In this document: in pieces, positions 1 to 64,000 of the stretch
Position numbering within the stretch: the stretch's first letter is position 1
Layout of the letters: each line of letters opens with the position of its first letter
Source: Desulfococcus multivorans
GTDB lineage: Bacteria > Desulfobacterota > Desulfobacteria > Desulfobacterales > Desulfococcaceae
Assembly: GCF_001854245.1 (NCBI RefSeq)
Contig: NZ_CP015381.1
Span: forward strand, 4,127,001-4,191,000
DNA: 64,000 nt
Direction: 5' to 3'
Translations under genes and position numbers: made by a program
The notes under the pieces: model-generated
What the model was told of the DNA's origin: nothing
Seen by the model: the letters and a program-made list of their open reading frames with translations, nothing else
Databases searched by the model: none

Positions 1-1123
1 CGATCGCCACCAACCCCGGATGGGCGACCCATGTGCCGTCGTGGCCGTCTTCGGCCTCACGGATTTTGTCCTCCCGCACCTTCTGGAGCGCTGCCGCGTT
101 GGCTTCCGCATCGCCTTTGATGGGGATCTGGGCGGCCATGCCCCCGATGGCGTGGGCCCCCCGCCGGTGGCAGGTCTTGATCGCCAGCAGCGAATAGGAG
201 CGCATGCAGTGTCGCGTCATGGTGATCTGGGACCGATCCGGGAAGATGTAGCCGGGAACCTTTCTGAACCGCTTGATGAAGCTGAAGATATAGTCCCATC
301 GCCCGCAGTTGAGGCCGGCGCTGTGCTCCCGCAGTTCGTAGAGGATTTCATCCATCTGAAAGGCCGCGAGGATGGTCTCGATGAGGACCGTGGCCTTGAT
401 GGTCCCCCGGGGAATGCCCAGAAGTTCCTGGGCGCGGACGAAGACATCGTTCCAGAGGCGGGCCTCCAGATAACTCTCCATCTTGGGAAGATAGAAATAG
501 GGACCGGTTCCCCGGGCCGTGAGTTCGCGGGCGTTATGGAAAAAATAGAGGGCGAAGTCGAAGAGACTTGCGGAGACGGGCCGGCCGTCGATCTCGAGAT
601 GCTTTTCCACGAGATGCCAGCCCCTGGGTCGGACGATCAGGACGGCGGTCCTGTCGTTCAGCCGGTAGGACTTGCCCTCCGGGCTCTCGAAGGAGATGGC
701 CCGCCGAACCGCATCCCAGAGGTTGACCTGTCCCTGAAGGGTCCCTGTCCAGGTGGGCGCGTGGGAATCCTCGAAATCGGCCATGAAGGTTCTGGCGCCT
801 GAATTGAGGGCGTTGATGATCATCTTGCGCTCCACCGGCCCGGTGATCTCGACCCGGCGATCCAGAAGATCCCGCGGCACGGGCGCGATCCGCCAGCCGC
901 CCTCCCGGACGGATCGGGTTTCCGGCGGGAAATCCGGCAGATTCCCGGCGTCGATCTCCGCCTGAACCTTGCGGCGACGCTCGAGCAGCGCCCTCCGGGT
1001 CTCGTCGAATTCACGGGCGAGGGCCGCGACGAACGCGAGGGCTTCTGGGGTGAGGATACGATCGAACTCCGGCGGGACCGGCGCCGTGATGCGAATACCG
1101 TTGGATGGATTGCGGCTGTTCAT
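1..1123 (-). CDS. aceB: Malate synthase A (3' end outside window)
   Basis: Condenses glyoxylate with acetyl-CoA to malate, the second step of the glyoxylate bypass, in the cytoplasm. About 374 codons are visible; the family is usually about 530 aa, so the C-terminal third, including part of the active site, lies beyond position 1. Visible signatures of the A isoform are [16 protein letters not shown] (about residues 110-125), [22 protein letters not shown] and the GGMAAQIPI segment near the edge. The ATG at 1121-1123 is preceded by a strong AGGAGG site. It is transcribed divergently from the isocitrate dehydrogenase kinase/phosphatase gene across a 185-bp intergenic region, which suggests coordinated control of the bypass. 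No isocitrate lyase gene is in the window. The assignment is firm from the motifs. Confidence 0.95.
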
Positions 1124-1308
1124 GGGGCGTTCCTCCTTTCCGGGCAGGTCTTGTGGTCAATGCGCGACACATGATTCGAATTGAATCTTTTGAGATTGAA
1201 TTATCCGGGAAATTTAATAATATAATGACGAGATGTCAATGCAGACCCATCGGCCCCGCCGAAACGACGGCATGCCGCACGACGCATTCGGAGCGAGGAG
1301 ATCAGGCC
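1124..1308. promoter_or_regulatory. Divergent aceB/aceK control region
   Basis: An AT-rich patch (about 1171-1230) lies in an otherwise GC-rich region. On the plus strand a perfect TATAAT at 1221-1226 has a TTGAAT at 1196-1201 (19-bp spacer, longer than ideal); TAATAT with a 16-bp spacer is the alternative -10. A short palindrome GATTC-N5-GAATC lies at about 1173-1187, and a TTGAATT-type direct repeat follows it. These are plausible promoter and operator elements for the two divergent glyoxylate-bypass genes. The assignment is by eye only. Confidence 0.4.
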
Positions 1309-3156
1309 ATGACCAGCGAAGATTGCCCGAAAGAAACCGCAGCCGATGCCGCGGCCTTCATCCGCGAGGCCTACGAGGCATACCAGGCGCAATTTCTGCA
1401 CATCACGAAGCGGTCGCCGGACCGGTTCAACCGGCGGGACTGGAGCGGCGCCTACCAGGATGCCCTGGAACGGCTCGACCTCTACACCCGCGTGGTGAAA
1501 CGAACGGTGAACGCCCTTCGACATCGTCTGGGGGACCGTCTGAACACCCCGGCTGCGGGTCCAGAGATGAAAGCCGCCTACACCGGACTCATCCGCCGGA
1601 GGGACGACGTCGAACTGGCGGAGACCTTCTTCAATTCAGTGGTGCGGAAGATTTACGCCGTCGTGGGCGTCGCCCCCCGCCTCGAATTTATCGCATCCGA
1701 ATTCAAGATCCCGCGGATCGAGGACCGGACCTGCCCGGTCTGCGACGTCTACCGACCCGATGCCGGGTCGGACGGACTCGTCCGCATGTTCCGGGACATT
1801 CTGGGATTCTACGGCGCGGAGCTCCAATTTCAGGACCCCGATGCCGACGCCCGCAGAATCGCCGAGCGGACGGCATCGACCCTTCGCGATGTCGCCGGCG
1901 GCGCCCGGCCCGATATGGTGGAAATGATCACATCGGTATTCTACCGGGACAAGGCCGCCTACATCATCGGCCGGATGCGCATCGGAAACCGCATCCAACC
2001 CATAGCCGTCGCCTTTTTGAGCCGGCCCGAGGGGGCTGCGGCAGACGCGGTGCTCATGGATGAAAGCGACGTCAGCATCCTCTTCAGCTTCACCCGCTCC
2101 TATTTCCATGTCGTCGTGGACAGGCCCATGGAGCTCGTCAATTTCCTGAAAACCCTCACCCCGCTGAAACGGGTGTCCGAACTGTATACCGCCATTGGAT
2201 TCCACAAACACGGCAAATCGGAGCTGTATCGCGAGCTGACCCGCAACCTCGAGACCGCCGCCGACCGTTTCGACATCGCCCGGGGTGAAAAAGGCATGGT
2301 CATGCTGGTCTTCACCCTGCCCTCCTTCGATGTGGTGTTCAAGATCATCAAGGATCGGTTCGACTATCCCAAAACCACCAATCCCCGGGACGTCCGCAAC
2401 CGCTACAAGCTGGTGTTCCGGCACGACCGGGCCGGGCGCCTGGTGGACGCTCAGGAATTTCAGGAGTTGACCTTCGACACGGCCCGTTTCTCTCCGGCCC
2501 TGCTGAAGGCGTTCCGGGAAAACGCGGCCGAAACCGTGACCATTGAAGGAGACCGACTGAGAATCCGGCATCTCTACACCGAAAGGCGGCTGACCCCCCT
2601 CGACATTTTTATCGAGGAGGCACCCGAGAGCGAGTCCCGGGAAGCCGTACTCGACTACGGCCGGTCCATCAAGGAGCTGGCGGCCACCAATATTTTCCCC
2701 GGGGACCTGTTCCTGAAAAATTTCGGCGTCACGAGCCACGGCCGGGTCGTGTTTTACGACTACGACGAACTCTGCCTTCTCACCGACTGCAATTTCCGGA
2801 AGCTCCCCCCTGCCAGGGGGTATGACGACGAGATGTCTTCGGAGCCGTGGTTCTTTGTCGACGACAAGGACATCTTCCCTGAGGAGTTCCGAACCTTTCT
2901 GCGGTTTCCAGATCACCTCAAGGCGGTTTTTGAAAACGCCCATGCCGACCTCTTTGACGCGGACTTCTGGCACGGCGTCCAGGAGCGCCTGAAAACCGGT
3001 GCGGTCATTCATATCTTCCCTTACCGGGAAAGCCTCCGGTTCAGGGACGCCCCACACCCCCGACAACCCGACCTCTCAAAATCACCGCTTGATAAACCCT
3101 TCAAAATAGGCTTTAAAGAAACCTGTCAACCCCAACCAAAGGAGAAGATCTCATGA
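1309..3156 (+). CDS. aceK: Isocitrate dehydrogenase kinase/phosphatase
   Basis: Bifunctional enzyme that phosphorylates and dephosphorylates isocitrate dehydrogenase, so setting the split between the TCA cycle and the glyoxylate bypass. The 615-aa product has AceK landmarks: the ATP-loop segment GEKGMVMLVFTLPSFDVVFK in the middle, and the kinase-core segments ELAATNIFPGDLFLKNFG and GRVVFYDYDE toward the C-terminus. The open frame extends upstream to 1105, but the ATG at 1309 has GAGGAG at 1295-1300 and matches the usual family N-terminus. Its stop overlaps the next start (ATGA at 3153-3156), so it may be translationally coupled to the solute-binding-protein gene. AceK is common in gamma- and betaproteobacteria and less usual elsewhere. 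Confidence 0.96.
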   Translation: MTSEDCPKETAADAAAFIREAYEAYQAQFLHITKRSPDRFNRRDWSGAYQDALERLDLYTRVVKRTVNALRHRLGDRLNTPAAGPEMKAAYTGLIRRRDDVELAETFFNSVVRKIYAVVGVAPRLEFIASEFKIPRIEDRTCPVCDVYRPDAGSDGLVRMFRDILGFYGAELQFQDPDADARRIAERTASTLRDVAGGARPDMVEMITSVFYRDKAAYIIGRMRIGNRIQPIAVAFLSRPEGAAADAVLMDESDVSILFSFTRSYFHVVVDRPMELVNFLKTLTPLKRVSELYTAIGFHKHGKSELYRELTRNLETAADRFDIARGEKGMVMLVFTLPSFDVVFKIIKDRFDYPKTTNPRDVRNRYKLVFRHDRAGRLVDAQEFQELTFDTARFSPALLKAFRENAAETVTIEGDRLRIRHLYTERRLTPLDIFIEEAPESESREAVLDYGRSIKELAATNIFPGDLFLKNFGVTSHGRVVFYDYDELCLLTDCNFRKLPPARGYDDEMSSEPWFFVDDKDIFPEEFRTFLRFPDHLKAVFENAHADLFDADFWHGVQERLKTGAVIHIFPYRESLRFRDAPHPRQPDLSKSPLDKPFKIGFKETCQPQPKEKIS

Positions 3157-3899
3157 AACGTTTCCGGACGATTCTCGCCGCCGTCTGCGTCATGGCGGTC
3201 CTATGCACCCCGGCCGCGGCCAAGACCCTCACGGTGGCCACCGACACCAACTTTCCGCCCTTCGAGTTCAAGGATGCCTCGGGCAAGCATACGGGCTTCG
3301 ACGTGGAGCTCTGGGATGCCATCGCCAGGCAGCTCGGCATGGACTACAAGCTTCAGCCCATGGATTTCAACGGCATCATCCCGGGGCTCCAGACCGGACA
3401 ACTGGATGCGGGCATCGCCGGTATGACCATCAAGCCCGAGCGGGCCGAGGTGATCGATTTTTCCGATCCTTACTACAATGCCGGTCTGCTGATCATGGTC
3501 AAGGCCGACAATACCGACGTGAACGGCATCGAGGATCTGAAGGGCAAGGTCGTTTCCACCAAGCTGGGCACCACCAGCGAGGACTTTGTTAAGAAAAACG
3601 CCAATGCCGAAGAGGTCAAGCTCTTCCCCAACAATGACGCCATGATCCTCGAGCTGATGTCGGGCGGCGCCGACGCCGTCGTCTTCGATTCCCCGGTGCT
3701 CGCCAACTTCATGCGAAGCGATGCCGGCAAAGGGAAGGTGAAGGTGGTGGGCCCCCTCTACATGGGCCAGTCCTACGGCATCGGCTTCCCCAAGGGCAGC
3801 CCCCTCACGGCGAAGGTCAACGAAGCCCTCAAAAAGCTCAGGGAAAGCGGCGCCTACGACGCTCTCTACATGAAGTGGTTCGGTACGGAGCCGAAGTAG
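3153..3899 (+). CDS. glnH: Polar amino-acid ABC transporter, substrate-binding protein (GlnH-like)
   Basis: Periplasmic receptor of a polar amino-acid (glutamine-type) ABC importer; 248 aa. Residues 1-23 form a signal peptide (positive MKRF start, hydrophobic core, AAAK cleavage region). The mature part is a class II SBP_bac_3 fold with TVATDTNFPPFEFKD, the hinge segments GFDVELWDAIARQLG and GQLDAGIAGMTIKPERAE, and the second-lobe segment STKLGTTSEDFVKKN. The ATG has GGAG at 3141-3144 and overlaps the aceK stop. The permease follows after 365 bp containing two repeat elements, an unusually large gap for this kind of operon. Substrate is inferred from family similarity and could be another polar amino acid. 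Confidence 0.9.
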   Translation: MKRFRTILAAVCVMAVLCTPAAAKTLTVATDTNFPPFEFKDASGKHTGFDVELWDAIARQLGMDYKLQPMDFNGIIPGLQTGQLDAGIAGMTIKPERAEVIDFSDPYYNAGLLIMVKADNTDVNGIEDLKGKVVSTKLGTTSEDFVKKNANAEEVKLFPNNDAMILELMSGGADAVVFDSPVLANFMRSDAGKGKVKVVGPLYMGQSYGIGFPKGSPLTAKVNEALKKLRESGAYDALYMKWFGTEPK

Positions 3900-3902
3900 A
3901 AG

Positions 3903-4041
3903 GGCAGACTGAAGGCTGGAGACTGAAGGGGTGCGTCAGCCGCGAACGGTGCCTTTATCTCCTTTAGATCTCCTTTAGCCTGCGGTTTTCGGTTATGTGA
4001 CTATGTGGTTACAGGCGTATGCCTTCAGCCTTCAGTCTTTC
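3903..4041. repeat. Intergenic hairpin repeat, CTTCAG family, copy 1
   Basis: The ends are inverted repeats: GACTGAAGGCTGGAGACTGAAG near 3907 and CCTTCAGCCTTCAGTC at about 4022-4037. The interior carries TATGTGACTATGTGGTTA. Related copies with the same ends lie at about 16,815-16,912 and 23,640-23,745; the last shares the TATGTG interior. No coding capacity is seen. It sits inside the glnH-glnP operon, directly before a second repeat type. Confidence 0.7.
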
Positions 4042-4049
4042 CGGACGGA

Positions 4050-4227
4050 GGTGTCGGGAGGGGACGGCGCGGGACCTTTCAGCGGTGAGTTTTAGTGTCG
4101 CTTGAGCGCCGCGGAGAATCAGCGGCCTGGACTGTTTGAGCGCAGCGAGTTTCCGGGCCGCCCGGAGCAAGCTTTAGCGACACTTGAACGAAACCGCGTC
4201 GGGCCCGGGCCGTCCCCTCCCGACACC
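4050..4227. repeat. Nested-hairpin repeat (family R1), copy 1
   Basis: A 178-bp element bounded by GGTGTCGGGAGGGGACGG and its reverse complement CCGTCCCCTCCCGACACC. Inside are a second stem (TTTAGTGTCGCTT with AGCGACACTTG) and a third (CGGCCTGGA with TTCCGGGCCG). Two other complete copies lie at 12,200-12,377 and 21,145-21,323, with partial copies at 17,507-17,559 and 18,711-18,793. Several positions that differ between copies change on both sides of a stem, so pairing is preserved. No protein is encoded. Confidence 0.85.
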
Positions 4228-4264
4228 GGCTCATGAAGGCCGAAAAATAAAAAAGGAACCGCGC

Positions 4265-4936
4265 ATGGGATTTACATTTAAATGGGAGGTGATGCTCGAG
4301 ACCTTTCCGCTGCTTCTCTCCGGCGTGAAGCTGACCGTTGTCATCACCCTGGCCGGCCTCTTCTTCGGTTTCATCATCGGCGCCGTGACCGGCCTGATGA
4401 AGCTCTCCAGGCGCCTGCTTCTCCGCAAACTCGGCGGCGCGTACGTCGAGGCGATCCGGGGAACCCCCCTCATCGTCCAGGTCATGTTCCTCTATTTCGG
4501 CATCCCCATGGCCACGGGCCTGCGGATCGCGCCGGTCACCGCCGGCATCATCGCCATTGCGGTCAATTCGGGCGCCTACATCGCCGAGATCGTCCGGGGG
4601 GCCGTGAAGTCCATTGAAGCGGGCCAGACGGAGGCGGGACGCTCCATCGGGCTGACCCAGCTTCAGACCATGCGCTACATCATCTGGCCCCAGGCCTTCC
4701 GCCGGATGATTCCGCCCCTGGGAAACCAGTTCATCATCAGCCTCAAGGACACCTCCCTGCTGGTGGTCATCGGCGTCGCGGAGCTCACCCGGGTGGGACA
4801 GGAGATCATCGCCGTCAATTTCAGGGCCTTCGAGGTCTGGCTGACGGTGGGCATCGTCTATCTGATGATGACCCTCTCCATCGCAAAGGTGCTCAGGATG
4901 ACCGAAGAGCACCTTGAAAACCGCACGACACGATAA
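4265..4936 (+). CDS. glnP: Polar amino-acid ABC transporter permease (GlnP-like)
   Basis: Inner-membrane permease of the same importer, 223 aa, about the usual length. Hydrophobic segments lie near residues 15-40 (LLSGVKLTVVITLAGLFFGFIIG), 75-95, 175-195 and 200-220. The cytoplasmic EAA-type loop reads EAGRSIGLTQLQTMRYIIWP followed by QAFRRMIPPLGNQFI, typical of the HisMQ/GlnP permeases. The open frame runs back to 4184 through the repeat; ATG 4265 was chosen because AAGGA precedes it and MGFTFKW matches the family start. The partner ATPase gene immediately downstream is truncated, so the system probably uses an ATPase encoded elsewhere or is defective. Confidence 0.9.
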   Translation: MGFTFKWEVMLETFPLLLSGVKLTVVITLAGLFFGFIIGAVTGLMKLSRRLLLRKLGGAYVEAIRGTPLIVQVMFLYFGIPMATGLRIAPVTAGIIAIAVNSGAYIAEIVRGAVKSIEAGQTEAGRSIGLTQLQTMRYIIWPQAFRRMIPPLGNQFIISLKDTSLLVVIGVAELTRVGQEIIAVNFRAFEVWLTVGIVYLMMTLSIAKVLRMTEEHLENRTTR

Positions 4937-4945
4937 GGGGACGCC

Positions 4946-5071
4946 ATGATTCAGGTCCGAAACCTGCACAAGCGATTCGGGAACCTGGAGGTCATCAAGG
5001 GGATCGACCTTCACATCCGTCCGGGCGAAGGGGTCTGGATGGACGGGTCCATGCCGTCATGTTTTCCATAA
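4946..5071 (+). pseudogene. Truncated amino-acid ABC transporter ATPase (GlnQ remnant)
   Basis: The first 29 codons read as a normal GlnQ N-terminus (MIQVRNLHKRFGNLEVIKG, then IDLHIRPGE), 9 bp after the permease stop. At the point where the Walker A strand and P-loop should follow, the sequence diverges (GVWMDGSMPSCFP) and stops after 41 codons. No Walker A, signature or Walker B motif occurs in any frame before the next gene at 5097. The gene has lost about 200 codons through a deletion or replacement whose breakpoint is near 5030. Confidence 0.85.
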
Positions 5072-5096
5072 CCCGATCCGGCAAGGCTTGACGATC

Positions 5097-6329
5097 ATGG
5101 CATCATCGCATTCAGGCGGCGACGACGACGCCCCGGCCATCTGGGAATACACCTCCCCCGACCGATACGCACTGCCTTCGGACACGGTGGAGCAGAAGAT
5201 TCGTTCGGGCATCGGCGCCCTCTTGAAAACCTTCGGAACCGAAGACGCCGCTTCGGAATCACCTGTCAAGCCAAAGGAAAAGCTCGAAAAGCTGTCCTGG
5301 TCGGAGATCAGCGACGTGGCCCCCGACCCCGGTCTGGACGCGGCCGTGGAGGCGCTTGACACGGCCCTGTCTTCGAGACTGTCCGACGGTTCGGTCGTCT
5401 TCGTTATCTCGCCGCCTCATGCCTGGCGGAGGGAGATCATGTCGGAGTGGGCCCGCCGGGCTCAATGGCGTCTTCTGGAGGGCCCCGATGCCCGAACCCT
5501 TCTCTCCGGGAGCGGCGAATGGATGCGGGACCGATTCGACAGCCGTTCGCCCTGGGTGCTTCCCCACCTTGAAAACTGCTATCTGCGCCATCCCCGATCC
5601 CTGAAAAGCATCCGCCACCTTCTGGACATCTTCTGCGCAGGCATTCCAGGTACGGGCGTCGTGGGATGTGACAGTTGGGCATGGGCCTACCTGATGAAAA
5701 TCTGGAACGGCCGGCAGTCCGGATTGCTGAGCCTCCAGGCCTTTGACCGCGAGCGCCTGGCCCGATGGCTCGAGGAGCTCGCGGCCGGCGATGGCCCCCG
5801 CCGGCGCAATTTTCGCCAGGCCATCGACGGGAAATACGTTTTGACGCCCGTCGGCGACGTCGATGAAGAGAGCCGCGAGACGCCAAAGACCAGCAGTTTC
5901 CTCAAACACCTGGCCGCCTGTTCCCGCGGCATTCCCGGCGTCGCTCTGGCGCTCTGGCGGCGGGCCTTGAGGCTCGGCCCGGAGAACGACGATGACGGGG
6001 ACAACGAGACCGAATCGTCACCCCCGGTGGATCCGACCACTGTCTGGATAACGGAATGGGACGCGCTCCGGAGGCCCGGTCTCCCGTCTGAAAAGGATCG
6101 GGATCTCGCCTTCACGGCCCATACCCTTCTGCTCCACGGCGGCTTGGACGCGGAGGTTCTGGCGGAGATTCTGCCCCTATCCGTCAGCCGGGTCCGGCAG
6201 ATCCTTTCGGTGCTGCGGGAAACGGAAACCGCGGCGGAGGACGATGGGGTCTGGCGCGTCACCGCTTCGGGCTACCCGGCGGTGCGACAGTTTCTCCAGA
6301 GCGAGGGATACCTCACGGATCACTTTTAG
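5097..6329 (+). CDS. Hypothetical protein, possible degenerate P-loop protein with C-terminal winged helix
   Basis: A 410-aa soluble protein I do not recognise by name. The acidic N-terminal 90 residues look disordered. A central part has strand-like VVFVISPPHAWRREIMSEW (about residues 105-123) and VVGCDSWAWAYLMKIW, reminiscent of an ATPase core but without a GKS/T P-loop. The C-terminal 90 residues (HTLLLHGGLDAEVLAEIL to the end) resemble a winged-helix domain. A TTG at 5088 is in frame, but ATG 5097 with AAGG at 5083-5086 seems more likely. It lies 15 bp before the MscS gene and is probably co-transcribed with it. No transporter function follows from its position behind the glnQ stub. Confidence 0.7.
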   Translation: MASSHSGGDDDAPAIWEYTSPDRYALPSDTVEQKIRSGIGALLKTFGTEDAASESPVKPKEKLEKLSWSEISDVAPDPGLDAAVEALDTALSSRLSDGSVVFVISPPHAWRREIMSEWARRAQWRLLEGPDARTLLSGSGEWMRDRFDSRSPWVLPHLENCYLRHPRSLKSIRHLLDIFCAGIPGTGVVGCDSWAWAYLMKIWNGRQSGLLSLQAFDRERLARWLEELAAGDGPRRRNFRQAIDGKYVLTPVGDVDEESRETPKTSSFLKHLAACSRGIPGVALALWRRALRLGPENDDDGDNETESSPPVDPTTVWITEWDALRRPGLPSEKDRDLAFTAHTLLLHGGLDAEVLAEILPLSVSRVRQILSVLRETETAAEDDGVWRVTASGYPAVRQFLQSEGYLTDHF

Positions 6330-6344
6330 GCATGGGAGGTTGCC

Positions 6345-7166
6345 ATGGACGGCATGGAAAAGGTTTCCGACATCGCCCTGAAGCTGAAGCACTCCAATCT
6401 CTTCATGATCGGCTTCATCATCATCGCCGCCTATATCCTGGCCGTCCTGATCCAGCGCATGCTGCCGTGGCTGGCCGGGAAACTTCCGAGCCGATACCGC
6501 TATCACGTGCTGGCCCTGGTGCCGGTGATGCGGCTTCTGATCATCGCCGCGGGGATAGGTTTCATCATACCCCAGGTCATCGAACCCACCGTCGAAAACC
6601 TCCTGGCACTCTTCGCCGGCTTCGGCATTGCCCTTGGCTTCGCCCTCAAGGATTATGTCAGCAGCCTGGCGGCCGGCGTCGTCACCCTTTACGAAATACC
6701 CTATCGGCCGGGAGACTGGGTCGAAATCGAAGGGGCCTACGGCGAGGTGAAATCCATCGGCATGCGGGCCGTAAAAATTCTGACCCCCGACGACACCATG
6801 GTGGTCATTCCCCATCTGAAGCTGTGGGACGAGCTCATCTTCAACGCCAACGACGGCAGCCAGAACCTGATGTGCATTGCCGACTTCTATCTCCACCCTC
6901 TGCACGATGCGGCTGCGGCCCGCGAAATCCTCATGGACGTGGCATTAACCAGCCCGTTTCTGCAGTTCCAACGCCCCGTGAACGTCATCGTGGCCGAGAA
7001 GCCCTGGGGAACCCACTACCGCCTCAAGGCCTACCCCATCGACCCCCTGGAGCAGTTCAACTTCACCACCGACCTCACCCTTCGGGGCAAGGCCGCCCTC
7101 TCGGCCATGGGCTTTCGTTTTGCGGAATACCCCGCCTTTGAAGGCGGCCGCCCGCCGGCGGCGTGA
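6345..7166 (+). CDS. MscS-family mechanosensitive ion channel
   Basis: Small-conductance mechanosensitive channel that releases solutes on hypo-osmotic shock, in the inner membrane; 273 aa, close to the minimal MscS core. Transmembrane segments lie at about residues 19-38, 62-80 and 86-112. The pore-lining third helix is LLALFAGFGIALGFALKDYV, with the alternating small residues typical of MscS TM3. The beta domain follows (YEIPYRPGDWVEIEGAYGEV, TPDDTMVVIPH), then a short alpha/beta C-terminal domain. Start ATG 6345 has GGGAGG at 6332-6337. It ends 27 bp from the convergent usher-like gene. Confidence 0.93.
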   Translation: MDGMEKVSDIALKLKHSNLFMIGFIIIAAYILAVLIQRMLPWLAGKLPSRYRYHVLALVPVMRLLIIAAGIGFIIPQVIEPTVENLLALFAGFGIALGFALKDYVSSLAAGVVTLYEIPYRPGDWVEIEGAYGEVKSIGMRAVKILTPDDTMVVIPHLKLWDELIFNANDGSQNLMCIADFYLHPLHDAAAAREILMDVALTSPFLQFQRPVNVIVAEKPWGTHYRLKAYPIDPLEQFNFTTDLTLRGKAALSAMGFRFAEYPAFEGGRPPAA

Positions 7167-7193
7167 TTCGAGAGGCGCCGATACCGGCGTCGC

Positions 7194-10034
7194 CTATCCC
7201 TCGATCACGCCTGCTGCTTCCTGGATGATCCGGATCGTACGCTTCCTGGGCAGCACCCGGATAGATACCTCCCGTTTCTCTCCGCCGGTCAGCAGGATCT
7301 CGAACCGCTCCTTTTCCACATAGTGGTGCGGCGGCAGGTTTTCCGCATGGACGGCGAGCGTCCAGGCGCCGGGCCGCAAACCCTCGAGGCTGAATCGCCC
7401 CCTGCCGTCGGTGAGCACCCGCAGCGTCTCCGTTTCACGGGTGAGCACCACGAGGGCGTTGGCAAGGCCCCGGGAGGCCGCCACTTCGTCTCCGCCCGAG
7501 GTTTCCGGCACGGCTGTTTTTTCCCCGGCGATCCGGAAGCCTTGGCCCGGCCCTTCCGTTTCCGCGAATTCGTAAATCGTGATCCGGCCATAGAGGGCCG
7601 CGCTTCTGGCCACCCCGATCTCGACAAAGGCTTCTTCCCCGCCCTCGATGGTGACGGCCATGGGGGTTTTCTCCATGGGAACCCGATCCAGCCCGATGCT
7701 GCCCGCATCCACGTCCAGATGGACGGTCCCGGGCTTCAGAGCGGGAAAGCGGAATTCACCGCCGCCGTCCGTCACCGCGGCAGCTCCGTTCAACCGCAGG
7801 ACGGCATTGGCAAGGGGCGCGCCGGTCTCCTGATGCCGGACCAGGCCCTTGAGCGTGCCGATGCCCTTTTTTCGTGCCGTGGGCAGGCCGAAGGGAATGG
7901 ACAGCTCCACGACGACGGCGCTTTCGTTCCGCCGGTCGTGGAAGGTGTGCCGGCCCCGGGCCGAGACGGTCCACCCGCTGGAAAACGCATGCCGGATTCC
8001 CGCGTCCGCGGTGTACCGCTCCCCGTAGCCGAGGTCCAGGGGCCTGTAGGTTTCAAGCCGCGCGTCGATGTCCGTTCCGGTCCCCAGCCGGAGCGAACCG
8101 GTGAGGCCGGCATTCAGGAAGTCCCCGCCGGGATTTTCCGGATCGTCGCGGTTGCTGTAGCGCACATAGGCGCCGTAGGTCTGGTTGGGGGTGGGCATGA
8201 CGTAACCCGAGGCTTCGTAAACCCCCACCCTCGTGTTCCGGGCTTCGAGCCGGTCCCGGCTGTCGCCCCATTCGGCGGAGAGATTGAAAAAGGCCTTGCG
8301 GAAGCGCTGTCCCAGGCGGGCCCTCAGGGTCTGTTCACGGGTGTCGTAGCCGGGGACGGAAAGCCGGTCTTCCCGGGTGCTGAAAAGGGACTCCAGCGCC
8401 AGGCTGGTTCCCGTGCGCCACTGGTACCCGAGCCCCAGGGACCCGAACCGGGTCAACCCGGCGGTCTCGTCGCCCACGTCGAGGCGGAGGTTCTCCTTTT
8501 CCTGCCTGACGGCGGCGTTCAGGGAAAAGCGGTCGGTCAGCCGGAAAAAAAAATTGCCCGAGGCATATTCCCTGTCCCGGTAATTTCCGGGAAAATCGGG
8601 CGCCGCGCGGATATATTCGATACGATAATGGGCCCGGTCGAGGGAACCGTACAGGCTGAGCCAAAAGGCAGGATCCCGGGCATTCTCCTCCCGGCCGTAT
8701 GCCGCCTCGAACTCGAGGTTGACGGCGTCCATGGGGGCCAGAAGCCCCTGAATGCCGGCAAGCCGGGCGCCGGCGTCGTCGGTCCGTCTATCGAGCAGAT
8801 TCACGCCGATCCGGTATCTCTCCCCGAAACGGTATTCCATGCCGAGGGCGCCCTGGGTTTCCGCCGGATCCTGCCGCAGCGTGTTCATGTAGTAGCCCCG
8901 CAGATCGAAATCGCCCAGGGTGATCCGGGAGGACGCGCCGCGGCCCTCGAGACCCTGCTCGGTGAGCCGGGAAAGGGCGTAGTACCCGTCCCCCAGCATC
9001 AGGTCGCCGGCCCGGCTACGGTATCCGGCGAAATACCGGGGGCGCTCGCCGAAGAGGCTGTTCTCCTCCAGGGTGTCGGGTCCCTGGAAGACAAAGGCGA
9101 TCTCGTCGTCCCCGTCATCGCTCAACGCGCCCCCGCCCGAAAATTCCCCCTGGAACCCGCTGCCGCCGATCTCCTCTTTCACGCCCAGGTATCTGAGAGC
9201 GATCCGGGCGGGTATCCGGTGAAACCGGTCCGCCGCGCCGGTCATTCTCGGGATGACGTCCACCGCACAGGAGGCCCGGGCCGTCGTCTCTTCATCCCCG
9301 ATGGAATGGAGCGTCACGTCGAGAATGTGCTTGAACCCTTCCCGAGACTTTTCATCGGTCCCGACGGTCACCCGCACCTCCCCGGACGCTCCCGGGGCCA
9401 GCGTCATCTCCCGGGGGGCGAACTCGACGGGCAGGTTCCGGCCGCTTTCCACCGCAACCGCCAGCCGGTTTTCGGTGTTGCCGGCGTTGACCGCCGAAAA
9501 CCGGGCCTCATAGGCGTCCCCGGCAATGACGCTGTCCGGGGCGTCAATCACCTGAACCTGAAAATGGGAGACGGAAAGCACCGTCACATAAACCACGGCG
9601 GCGTCGCCGACAGCCGGGCGCCGGGTCGAAGCGACCCGGTAAGCGATCTCGTACCGCCCCACCCGGGCGCTCTGGGGGACAAAGACACCGACCAGGCGGA
9701 CTTCGGCGCCGCCCCGGTCCACGGAAAAGGGGAAGGAGGGGGTCACGAGCTTCCAGCCCTCGGGAAGCACGGCCTCGGACAGGAATTCCAGGGGTTCGTC
9801 GGCGGTATTGGCGACGGAAAAGGTGGTGGTCACGACGGCGCCGGGGGAGGTCTCGAAAAGGGTCTGACCGCCGGGTCGGACCTGGACGCCCCGCCCGGAC
9901 CCCGACGCTGGGCCGGGGCTCAGCGCCAGGAGGAGAAACAGGATCACCGCCGCGACAAGACGCCCCGCCTGCCGGGGGTCCCCGTCATGCATCGCCGAAC
10001 CCGGACCGGCAGGCATGGCATTCCAACGAAACAT
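7194..10034 (-). CDS. Usher-like outer-membrane protein with Ig-like N-terminal and carboxypeptidase-regulatory-like C-terminal domains
   Basis: A 946-aa exported protein. A signal peptide lies at about residues 29-46 (VAAVILFLLLALSPGPASG); start is uncertain, since Met at 10034, 10016 and 9992 are all possible and none has a good ribosome site. Residues 50-280 hold two NEW3/COG1470-type Ig-like domains. Residues 290-720 have alternating-residue, aromatic-rich strands ending in F/Y (YYALSRL, LFHAN-type turns absent, repeated GLGYQWRTG and AYVRYSNRD segments), as in an outer-membrane beta-barrel. The C-terminus has two carboxypeptidase-regulatory-like folds (TLKGLVRHQETGAPLANAV; ANALVVLTRETETLRVLTDG). 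The order barrel then Ig-like domains, next to a chaperone-like gene, suggests secretion of fibre subunits. It is the last gene of the minus-strand operon. Function is inferred from architecture. Confidence 0.75.
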   Translation of the reverse strand: MFRWNAMPAGPGSAMHDGDPRQAGRLVAAVILFLLLALSPGPASGSGRGVQVRPGGQTLFETSPGAVVTTTFSVANTADEPLEFLSEAVLPEGWKLVTPSFPFSVDRGGAEVRLVGVFVPQSARVGRYEIAYRVASTRRPAVGDAAVVYVTVLSVSHFQVQVIDAPDSVIAGDAYEARFSAVNAGNTENRLAVAVESGRNLPVEFAPREMTLAPGASGEVRVTVGTDEKSREGFKHILDVTLHSIGDEETTARASCAVDVIPRMTGAADRFHRIPARIALRYLGVKEEIGGSGFQGEFSGGGALSDDGDDEIAFVFQGPDTLEENSLFGERPRYFAGYRSRAGDLMLGDGYYALSRLTEQGLEGRGASSRITLGDFDLRGYYMNTLRQDPAETQGALGMEYRFGERYRIGVNLLDRRTDDAGARLAGIQGLLAPMDAVNLEFEAAYGREENARDPAFWLSLYGSLDRAHYRIEYIRAAPDFPGNYRDREYASGNFFFRLTDRFSLNAAVRQEKENLRLDVGDETAGLTRFGSLGLGYQWRTGTSLALESLFSTREDRLSVPGYDTREQTLRARLGQRFRKAFFNLSAEWGDSRDRLEARNTRVGVYEASGYVMPTPNQTYGAYVRYSNRDDPENPGGDFLNAGLTGSLRLGTGTDIDARLETYRPLDLGYGERYTADAGIRHAFSSGWTVSARGRHTFHDRRNESAVVVELSIPFGLPTARKKGIGTLKGLVRHQETGAPLANAVLRLNGAAAVTDGGGEFRFPALKPGTVHLDVDAGSIGLDRVPMEKTPMAVTIEGGEEAFVEIGVARSAALYGRITIYEFAETEGPGQGFRIAGEKTAVPETSGGDEVAASRGLANALVVLTRETETLRVLTDGRGRFSLEGLRPGAWTLAVHAENLPPHHYVEKERFEILLTGGEKREVSIRVLPRKRTIRIIQEAAGVIEG

Positions 10035-10083
10035 ACAACCGCGGCGGAAGGTCAGTGACCCGCGCCCCCTCCCTCCGTCGGGC

Positions 10084-10914
10084 TCACGGCGCGCCGGCGT
10101 CCCTGAACCTGAAGGTGTGGGCGGCCCCGAAGAGAGTGTCGCCGCCGCAGTCCGCCACCACCAGGGCCTTGTACTCTCCCGGAGGCACCGCGCTCAGGTC
10201 CGCCCGGAACCGGACCGAGGTTCCCGGATAGATTCGGGACTTCCCCCCCTCGAACCTCCCCGCCGATGCGCCGGCCGCGGTATAGCATTCCACCCAGAGG
10301 GCGGGCTTCAGCCATTGCCGGCCCGTGTTTTCCACGTCGACCTCCAGGATGCGTCGGCCCTTGGCTTTATCGAAGCGGGTCCTGACGAATTTGAGCTCCC
10401 GCGTGCCGGTATCGCCGATCTGGGTGACCATCTGGGCGCCGTAGCGCATGACCTGGCTGATCCCGAAGGAAATCCTGTCCTTTTGCTGTTTCACCGCCTC
10501 GGGGGAGGCGGTTGAGACGGCCTCGACCATGAGCATGCTCCAGTAGGTCCCGGCCAGGGTGTCATCGGGGGGGACCGCCACGGCATAGTCCACCTGGGCC
10601 GTTCCTTTGGGCGGGATCACGAGCCGCCGGGGGGCGAAGGTGATCCAGCCGGAGTTGGAGCGGGGGGCCGTTCCCGGATCGCCGTAAAGATTCCGGCCGT
10701 CGGCGTAAAAGAGGTAGTCGGTCGGGTAGACCTTGACCTCCTGGGGGGCGTCCCCCGTGTTCTTGAGCTGGATGACGCCCGTGTAGCTCCCGCCCGGCAC
10801 GGCCGTCTTCTCATAGGTAAGACCGCTGGTCACCGACACCCCGGCCACGGCTGCCGTCGCCGTCCACCAGCCGACCAGCAGCCCCGTCAGGATGATGCCC
10901 CACTTGAAATTCAT
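10084..10914 (-). CDS. Periplasmic fimbrial-chaperone-like protein (PapD/DUF916-like)
   Basis: A 276-aa exported protein, start ATG 10912-10914 with GGAGGAGAGGG just upstream; the frame extends further but overlaps the preceding gene. After a signal peptide (residues 1-24) come two beta-sandwich domains. The first has GGSYTGVIQLKNTGDAPQ, SGWITFAPRRLVIPPKGT and DTLAGTYWSMLMVEAV, the pattern of PapD-like and DUF916 chaperones; the second starts near GTRELKFVRTRFDK and includes DVENTGRQWLKPALWVE. Its position between subunit genes and the usher-like gene fits a chaperone that holds subunits in the periplasm. I cannot tell which chaperone subclass it belongs to. Confidence 0.75.
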   Translation of the reverse strand: MNFKWGIILTGLLVGWWTATAAVAGVSVTSGLTYEKTAVPGGSYTGVIQLKNTGDAPQEVKVYPTDYLFYADGRNLYGDPGTAPRSNSGWITFAPRRLVIPPKGTAQVDYAVAVPPDDTLAGTYWSMLMVEAVSTASPEAVKQQKDRISFGISQVMRYGAQMVTQIGDTGTRELKFVRTRFDKAKGRRILEVDVENTGRQWLKPALWVECYTAAGASAGRFEGGKSRIYPGTSVRFRADLSAVPPGEYKALVVADCGGDTLFGAAHTFRFRDAGAP

Positions 10915-10999
10915 ACCCTCTCCTCCCTGGATGTTGCGGGGCCCGGAAGACTGTTTCCCGTCCGCCCCATTAAACCCGCCCCTGTTGCCGCCGGAGCCC

Positions 11000-11473
11000 T
11001 CACGGGACATCGACGACGGTGTAGTACACCATGGTTGAACAGGCGGACGGCGGTACAGCGATGGAGGCCCCCGTCATCTGAAGCTGGAGCCTGATCCCGT
11101 TCACGTCCCCGGTCCCCGAGAAAAACGGGGTGTTGACGTTGGTGATTTCCTGAAAAGACTCGCCCCCGTATACGCCGCCGGCGGTTTTCCTGGCCCAGAG
11201 GCGGAGACGCCCGTCCCAGGCGTCGTCGACCTTCCGGATCTCCACGCGCCAGACGTCGTCCGGCCCGGCGGTGCCCGAAATATCGAGGATGATCTGCCCG
11301 GAAGCCGAGGCATGGGTGCTTTTCAGGTCGCTTCCCGGCCCCAGCGCCAGATCGTTTTTGTCGATGGTCTCATACCAGGCCCCGGTCACGGCGATGGACG
11401 GGGCTGCCATGACCTGCCCGTGAAACAGCAGGATCAGCAGGCTTGCCCTCAGGATTCCGATAATGCTTTTCAT
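11000..11473 (-). CDS. Small exported protein of the fibre operon, function unknown
   Basis: A 157-aa protein with a clear signal peptide (MKSIIGILRASLLILLFHGQ, cleavage after VMA). The mature part is predicted all-beta (GQIILDISGTAGPDDVWRVE, RLRLWARKTAGG, GIRLQLQMTGAS) and ends STMVYYTVVDVP, a terminal strand like that of pilins or tip adhesins. An in-frame TTG exists at 11488; ATG 11473 is preferred although its ribosome site is weak. It lies between the second subunit-like gene and the chaperone-like gene, so a minor or tip subunit is plausible. No family was recognised. Confidence 0.65.
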   Translation of the reverse strand: MKSIIGILRASLLILLFHGQVMAAPSIAVTGAWYETIDKNDLALGPGSDLKSTHASASGQIILDISGTAGPDDVWRVEIRKVDDAWDGRLRLWARKTAGGVYGGESFQEITNVNTPFFSGTGDVNGIRLQLQMTGASIAVPPSACSTMVYYTVVDVP

Positions 11474-11539
11474 TTTTGTTTTTCCCAACGGTCCGGAGCG
11501 TCCCGCGCCGGACCCGACTGAGGCCGACCCGCCGCTTTC

Positions 11540-12025
11540 TCAATCGGAAAGCGCGAAGGTGACCGTCCCGGCATCGGAAGGGCACACGCCCGCCGACGCC
11601 GTGGCTTTCAGCCGGTAGGTCACGGCGCAGGCGGCGTCCGCGACCCGGCCGATCCCCGTCACCACCGCCGAGCCGGCCGGGGTGAGGCCTGCGTATCCCA
11701 AGCCGGTGCCGCTGCCCGAGGGAGCCGACACGCGGACCTCGAGAACGGTATGCGCCGGCATGGGCGCATCGATGCCGGCAGTGATCCGCCGGTTGACGCC
11801 GTTGGTGGTGACGGCCAGAACGGACGAGCCGTCCACGGCGTCGAAGGGCTGCTGCCCGGCGATGGCGCCGGAGATGCCGAGGCTCGGCCGGCCGGTCACG
11901 GCGATCTCGTCGATCGGCTGGAAGTCGAAGACCACGGGGTGGCTGCCCACGTCACCCCCGATTGCGGCCCCGGCCCCGAAAAGACCGATGACCGCCGCCA
12001 GGCAACACCAAAATAGAAGCTTCAT
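11540..12025 (-). CDS. Fibre subunit-like secreted protein B
   Basis: A 161-aa exported protein (signal peptide residues 1-22, MKLLFWCCLAAVIGLFGAG). The mature part follows the same plan as the protein at 12470-12964: FDFQPIDEIAVTGRPSL near the N-terminus, then VTTNGVNRRITAGIDAPMP, a central VVTGIG and the terminal TVTFALSD. Both lack transmembrane segments after the signal and look like a single Ig-like or jelly-roll domain. Start ATG 12025 has AAAGGA six bases upstream. It is probably a second structural subunit. A 178-bp repeat and a terminator separate it from the upstream subunit gene. Confidence 0.7.
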   Translation of the reverse strand: MKLLFWCCLAAVIGLFGAGAAIGGDVGSHPVVFDFQPIDEIAVTGRPSLGISGAIAGQQPFDAVDGSSVLAVTTNGVNRRITAGIDAPMPAHTVLEVRVSAPSGSGTGLGYAGLTPAGSAVVTGIGRVADAACAVTYRLKATASAGVCPSDAGTVTFALSD

Positions 12026-12170
12026 GGACTGTCCTTTTGTATTGTCGGTGACCAGAGTGAATATCCTGCCTGTTGCAGCGAACCCGGAGCGAAACGACAA
12101 AGCGATAGTCTCGAGTATCTATCTATTGAGGATCGCTCAGGATTTAGATTACGGATGTAGCAATAATACA

Positions 12171-12400
12171 TTCAACTTCCATGACGGCGACCGGAAAGAG
12201 GTGCCGGGAGGATACGGTCCGCGCCCCTTCAGCGGTGAGTTTTAGTGCCGCTTAAGCGCCGCGGCGGATCAGCGGCCCGGACTGTTTGAGCGCAGCGAGT
12301 TTCCGGGCCGCCCGGAGCAAGCTTTAGCGGCACTTGAACGAAACCGCGTCGGGCGCGGGCCGTATCCTCCCGGCACCGGCCTGTGAAAGGCGAATGTTGA
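12171..12400. repeat. Nested-hairpin repeat (family R1), copy 2
   Basis: The core at 12200-12377 is bounded by GGTGCCGGGAGGATACGG and CCGTATCCTCCCGGCACC, which are exact inverse complements. Compared with copy 1, both arms have changed so that pairing is kept. The flanks TTCAACTTCCATGA and CTGTGAAAGGCGAATGTTGA form an outer imperfect inverted repeat also seen around copy 3. It fills most of the 444-bp gap between the two subunit-like genes. Confidence 0.85.
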
Positions 12401-12412
12401 GCCATAAAAATG

Positions 12413-12447
12413 AAATGAGACGGACCCATTACGCGATCCGTCTCATT
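12413..12447 (-). terminator. Rho-independent terminator after the first subunit gene
   Basis: On the minus strand an 11-bp perfect stem (AATGAGACGGA with TCCGTCTCATT, 12-nt loop) is followed by a T-rich stretch (TTCATTTTTA, ending about 12404). It lies 23 bp after the stop of the 164-aa subunit-like gene and before the rest of the operon. A leaky terminator here would give more of the first subunit than of the downstream chaperone and usher-like proteins. Confidence 0.75.
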
Positions 12448-12469
12448 GGAATTTCTCAAGGTATCAATT

Positions 12470-12964
12470 TCAAACCTCACCATCAATAATGGTGAAAATG
12501 ACCGACGGGCTGGTTGTGCTGGTCGCCGCATCGGCCTCAGCCGTAGCGGTCAGTTCGTAAGTGATCGAATTGGTGTCATCAGCCAACTTGCTGATTCCTG
12601 TTACTACGTTCTGAGATGTTGTCGAAAGTGCCACTTTTCCTTGGCTGCCTTGTCCTTCGCCGGGCGCCGCCAGGGTGACGGCAAGGGCGGTTCCGTCAGG
12701 CATACCTAACTCCAACGCGGCTGTAATTATCTTGTTGCTTTCGTTGGTGGTAATAGCGTAATTGGCGGTAGCCTCTACCGGAGTCGGTTGACTACCGGCA
12801 TCGGGAATTGCGATTGTCAACGTCGGAGTTCCGGTAACGGCCAATTCATTGATGGTCGGTATTGTATAGGTTACCGTTTGGCTGTCATTCTCAGCCGCCA
12901 TCGCCATCCCCCCAAACCCCAGAATGCACCCCGCCGTCATCAGAACCGCTGCAATTTTCTTCAT
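12470..12964 (-). CDS. Fibre subunit-like secreted protein A (probable major subunit)
   Basis: A 164-aa exported protein; signal peptide residues 1-23 (MKKIAAVLMTAGCILGFGG, cleavage at AMA-AEN). The mature sequence is rich in Thr, Ala and small residues and shares the plan of the 161-aa paralogue: TIPTINELAVTGTPTLTIAI, AITTNESNKIITAALELGMP, NVVTGISKLAD and a terminal strand SVIFTIIDGEV. Start ATG 12964 has a strong GAGGAGG site. It is first in the operon, about 90 nt downstream of a consensus sigma-54 promoter and immediately followed by a terminator, the arrangement expected of the most abundant subunit. Function is inferred; this is not a characterised pilin family that I recognise. Confidence 0.75.
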   Translation of the reverse strand: MKKIAAVLMTAGCILGFGGMAMAAENDSQTVTYTIPTINELAVTGTPTLTIAIPDAGSQPTPVEATANYAITTNESNKIITAALELGMPDGTALAVTLAAPGEGQGSQGKVALSTTSQNVVTGISKLADDTNSITYELTATAEADAATSTTSPSVIFTIIDGEV

Positions 12965-13064
12965 CCTTTCCTCCTCGCTTTCTATTGTGTCTCTGCTTGA
13001 AATGATTGGCGGGTGCTGTCCGGCGTGATGCCGTCACCCGCGATTCCTACTGCCCAAGTCCTGG

Positions 13065-13080
13065 AGCAAAGGATATGCCA
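13065..13080 (-). promoter_or_regulatory. Sigma-54 (-24/-12) promoter of the fibre operon
   Basis: On the minus strand the sequence reads TGGCATATCCTTTGCT, matching the sigma-54 consensus TGGCAYR-N4-TTGCW at every defined position. Transcription would start near 13,055, giving a 5' leader of about 90 nt before the subunit A start at 12964. The adjacent gene encodes an NtrC-type activator, which is required by this class of promoter. Confidence 0.8.
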
Positions 13081-13381
13081 AATATTACCATTTTTTTATT
13101 TATGCCGTTATATCAAAGGCTTTAGTTTCTGTTTTCTTTTCCCCAATCCGGAACGAGGCCCTGCGCCGTGAAAATACCGGCGGAGTTGTTCAATATCCGA
13201 CACTATAACAGGGCCCACAACAGGGAATTATGGATACAAACGATTGGATTTAAATCACAAAACATGCAGAAAGGCGGATGTTCAACATCGGGCACGGGGA
13301 TGTCCCGATTCAATCAACGGTCAGTGCCGGGTGACGATGCTGACGGCGAAAGGGGGGTTGGATCCTGGAAGGGGACGGGGA
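13081..13381. other. Region upstream of the sigma-54 promoter
   Basis: Non-coding on both strands. It is AT-rich around 13,080-13,150 (runs of T on the plus strand) and is where enhancer sites for the neighbouring NtrC-type activator would be expected. Partial palindromes can be seen, for example GGGCACGGGGATGTCCC near 13,290-13,308, but none is repeated, so no site is assigned. Confidence 0.5.
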
Positions 13382-14746
13382 CTATTCGGGCTTCCGGATG
13401 CCGTATTTCTTCATCTTGCTGTAGAGGGTGCCCCGGGCGATGGCGAGGCGTTCGGCAGCCTGTTTGAGGTTCCAGCCGGTCTCCTCCAGCACCTTGGAGA
13501 TCAGCGTGAATTCGGCCTCGGGCAGGGAGCTGGAGGAGAGGGTGAGGGAAAAGTCGCTCTTCAGAGCCGCCCGCCTTGCCACATCGGCGAGGTCGCTGGG
13601 GAAGATTTCAGGGCCCTTGCAGAAAATCACGGCACGCTCCATGATGTTCGCCAGTTCCCTGACGTTTCCCGGCCAGTCGTACCGGCAGAGCAGATGCATG
13701 GCCGGGCCGGAGATGCGGGGGATGTTCCTGCCGGCCTCGGCGCTGTATTTTTTCAGAAAATGATCGGCCAGAAGCGGAATGTCCGCCTTCCGCTCCCGGA
13801 GGGAGGGCATGGCGATCCTCGCCACGTTGATGCGGTAGAAGAGGTCCTCCCTGAAGCGGCCCAGAGCCACCTCCCGGCGCAGGTCCTTGTGGGTGGCGCA
13901 GATGAACCGGGCGTCCGCCGTAAGGGTCTGCATCCCGCCCACCCGCTGGAAGGTGCCGTTTTCGAGGATCCGAAGCAGGGAAATCTGGGTCTGGACCGGG
14001 ATATCCCCGATTTCGTCCAGGAAGATGGTACCGCCGCGCGCCAGCTCGAAATGCCCCTTTTTCCGGTAAAGGGCCCCGGTAAACGCCCCTTTCTCATGGC
14101 CGAACAGCTCGCTGCCGATGAGGGTTTCCGTCAGGGCCGCGCAGTTGACCTTGACCATGGGGCCGGATCTTCTGGGGCTGTTGTAATGGACGGCATCCGC
14201 CGCCAGGTCCTTGCCGGTGCCCGTCTCCCCCGTGATCAGGACATTGGCGCTGGAGGCGGCCACATCCTTGATCCGCTGGAAGACCCGGAACATCCTGGGA
14301 TCCCGGCCGATGAAATTCTCGAGCCGGTAGTGCTTCCGGCGCTCATGCCCTGAAAACCGGTTTTTGTCCAGGATCTCCTTGTGCCCGGCGACGTTCCGGA
14401 TGAGGGATCTGACGGCCTGGAAGTCAAAGGGCTTCAGGATATAGTCGTAGGCCCCCGCCTTGATGGCGTTGACGGCATCCGACACGGCGCCGCTTCCCGT
14501 CACCATGACCACGAATGTTTCGGGAAATTCCTGCCGGATCCGCTCCAGCAGTTCGAACCCGTCCATCCCCGGCATGACGACATCGGATATCACCAGGTCC
14601 GCCGGGAAGGCCTTGAGGATTTTCAAGGCCTCCTCCCCGCCGGACGCGGTCCGGACCTGGAAAGGCTCCTTCCCGATGGCCTTGGAGAAAAGGTTCCGGA
14701 TCACGGGGTCGTCATCCACAAACAATATTTTAATCTTTCCGTCCAC
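13382..14746 (-). CDS. Sigma-54-dependent response regulator (NtrC family)
   Basis: Phosphorylation-controlled activator of sigma-54 RNA polymerase; 454 aa. Receiver domain residues 1-120 with ILFVDDDP, phospho-acceptor in DLVISDVVMPGMDG, VTGSG and the conserved Lys in DYILKPFD. AAA+ domain residues about 145-385 with Walker A GETGTGKD, the sigma-54 contact loop GAFTGA, Walker B GGTIFLDEIGD and the arginine finger region FREDLFYRINV. The C-terminal Fis-type helix-turn-helix is LKQAAERLAIARGTLYSKMKKYG. The start is taken as GTG 14746 with AGGAAG upstream; the frame opens earlier, but the receiver domain begins here. No sensor kinase is adjacent, so the regulator is an orphan here. It is probably the activator of the fibre operon. 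Confidence 0.93.
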   Translation of the reverse strand: MDGKIKILFVDDDPVIRNLFSKAIGKEPFQVRTASGGEEALKILKAFPADLVISDVVMPGMDGFELLERIRQEFPETFVVMVTGSGAVSDAVNAIKAGAYDYILKPFDFQAVRSLIRNVAGHKEILDKNRFSGHERRKHYRLENFIGRDPRMFRVFQRIKDVAASSANVLITGETGTGKDLAADAVHYNSPRRSGPMVKVNCAALTETLIGSELFGHEKGAFTGALYRKKGHFELARGGTIFLDEIGDIPVQTQISLLRILENGTFQRVGGMQTLTADARFICATHKDLRREVALGRFREDLFYRINVARIAMPSLRERKADIPLLADHFLKKYSAEAGRNIPRISGPAMHLLCRYDWPGNVRELANIMERAVIFCKGPEIFPSDLADVARRAALKSDFSLTLSSSSLPEAEFTLISKVLEETGWNLKQAAERLAIARGTLYSKMKKYGIRKPE

Positions 14747-14822
14747 TGGTCTTCCTGATTCTTCCGGGCCTCGACGGTATGAAAGAAAGGGGGGCAACGG
14801 CGGGAATCCGAAAACCGCCCGA

Positions 14823-15023
14823 TTATGATCCCCGCCCCGCTCCGTCACGATTTTCCGGCCATCGATCCGCTTCGGCGCCCTTTTCACAGCTCGAGGCCAT
14901 ACCGCACCCCGAGCAGCCGCACCCGCAGGCGTCTTTCGGGGGTGCCGTCATCGTCCGCCATATGCGTCGGACCAGATAGGCCGTCGATATGCCCACCACC
15001 AGCAATACAATCCATTTATCCAT
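14823..15023 (-). CDS. Small Cys-rich membrane protein (FeoB-associated type)
   Basis: A 66-aa protein with one N-terminal transmembrane helix (WIVLLVVGISTAYLVRRIW) and a Cys-rich cluster DACGCGCSGCGMASSC just after it. This matches the small proteins annotated as FeoB-associated Cys-rich membrane proteins, thought to sit beside the ferrous-iron transporter. No feoA or feoB is nearby. Start ATG 15023 was chosen over an upstream in-frame Met because the helix begins directly after it. The cysteines could bind a metal or an iron-sulfur cluster; the role is unknown. Confidence 0.7.
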   Translation of the reverse strand: MDKWIVLLVVGISTAYLVRRIWRTMTAPPKDACGCGCSGCGMASSCEKGAEADRWPENRDGAGRGS

Positions 15024-15383
15024 AATGCCTCTTTGCGGTTGTTGCGTTAAACTCAGAATCCCACCGGGTAAACGCCCACTTGCCGGGAAAAAGACGAAAA
15101 AAGGAATCACTCGCCTCCGGATCTACCTCACCTATACAATAAGGCATGCCAATGGTTGAAACAATCACAGCCTTTGCGACGAATGCGCCCGTCAGGGCGA
15201 TATGGGTTCGCCGGTCCGGCCCGACAAGCCGAAGAGCCTATCCGCCCCGGGACGAAAAAGGCACCGATAACCCATTCAATCCGTTGGGAAAGCGGCACGG
15301 CGGAAAAGGGTGTTGGTTTTTATCCGGTTCTGTATTATTCTTCCCCTCGTATTTTTCTCCAACCCCCGGAAAGGACGGCAATT

Positions 15384-15866
15384 GTGAACCTTTTCTTCAA
15401 AACCGCGACGTGGGCCGGATCGGGCCTCGTTCTCTTCCCCCTTGCCCTGATCATTGCCGGCATCCTGTGGTTGAGGGGCAGAGCAGCCGATGCCCTGCTC
15501 GTTTCAGGGGGACTTCTCGGCGCCTTTATCCTGGTTCACGGCTTCAAACGCCTCTTTGCCAGGCCGCGGCCCAACGTCCAGGATCTGTTGGTGTCCATGC
15601 CTTCCGACTTCTCCTTCCCCAGCGCCCACACCACCCAGGCCGCGGCCTTCGCCCTTGCATGCGCCATGGCGCTCTCCCGCCATGTTTCCACGACCGCCGG
15701 CCTGCTGATCTGGGGATGCCTGGGTCTGACGGTGCTCCTGGTGGGCATATCCCGGGTCTACCTCCAGGTGCATTACGTCTCGGACGTTGTCGCCGGCGCC
15801 GTCCTCGGCGCGGCATGGGTGCTGACCCTCCACCGGCTGCTGAAATGGGCGGACCCGCAATTCTGA
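15384..15866 (+). CDS. PAP2-family membrane phosphatase
   Basis: A 160-aa integral membrane lipid phosphatase of the PAP2 (type 2 phosphatidic acid phosphatase) superfamily. The three catalytic motifs are present: KRLFARPRP, FPSAHTTQ (Ala where Gly is commoner in PSGH) and SRVYLQVHYVSDVVAG. Four to five hydrophobic helices surround them. The frame opens at 15156, but GTG 15384 with AAAGGA upstream gives the normal family length. It lies 27 bp before a DgkA-like kinase gene. The pair could act on undecaprenyl (di)phosphate or on phosphatidic acid/diacylglycerol; the substrate cannot be told from sequence. Confidence 0.85.
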   Translation: MNLFFKTATWAGSGLVLFPLALIIAGILWLRGRAADALLVSGGLLGAFILVHGFKRLFARPRPNVQDLLVSMPSDFSFPSAHTTQAAAFALACAMALSRHVSTTAGLLIWGCLGLTVLLVGISRVYLQVHYVSDVVAGAVLGAAWVLTLHRLLKWADPQF

Positions 15867-15893
15867 AAAAATGCCGCGGAAAGAGAGGACGAT

Positions 15894-16289
15894 TTGCGAA
15901 ACAAGTTCCTGGGTACGGGCGAAACCGGTTTTCATCCCCTCCGGAAGATCAGGGTTGTCCTGTCCGGCCTGAAATATGCCGTCCGATACGATTTCAGCGT
16001 CACCTACAAGCTGATGCTGTCGGCCGTCGTCCTGTCCATCTTCTTTTTCTTCCGGAAGTGGATCGATTTCCTGCTCCTGGCGGCGGCCACGGCCATGATG
16101 CTGCAGGCGGAGCTCTTCAACAGCGCCATCGAGGCGGTGTGCGACTTCATCACCACCGAAAAGAGCCGCAGGGTCAAGGTCATCAAGGACATCTCGGCTG
16201 CCGCAGCCGGCATCTGCATCCTGCTGTGGGGGATCATTCTCGCCATCGAGACCTATCAGGTCCTGCGGCTGTTTTCGATTCTCCATTGA
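15894..16289 (+). CDS. Diacylglycerol kinase family (DgkA/UdpK-like)
   Basis: A 131-aa small membrane kinase that phosphorylates diacylglycerol or undecaprenol. Three transmembrane helices are visible after an amphipathic N-terminus (YKLMLSAVVLSIFFFF, FLLLAAATAMMLQAELF, AAAAGICILLWGIILAI). The family signature region is LQAELFNSAIEAVCDFITTE followed by KVIKDISAAAAG. The start is TTG 15894, the only in-frame start consistent with the family length, with AGAGGA upstream. It probably works with the neighbouring PAP2 phosphatase in lipid-carrier recycling. Confidence 0.88.
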   Translation: MRNKFLGTGETGFHPLRKIRVVLSGLKYAVRYDFSVTYKLMLSAVVLSIFFFFRKWIDFLLLAAATAMMLQAELFNSAIEAVCDFITTEKSRRVKVIKDISAAAAGICILLWGIILAIETYQVLRLFSILH

Positions 16290-16308
16290 CATTGAGGGAG
16301 GTCATACC

Positions 16309-16818
16309 GTGGAAAAGCGGATATCCGGCAAATTGCCGAACAAAGAGAAGCTTGCCGTGAATGACGACATGCTGCGAAAACATTTCACCGTCATCCGGAT
16401 CATCTGGACGGCCATGCTCGCGTCGCTGGGGATCTATCTCGCGCTCTGTCTGCTGACGGGAAATACCGTTCGGCAGCCCGGCCCGGGCGAGGCCCCCCTC
16501 GACACCCTGCGGCGGATCCTCATCGCCGTCTCCGCCGCGGAGCTGGTTTTCATCGATCTGTTCCGGAGGCGTACCCTGAAGCCCAGGCCGGGGGTATCAC
16601 CGGCAACGGCGATCCGGAAATACGCGGTGACCGTGCTGGTCTCATGGAGCGCCGCCGACAGCATCGGCATCTTCGGGATGGTCCTCTATTTCCTGGGCGA
16701 CGACGCGGCGTACCTCTATTTCCTGATCGCCGTATCGGCCCTGGCGATGTTCCATTATCGGCCGAGATACGGAACCCTGAAGGGGTTGGCAACGGCGGCG
16801 GCGCCCCGTGAAGGGTGA
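16309..16818 (+). CDS. Hypothetical membrane protein
   Basis: A 169-aa protein with four predicted membrane helices: about residues 28-49 (VIRIIWTAMLASLGIYLAL), 66-83 (ILIAVSAAELVFIDLF), 105-128 (YAVTVLVSWSAADSIGIFGM) and 131-150. The layout resembles small ATP-synthase-associated or DUF membrane proteins, but I assign no family. The start is GTG 16309 with GGGAGG six bases upstream. It is 19 bp after the DgkA-like gene and probably in the same operon. Confidence 0.7.
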   Translation: MEKRISGKLPNKEKLAVNDDMLRKHFTVIRIIWTAMLASLGIYLALCLLTGNTVRQPGPGEAPLDTLRRILIAVSAAELVFIDLFRRRTLKPRPGVSPATAIRKYAVTVLVSWSAADSIGIFGMVLYFLGDDAAYLYFLIAVSALAMFHYRPRYGTLKGLATAAAPREG

Positions 16819-16912
16819 GGCTGAGGGTTGAAACTGAAGGCTGAAGGACATAAATGCCGCATCCGTCAAATAAGCACCCCTATAGCCTTCAGCCTTCAGC
16901 CTATGGACAACA
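16815..16912. repeat. Intergenic hairpin repeat, CTTCAG family, copy 2
   Basis: GAGGCTGAGGGTTGAAACTGAAGGCTGAAGG near the left end pairs with CCTTCAGCCTTCAGCC at about 16,890-16,907. It lies between two convergent genes and could act as a bidirectional terminator, although no T-run follows the stem. Confidence 0.6.
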
Positions 16913-16922
16913 GACCGCCTTT

Positions 16923-17324
16923 CTACATGTAGGTGACGAACTCCGGCTCGATCAGCGTGGTGAGAATATCGCATCGGGCAATGATCCCCACCAATTTTCC
17001 ATTATTCGTCACCGGCAGACGGATGACGTTTTTTTCCTTCATGATTTTCACGATGTCGGTCAAGGGCGTACTCACGTCCGCGGTGATCGGTTTCGGGCTC
17101 ATGATATCGCCGGCGGTGATTTTCACCAGTTCCTTGCCCGCCAGAACGGCCTCCAGGATATCCAGCTCCGTAACGACCCCGATGACGCCGCCCTCTTCAT
17201 CGGTAACGGGCATCCCGCTGTAAAACCCGTTCAGGAATTGAAAGGCGACGTCCCTTGCCGGCGCGTTTTTCCTGGCAGCCACAACGGGCCTGACCATCAC
17301 ATCCGATGCCTTCAGATTCTTCAT
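16923..17324 (-). CDS. Tandem CBS-domain protein
   Basis: A 133-aa protein made of one CBS pair (Bateman module), which usually binds adenine nucleotides and acts as a regulatory sensor. The first repeat begins ASDVMVRPVVAARKNAPARD and ends GVIGVVTELDILEAVL; the second begins AGDIMSPKPITADVSTPLTD and ends GKLVGIIARCDILTTL. No other domain is attached. ATG 17324 has a strong AAGGAGG site; an in-frame GTG lies one codon upstream. Its target is unknown and its neighbours give no hint. Confidence 0.9.
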   Translation of the reverse strand: MKNLKASDVMVRPVVAARKNAPARDVAFQFLNGFYSGMPVTDEEGGVIGVVTELDILEAVLAGKELVKITAGDIMSPKPITADVSTPLTDIVKIMKEKNVIRLPVTNNGKLVGIIARCDILTTLIEPEFVTYM

Positions 17325-17654
17325 CACCCACCTCCTTTTCTGGATTTCGTCGTTATCGATGCATCCGTACCCGCCGATTGTCGGCGTCTTTTATCATTCA
17401 ATAGAAGAAAAAGGCGCTTTTGCAAATAGGGGCACCTACTCAATCATATGGGAATAATGCCTATATCGCATGAGGCGTTATACCTACCGGCCCGAACAAA
17501 TCAGATTTCAACTTTCATGATAATGAAATGACCGGCACCGTCCTATCAAAATCGAAAGCAGTCGACAGTCGAGTCGGATGAACCAGACGGATCAAAGGAT
17601 GGGAGCGATCGGCGATGCGGACGCGGCATTACCGATCGCATGCAAGGGGCAAAG
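17325..17654. repeat. Intergenic region with a decayed family R1 repeat (17,507-17,559)
   Basis: At 17,507-17,559 the sequence has the left flank of the R1 element (TTCAACTTTCATGAT) joined almost directly to its right end (CCGGCACCG, CCTATCAAAATCGAAAG), as if the internal hairpins had been deleted. Elsewhere in this 330-bp gap I see no gene, and there is no clear promoter for the CBS gene. Confidence 0.55.
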
Positions 17655-18668
17655 CTAATGCGCGATGCAGATCTTGCCGAAATGCCTCCCGCTCGACAGA
17701 CGGTCAAGGGCGGCGTGCAGCTCCTCGAAGGCGAAGACCTGATCGATCACCGGGTGAAGCTGGTGCCGGGCAATCGCCGCGGCCATGGCGACAAAATCAT
17801 CCCTGCTGCCGACAGTGATGCCCTGGAGCCGCACATGCCGGGTCACGATCGGCCCCAGGGGGACGTCCATGATGCCGCCCGAGAGCACGCCGATCATGCT
17901 GATGGTGCCCCCGGCCCGGACGGCGCGCAGCGACTGGGGCAGCGTCGCCTGGCCGCCGACCTCCACGATGTGGTCGACACCGTCCTTGCCTGCGATGTCG
18001 CGTGCGCGTTTACCCCACTCCGGCACCTTGCGATAGTTGATGGTCTCGTCGGCACCCATTGCGCGGACCCGCGCCAGTTTTTCATCGCTGGAGGAGGTCA
18101 CGATCACGAAAGCCCCCAGCAGCTTCGCGAACTGGAGGGCGAAGAGCGACACCCCGCCCGTGCCCTGAACCAATACCGTGTCGCCCGGTTTGACGCGGCC
18201 TTCCGTGACCAGGGCCCGCCAGGCCGTCACCGCAGCGGAGGGAAGGGAAGCCGCCGCCATGTCGTCCAGATGTTCGGGTGCAAGCGCCACGCCCTCCTCG
18301 GGAAGCACCATCAATTCGGCCATGGTGCCGTCCAGCTCACACCCCAGGCTCAGGGAGAGCCTTTTTTTGTTCGGCTCCCCGCTGATCCAGCTCTGAAAGA
18401 ACAGCGGGCAGACCCGATCCCCGATGCTGAGGTTGCTCACGCCCTCTCCCACCGACTCCACGATGCCGAGGCCGTCGCTCAGCATGATCAGCGGCAAGGC
18501 CTTCATTCTCGAGCCGTAGCCGCGCAGGGGAACCAGCAGATCGCGGTAGTTGAGGGCCGAAGCCTTCATCCTGAGCCGCACCTGTCCGGATCGGGGCTCC
18601 GGCTCCGGCCGCGTGTTGATGCGCACGTTTTCCATGGACCAGGCATCTTCAACCTGAAAGACGCGCAT
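17655..18668 (-). CDS. Zinc-independent MDR alcohol dehydrogenase/quinone oxidoreductase-like protein
   Basis: A 337-aa medium-chain dehydrogenase/reductase. N-terminal GroES-like domain with LRMKASALNYRDLLVPLRGY, where the catalytic zinc Cys is replaced by Asn as in quinone-oxidoreductase-type members. Rossmann domain with VLVQGTGGVSLFALQFAKLLG (about residues 165-185) and GVDHIVEVGGQATL. It probably reduces a carbonyl or enone with NADPH; the substrate is unknown. ATG 18668 has AGGAGG. The structural zinc Cys cluster is also absent. A partial R1 repeat lies immediately upstream. Confidence 0.88.
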   Translation of the reverse strand: MRVFQVEDAWSMENVRINTRPEPEPRSGQVRLRMKASALNYRDLLVPLRGYGSRMKALPLIMLSDGLGIVESVGEGVSNLSIGDRVCPLFFQSWISGEPNKKRLSLSLGCELDGTMAELMVLPEEGVALAPEHLDDMAAASLPSAAVTAWRALVTEGRVKPGDTVLVQGTGGVSLFALQFAKLLGAFVIVTSSSDEKLARVRAMGADETINYRKVPEWGKRARDIAGKDGVDHIVEVGGQATLPQSLRAVRAGGTISMIGVLSGGIMDVPLGPIVTRHVRLQGITVGSRDDFVAMAAAIARHQLHPVIDQVFAFEELHAALDRLSSGRHFGKICIAH

Positions 18669-18710
18669 GCGTCACCTCCTCGTGTCTGAAAGAACCGTCA
18701 GCGATATCTA

Positions 18711-18793
18711 AACTTCAGCGGCACTTGAACGAAACCGCGTGGGCGCGGGCCGTATCCTACCAGCACCGGCCTATGAAAATCGAAAGTTGAGTT
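18711..18793. repeat. Partial R1 repeat (right half)
   Basis: AACTTCAGCGGCACTTGAACGAAACCGCG through GTATCCTACCAGCACCGGCC and ATGAAAATCGAAAGTTGAG corresponds to the right half of the complete elements. The left half is missing, so the long stems cannot form. Two point changes in the right terminal arm suggest decay. Confidence 0.75.
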
Positions 18794-18816
18794 GTTGAAT
18801 TGAAGCCGGCTGAACA

Positions 18817-20073
18817 TCAACCTTTCCCCTGGGGCGGCTTTGCCGCAAACAGGGTCAGCTTGAGTTCGGCATCATCGATCAGCCTGTACACCGGTCTTAC
18901 ACCCGAGAGCTTTTCGCTTTCGGTAATGATGATCGGAACACCTTCGCCGCGCTTATCCATGATAAAGCTCCGTTGACTCCCGACGGCGTTCACGTTCATC
19001 GGACATCGCGCCAGCAGGGAGGTCAGCAGTTCGTTACGCGAGGATTGGCGCTCCGAGAGGCTGTCGATCGTCATGGTGTTCGGAATGGTTCCCGGTGAAA
19101 ATATCTCCAATCGGTCGGCAAAAAGATGAAGGCGTATCTTCGACCCGTAAATCGCGTAATCACGGTGGGCCACCGCATTCACCACGGCCTCGAAAACCGC
19201 GTTCATGGAGAACTGCGGCGTCTCGATCCGGTTGGGCGCCTTGACGGCATAAACACGCATATTCCGTTCGACGAAATTGCAGGCATCCCTTATCTGAACA
19301 TCGAGGGGCCCTGTGATATCCTTGGCATCCAGTTGATAGGCGGCATTTCGTTCTGAACCGCGATAGCAGACCGCTTGAATAAAGGCGCTGGACATGAACG
19401 CTTCGGGTGCGTCGCACGCCATTAGGATACCGCCGACAGTGGGGCGAAGAACACCGGTCTCATCCAAGGCAACCAGCTTCATTTTTTCTAAAAACACGTC
19501 ATCATCCCGGGGCGAGACAACCGTCCTGAAGCGTCGCCACAACCTGGGGTTCAAATCTTCAAGACCGGCATGGGGAACCGTTTGTTCATCAAACCGGACA
19601 AGCCTTGTCTGGCTCCGCTGCTGGAACAACCGCGCCAATACATCCGGCCGCATCTGCCGTTTCGAACTCCCGATGCGGCGAAAATATCCGCCCGGACTCT
19701 GGTGGACAAACAGACTTCTCGGCACATCGATTCGCAGAATAAGCTTCTCGCCTCTCTCCGGATCGGAGACGACGAGCTTGCGGATCAGGCAGTCCAGGGG
19801 CGGTTCTATCAGATCATTACAGATTTCACGCAGCCAACTCTCAACGATATCCAGTTTGTCTGATGGGATACCCTGGATTTTTCGGGTCTTGTCATCAACG
19901 CCCAGTACGATGATGCCGGTATGCGTATTCGCCATTGCCGCAAGTTCATCGGCCATACCGTCACGATGCGGACCTTTGATCTTGTTGCCGGCGAACTCAA
20001 CGGTTTTGAGCTCGAGAACGGAATCTTCGCCCAAGGAGATTTGCTTGAGGAGTTCTGTAAGGCTTTCGTACAT
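18817..20073 (-). CDS. AlbA_2/Schlafen-type ATP-binding transcriptional regulator
   Basis: A 418-aa protein of the COG2865 type. The N-terminal AlbA_2 DNA-binding domain has VLELKTVEF, DELAAMANTHTGIIVLGVDD and YFRRIGSSKRQM (about residues 20-150). The C-terminal half has a GHKL-like ATP-binding region (FEAVVNAVAHRDYAIYGSKI, LEIFSPGTIPNTMTID) followed by RQSSRNELL. Such proteins are usually predicted regulators and are sometimes linked to defence or accessory islands. ATG 20073 has GGAGG six bases upstream. A short inverted repeat at 20,096-20,122 could be its operator. Confidence 0.85.
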   Translation of the reverse strand: MYESLTELLKQISLGEDSVLELKTVEFAGNKIKGPHRDGMADELAAMANTHTGIIVLGVDDKTRKIQGIPSDKLDIVESWLREICNDLIEPPLDCLIRKLVVSDPERGEKLILRIDVPRSLFVHQSPGGYFRRIGSSKRQMRPDVLARLFQQRSQTRLVRFDEQTVPHAGLEDLNPRLWRRFRTVVSPRDDDVFLEKMKLVALDETGVLRPTVGGILMACDAPEAFMSSAFIQAVCYRGSERNAAYQLDAKDITGPLDVQIRDACNFVERNMRVYAVKAPNRIETPQFSMNAVFEAVVNAVAHRDYAIYGSKIRLHLFADRLEIFSPGTIPNTMTIDSLSERQSSRNELLTSLLARCPMNVNAVGSQRSFIMDKRGEGVPIIITESEKLSGVRPVYRLIDDAELKLTLFAAKPPQGKG

Positions 20074-20095
20074 CAGTGACCTCCAATTTACTCAA

Positions 20096-20122
20096 CCGGT
20101 AAACGATCACTTCTCTTACCGG
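20096..20122. promoter_or_regulatory. Possible operator (CCGGTAA/TTACCGG inverted repeat)
   Basis: CCGGTAA at 20096-20102 and TTACCGG at 20116-20122 are perfect inverse complements with a 13-bp spacer. The pair sits 23 bp upstream of the start of the AlbA_2-type regulator gene, where an autoregulatory operator might lie. A match of this size can arise by chance. Confidence 0.25.
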
Positions 20123-20624
20123 AATTTCACGGCTGTCGAAATCAATCCCGTTCGATCCGGCAGCCAGACGGCTGGAGGCATTTTGCCCTTCCAGTTTGTT
20201 TCCAGCGCTTGGCGCAAGATTTTCAAAAAGACTTCATATTCAGGCAATTCAGTCAGTTGTGTTTTTGATTAGCACATGGCTGACAAAAAGCAACACCTAA
20301 AAATTACCTGAAGGCTATTTCATGCCTGACAAAAAACCAGTTTCCAGCTATTTTGGGTTCATCGTCAAACCGCCTCGAAACAAGCAGAAGAGACGACAAG
20401 GACAACCGCCGATTATTTTGCCCGGTTTATCAAGCGCGGCTGCATGCCGAGCCGCCGCAGAATTCAGGCGCATAACGGTCGAGGGGCGTTACGAAGGGTC
20501 GTCAGACCTGAGGATGCTGATGTCCAACGCACAAAACAGGGTGAGCAAATGCCCACCCTGTTGAGAAATACGACACTGCGATCTATTTTGTTTTCGTTGC
20601 TTTTCCGATTCTTACGGGCACCCA
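20123..20624. other. Intergenic region with one long hairpin
   Basis: No convincing gene: an 80-codon frame at 20322-20564 has no ribosome site and a random-looking sequence. A hairpin at 20,535-20,562 (AACAGGGTG...CACCCTGTT) pairs fully only as minus-strand RNA, where its two mismatches become G-U pairs. That hints at a terminator for a lost minus-strand transcript. Confidence 0.4.
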
Positions 20625-21035
20625 ATGACCGGGAGCACACTCACCCTCCCCCAGCCCGACGACCGTTACAGCCTCGGCATCAAGCGAATCGACTGCCAGC
20701 CTCACGCTTTTCTGGAAATCATCAACTGGTTGTCGGACAGGCTGCGCTCTTGTGATGATGCCGGTTTGAGGCACCGGTACATCGAAGAAGTGATAAGATA
20801 TGCCCTGTTCCATTTCTTCAGCGAGGAAAACCTGATGCTGGAGATCGACTACCCGGATCGAGAACAGCATCGCCAACTGCACCAGAAACTGGTGAACGAA
20901 CTGAACCACATCGTCTCGCGGATGGATATGGGCGAGATCGATTACGACGCCCTGATCGATTTCCTGGGGAATTGGTTTTTCAAGCACACCCTCGAGGAGG
21001 ACACCCGGATTGCACAATTGATGAAAACGCTATAA
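20625..21035 (+). CDS. Bacteriohemerythrin
   Basis: A 136-aa non-haem di-iron oxygen-binding protein of the four-helix hemerythrin fold. The ligand pattern is largely present: His in ALFHFFSEEN with Glu, YPDREQHRQLHQKL supplying two His, and FFKHTLEEDTR supplying His and Asp. The first helix reads RIDCQPHAFLEIINWL; the His is one position later than in the usual DxQH pattern, so the first iron ligand may be displaced. In anaerobes such proteins are proposed to sense or deliver oxygen. The start ATG 20625 lacks a clear ribosome site. Confidence 0.88.
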   Translation: MTGSTLTLPQPDDRYSLGIKRIDCQPHAFLEIINWLSDRLRSCDDAGLRHRYIEEVIRYALFHFFSEENLMLEIDYPDREQHRQLHQKLVNELNHIVSRMDMGEIDYDALIDFLGNWFFKHTLEEDTRIAQLMKTL

Positions 21036-21115
21036 AATTGGTGATGTCGCCGCGACACCGACCGCGATCTCTGTTTCTTTTCTGAAAAAATCGTGTTATT
21101 TTTTGAATTTTAATT

Positions 21116-21356
21116 TTCGACTTTCATGATGGTGCGCGAATAGAGGTGTCGGGAGGATACGGCCTGCGCCCCTTCAGCGGTGAGTTTTAGTGCCGCTTAA
21201 GCGCCGAGGAGGATCAGCGGCCCGGACTGTTTGAGCGCAAGCGAGTTTCCGGGCCGCCCGGAGCAAGCTTTAGCGGCACTTGAACGAAACCGCGCGGGGC
21301 GCGGGCCGTATCCTCCCGGCACCGGCCTATGAAAGCCGAAAGCCGAAAGTCGAGTT
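21116..21356. repeat. Nested-hairpin repeat (family R1), copy 3
   Basis: The core at 21145-21323 is bounded by GGTGTCGGGAGGATACGG and CCGTATCCTCCCGGCACC; one pair is G-U compared with copy 2. Outer flanks TTCGACTTTCATGATGG and CCTATGAAAGCCGAAAG...TCGAGTT form an additional inverted repeat. It occupies most of the gap between the hemerythrin and lemA genes. Confidence 0.85.
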
Positions 21357-21409
21357 AAATTATATGCCAATTCCCGCGATCAGAAATCATCAATAGAGGA
21401 GCTTCGGAT

Positions 21410-22006
21410 ATGAAACGCGTTTCGCTGGTTCGGATCATGTTAGTGTTGACGGCGATGGCTACCATGACCTTCACCGGCTGCGGCTACAATACCATGCAGC
21501 AGCAGGAAGAAAAGGTTTTCAAGGCATGGGGAGACGTGGAGGCGACCCTTCAACGGCGTGCGGATCTGATCCCCAACCTGGTGGAGACGGTCAAGGGCTA
21601 TGCCGCCCACGAACGCGAAACCCTTGAGGGGGTTATCAATGCCCGCTCCAAGGCCACTTCCGTCAAGTTGTCCACCGACGAACTGAGCGATCCTGCCGCG
21701 GTAGAGCGCTTCCAGCAGTCCCAGGGAGCGCTGTCTTCGGCGCTTTCCCGCCTGATGGTGGTGGTCGAGAGATACCCGGATCTCAAAGCCAATGAAACCT
21801 TCAAGGACCTCCAGAATCAGCTTGAAGGAACGGAAAACCGGATCAACGTGGCCCGACAGCGGTACAACGCGGCCGTCGAGACGTTCAACAGCTCGATCCG
21901 AAGCTTCCCCAACAGCCTCACCAACAGCATTCTGCTGCATCTGAAGCGGAAAGAATATATCAAGGCCGATGAAGCGGCCAGGACCGCTCCCAAAGTGAAG
22001 TTCTAG
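21410..22006 (+). CDS. LemA family protein
   Basis: A 198-aa envelope protein. The N-terminus is a lipoprotein signal with lipobox TFTGC (Cys at about residue 24), so it is probably a membrane-anchored lipoprotein rather than the usual single-pass form. The rest is the helical LemA domain: [39 protein letters not shown]-type region [20 protein letters not shown] and [11 protein letters not shown]. It is followed after 11 bp by two TPM-domain genes; LemA plus TPM proteins is a widespread conserved trio of unknown envelope function. Confidence 0.93.
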
Positions 22007-22017
22007 GACGGCGGGTC

Positions 22018-22938
22018 ATGCGCTCAGGATCGACGATAACCCGCGGCATATGCATGGCGCTCGCAGCCTTGTCGGCACTCATGGTGCTGACGGTCCAGGC
22101 GGCCCTTGCCCTGGATGTGCCCCCCCTCCGGGGGCGTATCAACGATTACGCCGGAATGCTTTCGCAGGACACCGTGCATCGGCTCGATATGCTGCTGAAA
22201 GACCTGGAACAAACGGAATCGACACAGATCGTCGTGCTTACCGTGCCGTCCCTCGAAGGGGAAATACTGGAAGAATTTTCAATGCGAGTCGCGGAGCAGT
22301 GGCGCATCGGACAGGAGGGACGCGACAACGGCGCCGTCCTGCTCATCGCCAGGGCCGAGCGCAAGGTCCGGATCGAAGTGGGCTACGGGTTGGAAGGCCG
22401 CCTGACCGATCTTCAGGCCGGCCGCATCATCCGCCGCGTCATCGTGCCGGAATTCCAGGCCGGTCGCTTCGATGAAGGGGTGGCCAACGGTGTTCAGGCC
22501 ATGATCGATACGGTGCGAGGGGAGTTTACGGCGGAAGCCGGGAAGACCGACCGCGGCATCGGCGTTGACGATATCCTCCCGTTTCTGTTCATGTTCGTTG
22601 TCATTGTCCTTCTGCTGGGCGGTGTGAGTCGACGCCTCGGCACGACGGCCGGCGGTATCCTGGCGCCTTTCCTTGGCCATACGGCATTTTCGCCCGGACC
22701 GGTGGTGTTGATCGTCCTGGCCGGCATCGGTTTGATTGCGGGATTCCTCCTGTCGGTATTTGCCGGCATTGCCGGCCGCAGCGGCCCGCGCAAACCCGGA
22801 GGACGGCCCAGGACAAGATACAGGGGCTTTCCACTCGGCGGCGGAATCTCCATCGGCGGCGGCAAGTTCGGCGGTGGTGGCGGTTTCTCGGGCGGCGGCG
22901 GCGGCTTCGGGGGCGGCGGGGCTTCAGGCGGCTGGTAG
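22018..22938 (+). CDS. TPM-domain protein (YgcG family) with Gly-rich tail
   Basis: A 306-aa exported protein. Signal peptide residues 1-32, then the TPM (TPM_phosphatase) domain from LRGRINDYAGMLSQDTVHRL through QIVVLTVPSLEG, DNGAVLLIARAERKVRIEVG and the YGLEGRLTDLQAGRI segment. Two C-terminal hydrophobic segments follow (about residues 180-200 and 223-250), then an extended Gly-rich tail (IGGGKFGGGGGFSGGGGG) typical of YgcG. It is co-transcribed with lemA and a second TPM gene. Confidence 0.93.
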   Translation: MRSGSTITRGICMALAALSALMVLTVQAALALDVPPLRGRINDYAGMLSQDTVHRLDMLLKDLEQTESTQIVVLTVPSLEGEILEEFSMRVAEQWRIGQEGRDNGAVLLIARAERKVRIEVGYGLEGRLTDLQAGRIIRRVIVPEFQAGRFDEGVANGVQAMIDTVRGEFTAEAGKTDRGIGVDDILPFLFMFVVIVLLLGGVSRRLGTTAGGILAPFLGHTAFSPGPVVLIVLAGIGLIAGFLLSVFAGIAGRSGPRKPGGRPRTRYRGFPLGGGISIGGGKFGGGGGFSGGGGGFGGGGASGGW

Positions 22939-22960
22939 GTCGGATGCGGATGGAGATTTC

Positions 22961-23629
22961 ATGAAAGATGTAATGGAACGATTCATTGCCGAGGTGGACC
23001 GGGATCGGATTAAAGCGTGTGTCCGCGAGGCAGAGCGGCGAACCCGGGGCGAAATCGTCGTGATGCTGGTTCCCGCGAGCCATGATTATCCCATGGCCGC
23101 CATGCTCGGCGCGGCCGCCGTTTCATTCCCCGCGGCGGTCGCGTTGACGCCGGTGCTGGGGAGAATGTTCTGGGCCGGTCCTTCGAACATGTGGATCTTC
23201 CTGGGGATCCTGATTTCCCTGTTTCTGGGATGTCATGCCGTCATCCGGCGCGTTCATACCCTGAAGCGGCTTTTCATCCGCGAAGAAGAAATGGCGGCAG
23301 AAGTCCGGGAAGGCGCCCAAATCCAATTTTTCCGCAAAGGCCTTTACCGGACGCGCGAAGAGACGGGCGTTCTCATCTATATCTCCGTTCTGGAGCGCCA
23401 GGTCTGGATCCTTGCCGACCGGGGCATCCACGCCGCCGTTGACGAGACCCGGTGGAAAGAGATCGCCGCCGCGACGGCCCGCGCGATCCGGGATGGGCAG
23501 CCGGCGGAGGGCATCTGCCGGGCCGTCGAGGAGGTGGGCCGGATTCTATCGGAAAAGTTTCCCGCCGGCCCGGATGACCGGAACGAACTGGTGGATGTGG
23601 TGGTGGAAAACGACATGCGGCGTTCATGA
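22961..23629 (+). CDS. TPM-domain membrane protein
   Basis: A 222-aa second TPM-type protein. An N-terminal cytoplasmic stretch (ACVREAERRTRGEIVVMLVP) is followed by two close transmembrane helices (about residues 47-64 and 71-88), then the rest of the TPM fold (TREETGVLIYISVLERQVWI, LADRGIHAAVDETRWKEIAA). The domain is thus interrupted by the membrane hairpin. The frame opens at 22736; ATG 22961 with GGAG is the likely start, 22 bp after the upstream stop. Confidence 0.88.
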   Translation: MKDVMERFIAEVDRDRIKACVREAERRTRGEIVVMLVPASHDYPMAAMLGAAAVSFPAAVALTPVLGRMFWAGPSNMWIFLGILISLFLGCHAVIRRVHTLKRLFIREEEMAAEVREGAQIQFFRKGLYRTREETGVLIYISVLERQVWILADRGIHAAVDETRWKEIAAATARAIRDGQPAEGICRAVEEVGRILSEKFPAGPDDRNELVDVVVENDMRRS

Positions 23630-23639
23630 CAGAGACCGG

Positions 23640-23745
23640 TTGGAGAGTGGAAAGCGAAGGGGGGGTATGTGATTATGTATGTGGTTAGGGGGTCCAAGCG
23701 TACCCCTTCAGTCTTCAGCCTTCAATCCTCAGTCTTCAATCATTG
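23640..23745. repeat. Intergenic hairpin repeat, CTTCAG family, copy 3
   Basis: Contains TATGTGATTATGTATGTGGTTA followed by CCCCTTCAGTCTTCAGCCTTCAATCCTCAG, the same elements as copy 1 at 3903-4041, with the left arm (GAGAGTGGAAAGCGAAGGGG) more degraded. It lies between convergent genes. Confidence 0.6.
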
Positions 23746-24395
23746 ATCGCTGCTTGGGTTTGCCCGGAAAAATTATCCCTGTTAACGCAAGCGCGCGGTT
23801 GCATGAATGCGGGAATTTCAGGCCGGCACCGCCTTTTTTTCAGTGCCGTGATCAGATCGGCGCGGGTTCGAATAGGAACGAAAAAACGGGTGGCGACGGT
23901 TCCCACTTCGTCGATCGTGTGCGCATCGCTGCCGCCGCACGCCATCAGATCATAAGATCGACGCCAGCGCTCGGACGCCAGATTTTCCGCTAAGGTATTG
24001 CGGCCATTGAAGCTTTCGATCGCACCGCAAAGTCCTTCCTGGATGATCTTTTCATTGACGGGTCTTTTTCTCCGAAACGGATGGGCCGCTACCGCAACGC
24101 CCCCATTTCGTTCGACGGTCTGCAGCAGTTGATGTGCCGGAAGATCGCGCGCAAGCCCCTCGAAGGGGCCGAATACTAAAAAATCGCCCTGAGAGGTGCT
24201 GTATTCCATGCCGAATATCACGCATATGCCGTTTTCCTGAATGCCTTCGGAAAGCGTATGCCGGATATCCATGGTGTCGTGGTCGGTGATGCAAATCCCG
24301 TCCAGGCCCCGTTCTTTGGCTCGCAGGACCGCTTCATCGGCGGTCATCCCACTGCATGGGGATAGCGATGTATGTACATGCATATCGAAAATCAT
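23736..24395 (-). CDS. PHP-domain phosphoesterase
   Basis: A 219-aa polymerase-and-histidinol-phosphatase (PHP) family metal-dependent phosphoesterase. Metal-binding motifs are DMHVHTSLSPCSGM, ICITDHDTMDI, GMEYST, AVAAHPFRR and GGSDAHTIDEVG. The substrate is unknown; homologues hydrolyse nucleotides or small phosphates. ATG 24395 has no strong ribosome site. The gene stands alone. Confidence 0.9.
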   Translation of the reverse strand: MIFDMHVHTSLSPCSGMTADEAVLRAKERGLDGICITDHDTMDIRHTLSEGIQENGICVIFGMEYSTSQGDFLVFGPFEGLARDLPAHQLLQTVERNGGVAVAAHPFRRKRPVNEKIIQEGLCGAIESFNGRNTLAENLASERWRRSYDLMACGGSDAHTIDEVGTVATRFFVPIRTRADLITALKKRRCRPEIPAFMQPRACVNRDNFSGQTQAAIND

Positions 24396-24754
24396 GGGGC
24401 TTATTGTGGCGGTTTTGCACGGTCATTACAAATTTTTTATTTTTATGGCCCATGCCTCATCTATTGATAATTTCGATAGGTTGATGGAAATCATGTTGCC
24501 CTTTTCTGCAGGAATAGAATTGACAGAGATTGAAACGTCGGCGTATAGAAATAGTAAATGCATTCATGATTTGCCAAATTGGGCGATAGCTTCCTGGGGA
24601 TTGGACTTTTATCCTCGGAATATCCGCCGCATGCTTTCAGGAAAATTTTTCTCTACTTTAATCTTTAATAAATTCTGATAGTTTTACATTTTACGGACGA
24701 TGGTGATGTGTCTTTGACATGCGATTGACGTGAATGCGGGGAGATTGACCGGCC
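24396..24754. other. AT-rich intergenic region
   Basis: The GC content falls sharply here compared with both sides. A frame from ATG 24446 could encode about 77 residues ending KFFSTLIFNKF, but it lacks a ribosome site and a recognisable family. The region may be a decayed or acquired fragment; I see no repeat or RNA gene. Confidence 0.45.
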
Positions 24755-26092
24755 ATGGCCAACAAGTGTATCATGATTCTTCTCGACGGGGCTGGTGACC
24801 GGTCCTACCCGGAATTGAACCATTTTACACCCCTGCAGGCCGCCCGAACCCCGGCGTTGGACCAGATTGCAGAAAACGGCGCCAACGGACTTTACCATGC
24901 GGCGCTGTTGGGCCAGGCGCTTCCCAGCGAGAACGCACATTTCGCTATTTTCGGCTACGACATGGACGTTTTCCCAGGGCGGGGCGCCCTTGAGGCACTT
25001 GGCGCAGGCATTTCGCTGGATGCCGGTGAAGTCGCCCTTCTGGCACATTTCGTATCGGTCAGGCGATCCCCCGACGCGACGCTTATTCTGATCGAAGGCA
25101 AACCTCAGGCCTCGGATGATGAAATCCAATCGTTCATCCGGGCTGTCGAGGATTATTCTACTGACGGCATACGGTTTCGTCTTCACCATACCCATGGATT
25201 TCGCGGCGTCCTCACCCTTAGCGGGGATGTCACGCCCTTCGTGACCGACTCCGATCCCATTACGGCAGGTTGCGCATTGACTGCAGTGTTGCCCTGGCGG
25301 ACGTTCGCCGATGATCCCCAATCCCGGAATACATCGAAGGCCATTGGATCGTACCTGGAATGGGTGCATCACACATTGACCCGGCATCCAGTGAACAGGA
25401 AGCGACGAAAAGCGGGCCGGCCGCTATTGAACGGTCTGGTGACTCAGAGGGCCGGCCGCCTCAAAAAAGCCACTCCTTTTGCAGAATTAAACGGCATGCG
25501 CGGCCTGAGCATCGCCAGTGGTATCGTATATCACGGTCTCTGCACTTATCTGGGTATGGATGTGCGGCATGTCGCAGACACCACCGACCCTGGAAACGAT
25601 CTATGTCAACGCATCCAGACCGCGTTGGCCTCTTTGGCCGATTACGACTTCATCCACGTCCACACAAAAATGCCGGATGAAGCGGCCCACAGTAAAGATC
25701 CACTGTATAAAACACGCGTGCTCGAGGCGTTGGATCAGGGTATCGGCGCCGTTTTGCCGGAACTGATCGGCGAACCGGAACTGCTCATCGTAGTTACCGC
25801 TGATCATTCGACACCCAGCGCCGGACCGTTGATCCACTCGGGTGAAGCCGTGCCGTTGGTTTTCTGCGGGCCCGGTGTTCGCCGCGACCGGATCCGGCAG
25901 TATGATGAGGTCAGTGCTGCCGGAGGTGCTTTGGGGTTGGTGCGCGGCAAAGAGCTTATGTACCTCATCATCAACCATTTAGATCGAGCCAAACTTCAAG
26001 GCCTCATGGATACGCCGGTGGACCAGGCTTACTGGCCTGGGCGAACAGAACCATTGATCCTGAAAGTACCGGCCGGCGAGAACGGGCCGTAA
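24755..26092 (+). CDS. Archaeal-type 2,3-bisphosphoglycerate-independent phosphoglycerate mutase (ApgM family)
   Basis: A 445-aa metal-dependent enzyme of the alkaline phosphatase superfamily. Motifs: MILLDGAGDRSYPELN at the N-terminus (metal Asp), PSENAHFAIFGYD (catalytic Ser position), DFIHVHTKMPDEAAHSKDP and VVTADHSTPSAGPLIHSGE (metal His/Asp). These are typical of ApgM, which interconverts 2- and 3-phosphoglycerate; a related mutase role on another substrate cannot be excluded. Start ATG 24755 lies after GGGGAGATTGACCGGCC. The NMN adenylyltransferase-like gene follows after 28 bp. Confidence 0.88.
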   Translation: MANKCIMILLDGAGDRSYPELNHFTPLQAARTPALDQIAENGANGLYHAALLGQALPSENAHFAIFGYDMDVFPGRGALEALGAGISLDAGEVALLAHFVSVRRSPDATLILIEGKPQASDDEIQSFIRAVEDYSTDGIRFRLHHTHGFRGVLTLSGDVTPFVTDSDPITAGCALTAVLPWRTFADDPQSRNTSKAIGSYLEWVHHTLTRHPVNRKRRKAGRPLLNGLVTQRAGRLKKATPFAELNGMRGLSIASGIVYHGLCTYLGMDVRHVADTTDPGNDLCQRIQTALASLADYDFIHVHTKMPDEAAHSKDPLYKTRVLEALDQGIGAVLPELIGEPELLIVVTADHSTPSAGPLIHSGEAVPLVFCGPGVRRDRIRQYDEVSAAGGALGLVRGKELMYLIINHLDRAKLQGLMDTPVDQAYWPGRTEPLILKVPAGENGP

Positions 26093-26120
26093 ACGATCGT
26101 TCCCTCTTGGATGTATTGAG

Positions 26121-26693
26121 ATGAAAGATCCCCAACAGTTGTATGAAATCGGTTTCATTCATGGCCGGTTCCAGGTCCTGCACAATGACCATCTCAAGTA
26201 TCTACTGGCCGGGAAAGCCCTTTGCCGGCGGCTGGTCGTCGGGATCACCAATCCGGACCCGCAGTTAACCAAAACCGAAACGGCGGATCCAAAGCGAAGC
26301 AGCGCATTGGCGAACCCACTGACCTACTATGAACGCCACTTGATGGTCGAGGCAGTGCTGCTCGATGCCGGCCTGAAAGCCCACGACTTCATGATTGTGC
26401 CTTTCCCCATTAATTTTCCTGAGCGCTATCGATACTATGTACCCATGGATGCCGTCTTTTTTTTGACCATTTACGACGAGTGGGGAAAACGCAAGCAGCA
26501 GTATTTCAAATCACTGGACCTGATCACGCACGTGCTGTGGGAAGTCTCGCCGGATAAAAAGGGGATTAGCGGCAGGGACATAAGGGAGCGCATCGCGACC
26601 CATCAGGCATGGGAGCACCTGGTTCCCGCTTGTGTCCCTGTGTTGATCGAGCGATGGAACATTCGGGACCGTCTTAAGAAATTGCAAAAATGA
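26121..26693 (+). CDS. Nicotinamide-nucleotide adenylyltransferase-like protein (NadM type)
   Basis: A 190-aa nucleotidyltransferase. The N-terminal FIHGRFQVLHNDHLKYL carries the HxxH-type ATP-binding motif, and SGRDIRERI near residue 155 is the C-terminal ISSTxIR-like motif of the family. The archaeal-type NadM joins nicotinamide mononucleotide and ATP to NAD. The length is close to archaeal NadM (about 170-190 aa). It is probably co-transcribed with the mutase gene upstream. Confidence 0.8.
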   Translation: MKDPQQLYEIGFIHGRFQVLHNDHLKYLLAGKALCRRLVVGITNPDPQLTKTETADPKRSSALANPLTYYERHLMVEAVLLDAGLKAHDFMIVPFPINFPERYRYYVPMDAVFFLTIYDEWGKRKQQYFKSLDLITHVLWEVSPDKKGISGRDIRERIATHQAWEHLVPACVPVLIERWNIRDRLKKLQK

Positions 26694-26762
26694 CGGAATC
26701 TTAAACGAACAAACCCTTGATAGGGACGGAATCAACATGATTTGGCAGACAAATTCACCATT

Positions 26763-26797
26763 GCACGGTGTAGGGGCGAACCTGTGTGTTCGCCCAT
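26763..26797. repeat. GTAGGGGCGAACC palindromic repeat, copy 1
   Basis: GCACGGTGTAGGGGCGAACC and TGTGTGTTCGCCC form a short hairpin. The same unit occurs at 34,335-34,362 and several times at 39,998-40,236. It lies in the 209-bp gap between convergent genes. Confidence 0.7.
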
Positions 26798-26902
26798 TTC
26801 TGCGAAACGGCTTCCGGTCAGGGGCGTGCTGATGCTGAAATGTCTCCGGGAATCGGAGGCGGCGGCCGGCGGCAGATGGGCGCCGAGCTTCTCCGTCGGA
26901 CC

Positions 26903-29152
26903 TCACCCGCGGCTTCGATACAACGCCATGAGCACTTTTTCGGGTGTGAACGGCGCGGCAAATACGGGCTCCCAATCCGGACGAAAGGCGCAAACAGCCT
27001 TTGCCAGGGCGAAATAGACCGCAATGGCATACATCAACGGCGGCTCCCCGACGGCTTTGGACCGGAATAAACCGTCCGGGTGATCTTCCCCCAGAAATGC
27101 CGTTTCAATTTCAGGGGCGGCGTGGATGTCCGGAATTTTGTAAGTCGACAGATCGGCGGTTTCCACCATTCCGTTGTCCCGGTAAATCATCTCCTCGCTG
27201 GTCAGCCAGCCCAGGCCCTGCAGGACCGCCCCTTCAATCTGGCCCGTATCCACCAGAACATCCAGACTCTTTCCGCCGTCATGAACAATCCGAACCCTGT
27301 CCACACGATACCGCCCCCGCAGGCAGTCCAGCGTGACCTCGACAGCCGCACAGCCATAGACATGGTAGGCGAAAGGCCTGCCGGTTTCGGTGCTGCAATC
27401 AAAATAGAGGTTCGGGGTGGCATAGAAGGCATGCGCCGATAACGGAACCCGGGCCATATACGCTTTGCCGATCAACTGCGTCCACGTCAAATTCGTCGGG
27501 ATATTGTTGAGATACACCACTTCCTCCTGAATGCGGACAGTATCCGTTTCGGCCGCCGCCAGGGTTTCGGCGACAATTTTTTTCAGATTCCCCAGAAGCT
27601 CCCGGCAGGCAATCCACACCGCCTGGCCGTTCATGTCCGCACCGGTGCTGGCGGCGGTGGGCGACATATTCGCAATCCGCGTGGTATTGGTGCTTTCAAT
27701 TTTGATACGGTTTTCGGAAATCGACAGCACGCGGGCAGCGACCGCTGTGAGTTTATCCGTAACGCCCTGCCCCATTTCCACTGCCCCGCAACTGATACTG
27801 ACGCTGCCGTCCGTATAGATATGCACCAGGGCCCCGGCCTGGTTTAAAAAAATGGATGTAAAAGAAATGCCGAAACACAGCGGCATGAAAGCGACGGCTT
27901 TTTTTTCGAACCGATGCGTGCGGTTAAAGTCCTCTATCGCTTCCCGCCGGCCGGGGACAGCTTTCTGCAGCCGGTGCCAGGTTGCTTTGCCTCTGGCGTT
28001 TTCCGCTTTCATGCCGTACGGAAAAGAATCGCCTTCGGAAAGCAGGTTCTGCTGTTGAATCACGGCGGGATCCACACCCATCTTCCGTGCTGCGGCAAAA
28101 ATCGCGGATTCCAGCACAAACATGGCTTGCGGCGCTCCAAAACCCCGAAACGCCGTATTCGGCCGCAAATTCGTCCGGCAGCTGACGGCGGTGGCTTTGA
28201 GGTTCGGAATAAAATAACCGCCATTGGCATGAAACAAGGTCCGCTCTAAAACCGCCAGGGATAAGTCGGTGATTGCCCCTGCATTTTGATAAAATTTGAC
28301 CTGGTAAGCCAGGATCCTGCCCTGCCGGGTGAGACCGATTTTGAAATCCGCACTGTAGGGATGGCGCTTGCCGGTGAACGCCATATCTTCCGAGCGCGTC
28401 AAGGCCAATTTGACGGGTCGCCCGGTCTGATCCGCCGCCAATGCCGCGAGGGCCGCCCAGGTCGTGGCCTGTTCTTCCTTCCCCCCGAATGCACCGCCCA
28501 ACCGCAGCACATCGACCTCAACGAGATGCATGGGTTTGGCGAGAATCCTGGCAATTATTTTCTGTGTGAGAGCAGGTGATTGTGTTGCCGACAAAATCTT
28601 CAGGCCGCCATCTTCCAGGGGATAGGCCAACGCGGTCTGGGGCTCCAGGTAGACATGCTCCTGCGCACCGGTTTCGCTGACGCCTTCCACAATCACGGCA
28701 CATTCCGCCCAGGCACGATCCACATCCCCCAGCACAAACGTTCTGGGCGGAGCGAAATGCAGTCCCAAGGCGTCTGCCCTCCGTGCATCGAAGACCGCTT
28801 CCAGGGGTTGATATGCCACCCGGCACAACGCCGCCGCTTCCCTCGCCAACGCAGCGCTCTTTGCCGCGATCACCGCAATGGGTTGGCCGCAATACAGCAC
28901 CTCGCGATTCGCCAGCAGTTCTTCTTCAAAGGCGGCATTGCCGATGTGATTGGCGCCGGCGATATCGGCCGCCGTAAGCACCGCAAGCACGCCTTCCAAC
29001 GCCCTTGCCGCTTCGACATCGATCTGCTGAATCACGCCGTGGGCAAGTCCCGAGACCAATGGAAAGGCATGGAGGGTGTCGGGCGGCAATACGATATCGT
29101 CAACAAACCTCGACTCACCGCACAGATGCAACGCCACATCGCGGTTTTTCAT
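26903..29152 (-). CDS. xdhB: Xanthine dehydrogenase-type molybdopterin-binding subunit
   Basis: Large molybdenum-cofactor subunit of a xanthine dehydrogenase-type hydroxylase, 749 aa. N-terminal Ald_Xan_dh_C hammerhead domain (SRFVDDIVLPPDTLHAFPLV), then the cofactor-binding domains with LRLGGAFGGKEEQ (includes the substrate Glu seen in purine hydroxylases), NTAFRGFGAPQAMFVLE (substrate Arg) and the catalytic Glu in SKAVGEPPLMY near the C-terminus. These residues favour a purine substrate. The start codon overlaps the stop of the small-subunit gene (ATGA at 29149-29152), showing translational coupling. No XdhC insertion chaperone is visible nearby. Naming of the two XDH subunits differs between organisms. 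Confidence 0.92.
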   Translation of the reverse strand: MKNRDVALHLCGESRFVDDIVLPPDTLHAFPLVSGLAHGVIQQIDVEAARALEGVLAVLTAADIAGANHIGNAAFEEELLANREVLYCGQPIAVIAAKSAALAREAAALCRVAYQPLEAVFDARRADALGLHFAPPRTFVLGDVDRAWAECAVIVEGVSETGAQEHVYLEPQTALAYPLEDGGLKILSATQSPALTQKIIARILAKPMHLVEVDVLRLGGAFGGKEEQATTWAALAALAADQTGRPVKLALTRSEDMAFTGKRHPYSADFKIGLTRQGRILAYQVKFYQNAGAITDLSLAVLERTLFHANGGYFIPNLKATAVSCRTNLRPNTAFRGFGAPQAMFVLESAIFAAARKMGVDPAVIQQQNLLSEGDSFPYGMKAENARGKATWHRLQKAVPGRREAIEDFNRTHRFEKKAVAFMPLCFGISFTSIFLNQAGALVHIYTDGSVSISCGAVEMGQGVTDKLTAVAARVLSISENRIKIESTNTTRIANMSPTAASTGADMNGQAVWIACRELLGNLKKIVAETLAAAETDTVRIQEEVVYLNNIPTNLTWTQLIGKAYMARVPLSAHAFYATPNLYFDCSTETGRPFAYHVYGCAAVEVTLDCLRGRYRVDRVRIVHDGGKSLDVLVDTGQIEGAVLQGLGWLTSEEMIYRDNGMVETADLSTYKIPDIHAAPEIETAFLGEDHPDGLFRSKAVGEPPLMYAIAVYFALAKAVCAFRPDWEPVFAAPFTPEKVLMALYRSRG

Positions 29153-30558
29153 AACAGATCCTCCGCTCTCACGAAATCCGGCAATAATTTTACGAAATGT
29201 GCGATGATGAGTTGCCGCAACAACAAACGTTTATACTCGCTGCTCCCACGCAGGTCCGAAATCGGGGTGATCTCCGTTTGGGCGATGTCCAGTGCCTGCC
29301 GAATCCCGGCACTGCTGATGGGTCGCCCCGACAGGTATGCGCAGGTCTTCTCCAGATACAACGGTACCGGAGCCACGCCTCCTGCGGACAAATGGACCGT
29401 CTGGAGAATGTCTTGCCGCAATTCCATAAACAGCGCGGAATTGACGCCGGCGATATCGGCATACCGGCGTTTGCCGACCTTCTCAAAACTGAACGACAAC
29501 GGCGGCTGAGGGCAGACGAACCGGAGTTCATCGATCCGTTCTCCGATCTGCAGATCCACCTGTTTATAATCCTTGAAAAAATTCTTCAACGCTACCGAAC
29601 GGCGCTCGCCGGTTCGGGAAATCAGGAGCAGCTGCGCGTCAAGGGCCAGGAAAAAGACCGCCATATCGGCGATCGGCGAGGCATTCGCCAGATTCCCTCC
29701 AATGGTGGCGCGTTCGCGGATCGGGGGGGTACAGATCATTTGCATGTCGCTGCTGAACTGCGGGAACAGTTCATTCATCACCAGTGCGTTTTTCAGGGTT
29801 TCCAGAGTGGTGCCGGCCTTGATCCGGCACCCCTGCGGCGTGAGACGGATCTCCTGGGGGGTGTCCGGAAAAACCCACTCCCTATCTGCGAACCGCTGAG
29901 GCGGATGGACAAACAGATCGGTACCCCCGGCCACCATCAATGCGTCCGGACCGGGTTTCGTTTCCGGCGGGGCGGGAATGGCCGCCAGTCTTTCAGGGAT
30001 CGTTTCGAAATACGGCGGCAGAATCTGCCTATCGATCAAATCCGGCAGACGCTTTTCCATGTCCGCCACTGTATACTGCCGAACCAGTTGCCGCAAAGCC
30101 CGTTTGATCCCCATATAGCCGGTGCATCGACACAGATTTCCGCTGACGGCGCTGCATGAATCGTCCACGTTCAGGGTTTTTGCATTCAAAAAATAAGCGG
30201 TGACGGCGACCACGAAACCGGGGGTGCAGAATCCGCACTGCACACCGCCATTGTCCGCCAGGGCCTGTTGAATCGGGGTCAATGTGCCGGCGTTCAAGCC
30301 TTCAATGGTGACGACGTGACAGCCGTGCACCGCCGCCATGGGCAACAAACAGCTGTTGACGGCGCGATAGGTCAATCCCCCTTCTTGAAAACGACCCAAT
30401 AGCACGGAACACGCGCCGCAATCCCCCTCCCGGCAGGCCTGCTTGGTACCGGTCAATTTCTCCCGGGTTCGGATATGATCCAGCAGCACCGTATCCGTGG
30501 GAATTTCCGTCGTAACCAGCCTGCGATTCAAAATGAAGGTAACAGAAACGGTATTCAT
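29149..30558 (-). CDS. xdhA: Xanthine dehydrogenase small subunit (2Fe-2S and FAD)
   Basis: Electron-transfer subunit, 469 aa. The N-terminal plant-type 2Fe-2S cluster is CREGDCGACSVLL with its further Cys in NSCLLPM; the second cluster has CGFCTPGFV and CRCTGYMG. The C-terminal half is a CO-dehydrogenase-type FAD domain (VAGGTDLFV, IRERATIGGNLANASPIAD). Start ATG 30558 was chosen because MNTVSVTFILN begins the ferredoxin fold; an in-frame ATG at 30603 adds 15 unlikely residues. It forms an operon with the large subunit and probably with the TudS-like gene 74 bp upstream. Confidence 0.92.
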   Translation of the reverse strand: MNTVSVTFILNRRLVTTEIPTDTVLLDHIRTREKLTGTKQACREGDCGACSVLLGRFQEGGLTYRAVNSCLLPMAAVHGCHVVTIEGLNAGTLTPIQQALADNGGVQCGFCTPGFVVAVTAYFLNAKTLNVDDSCSAVSGNLCRCTGYMGIKRALRQLVRQYTVADMEKRLPDLIDRQILPPYFETIPERLAAIPAPPETKPGPDALMVAGGTDLFVHPPQRFADREWVFPDTPQEIRLTPQGCRIKAGTTLETLKNALVMNELFPQFSSDMQMICTPPIRERATIGGNLANASPIADMAVFFLALDAQLLLISRTGERRSVALKNFFKDYKQVDLQIGERIDELRFVCPQPPLSFSFEKVGKRRYADIAGVNSALFMELRQDILQTVHLSAGGVAPVPLYLEKTCAYLSGRPISSAGIRQALDIAQTEITPISDLRGSSEYKRLLLRQLIIAHFVKLLPDFVRAEDLL

Positions 30559-30631
30559 GACATCACCAAAAGGGGGCGGCGAGCTACGGGAGGCATGGGG
30601 CAAAAGATTTTCAGCATGTCCTGTACAGAGT

Positions 30632-31249
30632 TCATCGGGCTGCCCCTTCCCGAAACGCCGACGCGATCTGCTGCAATGCCTCCGGCAGCGAGCCGGCCTC
30701 CGGCACCTCGGGCAGGCTGAACCACCGGATATCTTCGATAGCGCGATCCTGCAGCTCGGCCTTCAACGCTTCGGTATAGACCCCCTCAGTGGCCCCGAAG
30801 CGTTGAAGCGGGTTCGCATGCCAGACCATGCCGCCCCAAATCTGTTCGGAATCCGCTTCGACCGCGGCGCACTTGAGGCCGCAGGTCGGGCTGCCGTCCC
30901 TCAGGACGATGCCGAGCACCTGATGATCGTTGTCGCGATAGGTTTGAATCTGGTCGCAGATCTGTTCGGCGATCCGGCGACAATGCCTGCGAAACATGGG
31001 AGTGGCGTACATTTTCTTGACCTGGCCCCAGCGCATCGAGCCCAGGTAGGTCACCTCCGGGCAAGGCATCTGGTACATCGCCACATCGTTGGCGAGCGCC
31101 AGATCCACCATTTCGCGAATCACGGCCGGCTGGCTTGCAAGGCCCCGCACACAGGCGTTCTGGTTGAGGATGCAATGCGACAGGAACACCAGTTTTCCCG
31201 ACCTGGCGTCCTGGACACTGGTTTTGATCTGCCCGATCTTTCCGGTCAT
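30632..31249 (-). CDS. TudS-related putative desulfidase
   Basis: A 205-aa protein resembling the DUF523/TudS family, whose characterised members use an iron-sulfur cluster to remove sulfur from thiouracil. Conserved Cys positions: SHCILNQNACVRG near the N-terminus, QMPCPEVTYLG in the middle and DGSPTCGLKC further on; these three are the usual cluster ligands. ATG 31249 is preferred, since GGAGG lies directly before it; the frame opens four codons earlier at a TTG within that site. It is upstream of the xanthine-dehydrogenase-type genes on the same strand. The family is clear, the substrate is not. Confidence 0.75.
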   Translation of the reverse strand: MTGKIGQIKTSVQDARSGKLVFLSHCILNQNACVRGLASQPAVIREMVDLALANDVAMYQMPCPEVTYLGSMRWGQVKKMYATPMFRRHCRRIAEQICDQIQTYRDNDHQVLGIVLRDGSPTCGLKCAAVEADSEQIWGGMVWHANPLQRFGATEGVYTEALKAELQDRAIEDIRWFSLPEVPEAGSLPEALQQIASAFREGAAR

Positions 31250-31288
31250 GTTTTCCTCCAATGCGTGAAGTCTGTTTTTCGATGATGA

Positions 31289-32146
31289 TCAGTAGGTGCT
31301 CGAAGGCATGTAGGCACCGACGGGCCAATTATAAAGACCACTGGTCATGAGGTTCGCCTGGAAGACGACGCGAAGCCCCTTATTCAGGCACCAGCGAAGG
31401 AGGTCTCCGTTGCGCGACGGCAACAGAAAACCCACGCCGGTAAATTCGGTCGCAGTGCCAATCAATGCCTTCAAATCGTCATTGGTCTCGGCGACAGCGT
31501 GGCTGTACCAGCCGATTCCGGTGGCGTAGCCGGTGATCCTGCCCAGGCGTTCAACCACGTTCGCCCCTCCCTCACGGATCGCGTCAACCAGTTCGCCGCC
31601 TCGATCATGGCCATGGACACGGAAGCACAGTCGGTTGCAGGCGGATACATCCGCTTCTCGTGCGGGGCGAACACCGTAGCCCGGGATCTTTAGGGCAAGG
31701 GACTGCCCTTGCATCACGGAGAGCGTCTCCCGGATGGTCCCACCGAATTTGGTGTAAAGCGCAAGCGCGCGATAGTGCCAGGCGTTCACCACACCCCGCA
31801 TGCCTGGAAAATGCCGTTGAGCCGCCCGGCCCACCATCGCCTCACAGAGCTGACGCCCGATCGCAGCATTCATAAAGGCAGGATCGACTGATAGCGGACC
31901 GCCTCCCGCAATCACCGAACGCTCATCCAGGAAGGTGCTGCCGACTATCCTTCCATCCAGTTCCGCCACGATCGAAGAGAAACCCGGGTGCGAGAGCCGT
32001 ACCATTATCACCGATGTGGCCGCTTCTATCGAAGGTTTTGTAGAAGGAAAGTTATGTTGATCGGCGATGGATTTGAACGCCTCGTAAGCAATTCTTCCAC
32101 ACGCTTCAGCATCTTCAATGGTGCCGGGGCGCAGTATCAGGTTCAT
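31289..32146 (-). CDS. GNAT-family N-acetyltransferase (two-domain)
   Basis: A 285-aa protein. The first half is a GNAT fold (LRPGTIEDAEACGRIAYEAF, GRIVGSTFLDE, then a GIGRQLCEA-type acetyl-CoA loop AAIGRQLCEAMVGRAAQ). The second half (GYGVRPAREADVSACNRLCF, GYATGIGWYSHAVAETNDDL) looks like a second, degenerate GNAT domain. ATG 32146 has AAAGGAAAAG upstream; the frame extends to 32236 without a good site. It precedes the TudS-like gene by 39 bp. The substrate is unknown. Confidence 0.82.
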   Translation of the reverse strand: MNLILRPGTIEDAEACGRIAYEAFKSIADQHNFPSTKPSIEAATSVIMVRLSHPGFSSIVAELDGRIVGSTFLDERSVIAGGGPLSVDPAFMNAAIGRQLCEAMVGRAAQRHFPGMRGVVNAWHYRALALYTKFGGTIRETLSVMQGQSLALKIPGYGVRPAREADVSACNRLCFRVHGHDRGGELVDAIREGGANVVERLGRITGYATGIGWYSHAVAETNDDLKALIGTATEFTGVGFLLPSRNGDLLRWCLNKGLRVVFQANLMTSGLYNWPVGAYMPSSTY

Positions 32147-32255
32147 GATTCTTTTCCTTTCCGTAAAGCAGAATCCCGGCCGGCAAATGATTGCATATCT
32201 GGCGTCAGCCCCGAAAATTGGAAGCTGACCATGCATTTTTTCCCCACTGAAGCCG

Positions 32256-33944
32256 CTATAGCTTTTTCTCGTCGCTCAATTTCCGGCGCAGGACCTTTCC
32301 GATGGGCGTTTTGGGAAGAACGTTCCGGAATTCCACATGCCGCGGCACCTTGTAGGGGGTGAGCTGGGTCCGGCAGTGGGCGATCACCGCTTCCCGGGTG
32401 AGGTTCGGGTCTTTCTTCAGGATCACCGCCTTCACCGCCTCGCCCGATCTTTCGTCGGGCACCCCCACCACCCCGCATTCGAATACGCCCGGATGCGACG
32501 CGATGACGCTCTCGACCTCGTTGGGATAGACGGAAAAGCCGGAGACCAGGATCACATCCTTCTTGCGGTCCGTGAGCGTCACATGGCCATTGGCATTCAG
32601 GCAGCCGACGTCTCCCGTCCGTAACCAGCCCTCCTGCATCACCTTGGCGGTTTCCCCGGGATTGTTCCAGTATTCCCGCATCACCTGCGGACCCCGGACG
32701 CAGATCTCGCCGATGTGCTTCTCGATCTCGCCTTCCCCGGTCCAGACCGGCAGTTCGTTGAAATGATCGTCGCGAATCGACACGTCGGTGGAGGGAAAGG
32801 GGAGGCCGATGGTGCCGTTCCAGGGGGTTCCCAACAGGTTCCCGGTGACGCCGGGCGAAGCCTCGGTCAGGCCGTAGGCTTCGGTGATATACCCTCCGGT
32901 CACCTGATGCCAGCGCTCGGCCACCGTCTTTTGCACCGCCGCGCCCCCGCCGACGGTCACCTTGAGGGCCGAAAAGTCGAGGCGATCGAATCCGGGGGTA
33001 TTCAACAGGCCGTTGAACAGGGTATTGACCCCGGTGATCACGCTGAATTTCCACCGCCCCAGTTCCTTGACCAGGGCCGGGAGATCGCGCGGATTGGTGA
33101 TGAGCACGATGAGGCTGCCCCACTTCATGTAGGAGAGGGTCGAGGTCAGGCAGAAGATGTGGTACATCGGCAACGGCGCGACGGCGATTTCGGCCCCCTC
33201 CCTGAAATGCAGCGAGAGCCATACGCCTGTCTGCTCCAGATTGGCCAGAACGTTGCGGTGGGTCAGCACCGCGCCCTTGGGGACGCCGGTGGTGCCGCCG
33301 GTGTATTGGAGAAAGGCGATGTCGTCGCGTGCGATCCCGACCGGCTTGAGCGGCAACTTCGCACCGCGCTCGAGGGCCGACCGAAGCGGGATGGCGCCGT
33401 CGATTCGCCAGGCGGGCACCATTCTCTTCACCCGTTTGATGACCAGGTTGACGATCCAGCGCTTCGGGACAGGGAGCAGATCCCCGACCTGGGTGGTGAT
33501 CACATGTTGAATCGGCGTCTGTCCGAGCACCTGTTGAAGGGTGACCGCAAAGTTTTCGAGGATGAGGATGGCCTTCGCCCCGGCGTCCTTGAGCTGAAAG
33601 GCCAGCTCGCGCGGCGTGTAGAGCGGGTTGACGGTGACCACGATCATGCCGGCCCGCAGGATGCCGAAGAGCGCCGCCGGGTACTGCAGCAGGTTCGGCG
33701 CCATAACGGCGACGCGCTCCCCCTTGCCCAGTCCCGGCAGACTTTGAAGAAAGGCGGCAAAATCCCGCGACAGCCGATCCAGTTCCGAGAAGTCCAGGGT
33801 ATGGCCGAGATTGTGATAGGCCGGTCTCTCCCCGAACTTGAGGGTGATTTTCTCGATGAGATCCGGGATCGACGTGAACTGATCGGGATTGATTTCGGCG
33901 GGAATGCCTTCGGGATAATGTTTGAGCCAGAGGTTCCTGTCCAT
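32256..33944 (-). CDS. fadD: Long-chain fatty-acid--CoA ligase
   Basis: A 562-aa AMP-forming acyl-CoA synthetase. The ATP-binding P-loop is YTGGTTGVPKGAVLTHRN, the adenylate motif is YITEAYGLTEASPGV, and the C-terminal lid has GWLRTGDVGCLNANGHVTLT, DRKKDVILVSGF and KTPIGKVLRRKL (catalytic Lys). The length matches FadD. The frame opens at 34133, but ATG 33944 with AGGAGG and MDRNLWLKHYPEGIP is the family start. The substrate chain length is not readable from sequence. Confidence 0.92.
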   Translation of the reverse strand: MDRNLWLKHYPEGIPAEINPDQFTSIPDLIEKITLKFGERPAYHNLGHTLDFSELDRLSRDFAAFLQSLPGLGKGERVAVMAPNLLQYPAALFGILRAGMIVVTVNPLYTPRELAFQLKDAGAKAILILENFAVTLQQVLGQTPIQHVITTQVGDLLPVPKRWIVNLVIKRVKRMVPAWRIDGAIPLRSALERGAKLPLKPVGIARDDIAFLQYTGGTTGVPKGAVLTHRNVLANLEQTGVWLSLHFREGAEIAVAPLPMYHIFCLTSTLSYMKWGSLIVLITNPRDLPALVKELGRWKFSVITGVNTLFNGLLNTPGFDRLDFSALKVTVGGGAAVQKTVAERWHQVTGGYITEAYGLTEASPGVTGNLLGTPWNGTIGLPFPSTDVSIRDDHFNELPVWTGEGEIEKHIGEICVRGPQVMREYWNNPGETAKVMQEGWLRTGDVGCLNANGHVTLTDRKKDVILVSGFSVYPNEVESVIASHPGVFECGVVGVPDERSGEAVKAVILKKDPNLTREAVIAHCRTQLTPYKVPRHVEFRNVLPKTPIGKVLRRKLSDEKKL

Positions 33945-34520
33945 GTTCGCCTCCTGTTGCCTCCCGTTGACACCTCGACGGACCTGATCCGCCGGCGGAT
34001 TTCTACGGTGTAGGATCTTTTTCTTTATTTCTCCGGCCGAGGCTGCGTTGGTCTTGAATTTCAGACGGTGCGCCCAACGGCCGCCGGCTGCGCCGCGCAC
34101 GGCGAATGCACTGTCCCGAAGAGAGATTGTCAATGCGTCCGATCCTCCCCAAAGGGAATGAAGGAGGGGAGAAGGGTTGCTTGAAAGGCCGATACAGGAA
34201 ATGGGGCTGGGAAAACATCGAACTTAAATTATTTTCTATGGGTTCCGCTTGAATTTTTCAATAGGGGAAAGCAACATTTTCATAGGGGTTTTACCTATAC
34301 AGTTATATTGATATGGTTTTGATACCGCGGGAGAAGGGGCGGACACGCAGGTCCGTTCCTACGTTGATTGCCCAGGCATTGATCTATCAAAAATATTTGA
34401 ATGACAGGTTTTCCTACCATTAACCTGCATTTTTTCAATTATTGCTCCGTTGCGCATCTTCATTACCTTAATGTCAAATGAAAAGGGTCTGATTCATATA
34501 TACGCACGGAGGACATTAAA
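33945..34520. other. Intergenic region between divergent operons
   Basis: A 576-bp non-coding stretch. At 34,335-34,362 a palindromic repeat (AAGGGGCGGACACGCAGGTCCGTTCCTAC) belongs to the GTAGGGGCG family. The part from 34,220 to 34,500 is AT-rich and should hold the promoter of the lipid-modification operon. I looked for an ECF-type TGATC/TA promoter of the RpoE-ChrR kind and saw no convincing match. Confidence 0.5.
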
Positions 34521-35060
34521 ATGCCCCACATTGCCATCATAATGTTTTTTCTGGTTATGTTTTTACCCGCTGCCGCTTTCGGGAGTATTGCCGGCCTGGA
34601 GCTGCATGGAAAGGGCGAATTCCGGTATCTGGGGTTCATAAAGGTTTATGACGCCGCCCTGTACTTGCAAAACCCGGCGGCAGCCGATGAAATTCTCGAT
34701 GCCGGCACTTCCCGGTGCCTGAAACTGGACTACAATGTCGCATTAAGAGCGGATGACTTCAAAATGAGCGCTTTCAAGATACTCTCTCGCCAGCATACGC
34801 CGGAAAAACTGGCAAGTGTTAACTTCGAAATCGAACGGCTTCACAATGCCTACCGGGATGTGCGCGAAGGAGATTCGTACTCACTCTGTTACGATGCGAG
34901 CAGGCAAACGACCACGCTTGTTTTGAATCAGCAAGAACTGGTGACCATCGCCTCGTCCGACTTTGCCGAAATCTACTTCGGCATATGGCTTAGCCCGGAA
35001 AATCCTATGGATGAAGACTTGAGAAACCAACTCCTGAAACCGGCAACGTCGGAAAAATAG
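34521..35060 (+). CDS. Chalcone-isomerase-like exported protein
   Basis: A 179-aa protein with a signal peptide (residues 1-21) and the chalcone_isomerase-like domain: ELHGKGEFRYLGFIKVYDAALYL, LKLDYNVALRADDFKM, LHNAYRDVREGDSYSL and FAEIYFGIWLSPENP. Bacterial members are periplasmic and bind fatty acids or other hydrophobic ligands rather than acting as isomerases. ATG 34521 has GGAGG. It is first of seven closely spaced genes. Confidence 0.85.
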   Translation: MPHIAIIMFFLVMFLPAAAFGSIAGLELHGKGEFRYLGFIKVYDAALYLQNPAAADEILDAGTSRCLKLDYNVALRADDFKMSAFKILSRQHTPEKLASVNFEIERLHNAYRDVREGDSYSLCYDASRQTTTLVLNQQELVTIASSDFAEIYFGIWLSPENPMDEDLRNQLLKPATSEK

Positions 35061-35073
35061 AGGGGAAAAAACC

Positions 35074-35490
35074 ATGGAAAAATTCCTCGATGTGTACCAA
35101 AGTCTAAATTCAAATAATTTGGATAGGTTGCAAGACATTTATACCCAAAATATCCGGTTCGTGGATCCGGCGCATGAAATTTTCGGGTTGGAGGGGCTCA
35201 CCCGTTACTTTGCCAAATTGTACGAAAATATTGATCCGGCCCAATTTCGGTTTGTCCATCATCTTGGAAGCGGCTCCGAGGGTTATGTGCAGTGGGAGAT
35301 GGCGTTCTCCCATCCAAGGCTCGGGAACGGCGGGATAATCCGGGTTCCCGGAGCCAGTTATCTTCAATTCGACGGGTCCGGAAAGGCCTGTTTCCATCGG
35401 GACTACTTCGACCTCGGGGCCATGCTGTACGAACAGATTGCTTTTCTTGGTCGTATCGTAACCTATGTCAAAAAGAGGTTGGGCTCATGA
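35074..35490 (+). CDS. NTF2/SnoaL-like protein
   Basis: A 138-aa cone-shaped alpha+beta protein of the SnoaL/NTF2-like fold: FLDVYQSLNSNNLDRLQDIY, FVDPAHEIFGLEGLTRYFAKLYENI and the C-terminal strands YLQFDGSGKACFHRDYFDLG. Members may be small enzymes or ligand binders. Its stop overlaps the SDR start by 4 bp, so translation is coupled. A homologue occupies the same place in RpoE-ChrR-type lipid clusters of other proteobacteria. Confidence 0.87.
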   Translation: MEKFLDVYQSLNSNNLDRLQDIYTQNIRFVDPAHEIFGLEGLTRYFAKLYENIDPAQFRFVHHLGSGSEGYVQWEMAFSHPRLGNGGIIRVPGASYLQFDGSGKACFHRDYFDLGAMLYEQIAFLGRIVTYVKKRLGS

Positions 35491-36206
35491 AGATTCTGAT
35501 TACAGGAGCAACATCGGGCATTGGAAGGCAGCTGGCCCTGGATTACCATGGCGAGGGACACGAGGTCTGGGCCATCGGACGAAACCAGCAGGCCTTGTCG
35601 GAGCTGGAAGCAAAAGGAATTCATACCGGAAAAGTGGACCTGACCGACCGCAAGAACAGCCTGGAATGGTTCGCGTCTCTCGAGAGCCTGGACCTGGCCG
35701 TTCTGAGCGCCGGTACATGCGAGTATATCGACTTGCCGGATTTCGACAGCGAACTTGTGGCGAGAGTCATGCGGCACAACGTGGAATCCATGGCCGTTTC
35801 CATCCAGGGGGTTCTGCCGCTGTTGCGCAAGGGGACGCGGCCGCACCTGGTTGGGATCGGCTCTGCAGCCGCATATCTGCCACTGCATCGGGCCGAGGCT
35901 TACGGGGCATCAAAGGCGGCCGTAGCCTACATGATGGAAACACTGCGTATCGACCTGTACAAAGAGAAAATTGATGTCAGCCTGGTATGCCCTGGTTTTG
36001 TAAAAACCCCGTTGACCGACCGGAACGACTTTCCCATGCCGTTTCGCATCAGTGTGGAAGAGGCCGGCAGACATATTCGCGACGGCATCGCCCGCAGAAA
36101 ATTGGAAATCCATTTTCCCAAGCGCTTTACCTGCATTTTGAAAATGTTGAACTTTCTGCCGCGCAGTTTGCTGCTGCGGCTGGCTCAGAGGATGGTTAGA
36201 AAATGA
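35487..36206 (+). CDS. Short-chain dehydrogenase/reductase
   Basis: A 239-aa classical SDR with the cofactor motif TGATSGIG at residues 7-14, the NAG-like LSAGTCEY, catalytic Ser in GIGSAAAYLPLHRA and the YGASK catalytic pair (Tyr and Lys), then PGFVKTPLTD. The frame opens further upstream, but ATG 35487 overlaps the preceding stop and begins the Rossmann strand directly. It overlaps the next gene by 4 bp. Substrate unknown; context suggests a lipid oxidation or reduction step. Confidence 0.92.
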   Translation: MKILITGATSGIGRQLALDYHGEGHEVWAIGRNQQALSELEAKGIHTGKVDLTDRKNSLEWFASLESLDLAVLSAGTCEYIDLPDFDSELVARVMRHNVESMAVSIQGVLPLLRKGTRPHLVGIGSAAAYLPLHRAEAYGASKAAVAYMMETLRIDLYKEKIDVSLVCPGFVKTPLTDRNDFPMPFRISVEEAGRHIRDGIARRKLEIHFPKRFTCILKMLNFLPRSLLLRLAQRMVRK

Positions 36207-37495
36207 AGAAAATAGCAATCGTCGGATCGGGAATTTCAGGGCTCGCCTGCGCCTATTATCTTTCCAGGCGCCACGATATCACACTGTACGAGGCCAATGA
36301 CTATGTCGGAGGTCATACCCATACCGTCGGTGTGGAAAAAGACGGGGAAAAAGCGAGCATCGACACCGGTTTCATTGTATTCAACGACCGCACCTATCCG
36401 AATTTCATGAGGCTCCTGAAGGATATCGGCGTATCCTATCAGGCCACTGAGATGGGTTTTTCGGTCAGGAACGACGCCGCCGATCTGGAGTACGGCAGCC
36501 GCAATTTGAACGGTCTTTTCGCTCAGCGGCGCAATCTGATGCGGCCCGAGTTCTGGAATATGCTTCTGGATATCCTGCGGTTCAATAAGGATGCGAGAAA
36601 GGAAAAAGACAACGACCAGAGTCGCACGATCGGCCAGTATTTGGAAACGGCCTCCTACGGCGCTCTTTTCAAGGAGAACTATTTGCTCCCCATGATCTCG
36701 GCGATCTGGTCCATGGGACTTGAAAGCTGCCTCGATTTTCCGCTCCAGTTCTTCGTCCGCTTTTTCGACAATCACGGTCTGCTCACCGTAATCGACCAGC
36801 CGCAGTGGTACACCATCAAGGGCGGTTCGAGCCGCTACATCGGGCCGCTGACAGAGGGATTTCGGGGGAAAATAAAGCTGAATACGCCGGTGCGAAAGGT
36901 GAGGCGCACGGAAAACGGCGTAATCGTGGAAACAGCTGGGGGATCTTGCCGGTTTGACGAGGTGGTGCTTGCCTGTCACGGCGACCAGGCCCTCGCACTT
37001 CTGGACCCGCCTACGGAAAGCGAAAGGAAAGTCCTTGAAGCCTTCCGGTTTTCAGAAAACCAGGTCGTCCTGCACACCGATATCTCCCGGCTTCCCAAGC
37101 GAAAGTCCGCCTGGGCCAGCTGGAACTACCGCATTGCGGATGAAGGCAGGGAATTCACAACCTTAACCTACAACATGAATATCCTGCAACGCCTCGAAAA
37201 ACGGCACACTTATCTGGTGACCCTCAACCAAGAGATCGATGACGCCCACGTGCTGGCTCGGTTTACCTACAGCCACCCCGTGTATGACACAGGCGCCATC
37301 GCCGCCCAGAAGCAGTGGCAGAATATTTCGGGGGCGTCGAACATCCATTACTGCGGGGCCTACTGGTTTAACGGATTCCATGAAGACGGGGTGCGTAGCG
37401 CCCTGAGGGTGTGCGATATGCTGGAGGAGACACATGAAATCAGCGATCTACGCGGGAAAAATATCCCATCGACGATATACCCCCAAGCCGCATGA
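36203..37495 (+). CDS. COG2907 FAD-dependent amine-oxidase-like protein
   Basis: A 430-aa flavoprotein. The N-terminal FAD-binding motif is IAIVGSGISGLACAYYLSRR, followed by YEANDYVGGHTHTVG and GFIVFNDRTYPNFMRLL. The C-terminal part includes WASWNYRI, a TYNMNILQRL segment and the FAD-closing GAYWFNGFHEDGVRSAL. It belongs to the COG2907 group, which usually neighbours DUF1365 and a cyclopropane-fatty-acid-synthase-like gene; an unsaturated phospholipid acyl chain is the likely substrate. It overlaps the DUF1365 gene by 62 bp. Confidence 0.9.
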   Translation: MKKIAIVGSGISGLACAYYLSRRHDITLYEANDYVGGHTHTVGVEKDGEKASIDTGFIVFNDRTYPNFMRLLKDIGVSYQATEMGFSVRNDAADLEYGSRNLNGLFAQRRNLMRPEFWNMLLDILRFNKDARKEKDNDQSRTIGQYLETASYGALFKENYLLPMISAIWSMGLESCLDFPLQFFVRFFDNHGLLTVIDQPQWYTIKGGSSRYIGPLTEGFRGKIKLNTPVRKVRRTENGVIVETAGGSCRFDEVVLACHGDQALALLDPPTESERKVLEAFRFSENQVVLHTDISRLPKRKSAWASWNYRIADEGREFTTLTYNMNILQRLEKRHTYLVTLNQEIDDAHVLARFTYSHPVYDTGAIAAQKQWQNISGASNIHYCGAYWFNGFHEDGVRSALRVCDMLEETHEISDLRGKNIPSTIYPQAA

Positions 37496-38177
37496 GTTCT
37501 ATTATAACTTCTTCATGTGGTTTTTGAATCTGGACGAACTGGACCGGCTTCCGTCGCTCGGAAGGTGGTTTTCCGCCAAAAAATGGGCCGCGAGCCGGTT
37601 TTACCGCCCGGACTACCTGGGCGACCCGGCCCGGCCCCTCGGCGACAGTGTCCGAGAGCGGATGGAAGAACTGACCGGCCGTCCCGTCGGCGGACAGGTA
37701 TGCGGCCTGATGAATTTGCGGACGTTCGGGATGTACTTCAGTCCGGTCAATTTCTACTATGGATTTGATGAGAAGGGACGATTTACCCATTTTCTGGCCG
37801 AAGTCTCGAATATTCCCTGGAACGAACGCCATCAATACGGCTTTTACGTGGCGGACGGAAAGCGCTTTCCAACACATGCGAAAGCGTTCCATGTTTCGCC
37901 TTTCAACCCGGACAACCAGTTCTACCGATGGAAGATCGGAGAGCCGGGCGACAGGATCGGCGTCGGTCTTGCAGTTCACGACGAGCGCGGCCGCATTTTC
38001 TCGGCCGACCTCGACTTGGCCCGCTACCCGCTTTCAATGGACAGTGTCAAAAGAAATTTACTGAAAAAGCCTGCAATGACCGCCTTTATCGTGAGCGGCA
38101 TCTATTATGAGGCATTGCGGATTTTTCTGAAAGGGGTGCCCTACATCCCCTACCGGAGCAAGGAGGAGATGATATGA
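37434..38177 (+). CDS. DUF1365 protein
   Basis: A 247-aa protein. The start MKSAIYAGKISHRRYTPKPH and the following FFMWFLNLDELDRLP are characteristic of DUF1365, as are GQVCGLMNLRTFGMYFSPVNFYYGFD and AKAFHVSPFNPDNQFYRW. The function is unresolved; it is nearly always linked to COG2907 flavoproteins and CFA-type methyltransferases. The 62-bp overlap with the upstream gene is genuine, as both termini match their families. It overlaps the next gene by 4 bp. Confidence 0.9.
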   Translation: MKSAIYAGKISHRRYTPKPHEFYYNFFMWFLNLDELDRLPSLGRWFSAKKWAASRFYRPDYLGDPARPLGDSVRERMEELTGRPVGGQVCGLMNLRTFGMYFSPVNFYYGFDEKGRFTHFLAEVSNIPWNERHQYGFYVADGKRFPTHAKAFHVSPFNPDNQFYRWKIGEPGDRIGVGLAVHDERGRIFSADLDLARYPLSMDSVKRNLLKKPAMTAFIVSGIYYEALRIFLKGVPYIPYRSKEEMI

Positions 38178-39448
38178 AAGCCGCCGAGATAAATGACAAT
38201 TTAAATACTTGCAAAAGCGTTTCATCAGAGTCGAACATATCTGTAACGGACAAATGGGCGCGGTCCCTGGTCTTGAAGATGCTGGATCGCATCCAACACG
38301 GCCAGATCGTTTTGACCGAGGGGGATGATCAGCGGATTCTGGGGCGGGCGCAGGGCGTGACGGCTCGTATTACGGTGCGTCACCCCGGATTTTACGGCAA
38401 ACTGCTCTTCGGCGGCTCCATCGGCGCCGGCGAGGCGTATGTGGACCATCTATGGGACTCGGAGGATCTGGTCGCGCTCGTCAGGCTCATGGCCCTCAAC
38501 ACAGAGCAATTGAATAAGATGGAGCGCGGTTTCGCCTGGCTTTTGCGTCCATTTCAGCTGTTTTCCCATTATCGAAACCGTAACAGCAAGCGGGGCGCAA
38601 GACGCAATATCCTGTCCCATTACGATCTGGGCAACGATATGTACAAGAGCTTTCTGGATCCGACAATGATGTACTCGTCGGCCATATATCCCCAAAAGGA
38701 GAGCAGTCTGGAGGATGCTTCGCTGAACAAGCTGGATGTCGTCTGCCGCAAGCTGGATTTGAAACCGACGGACCGCGTCGTCGAGATCGGCGCCGGCTGG
38801 GGAGGGTTCGCCATATACGCGGCCCGCAATTACGGCTGCCGCGTCACGACGACCACCATCTCCGACGCCCAGTACGAGGAAGCGGGCAGGAGGATCGCCG
38901 CCTCGGGATTGGCGGATAGAATTACTCTGCTGAAACAAGATTACCGGGATCTCACCGGCCGGTACGACAAACTGGTCAGCATCGAAATGATCGAAGCCGT
39001 CGGCCACAAATACCTGCCCGAATTTTTCAGAAAATGCGGCAGCCTGCTCGAGAAAGACGGCGTTATGCTCCTGCAGGCCATTACCATAGTGGATCAGCGC
39101 TACGATTCCTACGTGCGGTCGGTGGATTTTATCCAGCGCCATATTTTCCCGGGCGGCAGCGTGCCCTCCAATCGCCGCATGATCGATCTCATCGCCCGCG
39201 AAACAGACATGGTGGTGCGCCATATGGAGGATTTCGGGCGCCACTATGCCAGGACCTTGAAAGATTGGCGAAGGCGTTTCAACGCCGCCTTTTCATCCTT
39301 GAGGGAAAAAGGCTACGACGAGACTTTCCGGAGGCTTTGGGAATACTATTTCGCCTACTGCGAAGGCGGCTTTCGGGAACGCGCCATAAGCGTGGTGCAT
39401 ATCGTCGCCACCCGACCGGGAAACCGTAAATACGAGGTGGATTTATGA
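38174..39448 (+). CDS. cfa: Cyclopropane-fatty-acyl-phospholipid synthase family methyltransferase
   Basis: A 424-aa S-adenosylmethionine-dependent enzyme that modifies double bonds of phospholipid acyl chains. The SAM motif is VVEIGAGWGGFAIYAAR (about residues 196-212); other CFA landmarks are HYDLGNDMYKSFLDPTMMYS, MIEAVGHKYLPEFFRKC, QRHIFPGGSVPS and YYFAYCEGGFRERAI. A 130-residue N-terminal lipid-binding domain precedes it. In this gene context the enzyme might be a CFA synthase or one of the paralogues that methylate acyl chains without closing the ring. It overlaps both neighbours by 4 bp. Confidence 0.92.
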   Translation: MKAAEINDNLNTCKSVSSESNISVTDKWARSLVLKMLDRIQHGQIVLTEGDDQRILGRAQGVTARITVRHPGFYGKLLFGGSIGAGEAYVDHLWDSEDLVALVRLMALNTEQLNKMERGFAWLLRPFQLFSHYRNRNSKRGARRNILSHYDLGNDMYKSFLDPTMMYSSAIYPQKESSLEDASLNKLDVVCRKLDLKPTDRVVEIGAGWGGFAIYAARNYGCRVTTTTISDAQYEEAGRRIAASGLADRITLLKQDYRDLTGRYDKLVSIEMIEAVGHKYLPEFFRKCGSLLEKDGVMLLQAITIVDQRYDSYVRSVDFIQRHIFPGGSVPSNRRMIDLIARETDMVVRHMEDFGRHYARTLKDWRRRFNAAFSSLREKGYDETFRRLWEYYFAYCEGGFRERAISVVHIVATRPGNRKYEVDL

Positions 39449-39978
39449 ACGCATTCGTAAATATCGCGATCTACCAGGTTATCTGGTTTGTCTGCATCCG
39501 ATACGGAAACATCGGGGGGATGATTTCGCTGCCGCTGCTGGCGATTCATCTGATCCTGTCCGACAAGCGCAAGGAGGACCTGAAGACAATGGGGTTGCTG
39601 CTCGTCGCCGGTATTATCATCGATGGGATCTTGAATGTCTCCGGATTTTTCGCGTTCGACCCGCCGGGCTTCCCCATCCCCCCCTGGCTGATGGTCATCT
39701 GGCTGGGACTGGCGACCCTGGTCCATCACAGTCTGGCCTGGCTGAAGTCCCGTTTGCTTCTTTGCGCTCTCCTCGGCGCATTGGGCGGTCCCATAGCCTA
39801 TTGGTCGGGCGTACGAATGGGCGCTGCCGTTTTCAACTGGGAGCTTTTGCCGTCCCTGCTTGTCCTGGCGGCGATCTGGGCCTCTCTGTGGCCAGGTGTA
39901 ATGTATCTGGCAGGCAACGCCGATTCGCGCAAACATATTCGCCAACGGCGAAGACCGGCCGGTCATACTGAACGCTAA
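39445..39978 (+). CDS. DUF2878 membrane protein
   Basis: A 177-aa protein with five to six hydrophobic helices (IAIYQVIWFVCIRYGNI, GMISLPLLAIHLIL, TMGLLLVAGIIIDGILNV, PPWLMVIWLGLATLVHHSLA and two more). The pattern and the operon position match DUF2878. It is the last gene of the lipid-modification operon and overlaps the CFA-family gene by 4 bp. The role is unknown. Confidence 0.85.
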   Translation: MNAFVNIAIYQVIWFVCIRYGNIGGMISLPLLAIHLILSDKRKEDLKTMGLLLVAGIIIDGILNVSGFFAFDPPGFPIPPWLMVIWLGLATLVHHSLAWLKSRLLLCALLGALGGPIAYWSGVRMGAAVFNWELLPSLLVLAAIWASLWPGVMYLAGNADSRKHIRQRRRPAGHTER

Positions 39979-39997
39979 TCATTTACCGTGCATGGTG

Positions 39998-40236
39998 ATA
40001 GGGGGCGAACCTGTGTGTTCGCCCCACTCCTGATGCCGGTTCGCCCATTGTGTCACGGGGCATGGCATCGGGCCGGCACACGGGTATCGGGTGGACACGC
40101 GACATCAGGGCGGACACGCAGGTCCGCCCCTACATTGATTGGGGCGAAATCAACGTGGTTGGCATCCACACGAATCCATCATCGCACGGTGTAGGGGCGA
40201 ACCTGTGTGTTCGCACATGATGTGTGTTCGCCCCTG
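39998..40236. repeat. Cluster of GTAGGGGCG-family palindromic repeats
   Basis: Three to four copies of the hairpin unit lie side by side: GGGGGCGAACCTGTGTGTTCGCCCC (about 40,000-40,025), GGGCGGACACGCAGGTCCGCCC (about 40,108-40,129) and GTAGGGGCGAACC...GTTCGCCCCTGC (about 40,190-40,237). The second and third are separated by ATTGGGGCGAAATCAACG. No protein is encoded. They lie between the lipid operon and the tRNA remnant. Confidence 0.75.
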
Positions 40237-40258
40237 CATCGATTGCGGCGTTCCCCAC

Positions 40259-40290
40259 AAAAAAAGGGGCTAACCGAAACGGCTAACCCC
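40259..40290 (-). terminator. Terminator of the tRNA-Leu gene
   Basis: On the minus strand GGGGTTAGCCG-TTT-CGGTTAGCCCC forms an 11-bp stem with two G-U pairs, followed by seven T residues. It lies just after the tRNA 3' end. The G-U pairs are mismatches on the other strand, which fixes the direction. Confidence 0.85.
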
Positions 40291-40300
40291 TTGAGTTCTA

Positions 40301-40358
40301 TGGTGCCGGGGGCGGGAATCGAACCCGCATGGGCTTGCGCCCGGAGGATTTTGAGTCC
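40301..40358 (-). tRNA. tRNA-Leu(CAA) 3' fragment = attL of the integrated element
   Basis: Reading the minus strand from 40358 to 40301: GGA, anticodon loop CTCAAAA (anticodon CAA, complement of 40351-40353), TCCTC, a long variable arm (CGGGCGCAAGCCC), the T arm GCGGGTTCGAATCCCGC, acceptor CCCCGGC and encoded ACCA. The 5' half (acceptor GCCGGGG, D arm, start of the anticodon stem) is absent: upstream of GGA the sequence becomes unrelated AT-rich DNA. This is the expected footprint of site-specific integration into the 3' half of a tRNA gene, with the element starting at about 40,359. Confidence 0.88.
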
Positions 40359-40845
40359 TTTGACGAAATTCTGAAATTTTGGCAAGTCTCAACCAATTTA
40401 AATCATTTCGGTTTTCTCAGCGTTTTTGGTTTTATTTGGGAACGTTAAATTTTTTATGGCCCTGACGGGCATAGTTTGGGCATAGCCCAGGCATAGGATC
40501 TATCGCACCAACCCTATTAAATTAATAACAAAATCATACCCACCTAAGCACTAAGGCTAACGTAGCACCCCCGTTTTGGCTGCTGCGATAATAGACACGG
40601 CGGTCCATGGCCTTTCTCCGACATCGAATCCACACTGCCGCACATGCCGTCGATGGCATCGCACAACCCATCCGTCGTTATACATCCCGTCGAAATGATG
40701 AAAAATAATCCACTCACCGTTAATAATCTCATCGCTTCCATTTTTAGAGCCCTTTTATATCCCCTATACCGCTCTCCCGACCAAAGAAGTGAATAAAACC
40801 TCATCCCACCACGCTCCCAATTAAAACCACACAAGGAGATTGATA
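40359..40845. other. Left arm of the element, mostly non-coding
   Basis: AT-rich with the direct repeats GGGCATAG, GGGCATAG and GGCATAG in about 30 bp (about 40,467-40,495). A minus-strand frame from about 40,741 to 40,544 could encode a 65-aa lipoprotein (hydrophobic start, ISTGC lipobox), but its ribosome site is weak and no family is recognised, so it is left as a possibility. Confidence 0.45.
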
Positions 40846-41241
40846 ATGCCGACTAAAACAACAGAGGCGTGCGAAGCCTCGGATGCACAGGTATCGAAAA
40901 ACGGAACCGCTGTGTCAATCCGTGAGCGAAAGTCGAAATTTTATGAATGGTATCAAAAGAATGGTTTCATGGCCTACGTGGACAGTCGTGACCTCAGTCA
41001 CACGCCTGATAACCTGTTTGACTGGTTGAACAGGATGCCTCAGGATCATCTTGTATTTCTTGCGGATCATATTTTCTGGAAACTCGAAGGAGCGCGTCAA
41101 ACCGAATCTATACCGAGGGTGATCATCGATTTCACCGGCGGAACCGACAACGGTGCCTGGGCAGACACCGAAATCGAAATCATGGTGGTGGATTCCGAGG
41201 ACGGCTACCCCAATAAAAAACTCGATGATGGACGTAATTAG
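40846..41241 (+). CDS. Hypothetical protein
   Basis: A 131-aa soluble protein of unknown function; ATG 40846 has AAGGAG seven bases upstream. The middle is acidic and aromatic (RKSKFYEWYQKNGFMAYVDS, LFDWLNRMPQDHLVFLADHI) and the end contains IEIMVVDSEDGYPNKK. It resembles other small element-borne proteins but matches no family I can name. A second small unknown gene follows 114 bp later. Confidence 0.6.
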   Translation: MPTKTTEACEASDAQVSKNGTAVSIRERKSKFYEWYQKNGFMAYVDSRDLSHTPDNLFDWLNRMPQDHLVFLADHIFWKLEGARQTESIPRVIIDFTGGTDNGAWADTEIEIMVVDSEDGYPNKKLDDGRN

Positions 41242-41355
41242 CGGAGACAATAAGAGATGGGGACAAGACATAATTGAGTTTCTGGCAATGATCAGGGACG
41301 GGTCACACGTTATCTTCATCATCTTTCTTAGAGCCGCGTAATAAGGAGAAATCTC

Positions 41356-41655
41356 ATGTATCAGGTTTGCGTTATCGATTTCAGCCGAACGGAAAAACTT
41401 ATCGTGGTAGACAATTTCCCGACACTCAAAGCGGCAGTGGACGACTTCTGCGCCGGCGGATGGGAGGACCGAGATAACGTCCGGAAGCAGGCGGTTCTGA
41501 TCAGGGATCCTTGTGGAAAAATCCACGGGGTCGGAACCTATGTCGACATTGACTGTAGCAGCCTGCCGGTCCTGGTGTGGGTTTATGCCCACGGCGCGAT
41601 GGAGAACCGGTATTACGAAAAAGAGTATGCCGGATTCATTGAAAAGGAGGTGTGA
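41356..41655 (+). CDS. Hypothetical protein
   Basis: A 99-aa protein; ATG 41356 has AAGGAG nine bases upstream. It looks like a single small alpha/beta domain (YQVCVIDFSRTEKLIVVDNF, WVYAHGAMENRYYEKEYAGF). No family or catalytic motif was recognised. Confidence 0.6.
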   Translation: MYQVCVIDFSRTEKLIVVDNFPTLKAAVDDFCAGGWEDRDNVRKQAVLIRDPCGKIHGVGTYVDIDCSSLPVLVWVYAHGAMENRYYEKEYAGFIEKEV

Positions 41656-41670
41656 TGCACTTAAAAATGA

Positions 41671-42074
41671 TCACAATGAGACAGGTGGAACTGCCTGCAT
41701 GAGGGGATAAAAACAGGAGAAAAACATGGGAATATCGACAAACTCGGCTTCTTCAGCCACCTTGAGCATCGCATCGTAGCCGGAGGCATATGCCTGGTCC
41801 AGCACGGCGGCATTGGAGATCTCTTCCATTGCAGTCTTGGCGAATACCCGACCAAAGTCCCGGGCAGCCTCAGCAACGGACTCGATGTCCTTCTGGAGGG
41901 CGTCGTTGGCCAGTTTCCGCAAAGCAGGGAGAACGTCAGCGGCGTCGAGATTATCCGATTACTGGCCTTGCGGCATTCGGGATCCCTGCAAAATTTCTGA
42001 TGTTTGACGTTTCGGGGATCAGGAAGGAATAACTTACCGCAATGACGACATTTCTTTTTCCGGTTTCGCACCAT
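41671..42074 (-). pseudogene. Zinc-ribbon protein remnant fused to another gene fragment
   Basis: From ATG 42074 the first 40 codons encode a zinc-ribbon-type segment (CRHCGKLFLPD, KFCRDPECRKAS) like that found in small transposon-linked proteins. After about 41,955 the reading frame changes, and the protein-like sequence continues in another frame (LRKLANDALQKDIESVAEAA, DFGRVFAKTAMEEISNAAVL) to a stop at 41,671. The second part is an unrecognised helical protein. The whole is best read as joined debris. A plus-strand start with AGGAG at 41,716-41,728 also runs into this debris and stops after 16 codons. Confidence 0.5.
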
Positions 42075-42080
42075 CGGCAA

Positions 42081-42443
42081 TGTACCTCCTCATGCGATGG
42101 TACGGGAAAAGTCGATATTTTGGGAAGAAGATGATCGGAGAAGAAAAGAAAGGAAGAAGATTGAAGAAAAGGTTTAAAATAGAAGCTGTTGGAAGAAAAG
42201 AAAGAAGATCAATCACGCATTTTCAACCCGCCCGGATTGGTACAGTTTAAGAACGCCGCTGACAATCTTTTGCAATTTGCGTCATCAGGCGTTTGTTTCC
42301 GCCCGGAATCATTTAAATTATAAGCATTTATTGGCCTGAATAGAGTCTTAAACGGTACAATATTGGCATATAATTGGTCAAAATGGCAAATACACTAAGA
42401 ACAATTTATATCATTCTATCTTGGTATCTGGTATAAGGCATGA
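42081..42443. other. AT-rich non-coding region with a purine-strand tract
   Basis: No gene is seen. Positions 42,113-42,210 are almost entirely A and G on the plus strand, interrupted by few pyrimidines, a marked strand asymmetry. The rest is AT-rich and borders the truncated end of the IS4-family transposase. Confidence 0.45.
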
Positions 42444-43570
42444 TTAAAATTGTTCGTTGAAAAAAACCTCGATGTCCCAGCGTTTGCTGTAGACGCGCAC
42501 GATATTAAACCGGCAATTAAAGTCAGAAAATCTAGTCACAAGGAACAGGCGGTTTTTGGGCTGATTCGGTTTGGATGTTTAGTTGCCGGTTTAATATCCT
42601 CATCGGCCAACTTAGTGTCGGTTGACAGCAGCGCCAGCCAATCTTTTTTTCGTTTGTCGCGTACGAACACCGGCTTGGCTGCAACCGAATCATTGAGCAT
42701 GACACGGGTACTGGCCAGGATCTTGGCGCGGCCACGGCGTTTTTTAAGCCGCCGGTAGATGGCCATCAGATTCAAGGACTGACCATTGAAGGTGTAGTGA
42801 ATCTTAGGCGACTTTTTCACCATGCCGATGATCTTGATGTGCTCAGCCAATGTGGTAACGGTTGCCGGCATCGTAAACCAGCTGTCCATCAGCAGGTATT
42901 TGGCAGAAACACCCGCTGAGAGAATTCGCTTTACCATGGTTTCAAGATGCGATGTTGCCTTTTCGGTAGCTTCTTTGCGGCGCTGGTATGCGCAGCAGCG
43001 CTTATCCAGGGCCTTTTGGCTGTCGCACAAGCGCTTTTCGGCATCCGAGGAAGACAACAGGGCAAAATCCATCGGAAGACAACTGGTTCCATCCGGCCAG
43101 CAGATGGTGAGCATCCGAAAGCCTTTCAAAAAGCGGCCGGTGCTGTGATCCCAGACTCTTGCGAGCAGTTCCACCCACTTGGAGCGGGATCGGTCATACG
43201 GGCTGTCATCAATGATGAGCACCGATTCGCGTTCATCGTTGGTCAGCCGGTTGAAAACACCAAACAGCCGCAGGCCCAGAGAAAGCAGCAGCCGACGCCA
43301 ATTGTAGGTCTGGCCCTTGAGTAACTCGTAGGCGGCGTCTTTGCCGAAAGGCAATTCGTTGTTGAGCACGATGCCGCGGAAGAAGTTCTTACCGACAAAG
43401 GGCAGTGTGAATATGGCTTTTGTCAAAGAGCGAACACTGTGGCCGTGATGTTTACGCACTCCACATCGGTGCATGAGAGTTGCGATTTTAAAACGGCCAA
43501 AGAAGTCATCGATTTTGTTTTGAACGTGAACAGGGTCTTGCGATTGGGAGACGATGCTGCTATGGTCCAT
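42444..43570 (-). pseudogene. IS4-family transposase, interrupted by a MITE and truncated
   Basis: From ATG 43570 about 325 codons read normally: DDSPYDRSRSKWVELLARVW (first catalytic Asp), KGFRMLTICWPDG, YLLMDSWFTMPATV (second Asp) and LLSTDTKLADED. A 90-bp insertion at 42,505-42,594 then shifts the frame; beyond it the original frame resumes as IVRVYSKRWDIEVFFNEQF, containing the catalytic Glu region, and stops. Normal members continue for roughly another 80-100 residues, so the 3' end is also missing. The element cannot move on its own. Confidence 0.85.
42505..42594. mobile_element. 90-bp MITE inside the IS4-family transposase gene
   Basis: Terminal inverted repeats TTAAACCGGCAATTAAA and TTAAACCGGCAACTAAA (inverted, one mismatch in 17). 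It is flanked on both sides by TA (42503-42504 and 42595-42596). Removing the 90 bp and one TA restores an uninterrupted transposase frame across GAGGATATCGTG. TA duplication is typical of IS630/Tc1-mariner transposases, which would have to act in trans. Confidence 0.85.
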
Positions 43571-43926
43571 TTGAGCCCTTTCTCTTTGTATTTATTGTGA
43601 ATTGTCGCAAATCCACCATAAATCAAAAGACAGGGCTCTTCAAGTTATTTATTCATGAAATCAGAATGATGGGCCATTTTTCAGCCCCCTCAATCCATTC
43701 CCGAAAGTTGAGTTAGCTATTATACAAAATGTATGTGGCTCGAATTATGGATATAAAGATATATCCCAATCGTAATTCAATTTCTATGAAAGTAAAAACA
43801 CGGATTTCGGGTACCATGAAAAATAATTTAATTTTCCATAATCTTCAACATTATGTTATGATTTATAAATTCAACTTATCGCCTTTCGTAACTTTGGCTA
43901 AACAAGAGTGGTAATCAAAATAAAAA
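43571..43926. other. AT-rich spacer between IS4 remnant and IS66 element
   Basis: No gene is seen. It probably contains the right end of the IS4 copy, although I could not identify a terminal inverted repeat. The last eight bases (43919-43926, AATAAAAA) are the target duplication of the IS66 element. Confidence 0.5.
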
Positions 43927-44076
43927 GTAACTATTCAGCAAAAAACTTAAAATTGACGCATTTTTTTCTTGACAGGCCTTTTCGTGAAAATTTGAATTTT
44001 CGTAACTATTCAGCAAAAAACTTAAAATTGACGCATTTTTTTCTTGACAGGCCTTTTCGTGAAAATTTGAATTTTC
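43927..44076. repeat. Tandem duplication of the IS66 left end (2 x 75 bp)
   Basis: Two identical 75-bp units lie at 43927-44001 and 44002-44076. Each starts GTAACTATTCAGC and contains TTGACGCATTTTTTTCTTGACAGG-like sequence (split here as TTGACGCATTTTTTTC and TTGACAGGCC). Both carry the terminal inverted repeat, so the element has two potential left ends. Confidence 0.93.
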
Positions 44077-44274
44077 TTTTAGAAGTTCAGAACAGCCTAT
44101 TTTTGAGGCATCAGGCTTAAGCAAAGAGTCCCTGGATCGAGAATCTTAGGCGATAGTCCCTGACCCTGACAAGAAAAATAAAATCCGATAAAATGGAACG
44201 TCGAGCGAAAAAACCCGTTCAAAAAACCTGTGTTATAGTAACTTCATTCAGGCTCAGAATTTCCGAGGTGATGA

Positions 44275-45690
44275 GTGAAGTTAAACGCAATAGATGTCGA
44301 AGAAACGGTCAAAAATACAAGGCGCTTGCTGGGCGAGGATCAAAACGTATCTCCTGCCCTGAAAGCAGCCGTCGAACTTTTGCTGCTTCTCGTGGCGCTA
44401 TTGCTGAATCGTTTGGGGCTCAACAGCAGTAACAGCAGCAAACCGCCGGCATCTGATCCGAATCGGAAGAAGAAGGAAAAAGCTCCCGGCGCAAACAAGC
44501 GCGGCGGCCAACCCGGACACAACGGTACAACCCTGAAAAGGGTTGAAAAGCCTGATGTCATCAAGGACATCCCATTGGATCCCGCCACCTTGCCCAAAGG
44601 AAACTATAAGGAGGCGGGATATGACGCCAGACAGGTTATCGATATCGACATCTCGCAGATCGTAACAGAATACCGGGCACAAATTCTTGAGGATGCCAAC
44701 GGCAAGCGATATACAGCCCCGTTCCCCGAGGGTGTGAATCGACCCGTTCAATACGGCATCAACCTAAAAGCCCATTCGGTCTATCTGTCCCAGTATCAGT
44801 TGATCCCGTATAATCGGATCGAAGAGACGTTTCTGGATCAGGCAGGAATCCCGGTCGGCGGCGGCTCGATTTTCAACTTCAATGAAGAGGCTTATGAAAA
44901 GCTTGAAGCCTTCGATGCGATAGCAAGGTCAAAGCTGATCAACTCCGACGTCTGCCATGCCGACGAAACCGGTATCAATATCGACGGAAAAAGACGCTGG
45001 CTCCATTGTGTTTCCAATGACGACTGGACCTATTTCCTTCCTCATGAAAAAAGAGGGGTTGATGCAATGAATGAAATGGGAATCCTGCCCAATTTTCATG
45101 GGATACTTTGCCACGACCACTGGAAGCCGTATTTCAAGTTCGACTGCGAGCACGCCTTGTGCAACGCTCACCATCTGCGGGAATTGCAAAGAGCATGGGA
45201 GCAGGACCATCAGGAGTGGGCGAGGGATACCAGGGCATTGCTTCTGGAGATTAACAAGGCAGTGGATGATGCCGGAGGTCAGCTGACTCCGGGAGCCTCA
45301 CTGGAATTCAGACTCCGGTACAGGAAGCTGCTGGAAGAAGCCCAAAAGGAGTGTCCGCCACCGGATGAAAGCCAAAAAAATGGAAAGCGGGGTCGCCTCA
45401 AACGATCAAAGGCAAGAAACCTTCTTGAGCGGCTCATCGATTACGAAAATGAGACGCTCCGATTCATGGACGACGAGAGAGTTCCTTTCACCAACAATCA
45501 AGGTGAAAACGATATCCGGATGACCAAGGTCCAGCAAAAGATATCGGGATGCTTTCGTTCCATGAAAGGTGCGGCTATTTTCTGCCGTGTAAGAAGTTAT
45601 CTTTCAACATGCAGAAAGCATGGCGTGAGGGCAAGCATTGCATTACGCCTTTTGTTTGAGGGCAAACTGCCCGACTTCCTGAACGAGTAG
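44275..45690 (+). CDS. IS66-family transposase (TnpC type)
   Basis: A 471-aa apparently intact DDE transposase. The N-terminal part has a leucine-rich helix (AVELLLLLVALLLNRLGLNS) and the Ser/Asn-rich SSNSSKPPASDPNRKKKEK stretch of the family, then a zinc-binding-like region. Catalytic residues lie in VCHADETGINIDGKRRW, GILCHDHWKPYFKF and FTNNQGENDIRMTKVQQKIS. The start is GTG 44275 after GAGGTGATGA. Transposition of this copy presumably produced the insertion just upstream of the BREX-like genes. Confidence 0.93.
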   Translation: MKLNAIDVEETVKNTRRLLGEDQNVSPALKAAVELLLLLVALLLNRLGLNSSNSSKPPASDPNRKKKEKAPGANKRGGQPGHNGTTLKRVEKPDVIKDIPLDPATLPKGNYKEAGYDARQVIDIDISQIVTEYRAQILEDANGKRYTAPFPEGVNRPVQYGINLKAHSVYLSQYQLIPYNRIEETFLDQAGIPVGGGSIFNFNEEAYEKLEAFDAIARSKLINSDVCHADETGINIDGKRRWLHCVSNDDWTYFLPHEKRGVDAMNEMGILPNFHGILCHDHWKPYFKFDCEHALCNAHHLRELQRAWEQDHQEWARDTRALLLEINKAVDDAGGQLTPGASLEFRLRYRKLLEEAQKECPPPDESQKNGKRGRLKRSKARNLLERLIDYENETLRFMDDERVPFTNNQGENDIRMTKVQQKISGCFRSMKGAAIFCRVRSYLSTCRKHGVRASIALRLLFEGKLPDFLNE

Positions 45691-45789
45691 ATTCGACTGT
45701 CAAAGAACACGATCTCCTTTAAACTTCAAGGAGCCGGTAAAACCGGGCTGAATAGTTACAATAAAAAATGAAAAACCCCGGAGTTGTCA

Positions 45790-45990
45790 ATGGAAGACAG
45801 ATGGTTGTCTGTGGACGAAATCGGGACCTATCTTGGTGTCAAGCGAGATACTATTTACAAATGGATCAGCGAAAAAACCATGCCGGCCCATAGAGTAGGC
45901 CGTCTTTGGAAATTCAAAAAAGATGAGGTGGATAGCTGGATTAAAACCGGCGGGGCAGCAGACCGGAATAAGAAAGATTCTGAAGAATGA
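45790..45990 (+). CDS. Excisionase-family helix-turn-helix DNA-binding protein
   Basis: A 66-aa AlpA/MerR-like HTH protein: WLSVDEIGTYLGVKRDTIYK then WISEKTMPAHRVGRLWKFKK, the standard helix_turn_helix_17 pattern. ATG 45790 has GGAG nine bases upstream. It starts only 30 bp after the IS66 right end, so its original promoter has been displaced. It is the first gene of the BREX-like cluster and may regulate it; a role in element excision is the alternative. Confidence 0.82.
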   Translation: MEDRWLSVDEIGTYLGVKRDTIYKWISEKTMPAHRVGRLWKFKKDEVDSWIKTGGAADRNKKDSEE

Positions 45991-46050
45991 TAGGCTGTTT
46001 GTTTTGCATGGTCTTGTGCCATGCTGGATGCTCTATGAATGGAGGGCGGC

Positions 46051-47154
46051 ATGACGACTGCTGAGCTTTTGGCGGCATTGGCGCTGGAGTGCCCAAATGG
46101 CGTGTCGTTCGATCCGATGGCGGTCCGGCTGTTGCGGCAGAAAGTGCCGTTTGAGGATTGGCAGATCGAAGACCTGAAAGCCGCGATGTTCCAATTGGGG
46201 AATGGGCTATGGCTTTCCCACGAAATGATTTCGGATGATGAGTGCCGGTTGGCGTTTGAAAGGCAGGCGGAGGAATGGCTATCGGAATACGGTTGCTTTT
46301 CGGTCGAACGGTTGTTTGAAGGTTTTTACAGTGTTCTCCGCAATATTACCACACCGGAAGTTTGTGCTGTCTTTCTGCGGCATTTAGGATTCACGGTGGC
46401 AGCATGGGGAAAGAAAGGTCATTTCTGTTTCCTGTCCCCGCCGAATCTATATGATAATCTGGCGGCAATTTCGGAAACGATTGCCAGATGGCTTGAAGAG
46501 GCAGACGGCACGTTAACCTTTAATGAAATCGAACAAGAGATGCCGTACCTGACCGCTGAGGCATTGGGAAACATCCGTATGCACTTCCTGCCGGAGGTCC
46601 ATGAGGTAGAAGTCGGTGAGGTGCCCTGTTGGCGCAGCACTGAGTCGATTACGCTACCGGAGGATTTCTCAGAGAAACTGACAACTGTCGTTGATACGCT
46701 GGTTGCGCTGGATGAGAAAGTGACCCTTGCAAAACTTGAGTTCGCTTTAAATTTGTTCTATCGTACTCGTTTGCGCGAGGAGTACGCCATACTGGATAAC
46801 GACACCTTCATGCGTGCTTGTGCGAAATACTACCAAGGTGGGAGCGATGTCTTTCCGAATAAGACGAAATCCCGCGCAAGAACAGGTGGCAAGCGTGTGC
46901 GTAGTCCAAATACACGTTTTCATAACCTTGGTGTGCCGGTTGGCGCGGAACTGCTTTTCACAAAGAACAGTCATATCTTTTGTGTTGTGCTGGATGCCTC
47001 CAATAAAGTGGAATATGCCGGAAAGGCATGGTCTATTTCGAAATTGGCGATTCATTTGTTGGGTGTGTCTTCTGCAAATGGCTTTTGCTATTTTAGCTAC
47101 GAGGGCGAAACATTGTGGGAGAGAAGGTTGCGGCTGGAGCGAGCAGGCAAATAG
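46051..47154 (+). CDS. RAMA-domain protein of the BREX-4-like locus
   Basis: A 367-aa protein. Residues about 285-367 match the RAMA (restriction enzyme adenine methylase associated) domain: NLGVPVGAELLFTKNSHIFC, VEYAGKAWSISKLAIHLLGV, CYFSYEGETLWERRLRLE. RAMA domains are predicted to recognise modified DNA or to accompany modification enzymes. The N-terminal 280 residues are helical with possible winged-helix units (LAALALECPNGVSFDPMAVR; FNEIEQEMPYLTAEALGNIR) and show no nuclease or methylase motif. ATG 46051 has GGAGG five bases upstream. It lies between the HTH gene and brxP on the same strand. The domain call is mine from pattern; the partnership with BREX is inference. Confidence 0.72.
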   Translation: MTTAELLAALALECPNGVSFDPMAVRLLRQKVPFEDWQIEDLKAAMFQLGNGLWLSHEMISDDECRLAFERQAEEWLSEYGCFSVERLFEGFYSVLRNITTPEVCAVFLRHLGFTVAAWGKKGHFCFLSPPNLYDNLAAISETIARWLEEADGTLTFNEIEQEMPYLTAEALGNIRMHFLPEVHEVEVGEVPCWRSTESITLPEDFSEKLTTVVDTLVALDEKVTLAKLEFALNLFYRTRLREEYAILDNDTFMRACAKYYQGGSDVFPNKTKSRARTGGKRVRSPNTRFHNLGVPVGAELLFTKNSHIFCVVLDASNKVEYAGKAWSISKLAIHLLGVSSANGFCYFSYEGETLWERRLRLERAGK

Positions 47155-47223
47155 GACGAATATAAAGCATCAGCGATTTTACCGCCCTCTTAAGAACAAG
47201 GGGCGGAAAACGGAATCATTGGC

Positions 47224-47457
47224 TTGGATCGACGGGCGATTTCACCGGCGACATGTCGTGCGTTCATAAATGCTGGTACCAATCCTCGTGTAGCGGAGCG
47301 GGTCAAACGCTTTGGAAAAGGGGAAAGGGCAGAAAAGATAGCACTGGAGCCGGGGGATGCTGTTTCTACAATGAAAAATATGATTTCAAACTACCGCATA
47401 TATTTTAAGGTCTGCAAACTGAACGGCATCGTGCCGGAGGTTGGCACGAATGTATAA
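47224..47457 (+). CDS. Small hypothetical protein upstream of brxP
   Basis: A 77-codon frame ending YFKVCKLNGIVPEVGTNV, with 8 bp overlapping the brxP start (ATGTATAA), which suggests coupled translation. The sequence is basic and protein-like (RAFINAGTNPRVAERVKRFG). The only upstream start is TTG 47224 without a clear ribosome site, so the true N-terminus is uncertain. No family was recognised. Confidence 0.5.
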   Translation: MDRRAISPATCRAFINAGTNPRVAERVKRFGKGERAEKIALEPGDAVSTMKNMISNYRIYFKVCKLNGIVPEVGTNV

Positions 47458-49807
47458 TTACGAGTGGGACAAGCGAACGGGCAGGTACCGCCTGACGACC
47501 CAGACAGGGAAGTTTGTGGCCTGCGAAATCCGGCCAGTATTTGCAGAGGAACTGGCGCTTTTGGGGTTATGGGCACGTTTGGCGTTTGAACCGACAGAGC
47601 GGCATCCGCTGCTCTGGGCGAAGCAGAACGTGTATTTGTATCGCGGTGAAGAAATCGCTAAACTCCATAAGACACGTTATGGTAAGCCGCCGGACATCGA
47701 ATGGAAGGGCGTATTAGGCGAGAACGAAGGTTTACCGAAAGGTGAGAAGTTACTAAAAAAACAAAAAATAGTTCCAGTTGATGTCGGGGCACTGGTGGCT
47801 GAAAACCGTGAAATCATGTCCGCGCTTATAGCGGATACGCTCAAGCGCATTAAGGAGATGTATGACGGTTACACCGGAAAATGCGAAGCGATTTACATCG
47901 GCTTCAGCGGCGGCAAGGACTCGGTCGTTCTACTCGACCTTTGCCACAAGGTCCTTCCGTTGGACGTACCGGTTATTTTCAGTGATACGGATATGGAACT
48001 TCCGGATACTTACCGAGTTTGGGAAGAGATCCAAAAACGCTACGAAGGCCGCACGTTTTTGAAAGTCTCCGCTAAAACCCCCGCATTGAAAAATTGGCAA
48101 CTCTTCGGGCCGCCGTCGCAAGCGCTGCGCTGGTGCTGTTCCGTCCACAAAAGTACTCCCGCAATATTAGCGCTAAAGGAAAGGCTCGGAAAAAAGTCAC
48201 TCAGAACGCTGGCATTTGTTGGGGTACGTGGTGAGGAAAGTCAACGGCGTTTTGGATACGACGACATTGGAGATGGTTTGAAAAGCCAATCGCAGGTGAA
48301 TGCCATGCCAATTTTGGCGTGGTCCGCGCATGAACTGTGGCTTTACATTTTTGAGCATGATCTGGTTCTGAACGAAGCATACCGAAAAGGGGTACCGCGT
48401 GTGGGATGCCTGATGTGTCCAATGTCAACCGACCGCCAGAATTATTTGATACGGATGAATTATCATGAGTCAGTCGCGCCGTTTGCTGACGCGGTGCGTG
48501 ATACGATTGATCGCGAGTTTTCTTCTGAAGAAGACGAGGATGCGTTCGTTTACGAAGGCGGGTGGTATGCAAGGAAAAGCGGCGTATCCTTGAAACAAGT
48601 CATTGCGGAGCCAGGAATCGAACGCAAAAGGGACCGAGTGATTTGTGAATTTCCAATCGAAGCAGAGCCAGCCTTAAAGGAGTGGCTCAAAGCCACTGGT
48701 GAAATTAAAGGCGCGAATTTGACTCTTTGTGAGGACAGGCAGAGAGGTTTGCTTCAATGTGTCTGGACGAACGGAAAAGCAGATAAGTCTGTTTCCAAGT
48801 GGCTGGTATACGCCGTTCACAAGGCTATTGCCTGCATAGGATGCAACGCTTGCGAGGCGGAATGTCCGACAGGCGCGTTGCGTTTCGAAAAAGATACCTA
48901 TAGTGGAAAGCTGAAGGTCATTATTGATGAAGGGATGTGCGTTCATTGCATGAGGTGTTATACGCCCGACGAGGGTTGTTGGCGGTATTACTCAAAGCGA
49001 TATGCAGGAGCAAAGACGATGAACATCAGCGGTATCAACAAATATATGACGTTTGGGCTGAAGCCTGAATGGATTGAAGTTCTGGTGAAAGAGGGCGCGA
49101 ATTTCCGTCAGACAACCGCGCTAGGTAACCGGATGGTTCCAGCAGCTGTGACGTGGTTCCGAGAGGCGGGATTGATTGGAGATTCAACGGCTATAGCTAC
49201 AACATCGCTTTTGGAAGTTGGCAAGAAACGCGGTTTCAGCGATTTGCTGTTTTGGCAGTTGCTATGGCTCCGACTGTCAAATATCTCTCCCCTCGTGAAA
49301 TGGTATGTCTGCAATACGGATCTTAACTTGGAATATCCGGTGAAACGGATTGATGAAAAGCTATCACAATCCGTTAGTTCGGCATCGGTGAGGAAGGGTG
49401 CGTTGCAGTCGCTTTGCCAACTGGTTAAGAATTCACCGCTTTGCGAAGGAGACAGGGTGTTGATTGAAACCACAATGAAGGGCAGAACCGTTGAAAAGCT
49501 CACACGACGTGCGCGTTCGGTGGATCCGCTGGTAGTTCTTTACGGGCTTTATGTGATGGCGGAAAAGTCCGGACGCGATGCCTTCACCGTGCGACAGATG
49601 ATGGCGGCGGAGTTTGACGGGGAGGTTGTGTCACCCTTATCGGTGTTCGGAATTCCGCCGGATGAGTTTAAGAAGCTGTGCATGGGACTGGTGACGGTGC
49701 ATCCAGACCTCATCACGTGCAGCTTTACGCTGGGGCTGGACGAGGTGCGGGTGTTCCCGGAAACGAAAAGTCGGGACGATGTGGTGGCTCTGATTTTAGA
49801 AAGGTAA
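47450..49807 (+). CDS. brxP: BrxP: PAPS-reductase/ferredoxin/DUF4007-like protein
   Basis: A 785-aa multidomain protein. Residues 145-420 are a PAPS-reductase/DndC-like PP-loop ATPase with YIGFSGGKDSVVLLDL (SGGKDS at 153-158), FSDTDMELPDTY, RWCCSVHK, VGVRGEESQRR and GCLMCPMSTDR. Residues about 460-500 are a bacterial ferredoxin-like double cluster (CIGCNACEAECPTGALRF; CVHCMRCYTPDEGC). The C-terminal 260 residues resemble DUF4007 (NKYMTFGLKPEWIEVL, LGNRMVPAAVTWFREAGLIG). BrxP defines type 4 BREX, where it is thought to modify DNA by a sulfur-related reaction; this is unproven. It precedes brxC by 7 bp. Confidence 0.87.
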   Translation: MYNYEWDKRTGRYRLTTQTGKFVACEIRPVFAEELALLGLWARLAFEPTERHPLLWAKQNVYLYRGEEIAKLHKTRYGKPPDIEWKGVLGENEGLPKGEKLLKKQKIVPVDVGALVAENREIMSALIADTLKRIKEMYDGYTGKCEAIYIGFSGGKDSVVLLDLCHKVLPLDVPVIFSDTDMELPDTYRVWEEIQKRYEGRTFLKVSAKTPALKNWQLFGPPSQALRWCCSVHKSTPAILALKERLGKKSLRTLAFVGVRGEESQRRFGYDDIGDGLKSQSQVNAMPILAWSAHELWLYIFEHDLVLNEAYRKGVPRVGCLMCPMSTDRQNYLIRMNYHESVAPFADAVRDTIDREFSSEEDEDAFVYEGGWYARKSGVSLKQVIAEPGIERKRDRVICEFPIEAEPALKEWLKATGEIKGANLTLCEDRQRGLLQCVWTNGKADKSVSKWLVYAVHKAIACIGCNACEAECPTGALRFEKDTYSGKLKVIIDEGMCVHCMRCYTPDEGCWRYYSKRYAGAKTMNISGINKYMTFGLKPEWIEVLVKEGANFRQTTALGNRMVPAAVTWFREAGLIGDSTAIATTSLLEVGKKRGFSDLLFWQLLWLRLSNISPLVKWYVCNTDLNLEYPVKRIDEKLSQSVSSASVRKGALQSLCQLVKNSPLCEGDRVLIETTMKGRTVEKLTRRARSVDPLVVLYGLYVMAEKSGRDAFTVRQMMAAEFDGEVVSPLSVFGIPPDEFKKLCMGLVTVHPDLITCSFTLGLDEVRVFPETKSRDDVVALILER

Positions 49808-49814
49808 TGGGCGA

Positions 49815-52800
49815 ATGACTTTCTACAAAGACTATTTTGGGATCAGACCGGATTACGCGCCATGCATGACGCTGGCGGACATTAACAAGATGCCGGAGAC
49901 ATGGCTGGCTTTTTATCCGCATGATTCGTTTGTGGAGATTTTGCGGGCATTGCTTAAGAGCCTGAACGGTGGAAAAAAGACGCTCTGGATTACGGGTGCG
50001 TATGGTACGGGCAAGAGCCACGCGTCGCTGGTGCTGCAAAAACTGTTTACTGACGAAAAAGCGCGCGTCCAGAAATGGCTGGATTTGCGCAAAGCCCAGA
50101 TCCCGGACCCCGTGCGAAAGGGGATACTGGAACAAGGTAGCGAAAAGACGCTCGTTGTTTATGACGTGAACGCGGACGGCGTGGATGCGAAGAATCAATT
50201 CCTGATGCGCTTGCAGCGTGGTATCACAAAGGCACTTGAAGCGGGAGGATACACGATTCCGCTGAAAGGCAAGCTATATGAGGTAATTGAGCGTATCCGG
50301 CAAGATGGGCCGTATTTCTTTGAAAAGCGCGATGAAATGCAAGCGAGACTCTCGCACCTGAACGCGGGTATCAAGACAGCGGATGCGCTTGAGAGGAAAT
50401 TGCAGGATTTGAATTTGGAGCCGGGCCTTGTCAGTGACGCGATGCGAGTACTGGAGGCGAGGCATATCTATATGGGTTTGAGCGCAGAAGAGTTCTTGGA
50501 GTGGGTGGACGCATCCTTGAAAGCAAACAGTCTTTCCAAACTGGTCTATATTTGGGACGAGTTCTCGGCGTTCATGAATCGTAATCGAACGGCATTAAAG
50601 ACTCTGGAACAATTGGCGGAAGCTGCTCAGCAGGGGCGGTTTTATTTTGTACCGGTGACGCACACAGATATTTCGTCGTATGTGGCGGCGGGCTCCGAAA
50701 GCGCGAGGAAAGCGAACGACCGGTTCACGTTCAAGCGGATTGACCTGCCAAACGAAACCGCGCTTAAACTTGCAGCGGATGCCTTCGTTGTCAATGCGGA
50801 GAAGGCAAGAGAGTGGGAACAAGAGCGCGACGTGCTTTGGCACAGTGTGAACGTTGTGGCCGAAAACTACATGGTTGTCCACAAAGCAGGCATCGATACG
50901 GCGGATTTCAAGGGTATCCTACCACTACATCCGATGGCGGCATTTCTGCTGAAACATCTATCGGTGGCTATCGGATCAAACCAGCGGAGCATGTTCGAAT
51001 TCTTAAACGGCGAGGAGTTCAGGGAGTTCATTGAGAAAGGCGGGCTGGATGTTCCAGGTCATCAGCTTTTGACGGTGGATCATCTGTGGCGGTATTTCGT
51101 AGAACGGGATGACCTGGGGACGGGGCAAGCCGTACAGGAAGCCCGGGTGGAGTACGATAGACGAGAACAGGATTTGCAACCAGACGAGCGACGCGTGTTC
51201 AAGGCGGTGTTGCTGTTTGGCTTGATGGAACAGATGCAGGGAACGGGTCATCCGCTGTTGAGTGCGACGGTGGAAAATATCCTACGCAGTTTCGAGGGGG
51301 ACGGCGATTTGCAGGGCGTGGATGCGATTCTACGCAATCTAGAACAGAAGCATTGTTTCGCGATTATTAACGGGCGTTGCGAACGTTTCCTTGACCGCTC
51401 GGACACGAAAGAGATCGAAGAGAAAAAAGCGGCGTTAGATGGCAAGTTTGGCGGTCTCGTACTGAAAGACACCGAGACAGAGTTGGTTAAACAACTGAAA
51501 GGAGTCAACTACGGCGGTCGTTTTGATATACGCGCGGCTGGTGTCGGCGGTCTTTCGGCGTCAAGCATTGCGAGACGAGAGTCTTTTAGTGCGACAGGGA
51601 ACCGTGTGCTTGTGCAGTTCATTTTGGCACGGGATGAGCAGGAAAAATTGCGCATTCCTGACAAGGCAAGGGAATTGGCGAAACAGTTCAAAGACCACCG
51701 AATGCTGTTTGTGACGCTGCCGGAAGTCAGTTTTTGCCATGACAACGCAAAAGCATGGGAAATATTTACGGAAAACAGCGCTCATCTCGCATTGGCAAGA
51801 GATGGCGCGAGCAAGAGGGTGTTCGAAACGCAGGTCAGTAGCGCAAAGGAGGAGTGGTACTCCAAGGTGATGACCGCTACCAAACTCATCGTGTACAAGC
51901 CAAACCCAAACGGTGAACCGTTCACCGAAGAAGTGACTTGGGGGCAATTGAAAAAAGACTGGCTTACCGGCTATGCGAAACAGACATTCGAGGCATATAC
52001 GGACGATCTTTGTGGATTCAACATCAGCGCATTTGCCGCGCCAACCCACTTACAGAGCTGGGCGCTTGCAGGCATGGAATTCGACAGGTTCGCGAAGCCA
52101 GGCGCCTGGAGGACTGTTGTGGCGACGTGGAAGAAGAACGGTGTTACTGGTGAGGATGCATGGTTCGATGCGAAACCCAACCATCCGCTGACACAGTTGC
52201 GCGATTTTTGCAAAAAACGGCAGGACAACACAGTGGGTGCGGGAAATACCTGCTCATTACGCAAACTTTACATCGACTTGCAGCGTCCGCCGTTCGGACT
52301 GCTGTGCGTGCCGCATTCGGCCTTCGTGCTGGGTTATGTGCTGAAAACATGGTTGACCGGACAGCGCAAACTGCAATGGACGGATGGCGTGACAAGCAAG
52401 GCGCTGGACGCAGCGGCGCTGGCGGAAATCATCGAGACGGTGGTGAAAGACGACGGCGCCAACGCCATCAAGAACGAGAAAATGATTTGTCGCCTATCGA
52501 AAGAGGAAAAGGTGTTCATCGAACAGAGCAGCGTGATTTTCGAGAACAGTCCGCTTGCGGACGGGACGGTGGAGGCAGCGCTCAACGCGGTCGGGACACG
52601 GCTGGAACAGATTTCGCACCGCGTTCCACTGTGGGTTTTGCCGGAGTATATCCGTGCGCAAGCGGAGCCGCGCGCAGAGGCAATGGGCAAAGTTATTGAT
52701 GCGCTGTGCGCGGCGAATAGCATCAGTTCCAAAGGAGACACCGAAACTCGCGGGAACAAGGTGAAGGAGATTGGCGAGATGCTGCTGGCAACACCAGGTC

Positions 52801-53969
52801 TTGCGGAGGCGATGGCAAAATATATGACGTCGGTGGTTTTTGAGGAGGCATTCCAGCAATATGTCGATAGTGCCAAGCCGGAGTTAAAAGCCGTGGCGGA
52901 ACGTATTGGCGATTCGACCCACAGCTATTGCAGCGCGGTTAAAAAACGTTTTGCGGCGACGAGCGGTTGGCTGTGGAAACGCGGCGACGCCGAGTCCGTA
53001 CTGGAAGAGATTTACCGACAGACACTGTGCGCAGAGTATATCCGTAGGCTGGCTGGCTCATCGGGATACATAAGCTTCGAGGATGCGCTGAACCGCTTGC
53101 GCAACGCGGTGTTGAGCGAAAACAAGGTGCCGACGGAATTCTGGGCGAGGAAACATCCAGCGTTGCTGCGCTTCTTTGAATTGCTTATTAGACCGTCGAT
53201 GTCGAGCGAGGACGTGCAAACCTTCGGAGAGATTTTGGAACAGCAAATCGAGGTTATCCGCGAGGTGTTCTTCGACGTGACGCAAGCGCGGCAGCTGGAT
53301 GCGATTCGGGAAATTTTCGGAGAAATCTGGCCGATGGCCAGTGCGGAAGGTCGCGAGCTTTATAATGCCTTTCACCCAGATTCGGCGAGACTCGATGAGC
53401 AGAGCTTTAAGGTACAAGGTCGTGGCAAGATCGAGGAATACAGCCGTAAGCTGGTTTCTAAGCGGGTGGTAGCGCTGTGGCGCGAACACACAGGTACGGA
53501 GTCGCCTGATGATTGGAGCCGCAAACACGCACTGCCCGCCGAATGTGTTTTGACGATGGATGATGCCAAGAGTATCGTCGATGCGATCTCGAATCCGGGA
53601 GGGGTGTCGGCGGAAAGCTTACAGTCCGTGTATGACGAACTTGAAAAAGAGGGGGCATTTGTGGATGTGGCAGCGGCGGGTAATAAATTCCTAAATCGGG
53701 TGGTACCGGCTCGTTATCAAAAAATCGGGTTTAGTGTCGAAGAATTGGGGAATTGGTTATACAGAAAATTGGGTGACTCACCGGGCCGATGGTTAGCAGA
53801 CGTAGGGCTTCACGAAGCGGTCGAGGCGTTCGTTAAACAGGGATATGACAATTATGCGCGGAAGCAGGCCGAGGAAAAGGTGAATATGCTTTCCGATGCT
53901 GAGGCGAAGATATTACTCCTGAAGCTGATTGGTCAAATCCCCGATGTAGGGCTTTCGGTGCTGGAGTAA
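49815..53969 (+). CDS. brxC: BrxC/PglY-family ATPase of the BREX system
   Basis: A 1384-aa P-loop ATPase common to all BREX types. Walker A is TGAYGTGKSHASL (GAYGTGKS at 61-68) and the Walker B-like segment LVYIWDEFSAFM lies near residue 250; an AAA-type sensor region follows. The N-terminal FYKDYFGIRPDYAPCMTLAD and the very large helical C-terminal part agree with BrxC. The length is slightly above the usual 1,200 residues. It is 7 bp after brxP and 4 bp before pglZ, so one operon. Confidence 0.9.
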   Translation: MTFYKDYFGIRPDYAPCMTLADINKMPETWLAFYPHDSFVEILRALLKSLNGGKKTLWITGAYGTGKSHASLVLQKLFTDEKARVQKWLDLRKAQIPDPVRKGILEQGSEKTLVVYDVNADGVDAKNQFLMRLQRGITKALEAGGYTIPLKGKLYEVIERIRQDGPYFFEKRDEMQARLSHLNAGIKTADALERKLQDLNLEPGLVSDAMRVLEARHIYMGLSAEEFLEWVDASLKANSLSKLVYIWDEFSAFMNRNRTALKTLEQLAEAAQQGRFYFVPVTHTDISSYVAAGSESARKANDRFTFKRIDLPNETALKLAADAFVVNAEKAREWEQERDVLWHSVNVVAENYMVVHKAGIDTADFKGILPLHPMAAFLLKHLSVAIGSNQRSMFEFLNGEEFREFIEKGGLDVPGHQLLTVDHLWRYFVERDDLGTGQAVQEARVEYDRREQDLQPDERRVFKAVLLFGLMEQMQGTGHPLLSATVENILRSFEGDGDLQGVDAILRNLEQKHCFAIINGRCERFLDRSDTKEIEEKKAALDGKFGGLVLKDTETELVKQLKGVNYGGRFDIRAAGVGGLSASSIARRESFSATGNRVLVQFILARDEQEKLRIPDKARELAKQFKDHRMLFVTLPEVSFCHDNAKAWEIFTENSAHLALARDGASKRVFETQVSSAKEEWYSKVMTATKLIVYKPNPNGEPFTEEVTWGQLKKDWLTGYAKQTFEAYTDDLCGFNISAFAAPTHLQSWALAGMEFDRFAKPGAWRTVVATWKKNGVTGEDAWFDAKPNHPLTQLRDFCKKRQDNTVGAGNTCSLRKLYIDLQRPPFGLLCVPHSAFVLGYVLKTWLTGQRKLQWTDGVTSKALDAAALAEIIETVVKDDGANAIKNEKMICRLSKEEKVFIEQSSVIFENSPLADGTVEAALNAVGTRLEQISHRVPLWVLPEYIRAQAEPRAEAMGKVIDALCAANSISSKGDTETRGNKVKEIGEMLLATPGLAEAMAKYMTSVVFEEAFQQYVDSAKPELKAVAERIGDSTHSYCSAVKKRFAATSGWLWKRGDAESVLEEIYRQTLCAEYIRRLAGSSGYISFEDALNRLRNAVLSENKVPTEFWARKHPALLRFFELLIRPSMSSEDVQTFGEILEQQIEVIREVFFDVTQARQLDAIREIFGEIWPMASAEGRELYNAFHPDSARLDEQSFKVQGRGKIEEYSRKLVSKRVVALWREHTGTESPDDWSRKHALPAECVLTMDDAKSIVDAISNPGGVSAESLQSVYDELEKEGAFVDVAAAGNKFLNRVVPARYQKIGFSVEELGNWLYRKLGDSPGRWLADVGLHEAVEAFVKQGYDNYARKQAEEKVNMLSDAEAKILLLKLIGQIPDVGLSVLE

Positions 53970-53973
53970 TACT

Positions 53974-56103
53974 ATGATACTGAACGAGTATTGCGAATAC
54001 ATCAGAAACCCCCTCGCGGAGGCGAAGGCGCGGGTAGTTGTCGTGCCTCCGGGGGGGAGTTGGACGACGTTGCGCCGGTTTTGCCAAGAACGCGGCTACG
54101 TTGAGTTGCGTTTGAGCGATCTTGTGAGGGAAGGCGCGTGGCTCCCAATGCCTGATGAGGTCTTCGGGCGAGTACGCGATGTTATGACGGCGCAGCAGAT
54201 AAGTGGTAAGAGTTTAGTATTGCTGGGGATGCCTGGCTATCTTGCGTTGTTGGCAAACGAGAATAAACGGGCTGCGATTGTCGCTTTACGCGAATGGATA
54301 GACAGTGCGTCTGGGCAGGAAGCGGTCTGCTTTTTGCGTAGTGATGACGACACAGAGTTGATACTCAAGGATGTTTTCGCCAATCCGCGCTACCGCCAGG
54401 GGAAGCAACTGCTTGAAATAGACGCTGAAAAGATCGTGTCGCATGTCACTTCGGAAGAGGAGGAAAGAATCGCGGGGCGTACGGAGGTGATGCTGGTCGG
54501 GAACGATTTGGCCCCCTTCATCCCGGAATTGTTCGACACTTTTCAGAAATATTTGCGATATACCGAGGAGCATCCAAACGACAACTCTATCCGGCGGATT
54601 GTTGTTGCCTCGGAAGGACGGGAATTGGCCGGGCTCAGCGCTGAGGTGCGGCAGGTGGTGTGCCTACGGGATTTTGCTCGCGTGTTTTTCGATGTGGAAG
54701 ATGCCGAATTGTCCGAAGATGCTTTGCGGTGGATGTGTGAGTGGGGTAAAGGGGGTTCGGGGAAAACACTGTCGGAAACTCTCAAGACGCAGTTTTTCCC
54801 AGAAGGTGAGGTATCAAAGCGTGTCTTGCAAGTGTTTGATGGGTGCAAGAGGACAGAACGCGAGGCGTTATTTTGGCTGGTTAAACGTGTCGCTTCCAAG
54901 GGAAGTTACCTTGAGTATGTCACAAGGCAAGAGGGGATTCTTGTCAACAACTTTCGCTCCGCATATGTGGCAGGCGCTGCGGAATGGATAGATGAATCGT
55001 TAGCCTTTGCTGGCGAACGCAGGGATGCTATACGAGAAGCAAACGTTATAATGTCCGACACGGACATCCGGCAGTTCATTACGCGTTGCGAGGGCGAATC
55101 CACGTCTCGAGTAGCGCCGTGGTTGAACTGTGGGACAGACACGGAGCGAGCCGAATTACTGAGGCGTTGTGCAGTGGACGGACTTGTGTCAAATTCGGTA
55201 AAAGACGTTTATCCAGAAGCGGCAGCTTATCTGAATTCGGATCCCGTTTTCGACAACTTGGCTCTGGAAGATTATTTCAGGGAATACCGTGAACTGAAAA
55301 TGGCTAGCCGCGTTACACCAGAGTTTTACGTGAAAGCGCAGCAGGTGGTTCCTTTGAATTCAGTACAATCGCGAGACGTGATGGTGCAACGGTATGTATC
55401 GGACAATGTGTGCGCATTGCTGGTGGTGGACGCGATGGGTGCGGAGTGGCTTCCTATGCTAGTGGCGTTAGCGCGGGAGCGGAATATAGGCGTTGATTCG
55501 ATTGGGGTCGGCGAAGTGAATCTGCCGACAACAACGCGGTTCAACAACATTCATTGGCCAGACGTGGCTCGGCGGTTGCAGGATATTAAACGTTTCGACA
55601 ACATCGCGCATAATGGTATTGAAGCGCACGAGAAGCGTCGCGCGGAGGAGAATTTGGCAGGGGCATTGGATGTGATCGGTGGCGAGGTGTTGCCACGTGT
55701 GGCGGATGGGCTGATGCGGTTTGAGCGGGTGATAGTCACAGGAGACCACGGGAGTTCGCGGCTATCGGTGTTGGCGTGGCAAGCAGAACCGAGACTGGCA
55801 AGGACGCTTTCTTGTGATTTTGGTGCAGAGATCGCCGATTGGCGCTACCGTGAGCGGGCGGCACAAGGATTATGTCCGCCGGAACTTGAGGAGACGTTGG
55901 ACGGAAGGTACTGGGTGGTGCGCGGGTATAACCGGCTGCCCAAAAAGGGCGGCGGACAAGGCTTTGAGCTACACGGCGGAGCATCGCTGGAGGAGCGACT
56001 TGTGCCGGTTGTGATTTTCTCGAGGACAGGGCAATTCATGCCGAAGACGAAGACCGGTGGCAAACGTTTGCAGATTGTTGAGAAAGATGATTTTGATTTG
56101 TAG
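53974..56103 (+). CDS. pglZ: PglZ-domain phosphatase-like protein of the BREX system
   Basis: A 709-aa protein, the universal BREX component. Its C-terminal half is a PglZ domain of the alkaline phosphatase superfamily: ALLVVDAMGAEWLPMLVALA (about residue 480), VNLPTTTRFNNIHWPDV, VIVTGDHGSSRLSVLAW (about residue 585) and GGASLEERLVPVVIFSR. The N-terminal 450 residues are helical. The predicted metal residues (Asp in VDAMG, Asp-His in GDHG, His-Gly-Gly) are all present. It starts 4 bp after brxC. Confidence 0.9.
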   Translation: MILNEYCEYIRNPLAEAKARVVVVPPGGSWTTLRRFCQERGYVELRLSDLVREGAWLPMPDEVFGRVRDVMTAQQISGKSLVLLGMPGYLALLANENKRAAIVALREWIDSASGQEAVCFLRSDDDTELILKDVFANPRYRQGKQLLEIDAEKIVSHVTSEEEERIAGRTEVMLVGNDLAPFIPELFDTFQKYLRYTEEHPNDNSIRRIVVASEGRELAGLSAEVRQVVCLRDFARVFFDVEDAELSEDALRWMCEWGKGGSGKTLSETLKTQFFPEGEVSKRVLQVFDGCKRTEREALFWLVKRVASKGSYLEYVTRQEGILVNNFRSAYVAGAAEWIDESLAFAGERRDAIREANVIMSDTDIRQFITRCEGESTSRVAPWLNCGTDTERAELLRRCAVDGLVSNSVKDVYPEAAAYLNSDPVFDNLALEDYFREYRELKMASRVTPEFYVKAQQVVPLNSVQSRDVMVQRYVSDNVCALLVVDAMGAEWLPMLVALARERNIGVDSIGVGEVNLPTTTRFNNIHWPDVARRLQDIKRFDNIAHNGIEAHEKRRAEENLAGALDVIGGEVLPRVADGLMRFERVIVTGDHGSSRLSVLAWQAEPRLARTLSCDFGAEIADWRYRERAAQGLCPPELEETLDGRYWVVRGYNRLPKKGGGQGFELHGGASLEERLVPVVIFSRTGQFMPKTKTGGKRLQIVEKDDFDL

Positions 56104-56124
56104 TTTAAATGAGGGCACTCAATA

Positions 56125-57582
56125 ATGGTAAATACTGAAAAATTGCGGACGGCATTCCCGGACACGACGGTATATAAGGATCCGAACATCGTGGCGATCT
56201 TCAAAGCGGCGTCGATTCCGTCGTTTTTACGGGATTGGATTCTGAAGCGTAAAGCGGAGTCTGATGGTAGAATCCACGATGCTGAGGCGTTACGAAAATA
56301 CATTTACGAAATCATACCTCGCCAGGAGAATTTGCTGGAACTGAAGGACGCCGCACGAAGTGAGGGACTCACGAAGAAGTTTCTGGCCAAAATTGAAATT
56401 CAATTTAGCGTGCGTTCCAATGAGTACACGTTTGCGATTCCGGAATTGGGGCTTGGGCATGCTGAAACGCTGATTGATGATTATGTCTGGAACCGAATCA
56501 AAAATGATGTCGTAAAAACGGCTGGTGGCTGGGGACTGGTACAACTTGGGTACTGCAGTCCAGGCGATGATAAGCCCCGAGGATGTTTCACGCTTTTAGA
56601 GTACAAGAATTTTTGCCCGTACACGATCGATCTGGACGCCTATAGAGAGGCTCGCAGTCAGTTTACGGCCGAAGAGTGGCTCGACGTTGTTTTGGGAGCG
56701 ATTGATTACAACCCGGAGGGATACGAAGATTGGGTTCAGAAACACACGGTGCTGACGCGCCTGCTGCCGTTCATTGAGCCACGACTGAATCTGGTGGAAC
56801 TGGCTCCGAAGGGAACGGGTAAGTCTTATCTGTTCGGGCGGGTAGGTAAATACGGCTGGTTGGTAAGCGGAGGGACGCTGACGCGGGCGAAAATGTTCGG
56901 CGATATCAATGGAAAGAGCCCTGGTCTGGTCGCAACGAACGACTTTGTAGCGCTGGACGAAATCCAGTCAATCAAATTCCATGACCCGAGCGAGATGCAG
57001 GGCGGGTTGAAAGCCTACATGGAAAGTGGGGAAATCACGGTCGGCAAGAATCGTATCATAGGTGGGGCCGGTGTCATTCTGCTGGGGAACATCCCGCAAA
57101 CAGAGATGGACGAAACCAGAGACATGTTCCAGAGGCTGCCGGGAGTGTTTCACGAGTCGGCATTGCTGGATCGATTCCACGGTTTTATCCGCGGGCGCGA
57201 CATCCCACGTATGAGTGAGAACCTTAAAATCAACGGTTGGGCGCTGAACACTGAGTATTTCTCTGAAATTATGCATCTACTGCGCCAGCCGGCGGAAACA
57301 TTGATTTACAGGCATGTCGTCGAAAGACTGGTGGATTATCCTATAAACGCTGACACACGAGACACGGAAGCGGTTTTGCGGTTGTGCACGGCCTACCTTA
57401 AACTAATGTTTCCGCATGTCGCAGATCCAAACGGAATCGACAGGTGGGAGTTCAAACGGTACTGTCTGCGTCCCGCCGTGCAAATGCGCACGGTGATCCG
57501 GCAGCAGTTGCAGAAGATAGACCCGCTTGAATACGGAGGGAAAAACATAGCCGCATACACGTTACACGAGGTAGAGCAATGA
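56125..57582 (+). CDS. brxL: BrxL, AAA+ part without a Lon-type protease domain
   Basis: A 485-aa protein. The AAA+ domain has Walker A LAPKGTGKSYLFGRV (about residues 226-240) and the segments LVSGGTLTRAKMFGDINGKS and FVALDEIQSIKFHD (Walker B). The N-terminal 200 residues are the BrxL helical part (TVYKDPNIVAIFKAASIPSF). Classic BrxL proteins are about 680 aa and end in a Lon-like domain with a Ser-Lys dyad; here the protein ends at residue 485, after EYGGKNIAAYTLHEVEQ, and no such domain follows in any frame. The stop overlaps the next start by 4 bp. Confidence 0.87.
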   Translation: MVNTEKLRTAFPDTTVYKDPNIVAIFKAASIPSFLRDWILKRKAESDGRIHDAEALRKYIYEIIPRQENLLELKDAARSEGLTKKFLAKIEIQFSVRSNEYTFAIPELGLGHAETLIDDYVWNRIKNDVVKTAGGWGLVQLGYCSPGDDKPRGCFTLLEYKNFCPYTIDLDAYREARSQFTAEEWLDVVLGAIDYNPEGYEDWVQKHTVLTRLLPFIEPRLNLVELAPKGTGKSYLFGRVGKYGWLVSGGTLTRAKMFGDINGKSPGLVATNDFVALDEIQSIKFHDPSEMQGGLKAYMESGEITVGKNRIIGGAGVILLGNIPQTEMDETRDMFQRLPGVFHESALLDRFHGFIRGRDIPRMSENLKINGWALNTEYFSEIMHLLRQPAETLIYRHVVERLVDYPINADTRDTEAVLRLCTAYLKLMFPHVADPNGIDRWEFKRYCLRPAVQMRTVIRQQLQKIDPLEYGGKNIAAYTLHEVEQ

Positions 57583-57788
57583 ACGGAAGGAGACAAATCA
57601 ATTGCACCTATTGCGGCAAAGAGAAGCTCTCCAGAAATGAAATTGGACTTAACAAGAAACTCATCCATAGACAGATTGAACAGATGATGTGTCTTTCATG
57701 TATGGCCGAGGATTTAGAGACGACGGAAGAGGAGATAATAGAGATGATCGAAATATTTAAGCGGCAAGGCTGTGAGTTATTTTCGTGA
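57579..57788 (+). CDS. Small zinc-ribbon protein at the end of the BREX-like operon
   Basis: A 69-aa protein with two Cys pairs, NCTYCGKEK and MCLSCMAED, in the arrangement of a zinc ribbon, followed by an acidic helix (ETTEEEIIEMIEIFKRQG). The start overlaps the brxL stop (ATGA), so it is translationally coupled and probably belongs to the locus. A function is not known to me. Confidence 0.75.
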   Translation: MNGRRQINCTYCGKEKLSRNEIGLNKKLIHRQIEQMMCLSCMAEDLETTEEEIIEMIEIFKRQGCELFS

Positions 57789-58079
57789 GACAGGGGTTGA
57801 AAATGTTCAATCACGTCCTTAGAGCCGGATGAATTGGCTATCGATACTGCCGAACTTGCTGGGCCAGATCAACTTGGAGGAAATTTTCAAAAATGGCTTG
57901 CCGAGATGTCAATCTCCCTCAGAAAAGTGGACGCCGAGTTAAACCGCAAGGGATAAGGCACCTTTTTTTTACTTCAAGCAACTGGAGGCGAAAATCATGA
58001 AAAAATCACAGGGAAACCAAAATCTGGCATGAATCCTGAATTGCCAAGGCTGATTCAAAAGCTGAAAAAAATTCATTAA
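57789..58079. other. Debris between BREX locus and IS4 remnant
   Basis: No intact gene. A 45-codon open stretch (LEPDELAIDTAELAGPDQLG, then WLAEMSISLRKVDAELNRKG) ending at about 57,957 looks like the C-terminal end of a lost protein. A start with GGAGG at about 57,984-57,999 stops after 11 codons. Confidence 0.45.
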
Positions 58080-58610
58080 CAATCAAGAATTTATCTGTGA
58101 TCCCAAAGAATCGTCGAAAGATTTTTCCCGAAGGAGGACGCTCTCCTTTTCAACTTTGGTCAGCTTCCTCTCAACATGAACAAGGGTTCCTATCAGACCG
58201 AGCTCAACCAGTTTTTCAGGGCTCAACACAGAGACGACGTTGCAAAACAGGTCGTCACAAAAGGGCTCTATCGAAAGCCAGAAAAAAATTGAAGCCCAGT
58301 GCATTCATAGATCTGAACAGCCGCATGATCGAAGAATATGAAAGCGGCTTCGCGGTCGAGACTTGGAAAGATTTCCATATGCTTGCCATCGATGGATCCA
58401 CGGCCACGCTTCCTGATGAACAGGAGATCGTCAATCATTTTCGGCGTCTGGAAGCCCAACAAGGGGAAATCCTGTCCCAAAGCCCGTCTTTCCCAGAGGT
58501 TCGACGTATTGAATCGGTTGACGGTTGATGCGATCATCTCACCTAAAGGCCGGAAAGAACGAGACCTTGCTGCCACCACACACTCTCTAATCTCTAATGG
58601 GCTTTGATAC
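58080..58610 (+). pseudogene. Decayed IS4-family transposase
   Basis: Consecutive pieces of one transposase appear in different frames: NQEFICDPKESSKDFSRRRT, then NMNKGSYQTELNQFFRAQHR and DDVAKQVVTKG, then LKPSAFIDLNSRMIEEYE with FHMLAIDGSTATLPDEQEIV (first catalytic Asp), then GVWKPNKGKSCPKARLSQRF and LTVDAIISPKGRKERD. At least three frameshifts separate them, and the second half of the catalytic domain is absent. It is a different IS4 subgroup from the copy at 42,444-43,570. Confidence 0.83.
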
Positions 58611-58960
58611 CGATTCTGTTACCGTTGGTTCGGCTGAGCCGCATTGAACTGCATACTAAATCAGAAATGATCTTGAGGCCGTAACTCATCGCCGGCTCTA
58701 TCCGAAGCCGCCGCCCGTTGGCTCTATCCATTGAGAGCGACCGAGATCCCAAACATTGTGATAAAGATCCAGCAGCCCCAAACATCGACCAGGGAGGGTT
58801 CGCAAAAAAGTCATGGTCTGGCAGAAAAAATAAAACCTATATAATATTTTTTATTGATCAAGCTTGTGAGATATTGTAAAGTGCTGCATCACACTCGAAC
58901 GTATAGCAATATGATATGAATCCAGGACCAGATAGCGACTGCTCAGAAAGGTATTGCAGA
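58611..58960. other. Intergenic region, nothing identified
   Basis: No gene, RNA or clear repeat is seen in these 350 bp. The right part (58,830-58,920) is AT-rich and probably holds the promoter of the next gene. Confidence 0.5.
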
Positions 58961-59836
58961 ATGGATGATTATGATAGGGGAGCGAGCGCAACAAGTGATG
59001 TAGGTGCTGCTGCCGACGGAGCCAGCAAAGATGTGGCCGTTTGTACAGAGCCGGAAGTTGACATTCCAGATACTGAGCGACTACTGGCCGAGAAGGCCTA
59101 CGGTGAACTGTCACGAATTTTCAGAGAGCACTATGAAAATGCCATTATGGAAGCGGGTGAATACATCATCAAAGAGTTCTATGACGGGAATTTTGATATG
59201 GCGCGTGATAAAAAATCACCTAAAGAGGGGTCGTTGAACCACCTGATAAAGATGATACAGGACACTTCTTCTAAAGGCCCTTCAAAATCATGGTTTTATA
59301 ATGCTGTTAATCTGGTCGTCCAAAACCACGATCTAAAAGCAGGTGAGGACGACGAAGCAGAGAAGAAGCGTTTCCACACGTATGGAAACCTCCGTTTGAG
59401 CCACAAGGTCTGCTTGCTTTCAGTGTCAGCAGTCGAACAAAAAAAGCAGCTTATCGATGAAATAAATGAAAAGGATCTAACCGTCCAGAAGCTCAGAGAC
59501 CGCATTAAGGAACTGAAGTCAGCCGATGATAACCCCTCAACAAAAAGTCTCAACCAGATTATTTCCAGACCAGAGATATTATTTGCTGAGGGTTATTCGA
59601 AAGAGGATTACCTCGATAAACTTAGCAAGATGTCGACGAAATCGCTTGATAGCCTTAAGGCAAAAAGCATTACAAAACGGGACAATCTCAAGAAAGAGAT
59701 AGCTGAGTTGGAGAAGGTCAAGGGGTCTAAGGAAGGCCATGTACAAGGCTACGTTTTGCTGATTGAGGAAATCTCTAAAGTAATGGCTAATAAGACGGCG
59801 GCATCAAGCCAAAGCGAGCCTGATCCCGGCAGCTGA
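58961..59836 (+). CDS. Hypothetical coiled-coil protein
   Basis: A 291-aa charged protein. Residues about 30-110 are helical (RLLAEKAYGELSRIFREHYE, KEFYDGNFDMARDK), and the second half has coiled-coil-like helices (EQKKQLIDEINEKDLTVQKL; KRDNLKKEIAELEKVKGSKE). It lacks transmembrane segments. ATG 58961 has AAAGG nine bases upstream; an in-frame ATG at 58916 has no site. No family was recognised; the plan resembles DNA-binding accessory proteins of plasmids and phages. Confidence 0.65.
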   Translation: MDDYDRGASATSDVGAAADGASKDVAVCTEPEVDIPDTERLLAEKAYGELSRIFREHYENAIMEAGEYIIKEFYDGNFDMARDKKSPKEGSLNHLIKMIQDTSSKGPSKSWFYNAVNLVVQNHDLKAGEDDEAEKKRFHTYGNLRLSHKVCLLSVSAVEQKKQLIDEINEKDLTVQKLRDRIKELKSADDNPSTKSLNQIISRPEILFAEGYSKEDYLDKLSKMSTKSLDSLKAKSITKRDNLKKEIAELEKVKGSKEGHVQGYVLLIEEISKVMANKTAASSQSEPDPGS

Positions 59837-59857
59837 AGATCGCCGCCGGAACCAATC

Positions 59858-60130
59858 CTATGCCGAGATCCCGGAAATCTGATTCATCATTGACATCAGC
59901 TCCCGACTCTCCTTAACCAGACGCCGGGCATCTCGCCGCCGGGCGATCGCCTCAGCACTGTAAAACCCGTGTTTCCAGGCATTCTTATTGCCTTGGGGGG
60001 CACCGCTGCCTTTGGCACCACCGTGAATCCTGCAACGGCGCCTACCCAGCTCGGGCGGATTCTGGCAGAGGGCTCCGGACCTGGTTTTAGCACCGCAGAT
60101 GATAGGTTGATCCTCTGATTTTGTACTCAT
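59858..60130 (-). CDS. HGGxSTG-type phage/element-associated protein
   Basis: A 90-aa protein with a Cys-His pattern (CGAKTRSGALCQNP, RCRIHGG) and the GAPQGNKNAWKHGFYS motif of the small HGGxSTG/GNKNA family found next to phage and transposon genes. A helical basic tail follows (RRRDARRLVKESRELMSMMN). The ATG has GGGGGAGAACGGGGG upstream. It is 18 bp after the 162-aa gene, and the two are normally adjacent in other elements. The function is unknown. Confidence 0.75.
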   Translation of the reverse strand: MSTKSEDQPIICGAKTRSGALCQNPPELGRRRCRIHGGAKGSGAPQGNKNAWKHGFYSAEAIARRRDARRLVKESRELMSMMNQISGISA

Positions 60131-60148
60131 CCCCCGTTCTCCCCCCTC

Positions 60149-60637
60149 TCAACTCTGGTTGACCTGGCCGACCACCGCCTGGCCGCCTGAATGCACGTGG
60201 ACGTGCTCGACGGTCATTCGCTGTTGGCCTTTTTGTCGGTAACGCCGAAGCCCTTCCATCTGTAATGCATAGGTTCGGGATAACTTGGCGGCCAAGTCCA
60301 GATACTGTTTGCGGGTGTCGAAAAAAGTGGTCTTGTTGACGGCGTCCGCTATGAGTTCCATACAATGGTTATGGATGGCAACCATTTGGACGGCTAACAT
60401 CGCTTCTACTGGGTCCTGCGGCTGGATTTCATCAATGGCCACGATATCTGCATTGAGACACGCGGCTGTATCCTTGTTAGACCGTTTGTGGGCGTCTAAT
60501 AATTGCTGGATTCGAACGGTCGCCAAATCGACGCTCGAGGTTCCAGCTACCTTTTTGATGTCTTCAACGCAGTCTATGAGCCCCTTCTGTCCGTCCAGAT
60601 CGAGCGGGGCGGCATCACCTTGGTCGTGCAAAATCAT
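60149..60637 (-). CDS. Phage-type conserved hypothetical protein
   Basis: A 162-aa helical protein whose end (EGLRRYRQKGQQRMTVEHVH followed by VHSGGQAVVGQV) is the hallmark of a conserved protein that usually precedes HGGxSTG-type genes in phage-like regions. ATG 60637 has AAAGGA upstream. No enzymatic motif is visible. Its strand and spacing suggest an operon with the 146-aa frame upstream and the 90-aa gene downstream. Confidence 0.72.
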   Translation of the reverse strand: MILHDQGDAAPLDLDGQKGLIDCVEDIKKVAGTSSVDLATVRIQQLLDAHKRSNKDTAACLNADIVAIDEIQPQDPVEAMLAVQMVAIHNHCMELIADAVNKTTFFDTRKQYLDLAAKLSRTYALQMEGLRRYRQKGQQRMTVEHVHVHSGGQAVVGQVNQS

Positions 60638-60694
60638 CCTGAAATTCCTTTATATAAGATATTGGAACGGTAGGGGCCGTAGTTGCCCCCAATC

Positions 60695-61108
60695 TCATAG
60701 CCCATAGTAAAATCTATATTTGAAATGGTTCATCTGGCGTACCTTCTTTTGGGTTCCGTCGGGGTAGGTCCAGATGGTCCAATCGTTATCGTAATAATGC
60801 TTCTCCGGATCGGCGACTTCAAAGATCTCGAACACGGGTAGGTGATCATCTAGAGCGGACTTTGCCCTCCAGACTGGGTAGCTGTCATTGTGGAAGGTAA
60901 TATACGATGAGATTTTCTCAGGGTCCGATCCCATTCGGAAAGTCCAATCGTGAATGACTACTCGTTCGAATTTTTCTTTGCTTACCCGGAGGAGGATGTC
61001 GCCATCAAGTGGGTCGTATGCCCTATAATGCCAGGCCGGGCCGATCTTTGTGGCGGAGAAACGCCTGAGGTCGTCGATGTGGCGGGGTCTGCAGGAATAT
61101 TTATACAT
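60695..61108 (-). CDS. Hypothetical protein
   Basis: A 137-aa soluble protein rich in aromatic residues (IGPAWHYRAYDPLDGDILLR, PEKHYYDNDWTIWTYPDGTQ, NHFKYRFYYGL). ATG 61108 follows AAGGATCTTCCCA; the frame extends nine codons further. No family was recognised. Confidence 0.6.
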   Translation of the reverse strand: MYKYSCRPRHIDDLRRFSATKIGPAWHYRAYDPLDGDILLRVSKEKFERVVIHDWTFRMGSDPEKISSYITFHNDSYPVWRAKSALDDHLPVFEIFEVADPEKHYYDNDWTIWTYPDGTQKKVRQMNHFKYRFYYGL

Positions 61109-61365
61109 TGGGAAGATCCTTCCTAAAGCACTCAATATTAATGGGGTTGTTTTTACTTTATATTAAAATATGGGAGGTCAGAGCAGGGATGTTAAGTCAG
61201 GACTACCAATTTGTTGGCTCAGATAATTTCTGAAGACCATGGGTTCCCACTGCGCTCTGTGATGATTCTCGGAAGCTGCAATTGATGGGTTGTTTTGGGC
61301 TACCCGCGCGTCCAGCCAACTTTTGCAGCGCCTCCATGGTTCAGTGACACGGCTGAAGGAAGGGA

Positions 61366-61828
61366 GTTATGAGGCGTCACGTTTGTCACGATCTCGTCGC
61401 CCGAATCAATCCAAATATGACGGCGATTTTGGCATATTTAAAGGGTGATTCCTTGAATCCGTCATGTCTGTCATATTTGTCATGTACTTTATTTTTATTA
61501 TAAAAATGAAAATATTAATCCGGCAATTAAAGATCTGAACAAGAAGTTGTTAAGAATATCGCTAACAACCTAAAATATTTGATCAAGAAAATTATGGTCT
61601 GTTTATGTATATAATTATCAATTTAATATATAAAATAATAAAAGGATACATGCAGTGCTATAGTTATTTATATTTTTTTTATGTAATAAGAAATCGAAAA
61701 AAGAATGTGACAGACATGACAGACATGACGGATTCAAGGAATCACCCTTTAAATATGCCAAAATCGCCGTCATATTTAAACGTTTTCCTGGGCCGAGAAT
61801 ATGACAAATATGACGTCTCATAATCCCC
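61366..61828. other. Candidate replication origin: long inverted repeat around an AT-rich core
   Basis: A perfect 61-bp inverted repeat (61413-61473 and 61717-61777) flanks about 240 bp of very AT-rich DNA. Further out, imperfect arms (TTATGAGGCGTCACGTTTGTCAC near 61,366-61,390 and TATGACAAATATGACGTCTCATAA near 61,799-61,823) continue the symmetry. TGTCAT/ATGACA words recur at both inner edges (GTCATGTCTGTCATATTTGTCATG; GTGACAGACATGACAGACATGACGG, both over 20 nt only as combined repeats of 9-mers). It lies directly downstream of the primase/helicase gene. The 887-bp gap holds no gene. Confidence 0.6.
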
Positions 61829-61995
61829 CACCCTCCGGATGATTCACATGCGGGGAAAAGATGGAGAGGTGGGGGTAGGCGGCAGAGTGCGGATGACACA
61901 GCAGAGAAGTAATCAGACAAAGCCGCTAAAAAAAAAAGCCGGCACACCTATCACAAGAGCACCGGCTTCGATCAACCAACTGCGGACTTAATTCA

Positions 61996-64000
61996 TCACG
62001 GCTCATCCCACGCGAACTCTACGCCAAGATGGTCTCTGAACAACTCCCGGCAGCGCTCCAGGCTAGGAAGTTGATACTTCATTCTACGTTGCCCGCTGGA
62101 TTGTCTCGTCTGGCGGACCTCCTTGCACATCCTCGTTAGCTTTATACCGAATTGCTTCTGGGTGATCCGGCCCCTGATAGTCTGCTGGCGGCAAAACTCC
62201 AAGAATTCATCGTACAGCAACTCTTTTACTATCTCACTAGGCCACTCTGTACTGCCATCGTTGGAAGACACACACTCTTCGCAGAACTCGAACATCTTTG
62301 ACGTGAGCTCGCACAGCTTCCCGGTTTGCAACCGCTCAAACCAAAATTTATCCGTAGGATCCATCGTGGCCAGCACTTGGTCGAACAACGCCCCAGTCTT
62401 TGGGGAATCCCGAAGATTGACTTTCGACAAATCCACCTGCAACAACTCATAGAGCAGCGCCTCAACCCCGCCAGCGTCCATCTGCTTGTTTAAAGCCTTG
62501 AAATATTCAAAATCACATCCGTGATCCCCGCTGACATCCAGCACGACAAACCGTCGTTCATCCCTCCCGGCAGGCACCACCCAGTCATAGTTGCTGGCCA
62601 TGATCAACCGGATGTGATTTTCGATTTCAAACTGGTTGAAGCCCTTGGGCTCGATCCGCATTGTAGGCTCTGTAATCATCGCCCGGAGCATCCCCGTGGC
62701 TGTCTTGCTGCCTGAGCACGCCGCCTCGTCCGCGAAGACGAGTAAGGCATTTTTCAGGTGGTCGTTGAACCGGCCTGTCAATGAGCCTTCGTTTGCGACC
62801 TGACAGTAATGCCGCCCGAAGATCTTGCCAAACGTATTGACAAAGGTCCCTTTTCCGGTACCTTGACGCCCACGCAGGACCAGTGCTGTCCCCGGGCGCG
62901 CCCCACCGGGATTCTGGACAGCATCCGCCATCCATGCCCATACGTAGTCATAAATCGCCTGATCTCCGTTTGCGATAACCTTAAAAATGTGTTCCTTGAA
63001 CAGCGAACAGTCACCGAGGATCGGTTCCACGGCCAGCCCCTTGTACAGATTGTACCAGCCCGGGTGATCCTTGTTGGGGTCCATGATGATACCCTCATAG
63101 GCGCGTCTTCCGGGCCACGTTACCCACACCTCGGAAATCGGACGCCACTTTTTTCCCAATCTTATGGTTTTATCCGCATAGAAGCTAACGAAGTCCGACT
63201 TTTTAGAAAAGGTCTCGTACGGCTGCCCGTTCACCGGGTTGATCCCTTCGGCCATGATAGCGAACTTCCCGTTCAGGTTCACGACCGCATGCTTCTCATT
63301 CAGAGCCTCTAGAGCTTGGATATTGTCTTCGGTATCGATGTCCTCGGTCTCTGTATCATCGACAGACGCGCCCCATTCCTCGCCCGTCACTGCCTTATAG
63401 ATGTCTTTCCACTTCGTGCGGTTGGGGTCCCCTTTGCAGGAGTTATGGAAGCAGTGATACCCGGGCAGCCCACCGTCCTCACCGACGATGATCGCAGCCT
63501 CGTTCCCTTTGTGGGACGGGTCAAAAAGGCAGACATCCAGGCAATACAAGGTCTTATCGTTTTTCTCCTTAACCGTGTATTTGATCTCTTTCTCGTTCAG
63601 GAATGCCGCGACATCCACAGGAGCGTACTTAAGCTTTTCCTTTTTAGGCCGACCTCTCTTCGATTTCGCGGCTTCAATTTCAGCCTCGACCTCCGTGACC
63701 CACAGCGACAGTTTATCGTAACCGTCAGCCGCGTATTCCATGTCCCCAACCTGATAAATGTAGGACATACGGTGGTGCGTGTCGTAGTCACTTGGGTCCC
63801 CCTTCATGGCCTTGGTGCCGTATAGCTTAAAGATCCGGCCAGGGTTGAACACAGTCTGATCGATGTCCTGTGATCCGTCGCCGTTCAGCTTGAACTTCAG
63901 GCAGGCCAGCACCCGCTTCACGAAATCAGACGCAGCTCTGACATTTTCGTTCTCATACCGATAGAGTAGGTGCGCACCATTGCCGGACACTCCGCGGAAC
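61996..64000 (-). CDS. Phage/plasmid-type primase-helicase (5' end outside window)
   Basis: At least 667 residues of an element-encoded replication protein. The visible N-terminus has SGNGAHLLYRYEN, the end of an archaeo-eukaryotic-type primase domain. A zinc-binding-like segment (CLFDPSHKGN, YHCFHNSCKGDP) follows. The helicase part is a superfamily 3-type, DUF5906-like ATPase with Walker A LRGRQGTGKGTFVNTFG, Walker B ALLVFADEAACSG and sensor LIMASNYDWVVPAGRDERRF. A GTG at 63988-63990 is in frame, but the primase domain clearly continues beyond 64,000. Next to the palindromic origin-like region it forms a P4-like replication module. Confidence 0.85.
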   Translation of the reverse strand, partial: FRGVSGNGAHLLYRYENENVRAASDFVKRVLACLKFKLNGDGSQDIDQTVFNPGRIFKLYGTKAMKGDPSDYDTHHRMSYIYQVGDMEYAADGYDKLSLWVTEVEAEIEAAKSKRGRPKKEKLKYAPVDVAAFLNEKEIKYTVKEKNDKTLYCLDVCLFDPSHKGNEAAIIVGEDGGLPGYHCFHNSCKGDPNRTKWKDIYKAVTGEEWGASVDDTETEDIDTEDNIQALEALNEKHAVVNLNGKFAIMAEGINPVNGQPYETFSKKSDFVSFYADKTIRLGKKWRPISEVWVTWPGRRAYEGIIMDPNKDHPGWYNLYKGLAVEPILGDCSLFKEHIFKVIANGDQAIYDYVWAWMADAVQNPGGARPGTALVLRGRQGTGKGTFVNTFGKIFGRHYCQVANEGSLTGRFNDHLKNALLVFADEAACSGSKTATGMLRAMITEPTMRIEPKGFNQFEIENHIRLIMASNYDWVVPAGRDERRFVVLDVSGDHGCDFEYFKALNKQMDAGGVEALLYELLQVDLSKVNLRDSPKTGALFDQVLATMDPTDKFWFERLQTGKLCELTSKMFEFCEECVSSNDGSTEWPSEIVKELLYDEFLEFCRQQTIRGRITQKQFGIKLTRMCKEVRQTRQSSGQRRMKYQLPSLERCRELFRDHLGVEFAWDEP

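Follow-up and report, generated by a model that had tools for sequence, protein, structure and literature searches.

What is the role of the long inverted repeat that lies behind a primase-helicase gene in the chromosome of Desulfococcus multivorans? The window that we analyzed for this question, a 64-kb stretch of the chromosome (NZ_CP015381.1, positions 4,127,001 to 4,191,000), had been described in a first-pass annotation as containing perfect inverted arms of 61 bp, with weaker symmetry extending outwards, TGTCAT-type words repeated at the edges like iterons and an AT-rich core. All these elements are present. The perfect arms are in fact complementary in 62 of 62 positions and lie about 240 nt apart, and the weaker symmetry resolves into longer arms of 139 nt each, which are 81% complementary and spaced by 203 nt (table 1). 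The runner-up among perfect inverted repeats with arms within 2 kb, in the entire window, measures 19 nt, which excludes a chance origin of the arms. The words at the edges belong to a set of twelve 9-mer iterons of the GTCAY type (1.8 would be expected in the 510-bp stretch considered), of which ten form tandem clusters with a period of 9 bp and two stand single, all twelve being paired at exact mirror positions about 61595. The core is 80% AT, against 44% for the window. At 61412/61778 the arms pass sharply from 100% complementarity to about 60%, and the symmetry outside the perfect arms then fades outward. Rfam found no RNA families in the three stretches searched.

Table 1. Features of the putative origin and its surroundings (window positions unless marked chr., for chromosome)
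Feature	Position	Strand	Details
Left putative half-origin	61355-61493	+	139-nt arm, perfect part 61413-61474
Left outer iterons	61376-61393	+	Two 9-mers, GTCACGTTT GTCACGATC
Left single reversed iteron	61413-61421	-	GTCATATTT
Left inner iterons	61461-61487	+	Three 9-mers, GTCATGTCT GTCATATTT GTCATGTAC
AT-rich core	61488-61702	none	80% AT, putative melting site
MITE-like dispersed repeat	61513-61628	none	Lies in core; flanked by TA; terminal inverted repeat TTAATCCGGCAAT...; decayed at right end
Right putative half-origin	61697-61835	-	Mirrored arm, perfect part 61716-61777
Right inner iterons	61703-61729	-	Three 9-mers, mirror of 61461-61487
Right single reversed iteron	61769-61777	+	GTCATATTT, mirror of 61413-61421
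Right outer iterons	61797-61814	-	Two 9-mers, mirror of 61376-61393
Primase-helicase gene, 3' part	61996-63999	-	667 of 863 aa in window; whole gene chr. 4188996-4191587
MITE-like family sites	42505-42594; 61513-61628; chr. 490508-490623; 3784957-3785073; 2525746		
Left attachment repeat	40274-40362	+	Copy of 3' part of tRNA-Leu(CAA)
Direct repeats bounding island	40274-40362; chr. 4215830-4215918		End of tRNA-Leu(CAA)

We interpret the region 61355-61835, with a probability of roughly 87%, as the iteron origin at which the linked primase-helicase starts replication of an integrated mobile island. This sequence-based reading relies on the mirrored iterons, the AT-rich core, the adjacency of the gene, the recurrence of the arrangement behind related genes, the island context and the layout of published origins. 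The stop codon of the primase-helicase and the start of the arms are 161 bp apart, which places the arms immediately 3' of the presumed initiator gene, the reading frame of which is intact over 863 codons. Its product scores 92.5 bits against DUF5906 (PF19263), above the gathering score of 27.6, while a VapE-like domain is barely above its cutoff. The first ~400 residues match the primase domains of other proteins, and motifs typical of archaeo-eukaryotic primases, IDVD and SGNGAH, can be recognized by eye in this N-terminal part. In predicted structures, the helicase part resembles the NrS-1 polymerase and the SaPI5 primase-helicase in fold, and the last 94 residues, folded alone, reach a pLDDT of 82 with a winged-helix topology. 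The best matches of this C-terminal domain are the DNA-binding domains of RFX1 and RFX5 (Z of 7.3 and 6.3, modest values), and RFX5 is also matched in a profile search (E of 0.006); such modest RFX-type matches to a predicted domain indicate a fold, not a function. By prediction, then, the protein has the initiator features of a helicase fold of hexameric type and a putative DNA-binding domain at the C-terminus. Upstream and in the same direction is encoded a protein of 254 residues that weakly matches a single-strand binding protein of a phage (E of 0.0096). On the other side, behind the putative origin and in the direction of the primase, lies the gene of a 90-residue protein with an HGGxSTG domain (window 59858-60130, minus strand), which scores 26.3 bits against the terminase small subunit, below the cutoff of 120.

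The arrangement was then compared with the regions behind related primase genes, the first set of which was drawn from three small plasmids, two phages and 20 sites in genomes belonging to the same order; a period was scored when 14 of 18 positions were equal at the given offset, with at least five G/C. Among the 18 loci of this set that share the helicase part, 11 have a period of 9 within 500 bp downstream and two further ones a period of 11. The loci at which the N-terminal primase part alone matches (L058-L064) have no period-9 clusters, which fits iterons going together with the helicase and C-terminal part. Searching with the alignment of the primase family gave a second set, of 84 loci, from 79 viral contigs and five genomes of the phylum. 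Period 9 is present within 600 bp downstream in 28 of these 84 loci versus 25 of 997 control windows (2.5%), each of the other periods from 6 to 15 being present in zero to three loci; two thirds of the second set have no period-9 cluster by this fixed test, a point against the origin reading. Inverted repeats show a parallel enrichment, since scores of at least 16 are reached by 21 of 109 downstream regions versus 2.0% of 1572 controls, and scores of at least 20 by nine of the 109 versus 0.1% of the controls. Some contigs are closely related to one another, so that the enrichment is real and its exact size uncertain. The locus of the window is itself counted among the 18 and the 109. The repeat of the window is the most extreme case, with a score of 69 (the next being 38) and a longest perfect stretch of 62 (the next being 20), its arms being far more perfect than those in the 108 other loci.

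The same plan is written in other words in the relatives. On a Roseomonas plasmid (NZ_CP024585.1), GTGTCCAAG GTGTCCAGG GTGTCCACC face three copies of ACCCTGGAC, and the iteron words of plasmid pMP1 of Vibrio vulnificus (NC_012758.1) are ATGGAAAAC ATGGAAAAT ATGGAAAAG, whereas arrays in islands consist of GTAGGACCA, TTGGACTAC or CCCGGCTCA. Both plasmids have, like our locus, a related primase-helicase and then intergenic inverted iterons of 9-bp period round an AT-richer core, a putative origin; they differ in being free plasmids, in their words (GTGTCCAGG and TTTCCACG) and in lacking long perfect arms. As far as sequence comparison goes, the occurrence of the same layout on free small plasmids counts in favor of the origin reading. 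No sequence word is common to all downstream regions, as would be expected if iterons are specific to each element, and AGGGTTTCGG is modestly enriched (7 of 28 vs. 11 of 353). When the iteron array alone was searched in viral contigs, eight contigs were returned, one of them with a weak primase match, indicating that the iteron word has no diagnostic value on its own. The arm sequence has no second copy in the 4.46-Mb genome and is absent from 194 related genomes and from the viral and genome collections searched. In the records of relatives that were inspected, no origin is marked in the annotation.

Published phage-inducible islands have gene, iterons and AT-rich stretch in exactly the order seen here, and plasmid maintenance has been shown for one of them (PMC6092414). 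The Rep helicases of SaPIs recognize iterons via their C-terminal domain, apparently as two bound hexamers, and the same mode of binding is described for the SCC helicase Cch2, whose site lies downstream of its own gene (PMC7581432). Compared by the order of their elements, PICI and SaPI origins (pri-rep-ori; PMC6092414, PMC7581432) likewise lie 3' of the initiator gene, in an integrated island with a fused or adjacent primase and helicase. The present system differs from them in its size of ~48.5 kb with BREX genes, its own iteron word, its 62-bp perfect mirror arms, the MITE-like repeat in the core and an initiator of the DUF5906 / NrS-1 branch.

The initial annotation had likened the region to the origin of satellite phage P4, a comparison that survives as regards an origin, given the recurrence of the layout, and fails as regards kinship: the primase-helicase scores 47.2 bits against the P4-primase family TIGR01613, below the curated cutoff of 108.7. 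The alpha protein of P4 combines primase and helicase in one polypeptide with an origin-binding C-terminal domain that recognizes iterons, and P4 has two sites, ori and crr. The likeness is thus functional only, and in contrast to the two separate sites of P4 one compact site was found here behind the gene. (P4 ori is mentioned in PMC6092414.) NrS-1 polymerase, the closest solved structure to the helicase part, is likewise an initiator of PrimPol type; no comparable region was found behind its primase gene, which counts against the origin reading, and its reported recognition sequence of 8 nt occurs twice, on opposite strands (PMC7102993).

The island context is defined by a tRNA-Leu(CAA) gene (chromosome 4215857-4215943) with an adjacent tyrosine recombinase gene, and by an 89-bp copy, 98% identical, of the 3' part of this tRNA and its flank within the window (table 1). 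In a genome of the same genus (G001), 1.3 kb without match come after the right flank and the tRNA, and then sequence matching the window below 16.8 kb, from which it follows that the ~48.5 kb between the tRNA-Leu repeats are an insertion relative to that genome. The stretch 16.8-40.3 kb of the window is also missing from G001 and may be a second element. Inside the tRNA-Leu island, homologues of BrxP, BrxC, PglZ and BrxL follow one another at window 47441-57582, a row that we take to be a phage-defence set of BREX type 4. PICIs are compact islands with int, regulators of the alpA/rpr type, a pri-rep-ori module and often terS. The present island has an integrase and att repeats, together with a match to terS that remains below cutoff, and we do not class it as a whole as a PICI, from which it differs in size and content.

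The first-pass annotation regarded dispersed copies elsewhere in the chromosome as an argument against its origin reading, and here the outcome is divided: the arms are single-copy, as reported above, and 116 bp of the core are dispersed, matching two other long genomic copies at 89-91%. These 116 bp end in TA-TTAATCCGGCAATTA...TAGTTGCCGGTTTAA-TA and belong to a family of repeats of ~90-120 bp with TTAAWYCGGCAAYTA ends between TA dinucleotides. Such ends are also present at further sites, among them a pair spaced by 90 bp in the window (42505-42594), and one copy of the family interrupts an IS4-type transposase gene. We read this MITE-like repeat, from its sequence features, as a small non-autonomous element inserting at TA. 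Without it, the core would measure 99 bp with 86% AT instead of 215 bp, a length within the inter-arm span of 33-113 bp of most best-scoring relatives. The decay of its right end indicates that the insertion is not recent.

The insertion may have damaged this copy of the origin, and one could go further and consider the region a former iteron origin that is now dead, disabled by the MITE-like repeat, with IS remnants nearby, and the island a fossil. In keeping with this possibility, which we regard as rather unlikely, are the age of the insertion and the presence of IS21-type transposase fragments in the same operon region. However, the intact frame of the primase, the failure of the insertion to hit any iteron and its own AT content of 76% all speak against inactivation, as do the arms, which are still perfectly complementary even though decay would have spoiled their pairing. 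The GTCAY repeats could alternatively be the binding sites of a regulator of the operon with no part in replication, an idea to which the tandem operator-like words and the genes on both sides lend some color; it is nevertheless highly improbable, since the region lies 3' rather than 5' of the primase gene and related primases are repeatedly followed by mirrored arrays flanking an AT-rich core, irrespective of which gene comes next. The annotation had also suggested a hairpin or cruciform for processing or packaging, to which transfer may be added, and 62 perfectly paired positions would indeed form a stable stem once single-stranded; yet we rejected this suggestion as barely credible, because the arms are so far apart, no relative keeps a comparable stem while the iteron layout is kept instead, and there is no linked relaxase or clear terminase, the HGGxSTG protein included. 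Reading the region as a small transposable element bounded by long terminal inverted repeats, finally, would account for inverted repeats flanking a partly dispersed core but was equally rejected as most improbable, for the arms are single-copy and absent from the genomes and collections searched, their symmetry fades outward without ending at any target-site duplication, and the dispersed part is delimited, within the core, by shorter ends of its own.

Under the preferred reading of a replication origin, the C-terminal winged helix of the primase-helicase would bind the 9-bp GTCAY iterons, so that the two opposed arrays might seat two hexamers face to face on either side of the AT-rich core. 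These self-loading hexamers would melt the core, and the primase part of archaeo-eukaryotic type would prime outward synthesis after induction or excision; the MITE-like repeat would be a passenger whose arrival stretched the core to 215 bp from an earlier 99 bp. That the arms are perfect is probably due to a recent event, gene conversion or template switching, in which one half-origin was copied onto the other, as suggested by how sharply perfect symmetry gives way to about 60%. A possible alternative cause is selection for equal halves.

The reading as an iteron origin of an already known kind is well supported, what is added here being its generalization to the DUF5906 branch and two unusual features, the perfection of the arms and the MITE-like repeat in the core. 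We tentatively propose, at somewhat less than even odds, that mirrored 9-bp iterons round an AT-rich core are a general and so far unlisted property of the DUF5906 branch, in phages, plasmids and islands alike, and that the perfect arms reflect active homogenization of half-origins, or a requirement that both halves be equal if two hexamers are to be loaded, maintained even though a transposable repeat has stretched the core. For tens of phages, plasmids and islands with DUF5906 primase-helicases, the comparison predicts where the origin lies and which initiator goes with which iterons, and the equal half-origins with their natural insertion offer a ready-made test of the permissible spacing between two self-loading hexamers.

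Two minor observations concern loci L005 and L007. A protein of 1716 residues in the island (L005:12536-17686, minus strand) has a weak match to AAA ATPases and could be a defence NTPase. At L007:7005-7910, overlapping frames repeat SQSPRIGAMVQT / LNHCPDSRGLR beside transposase genes, which looks like a CRISPR array.
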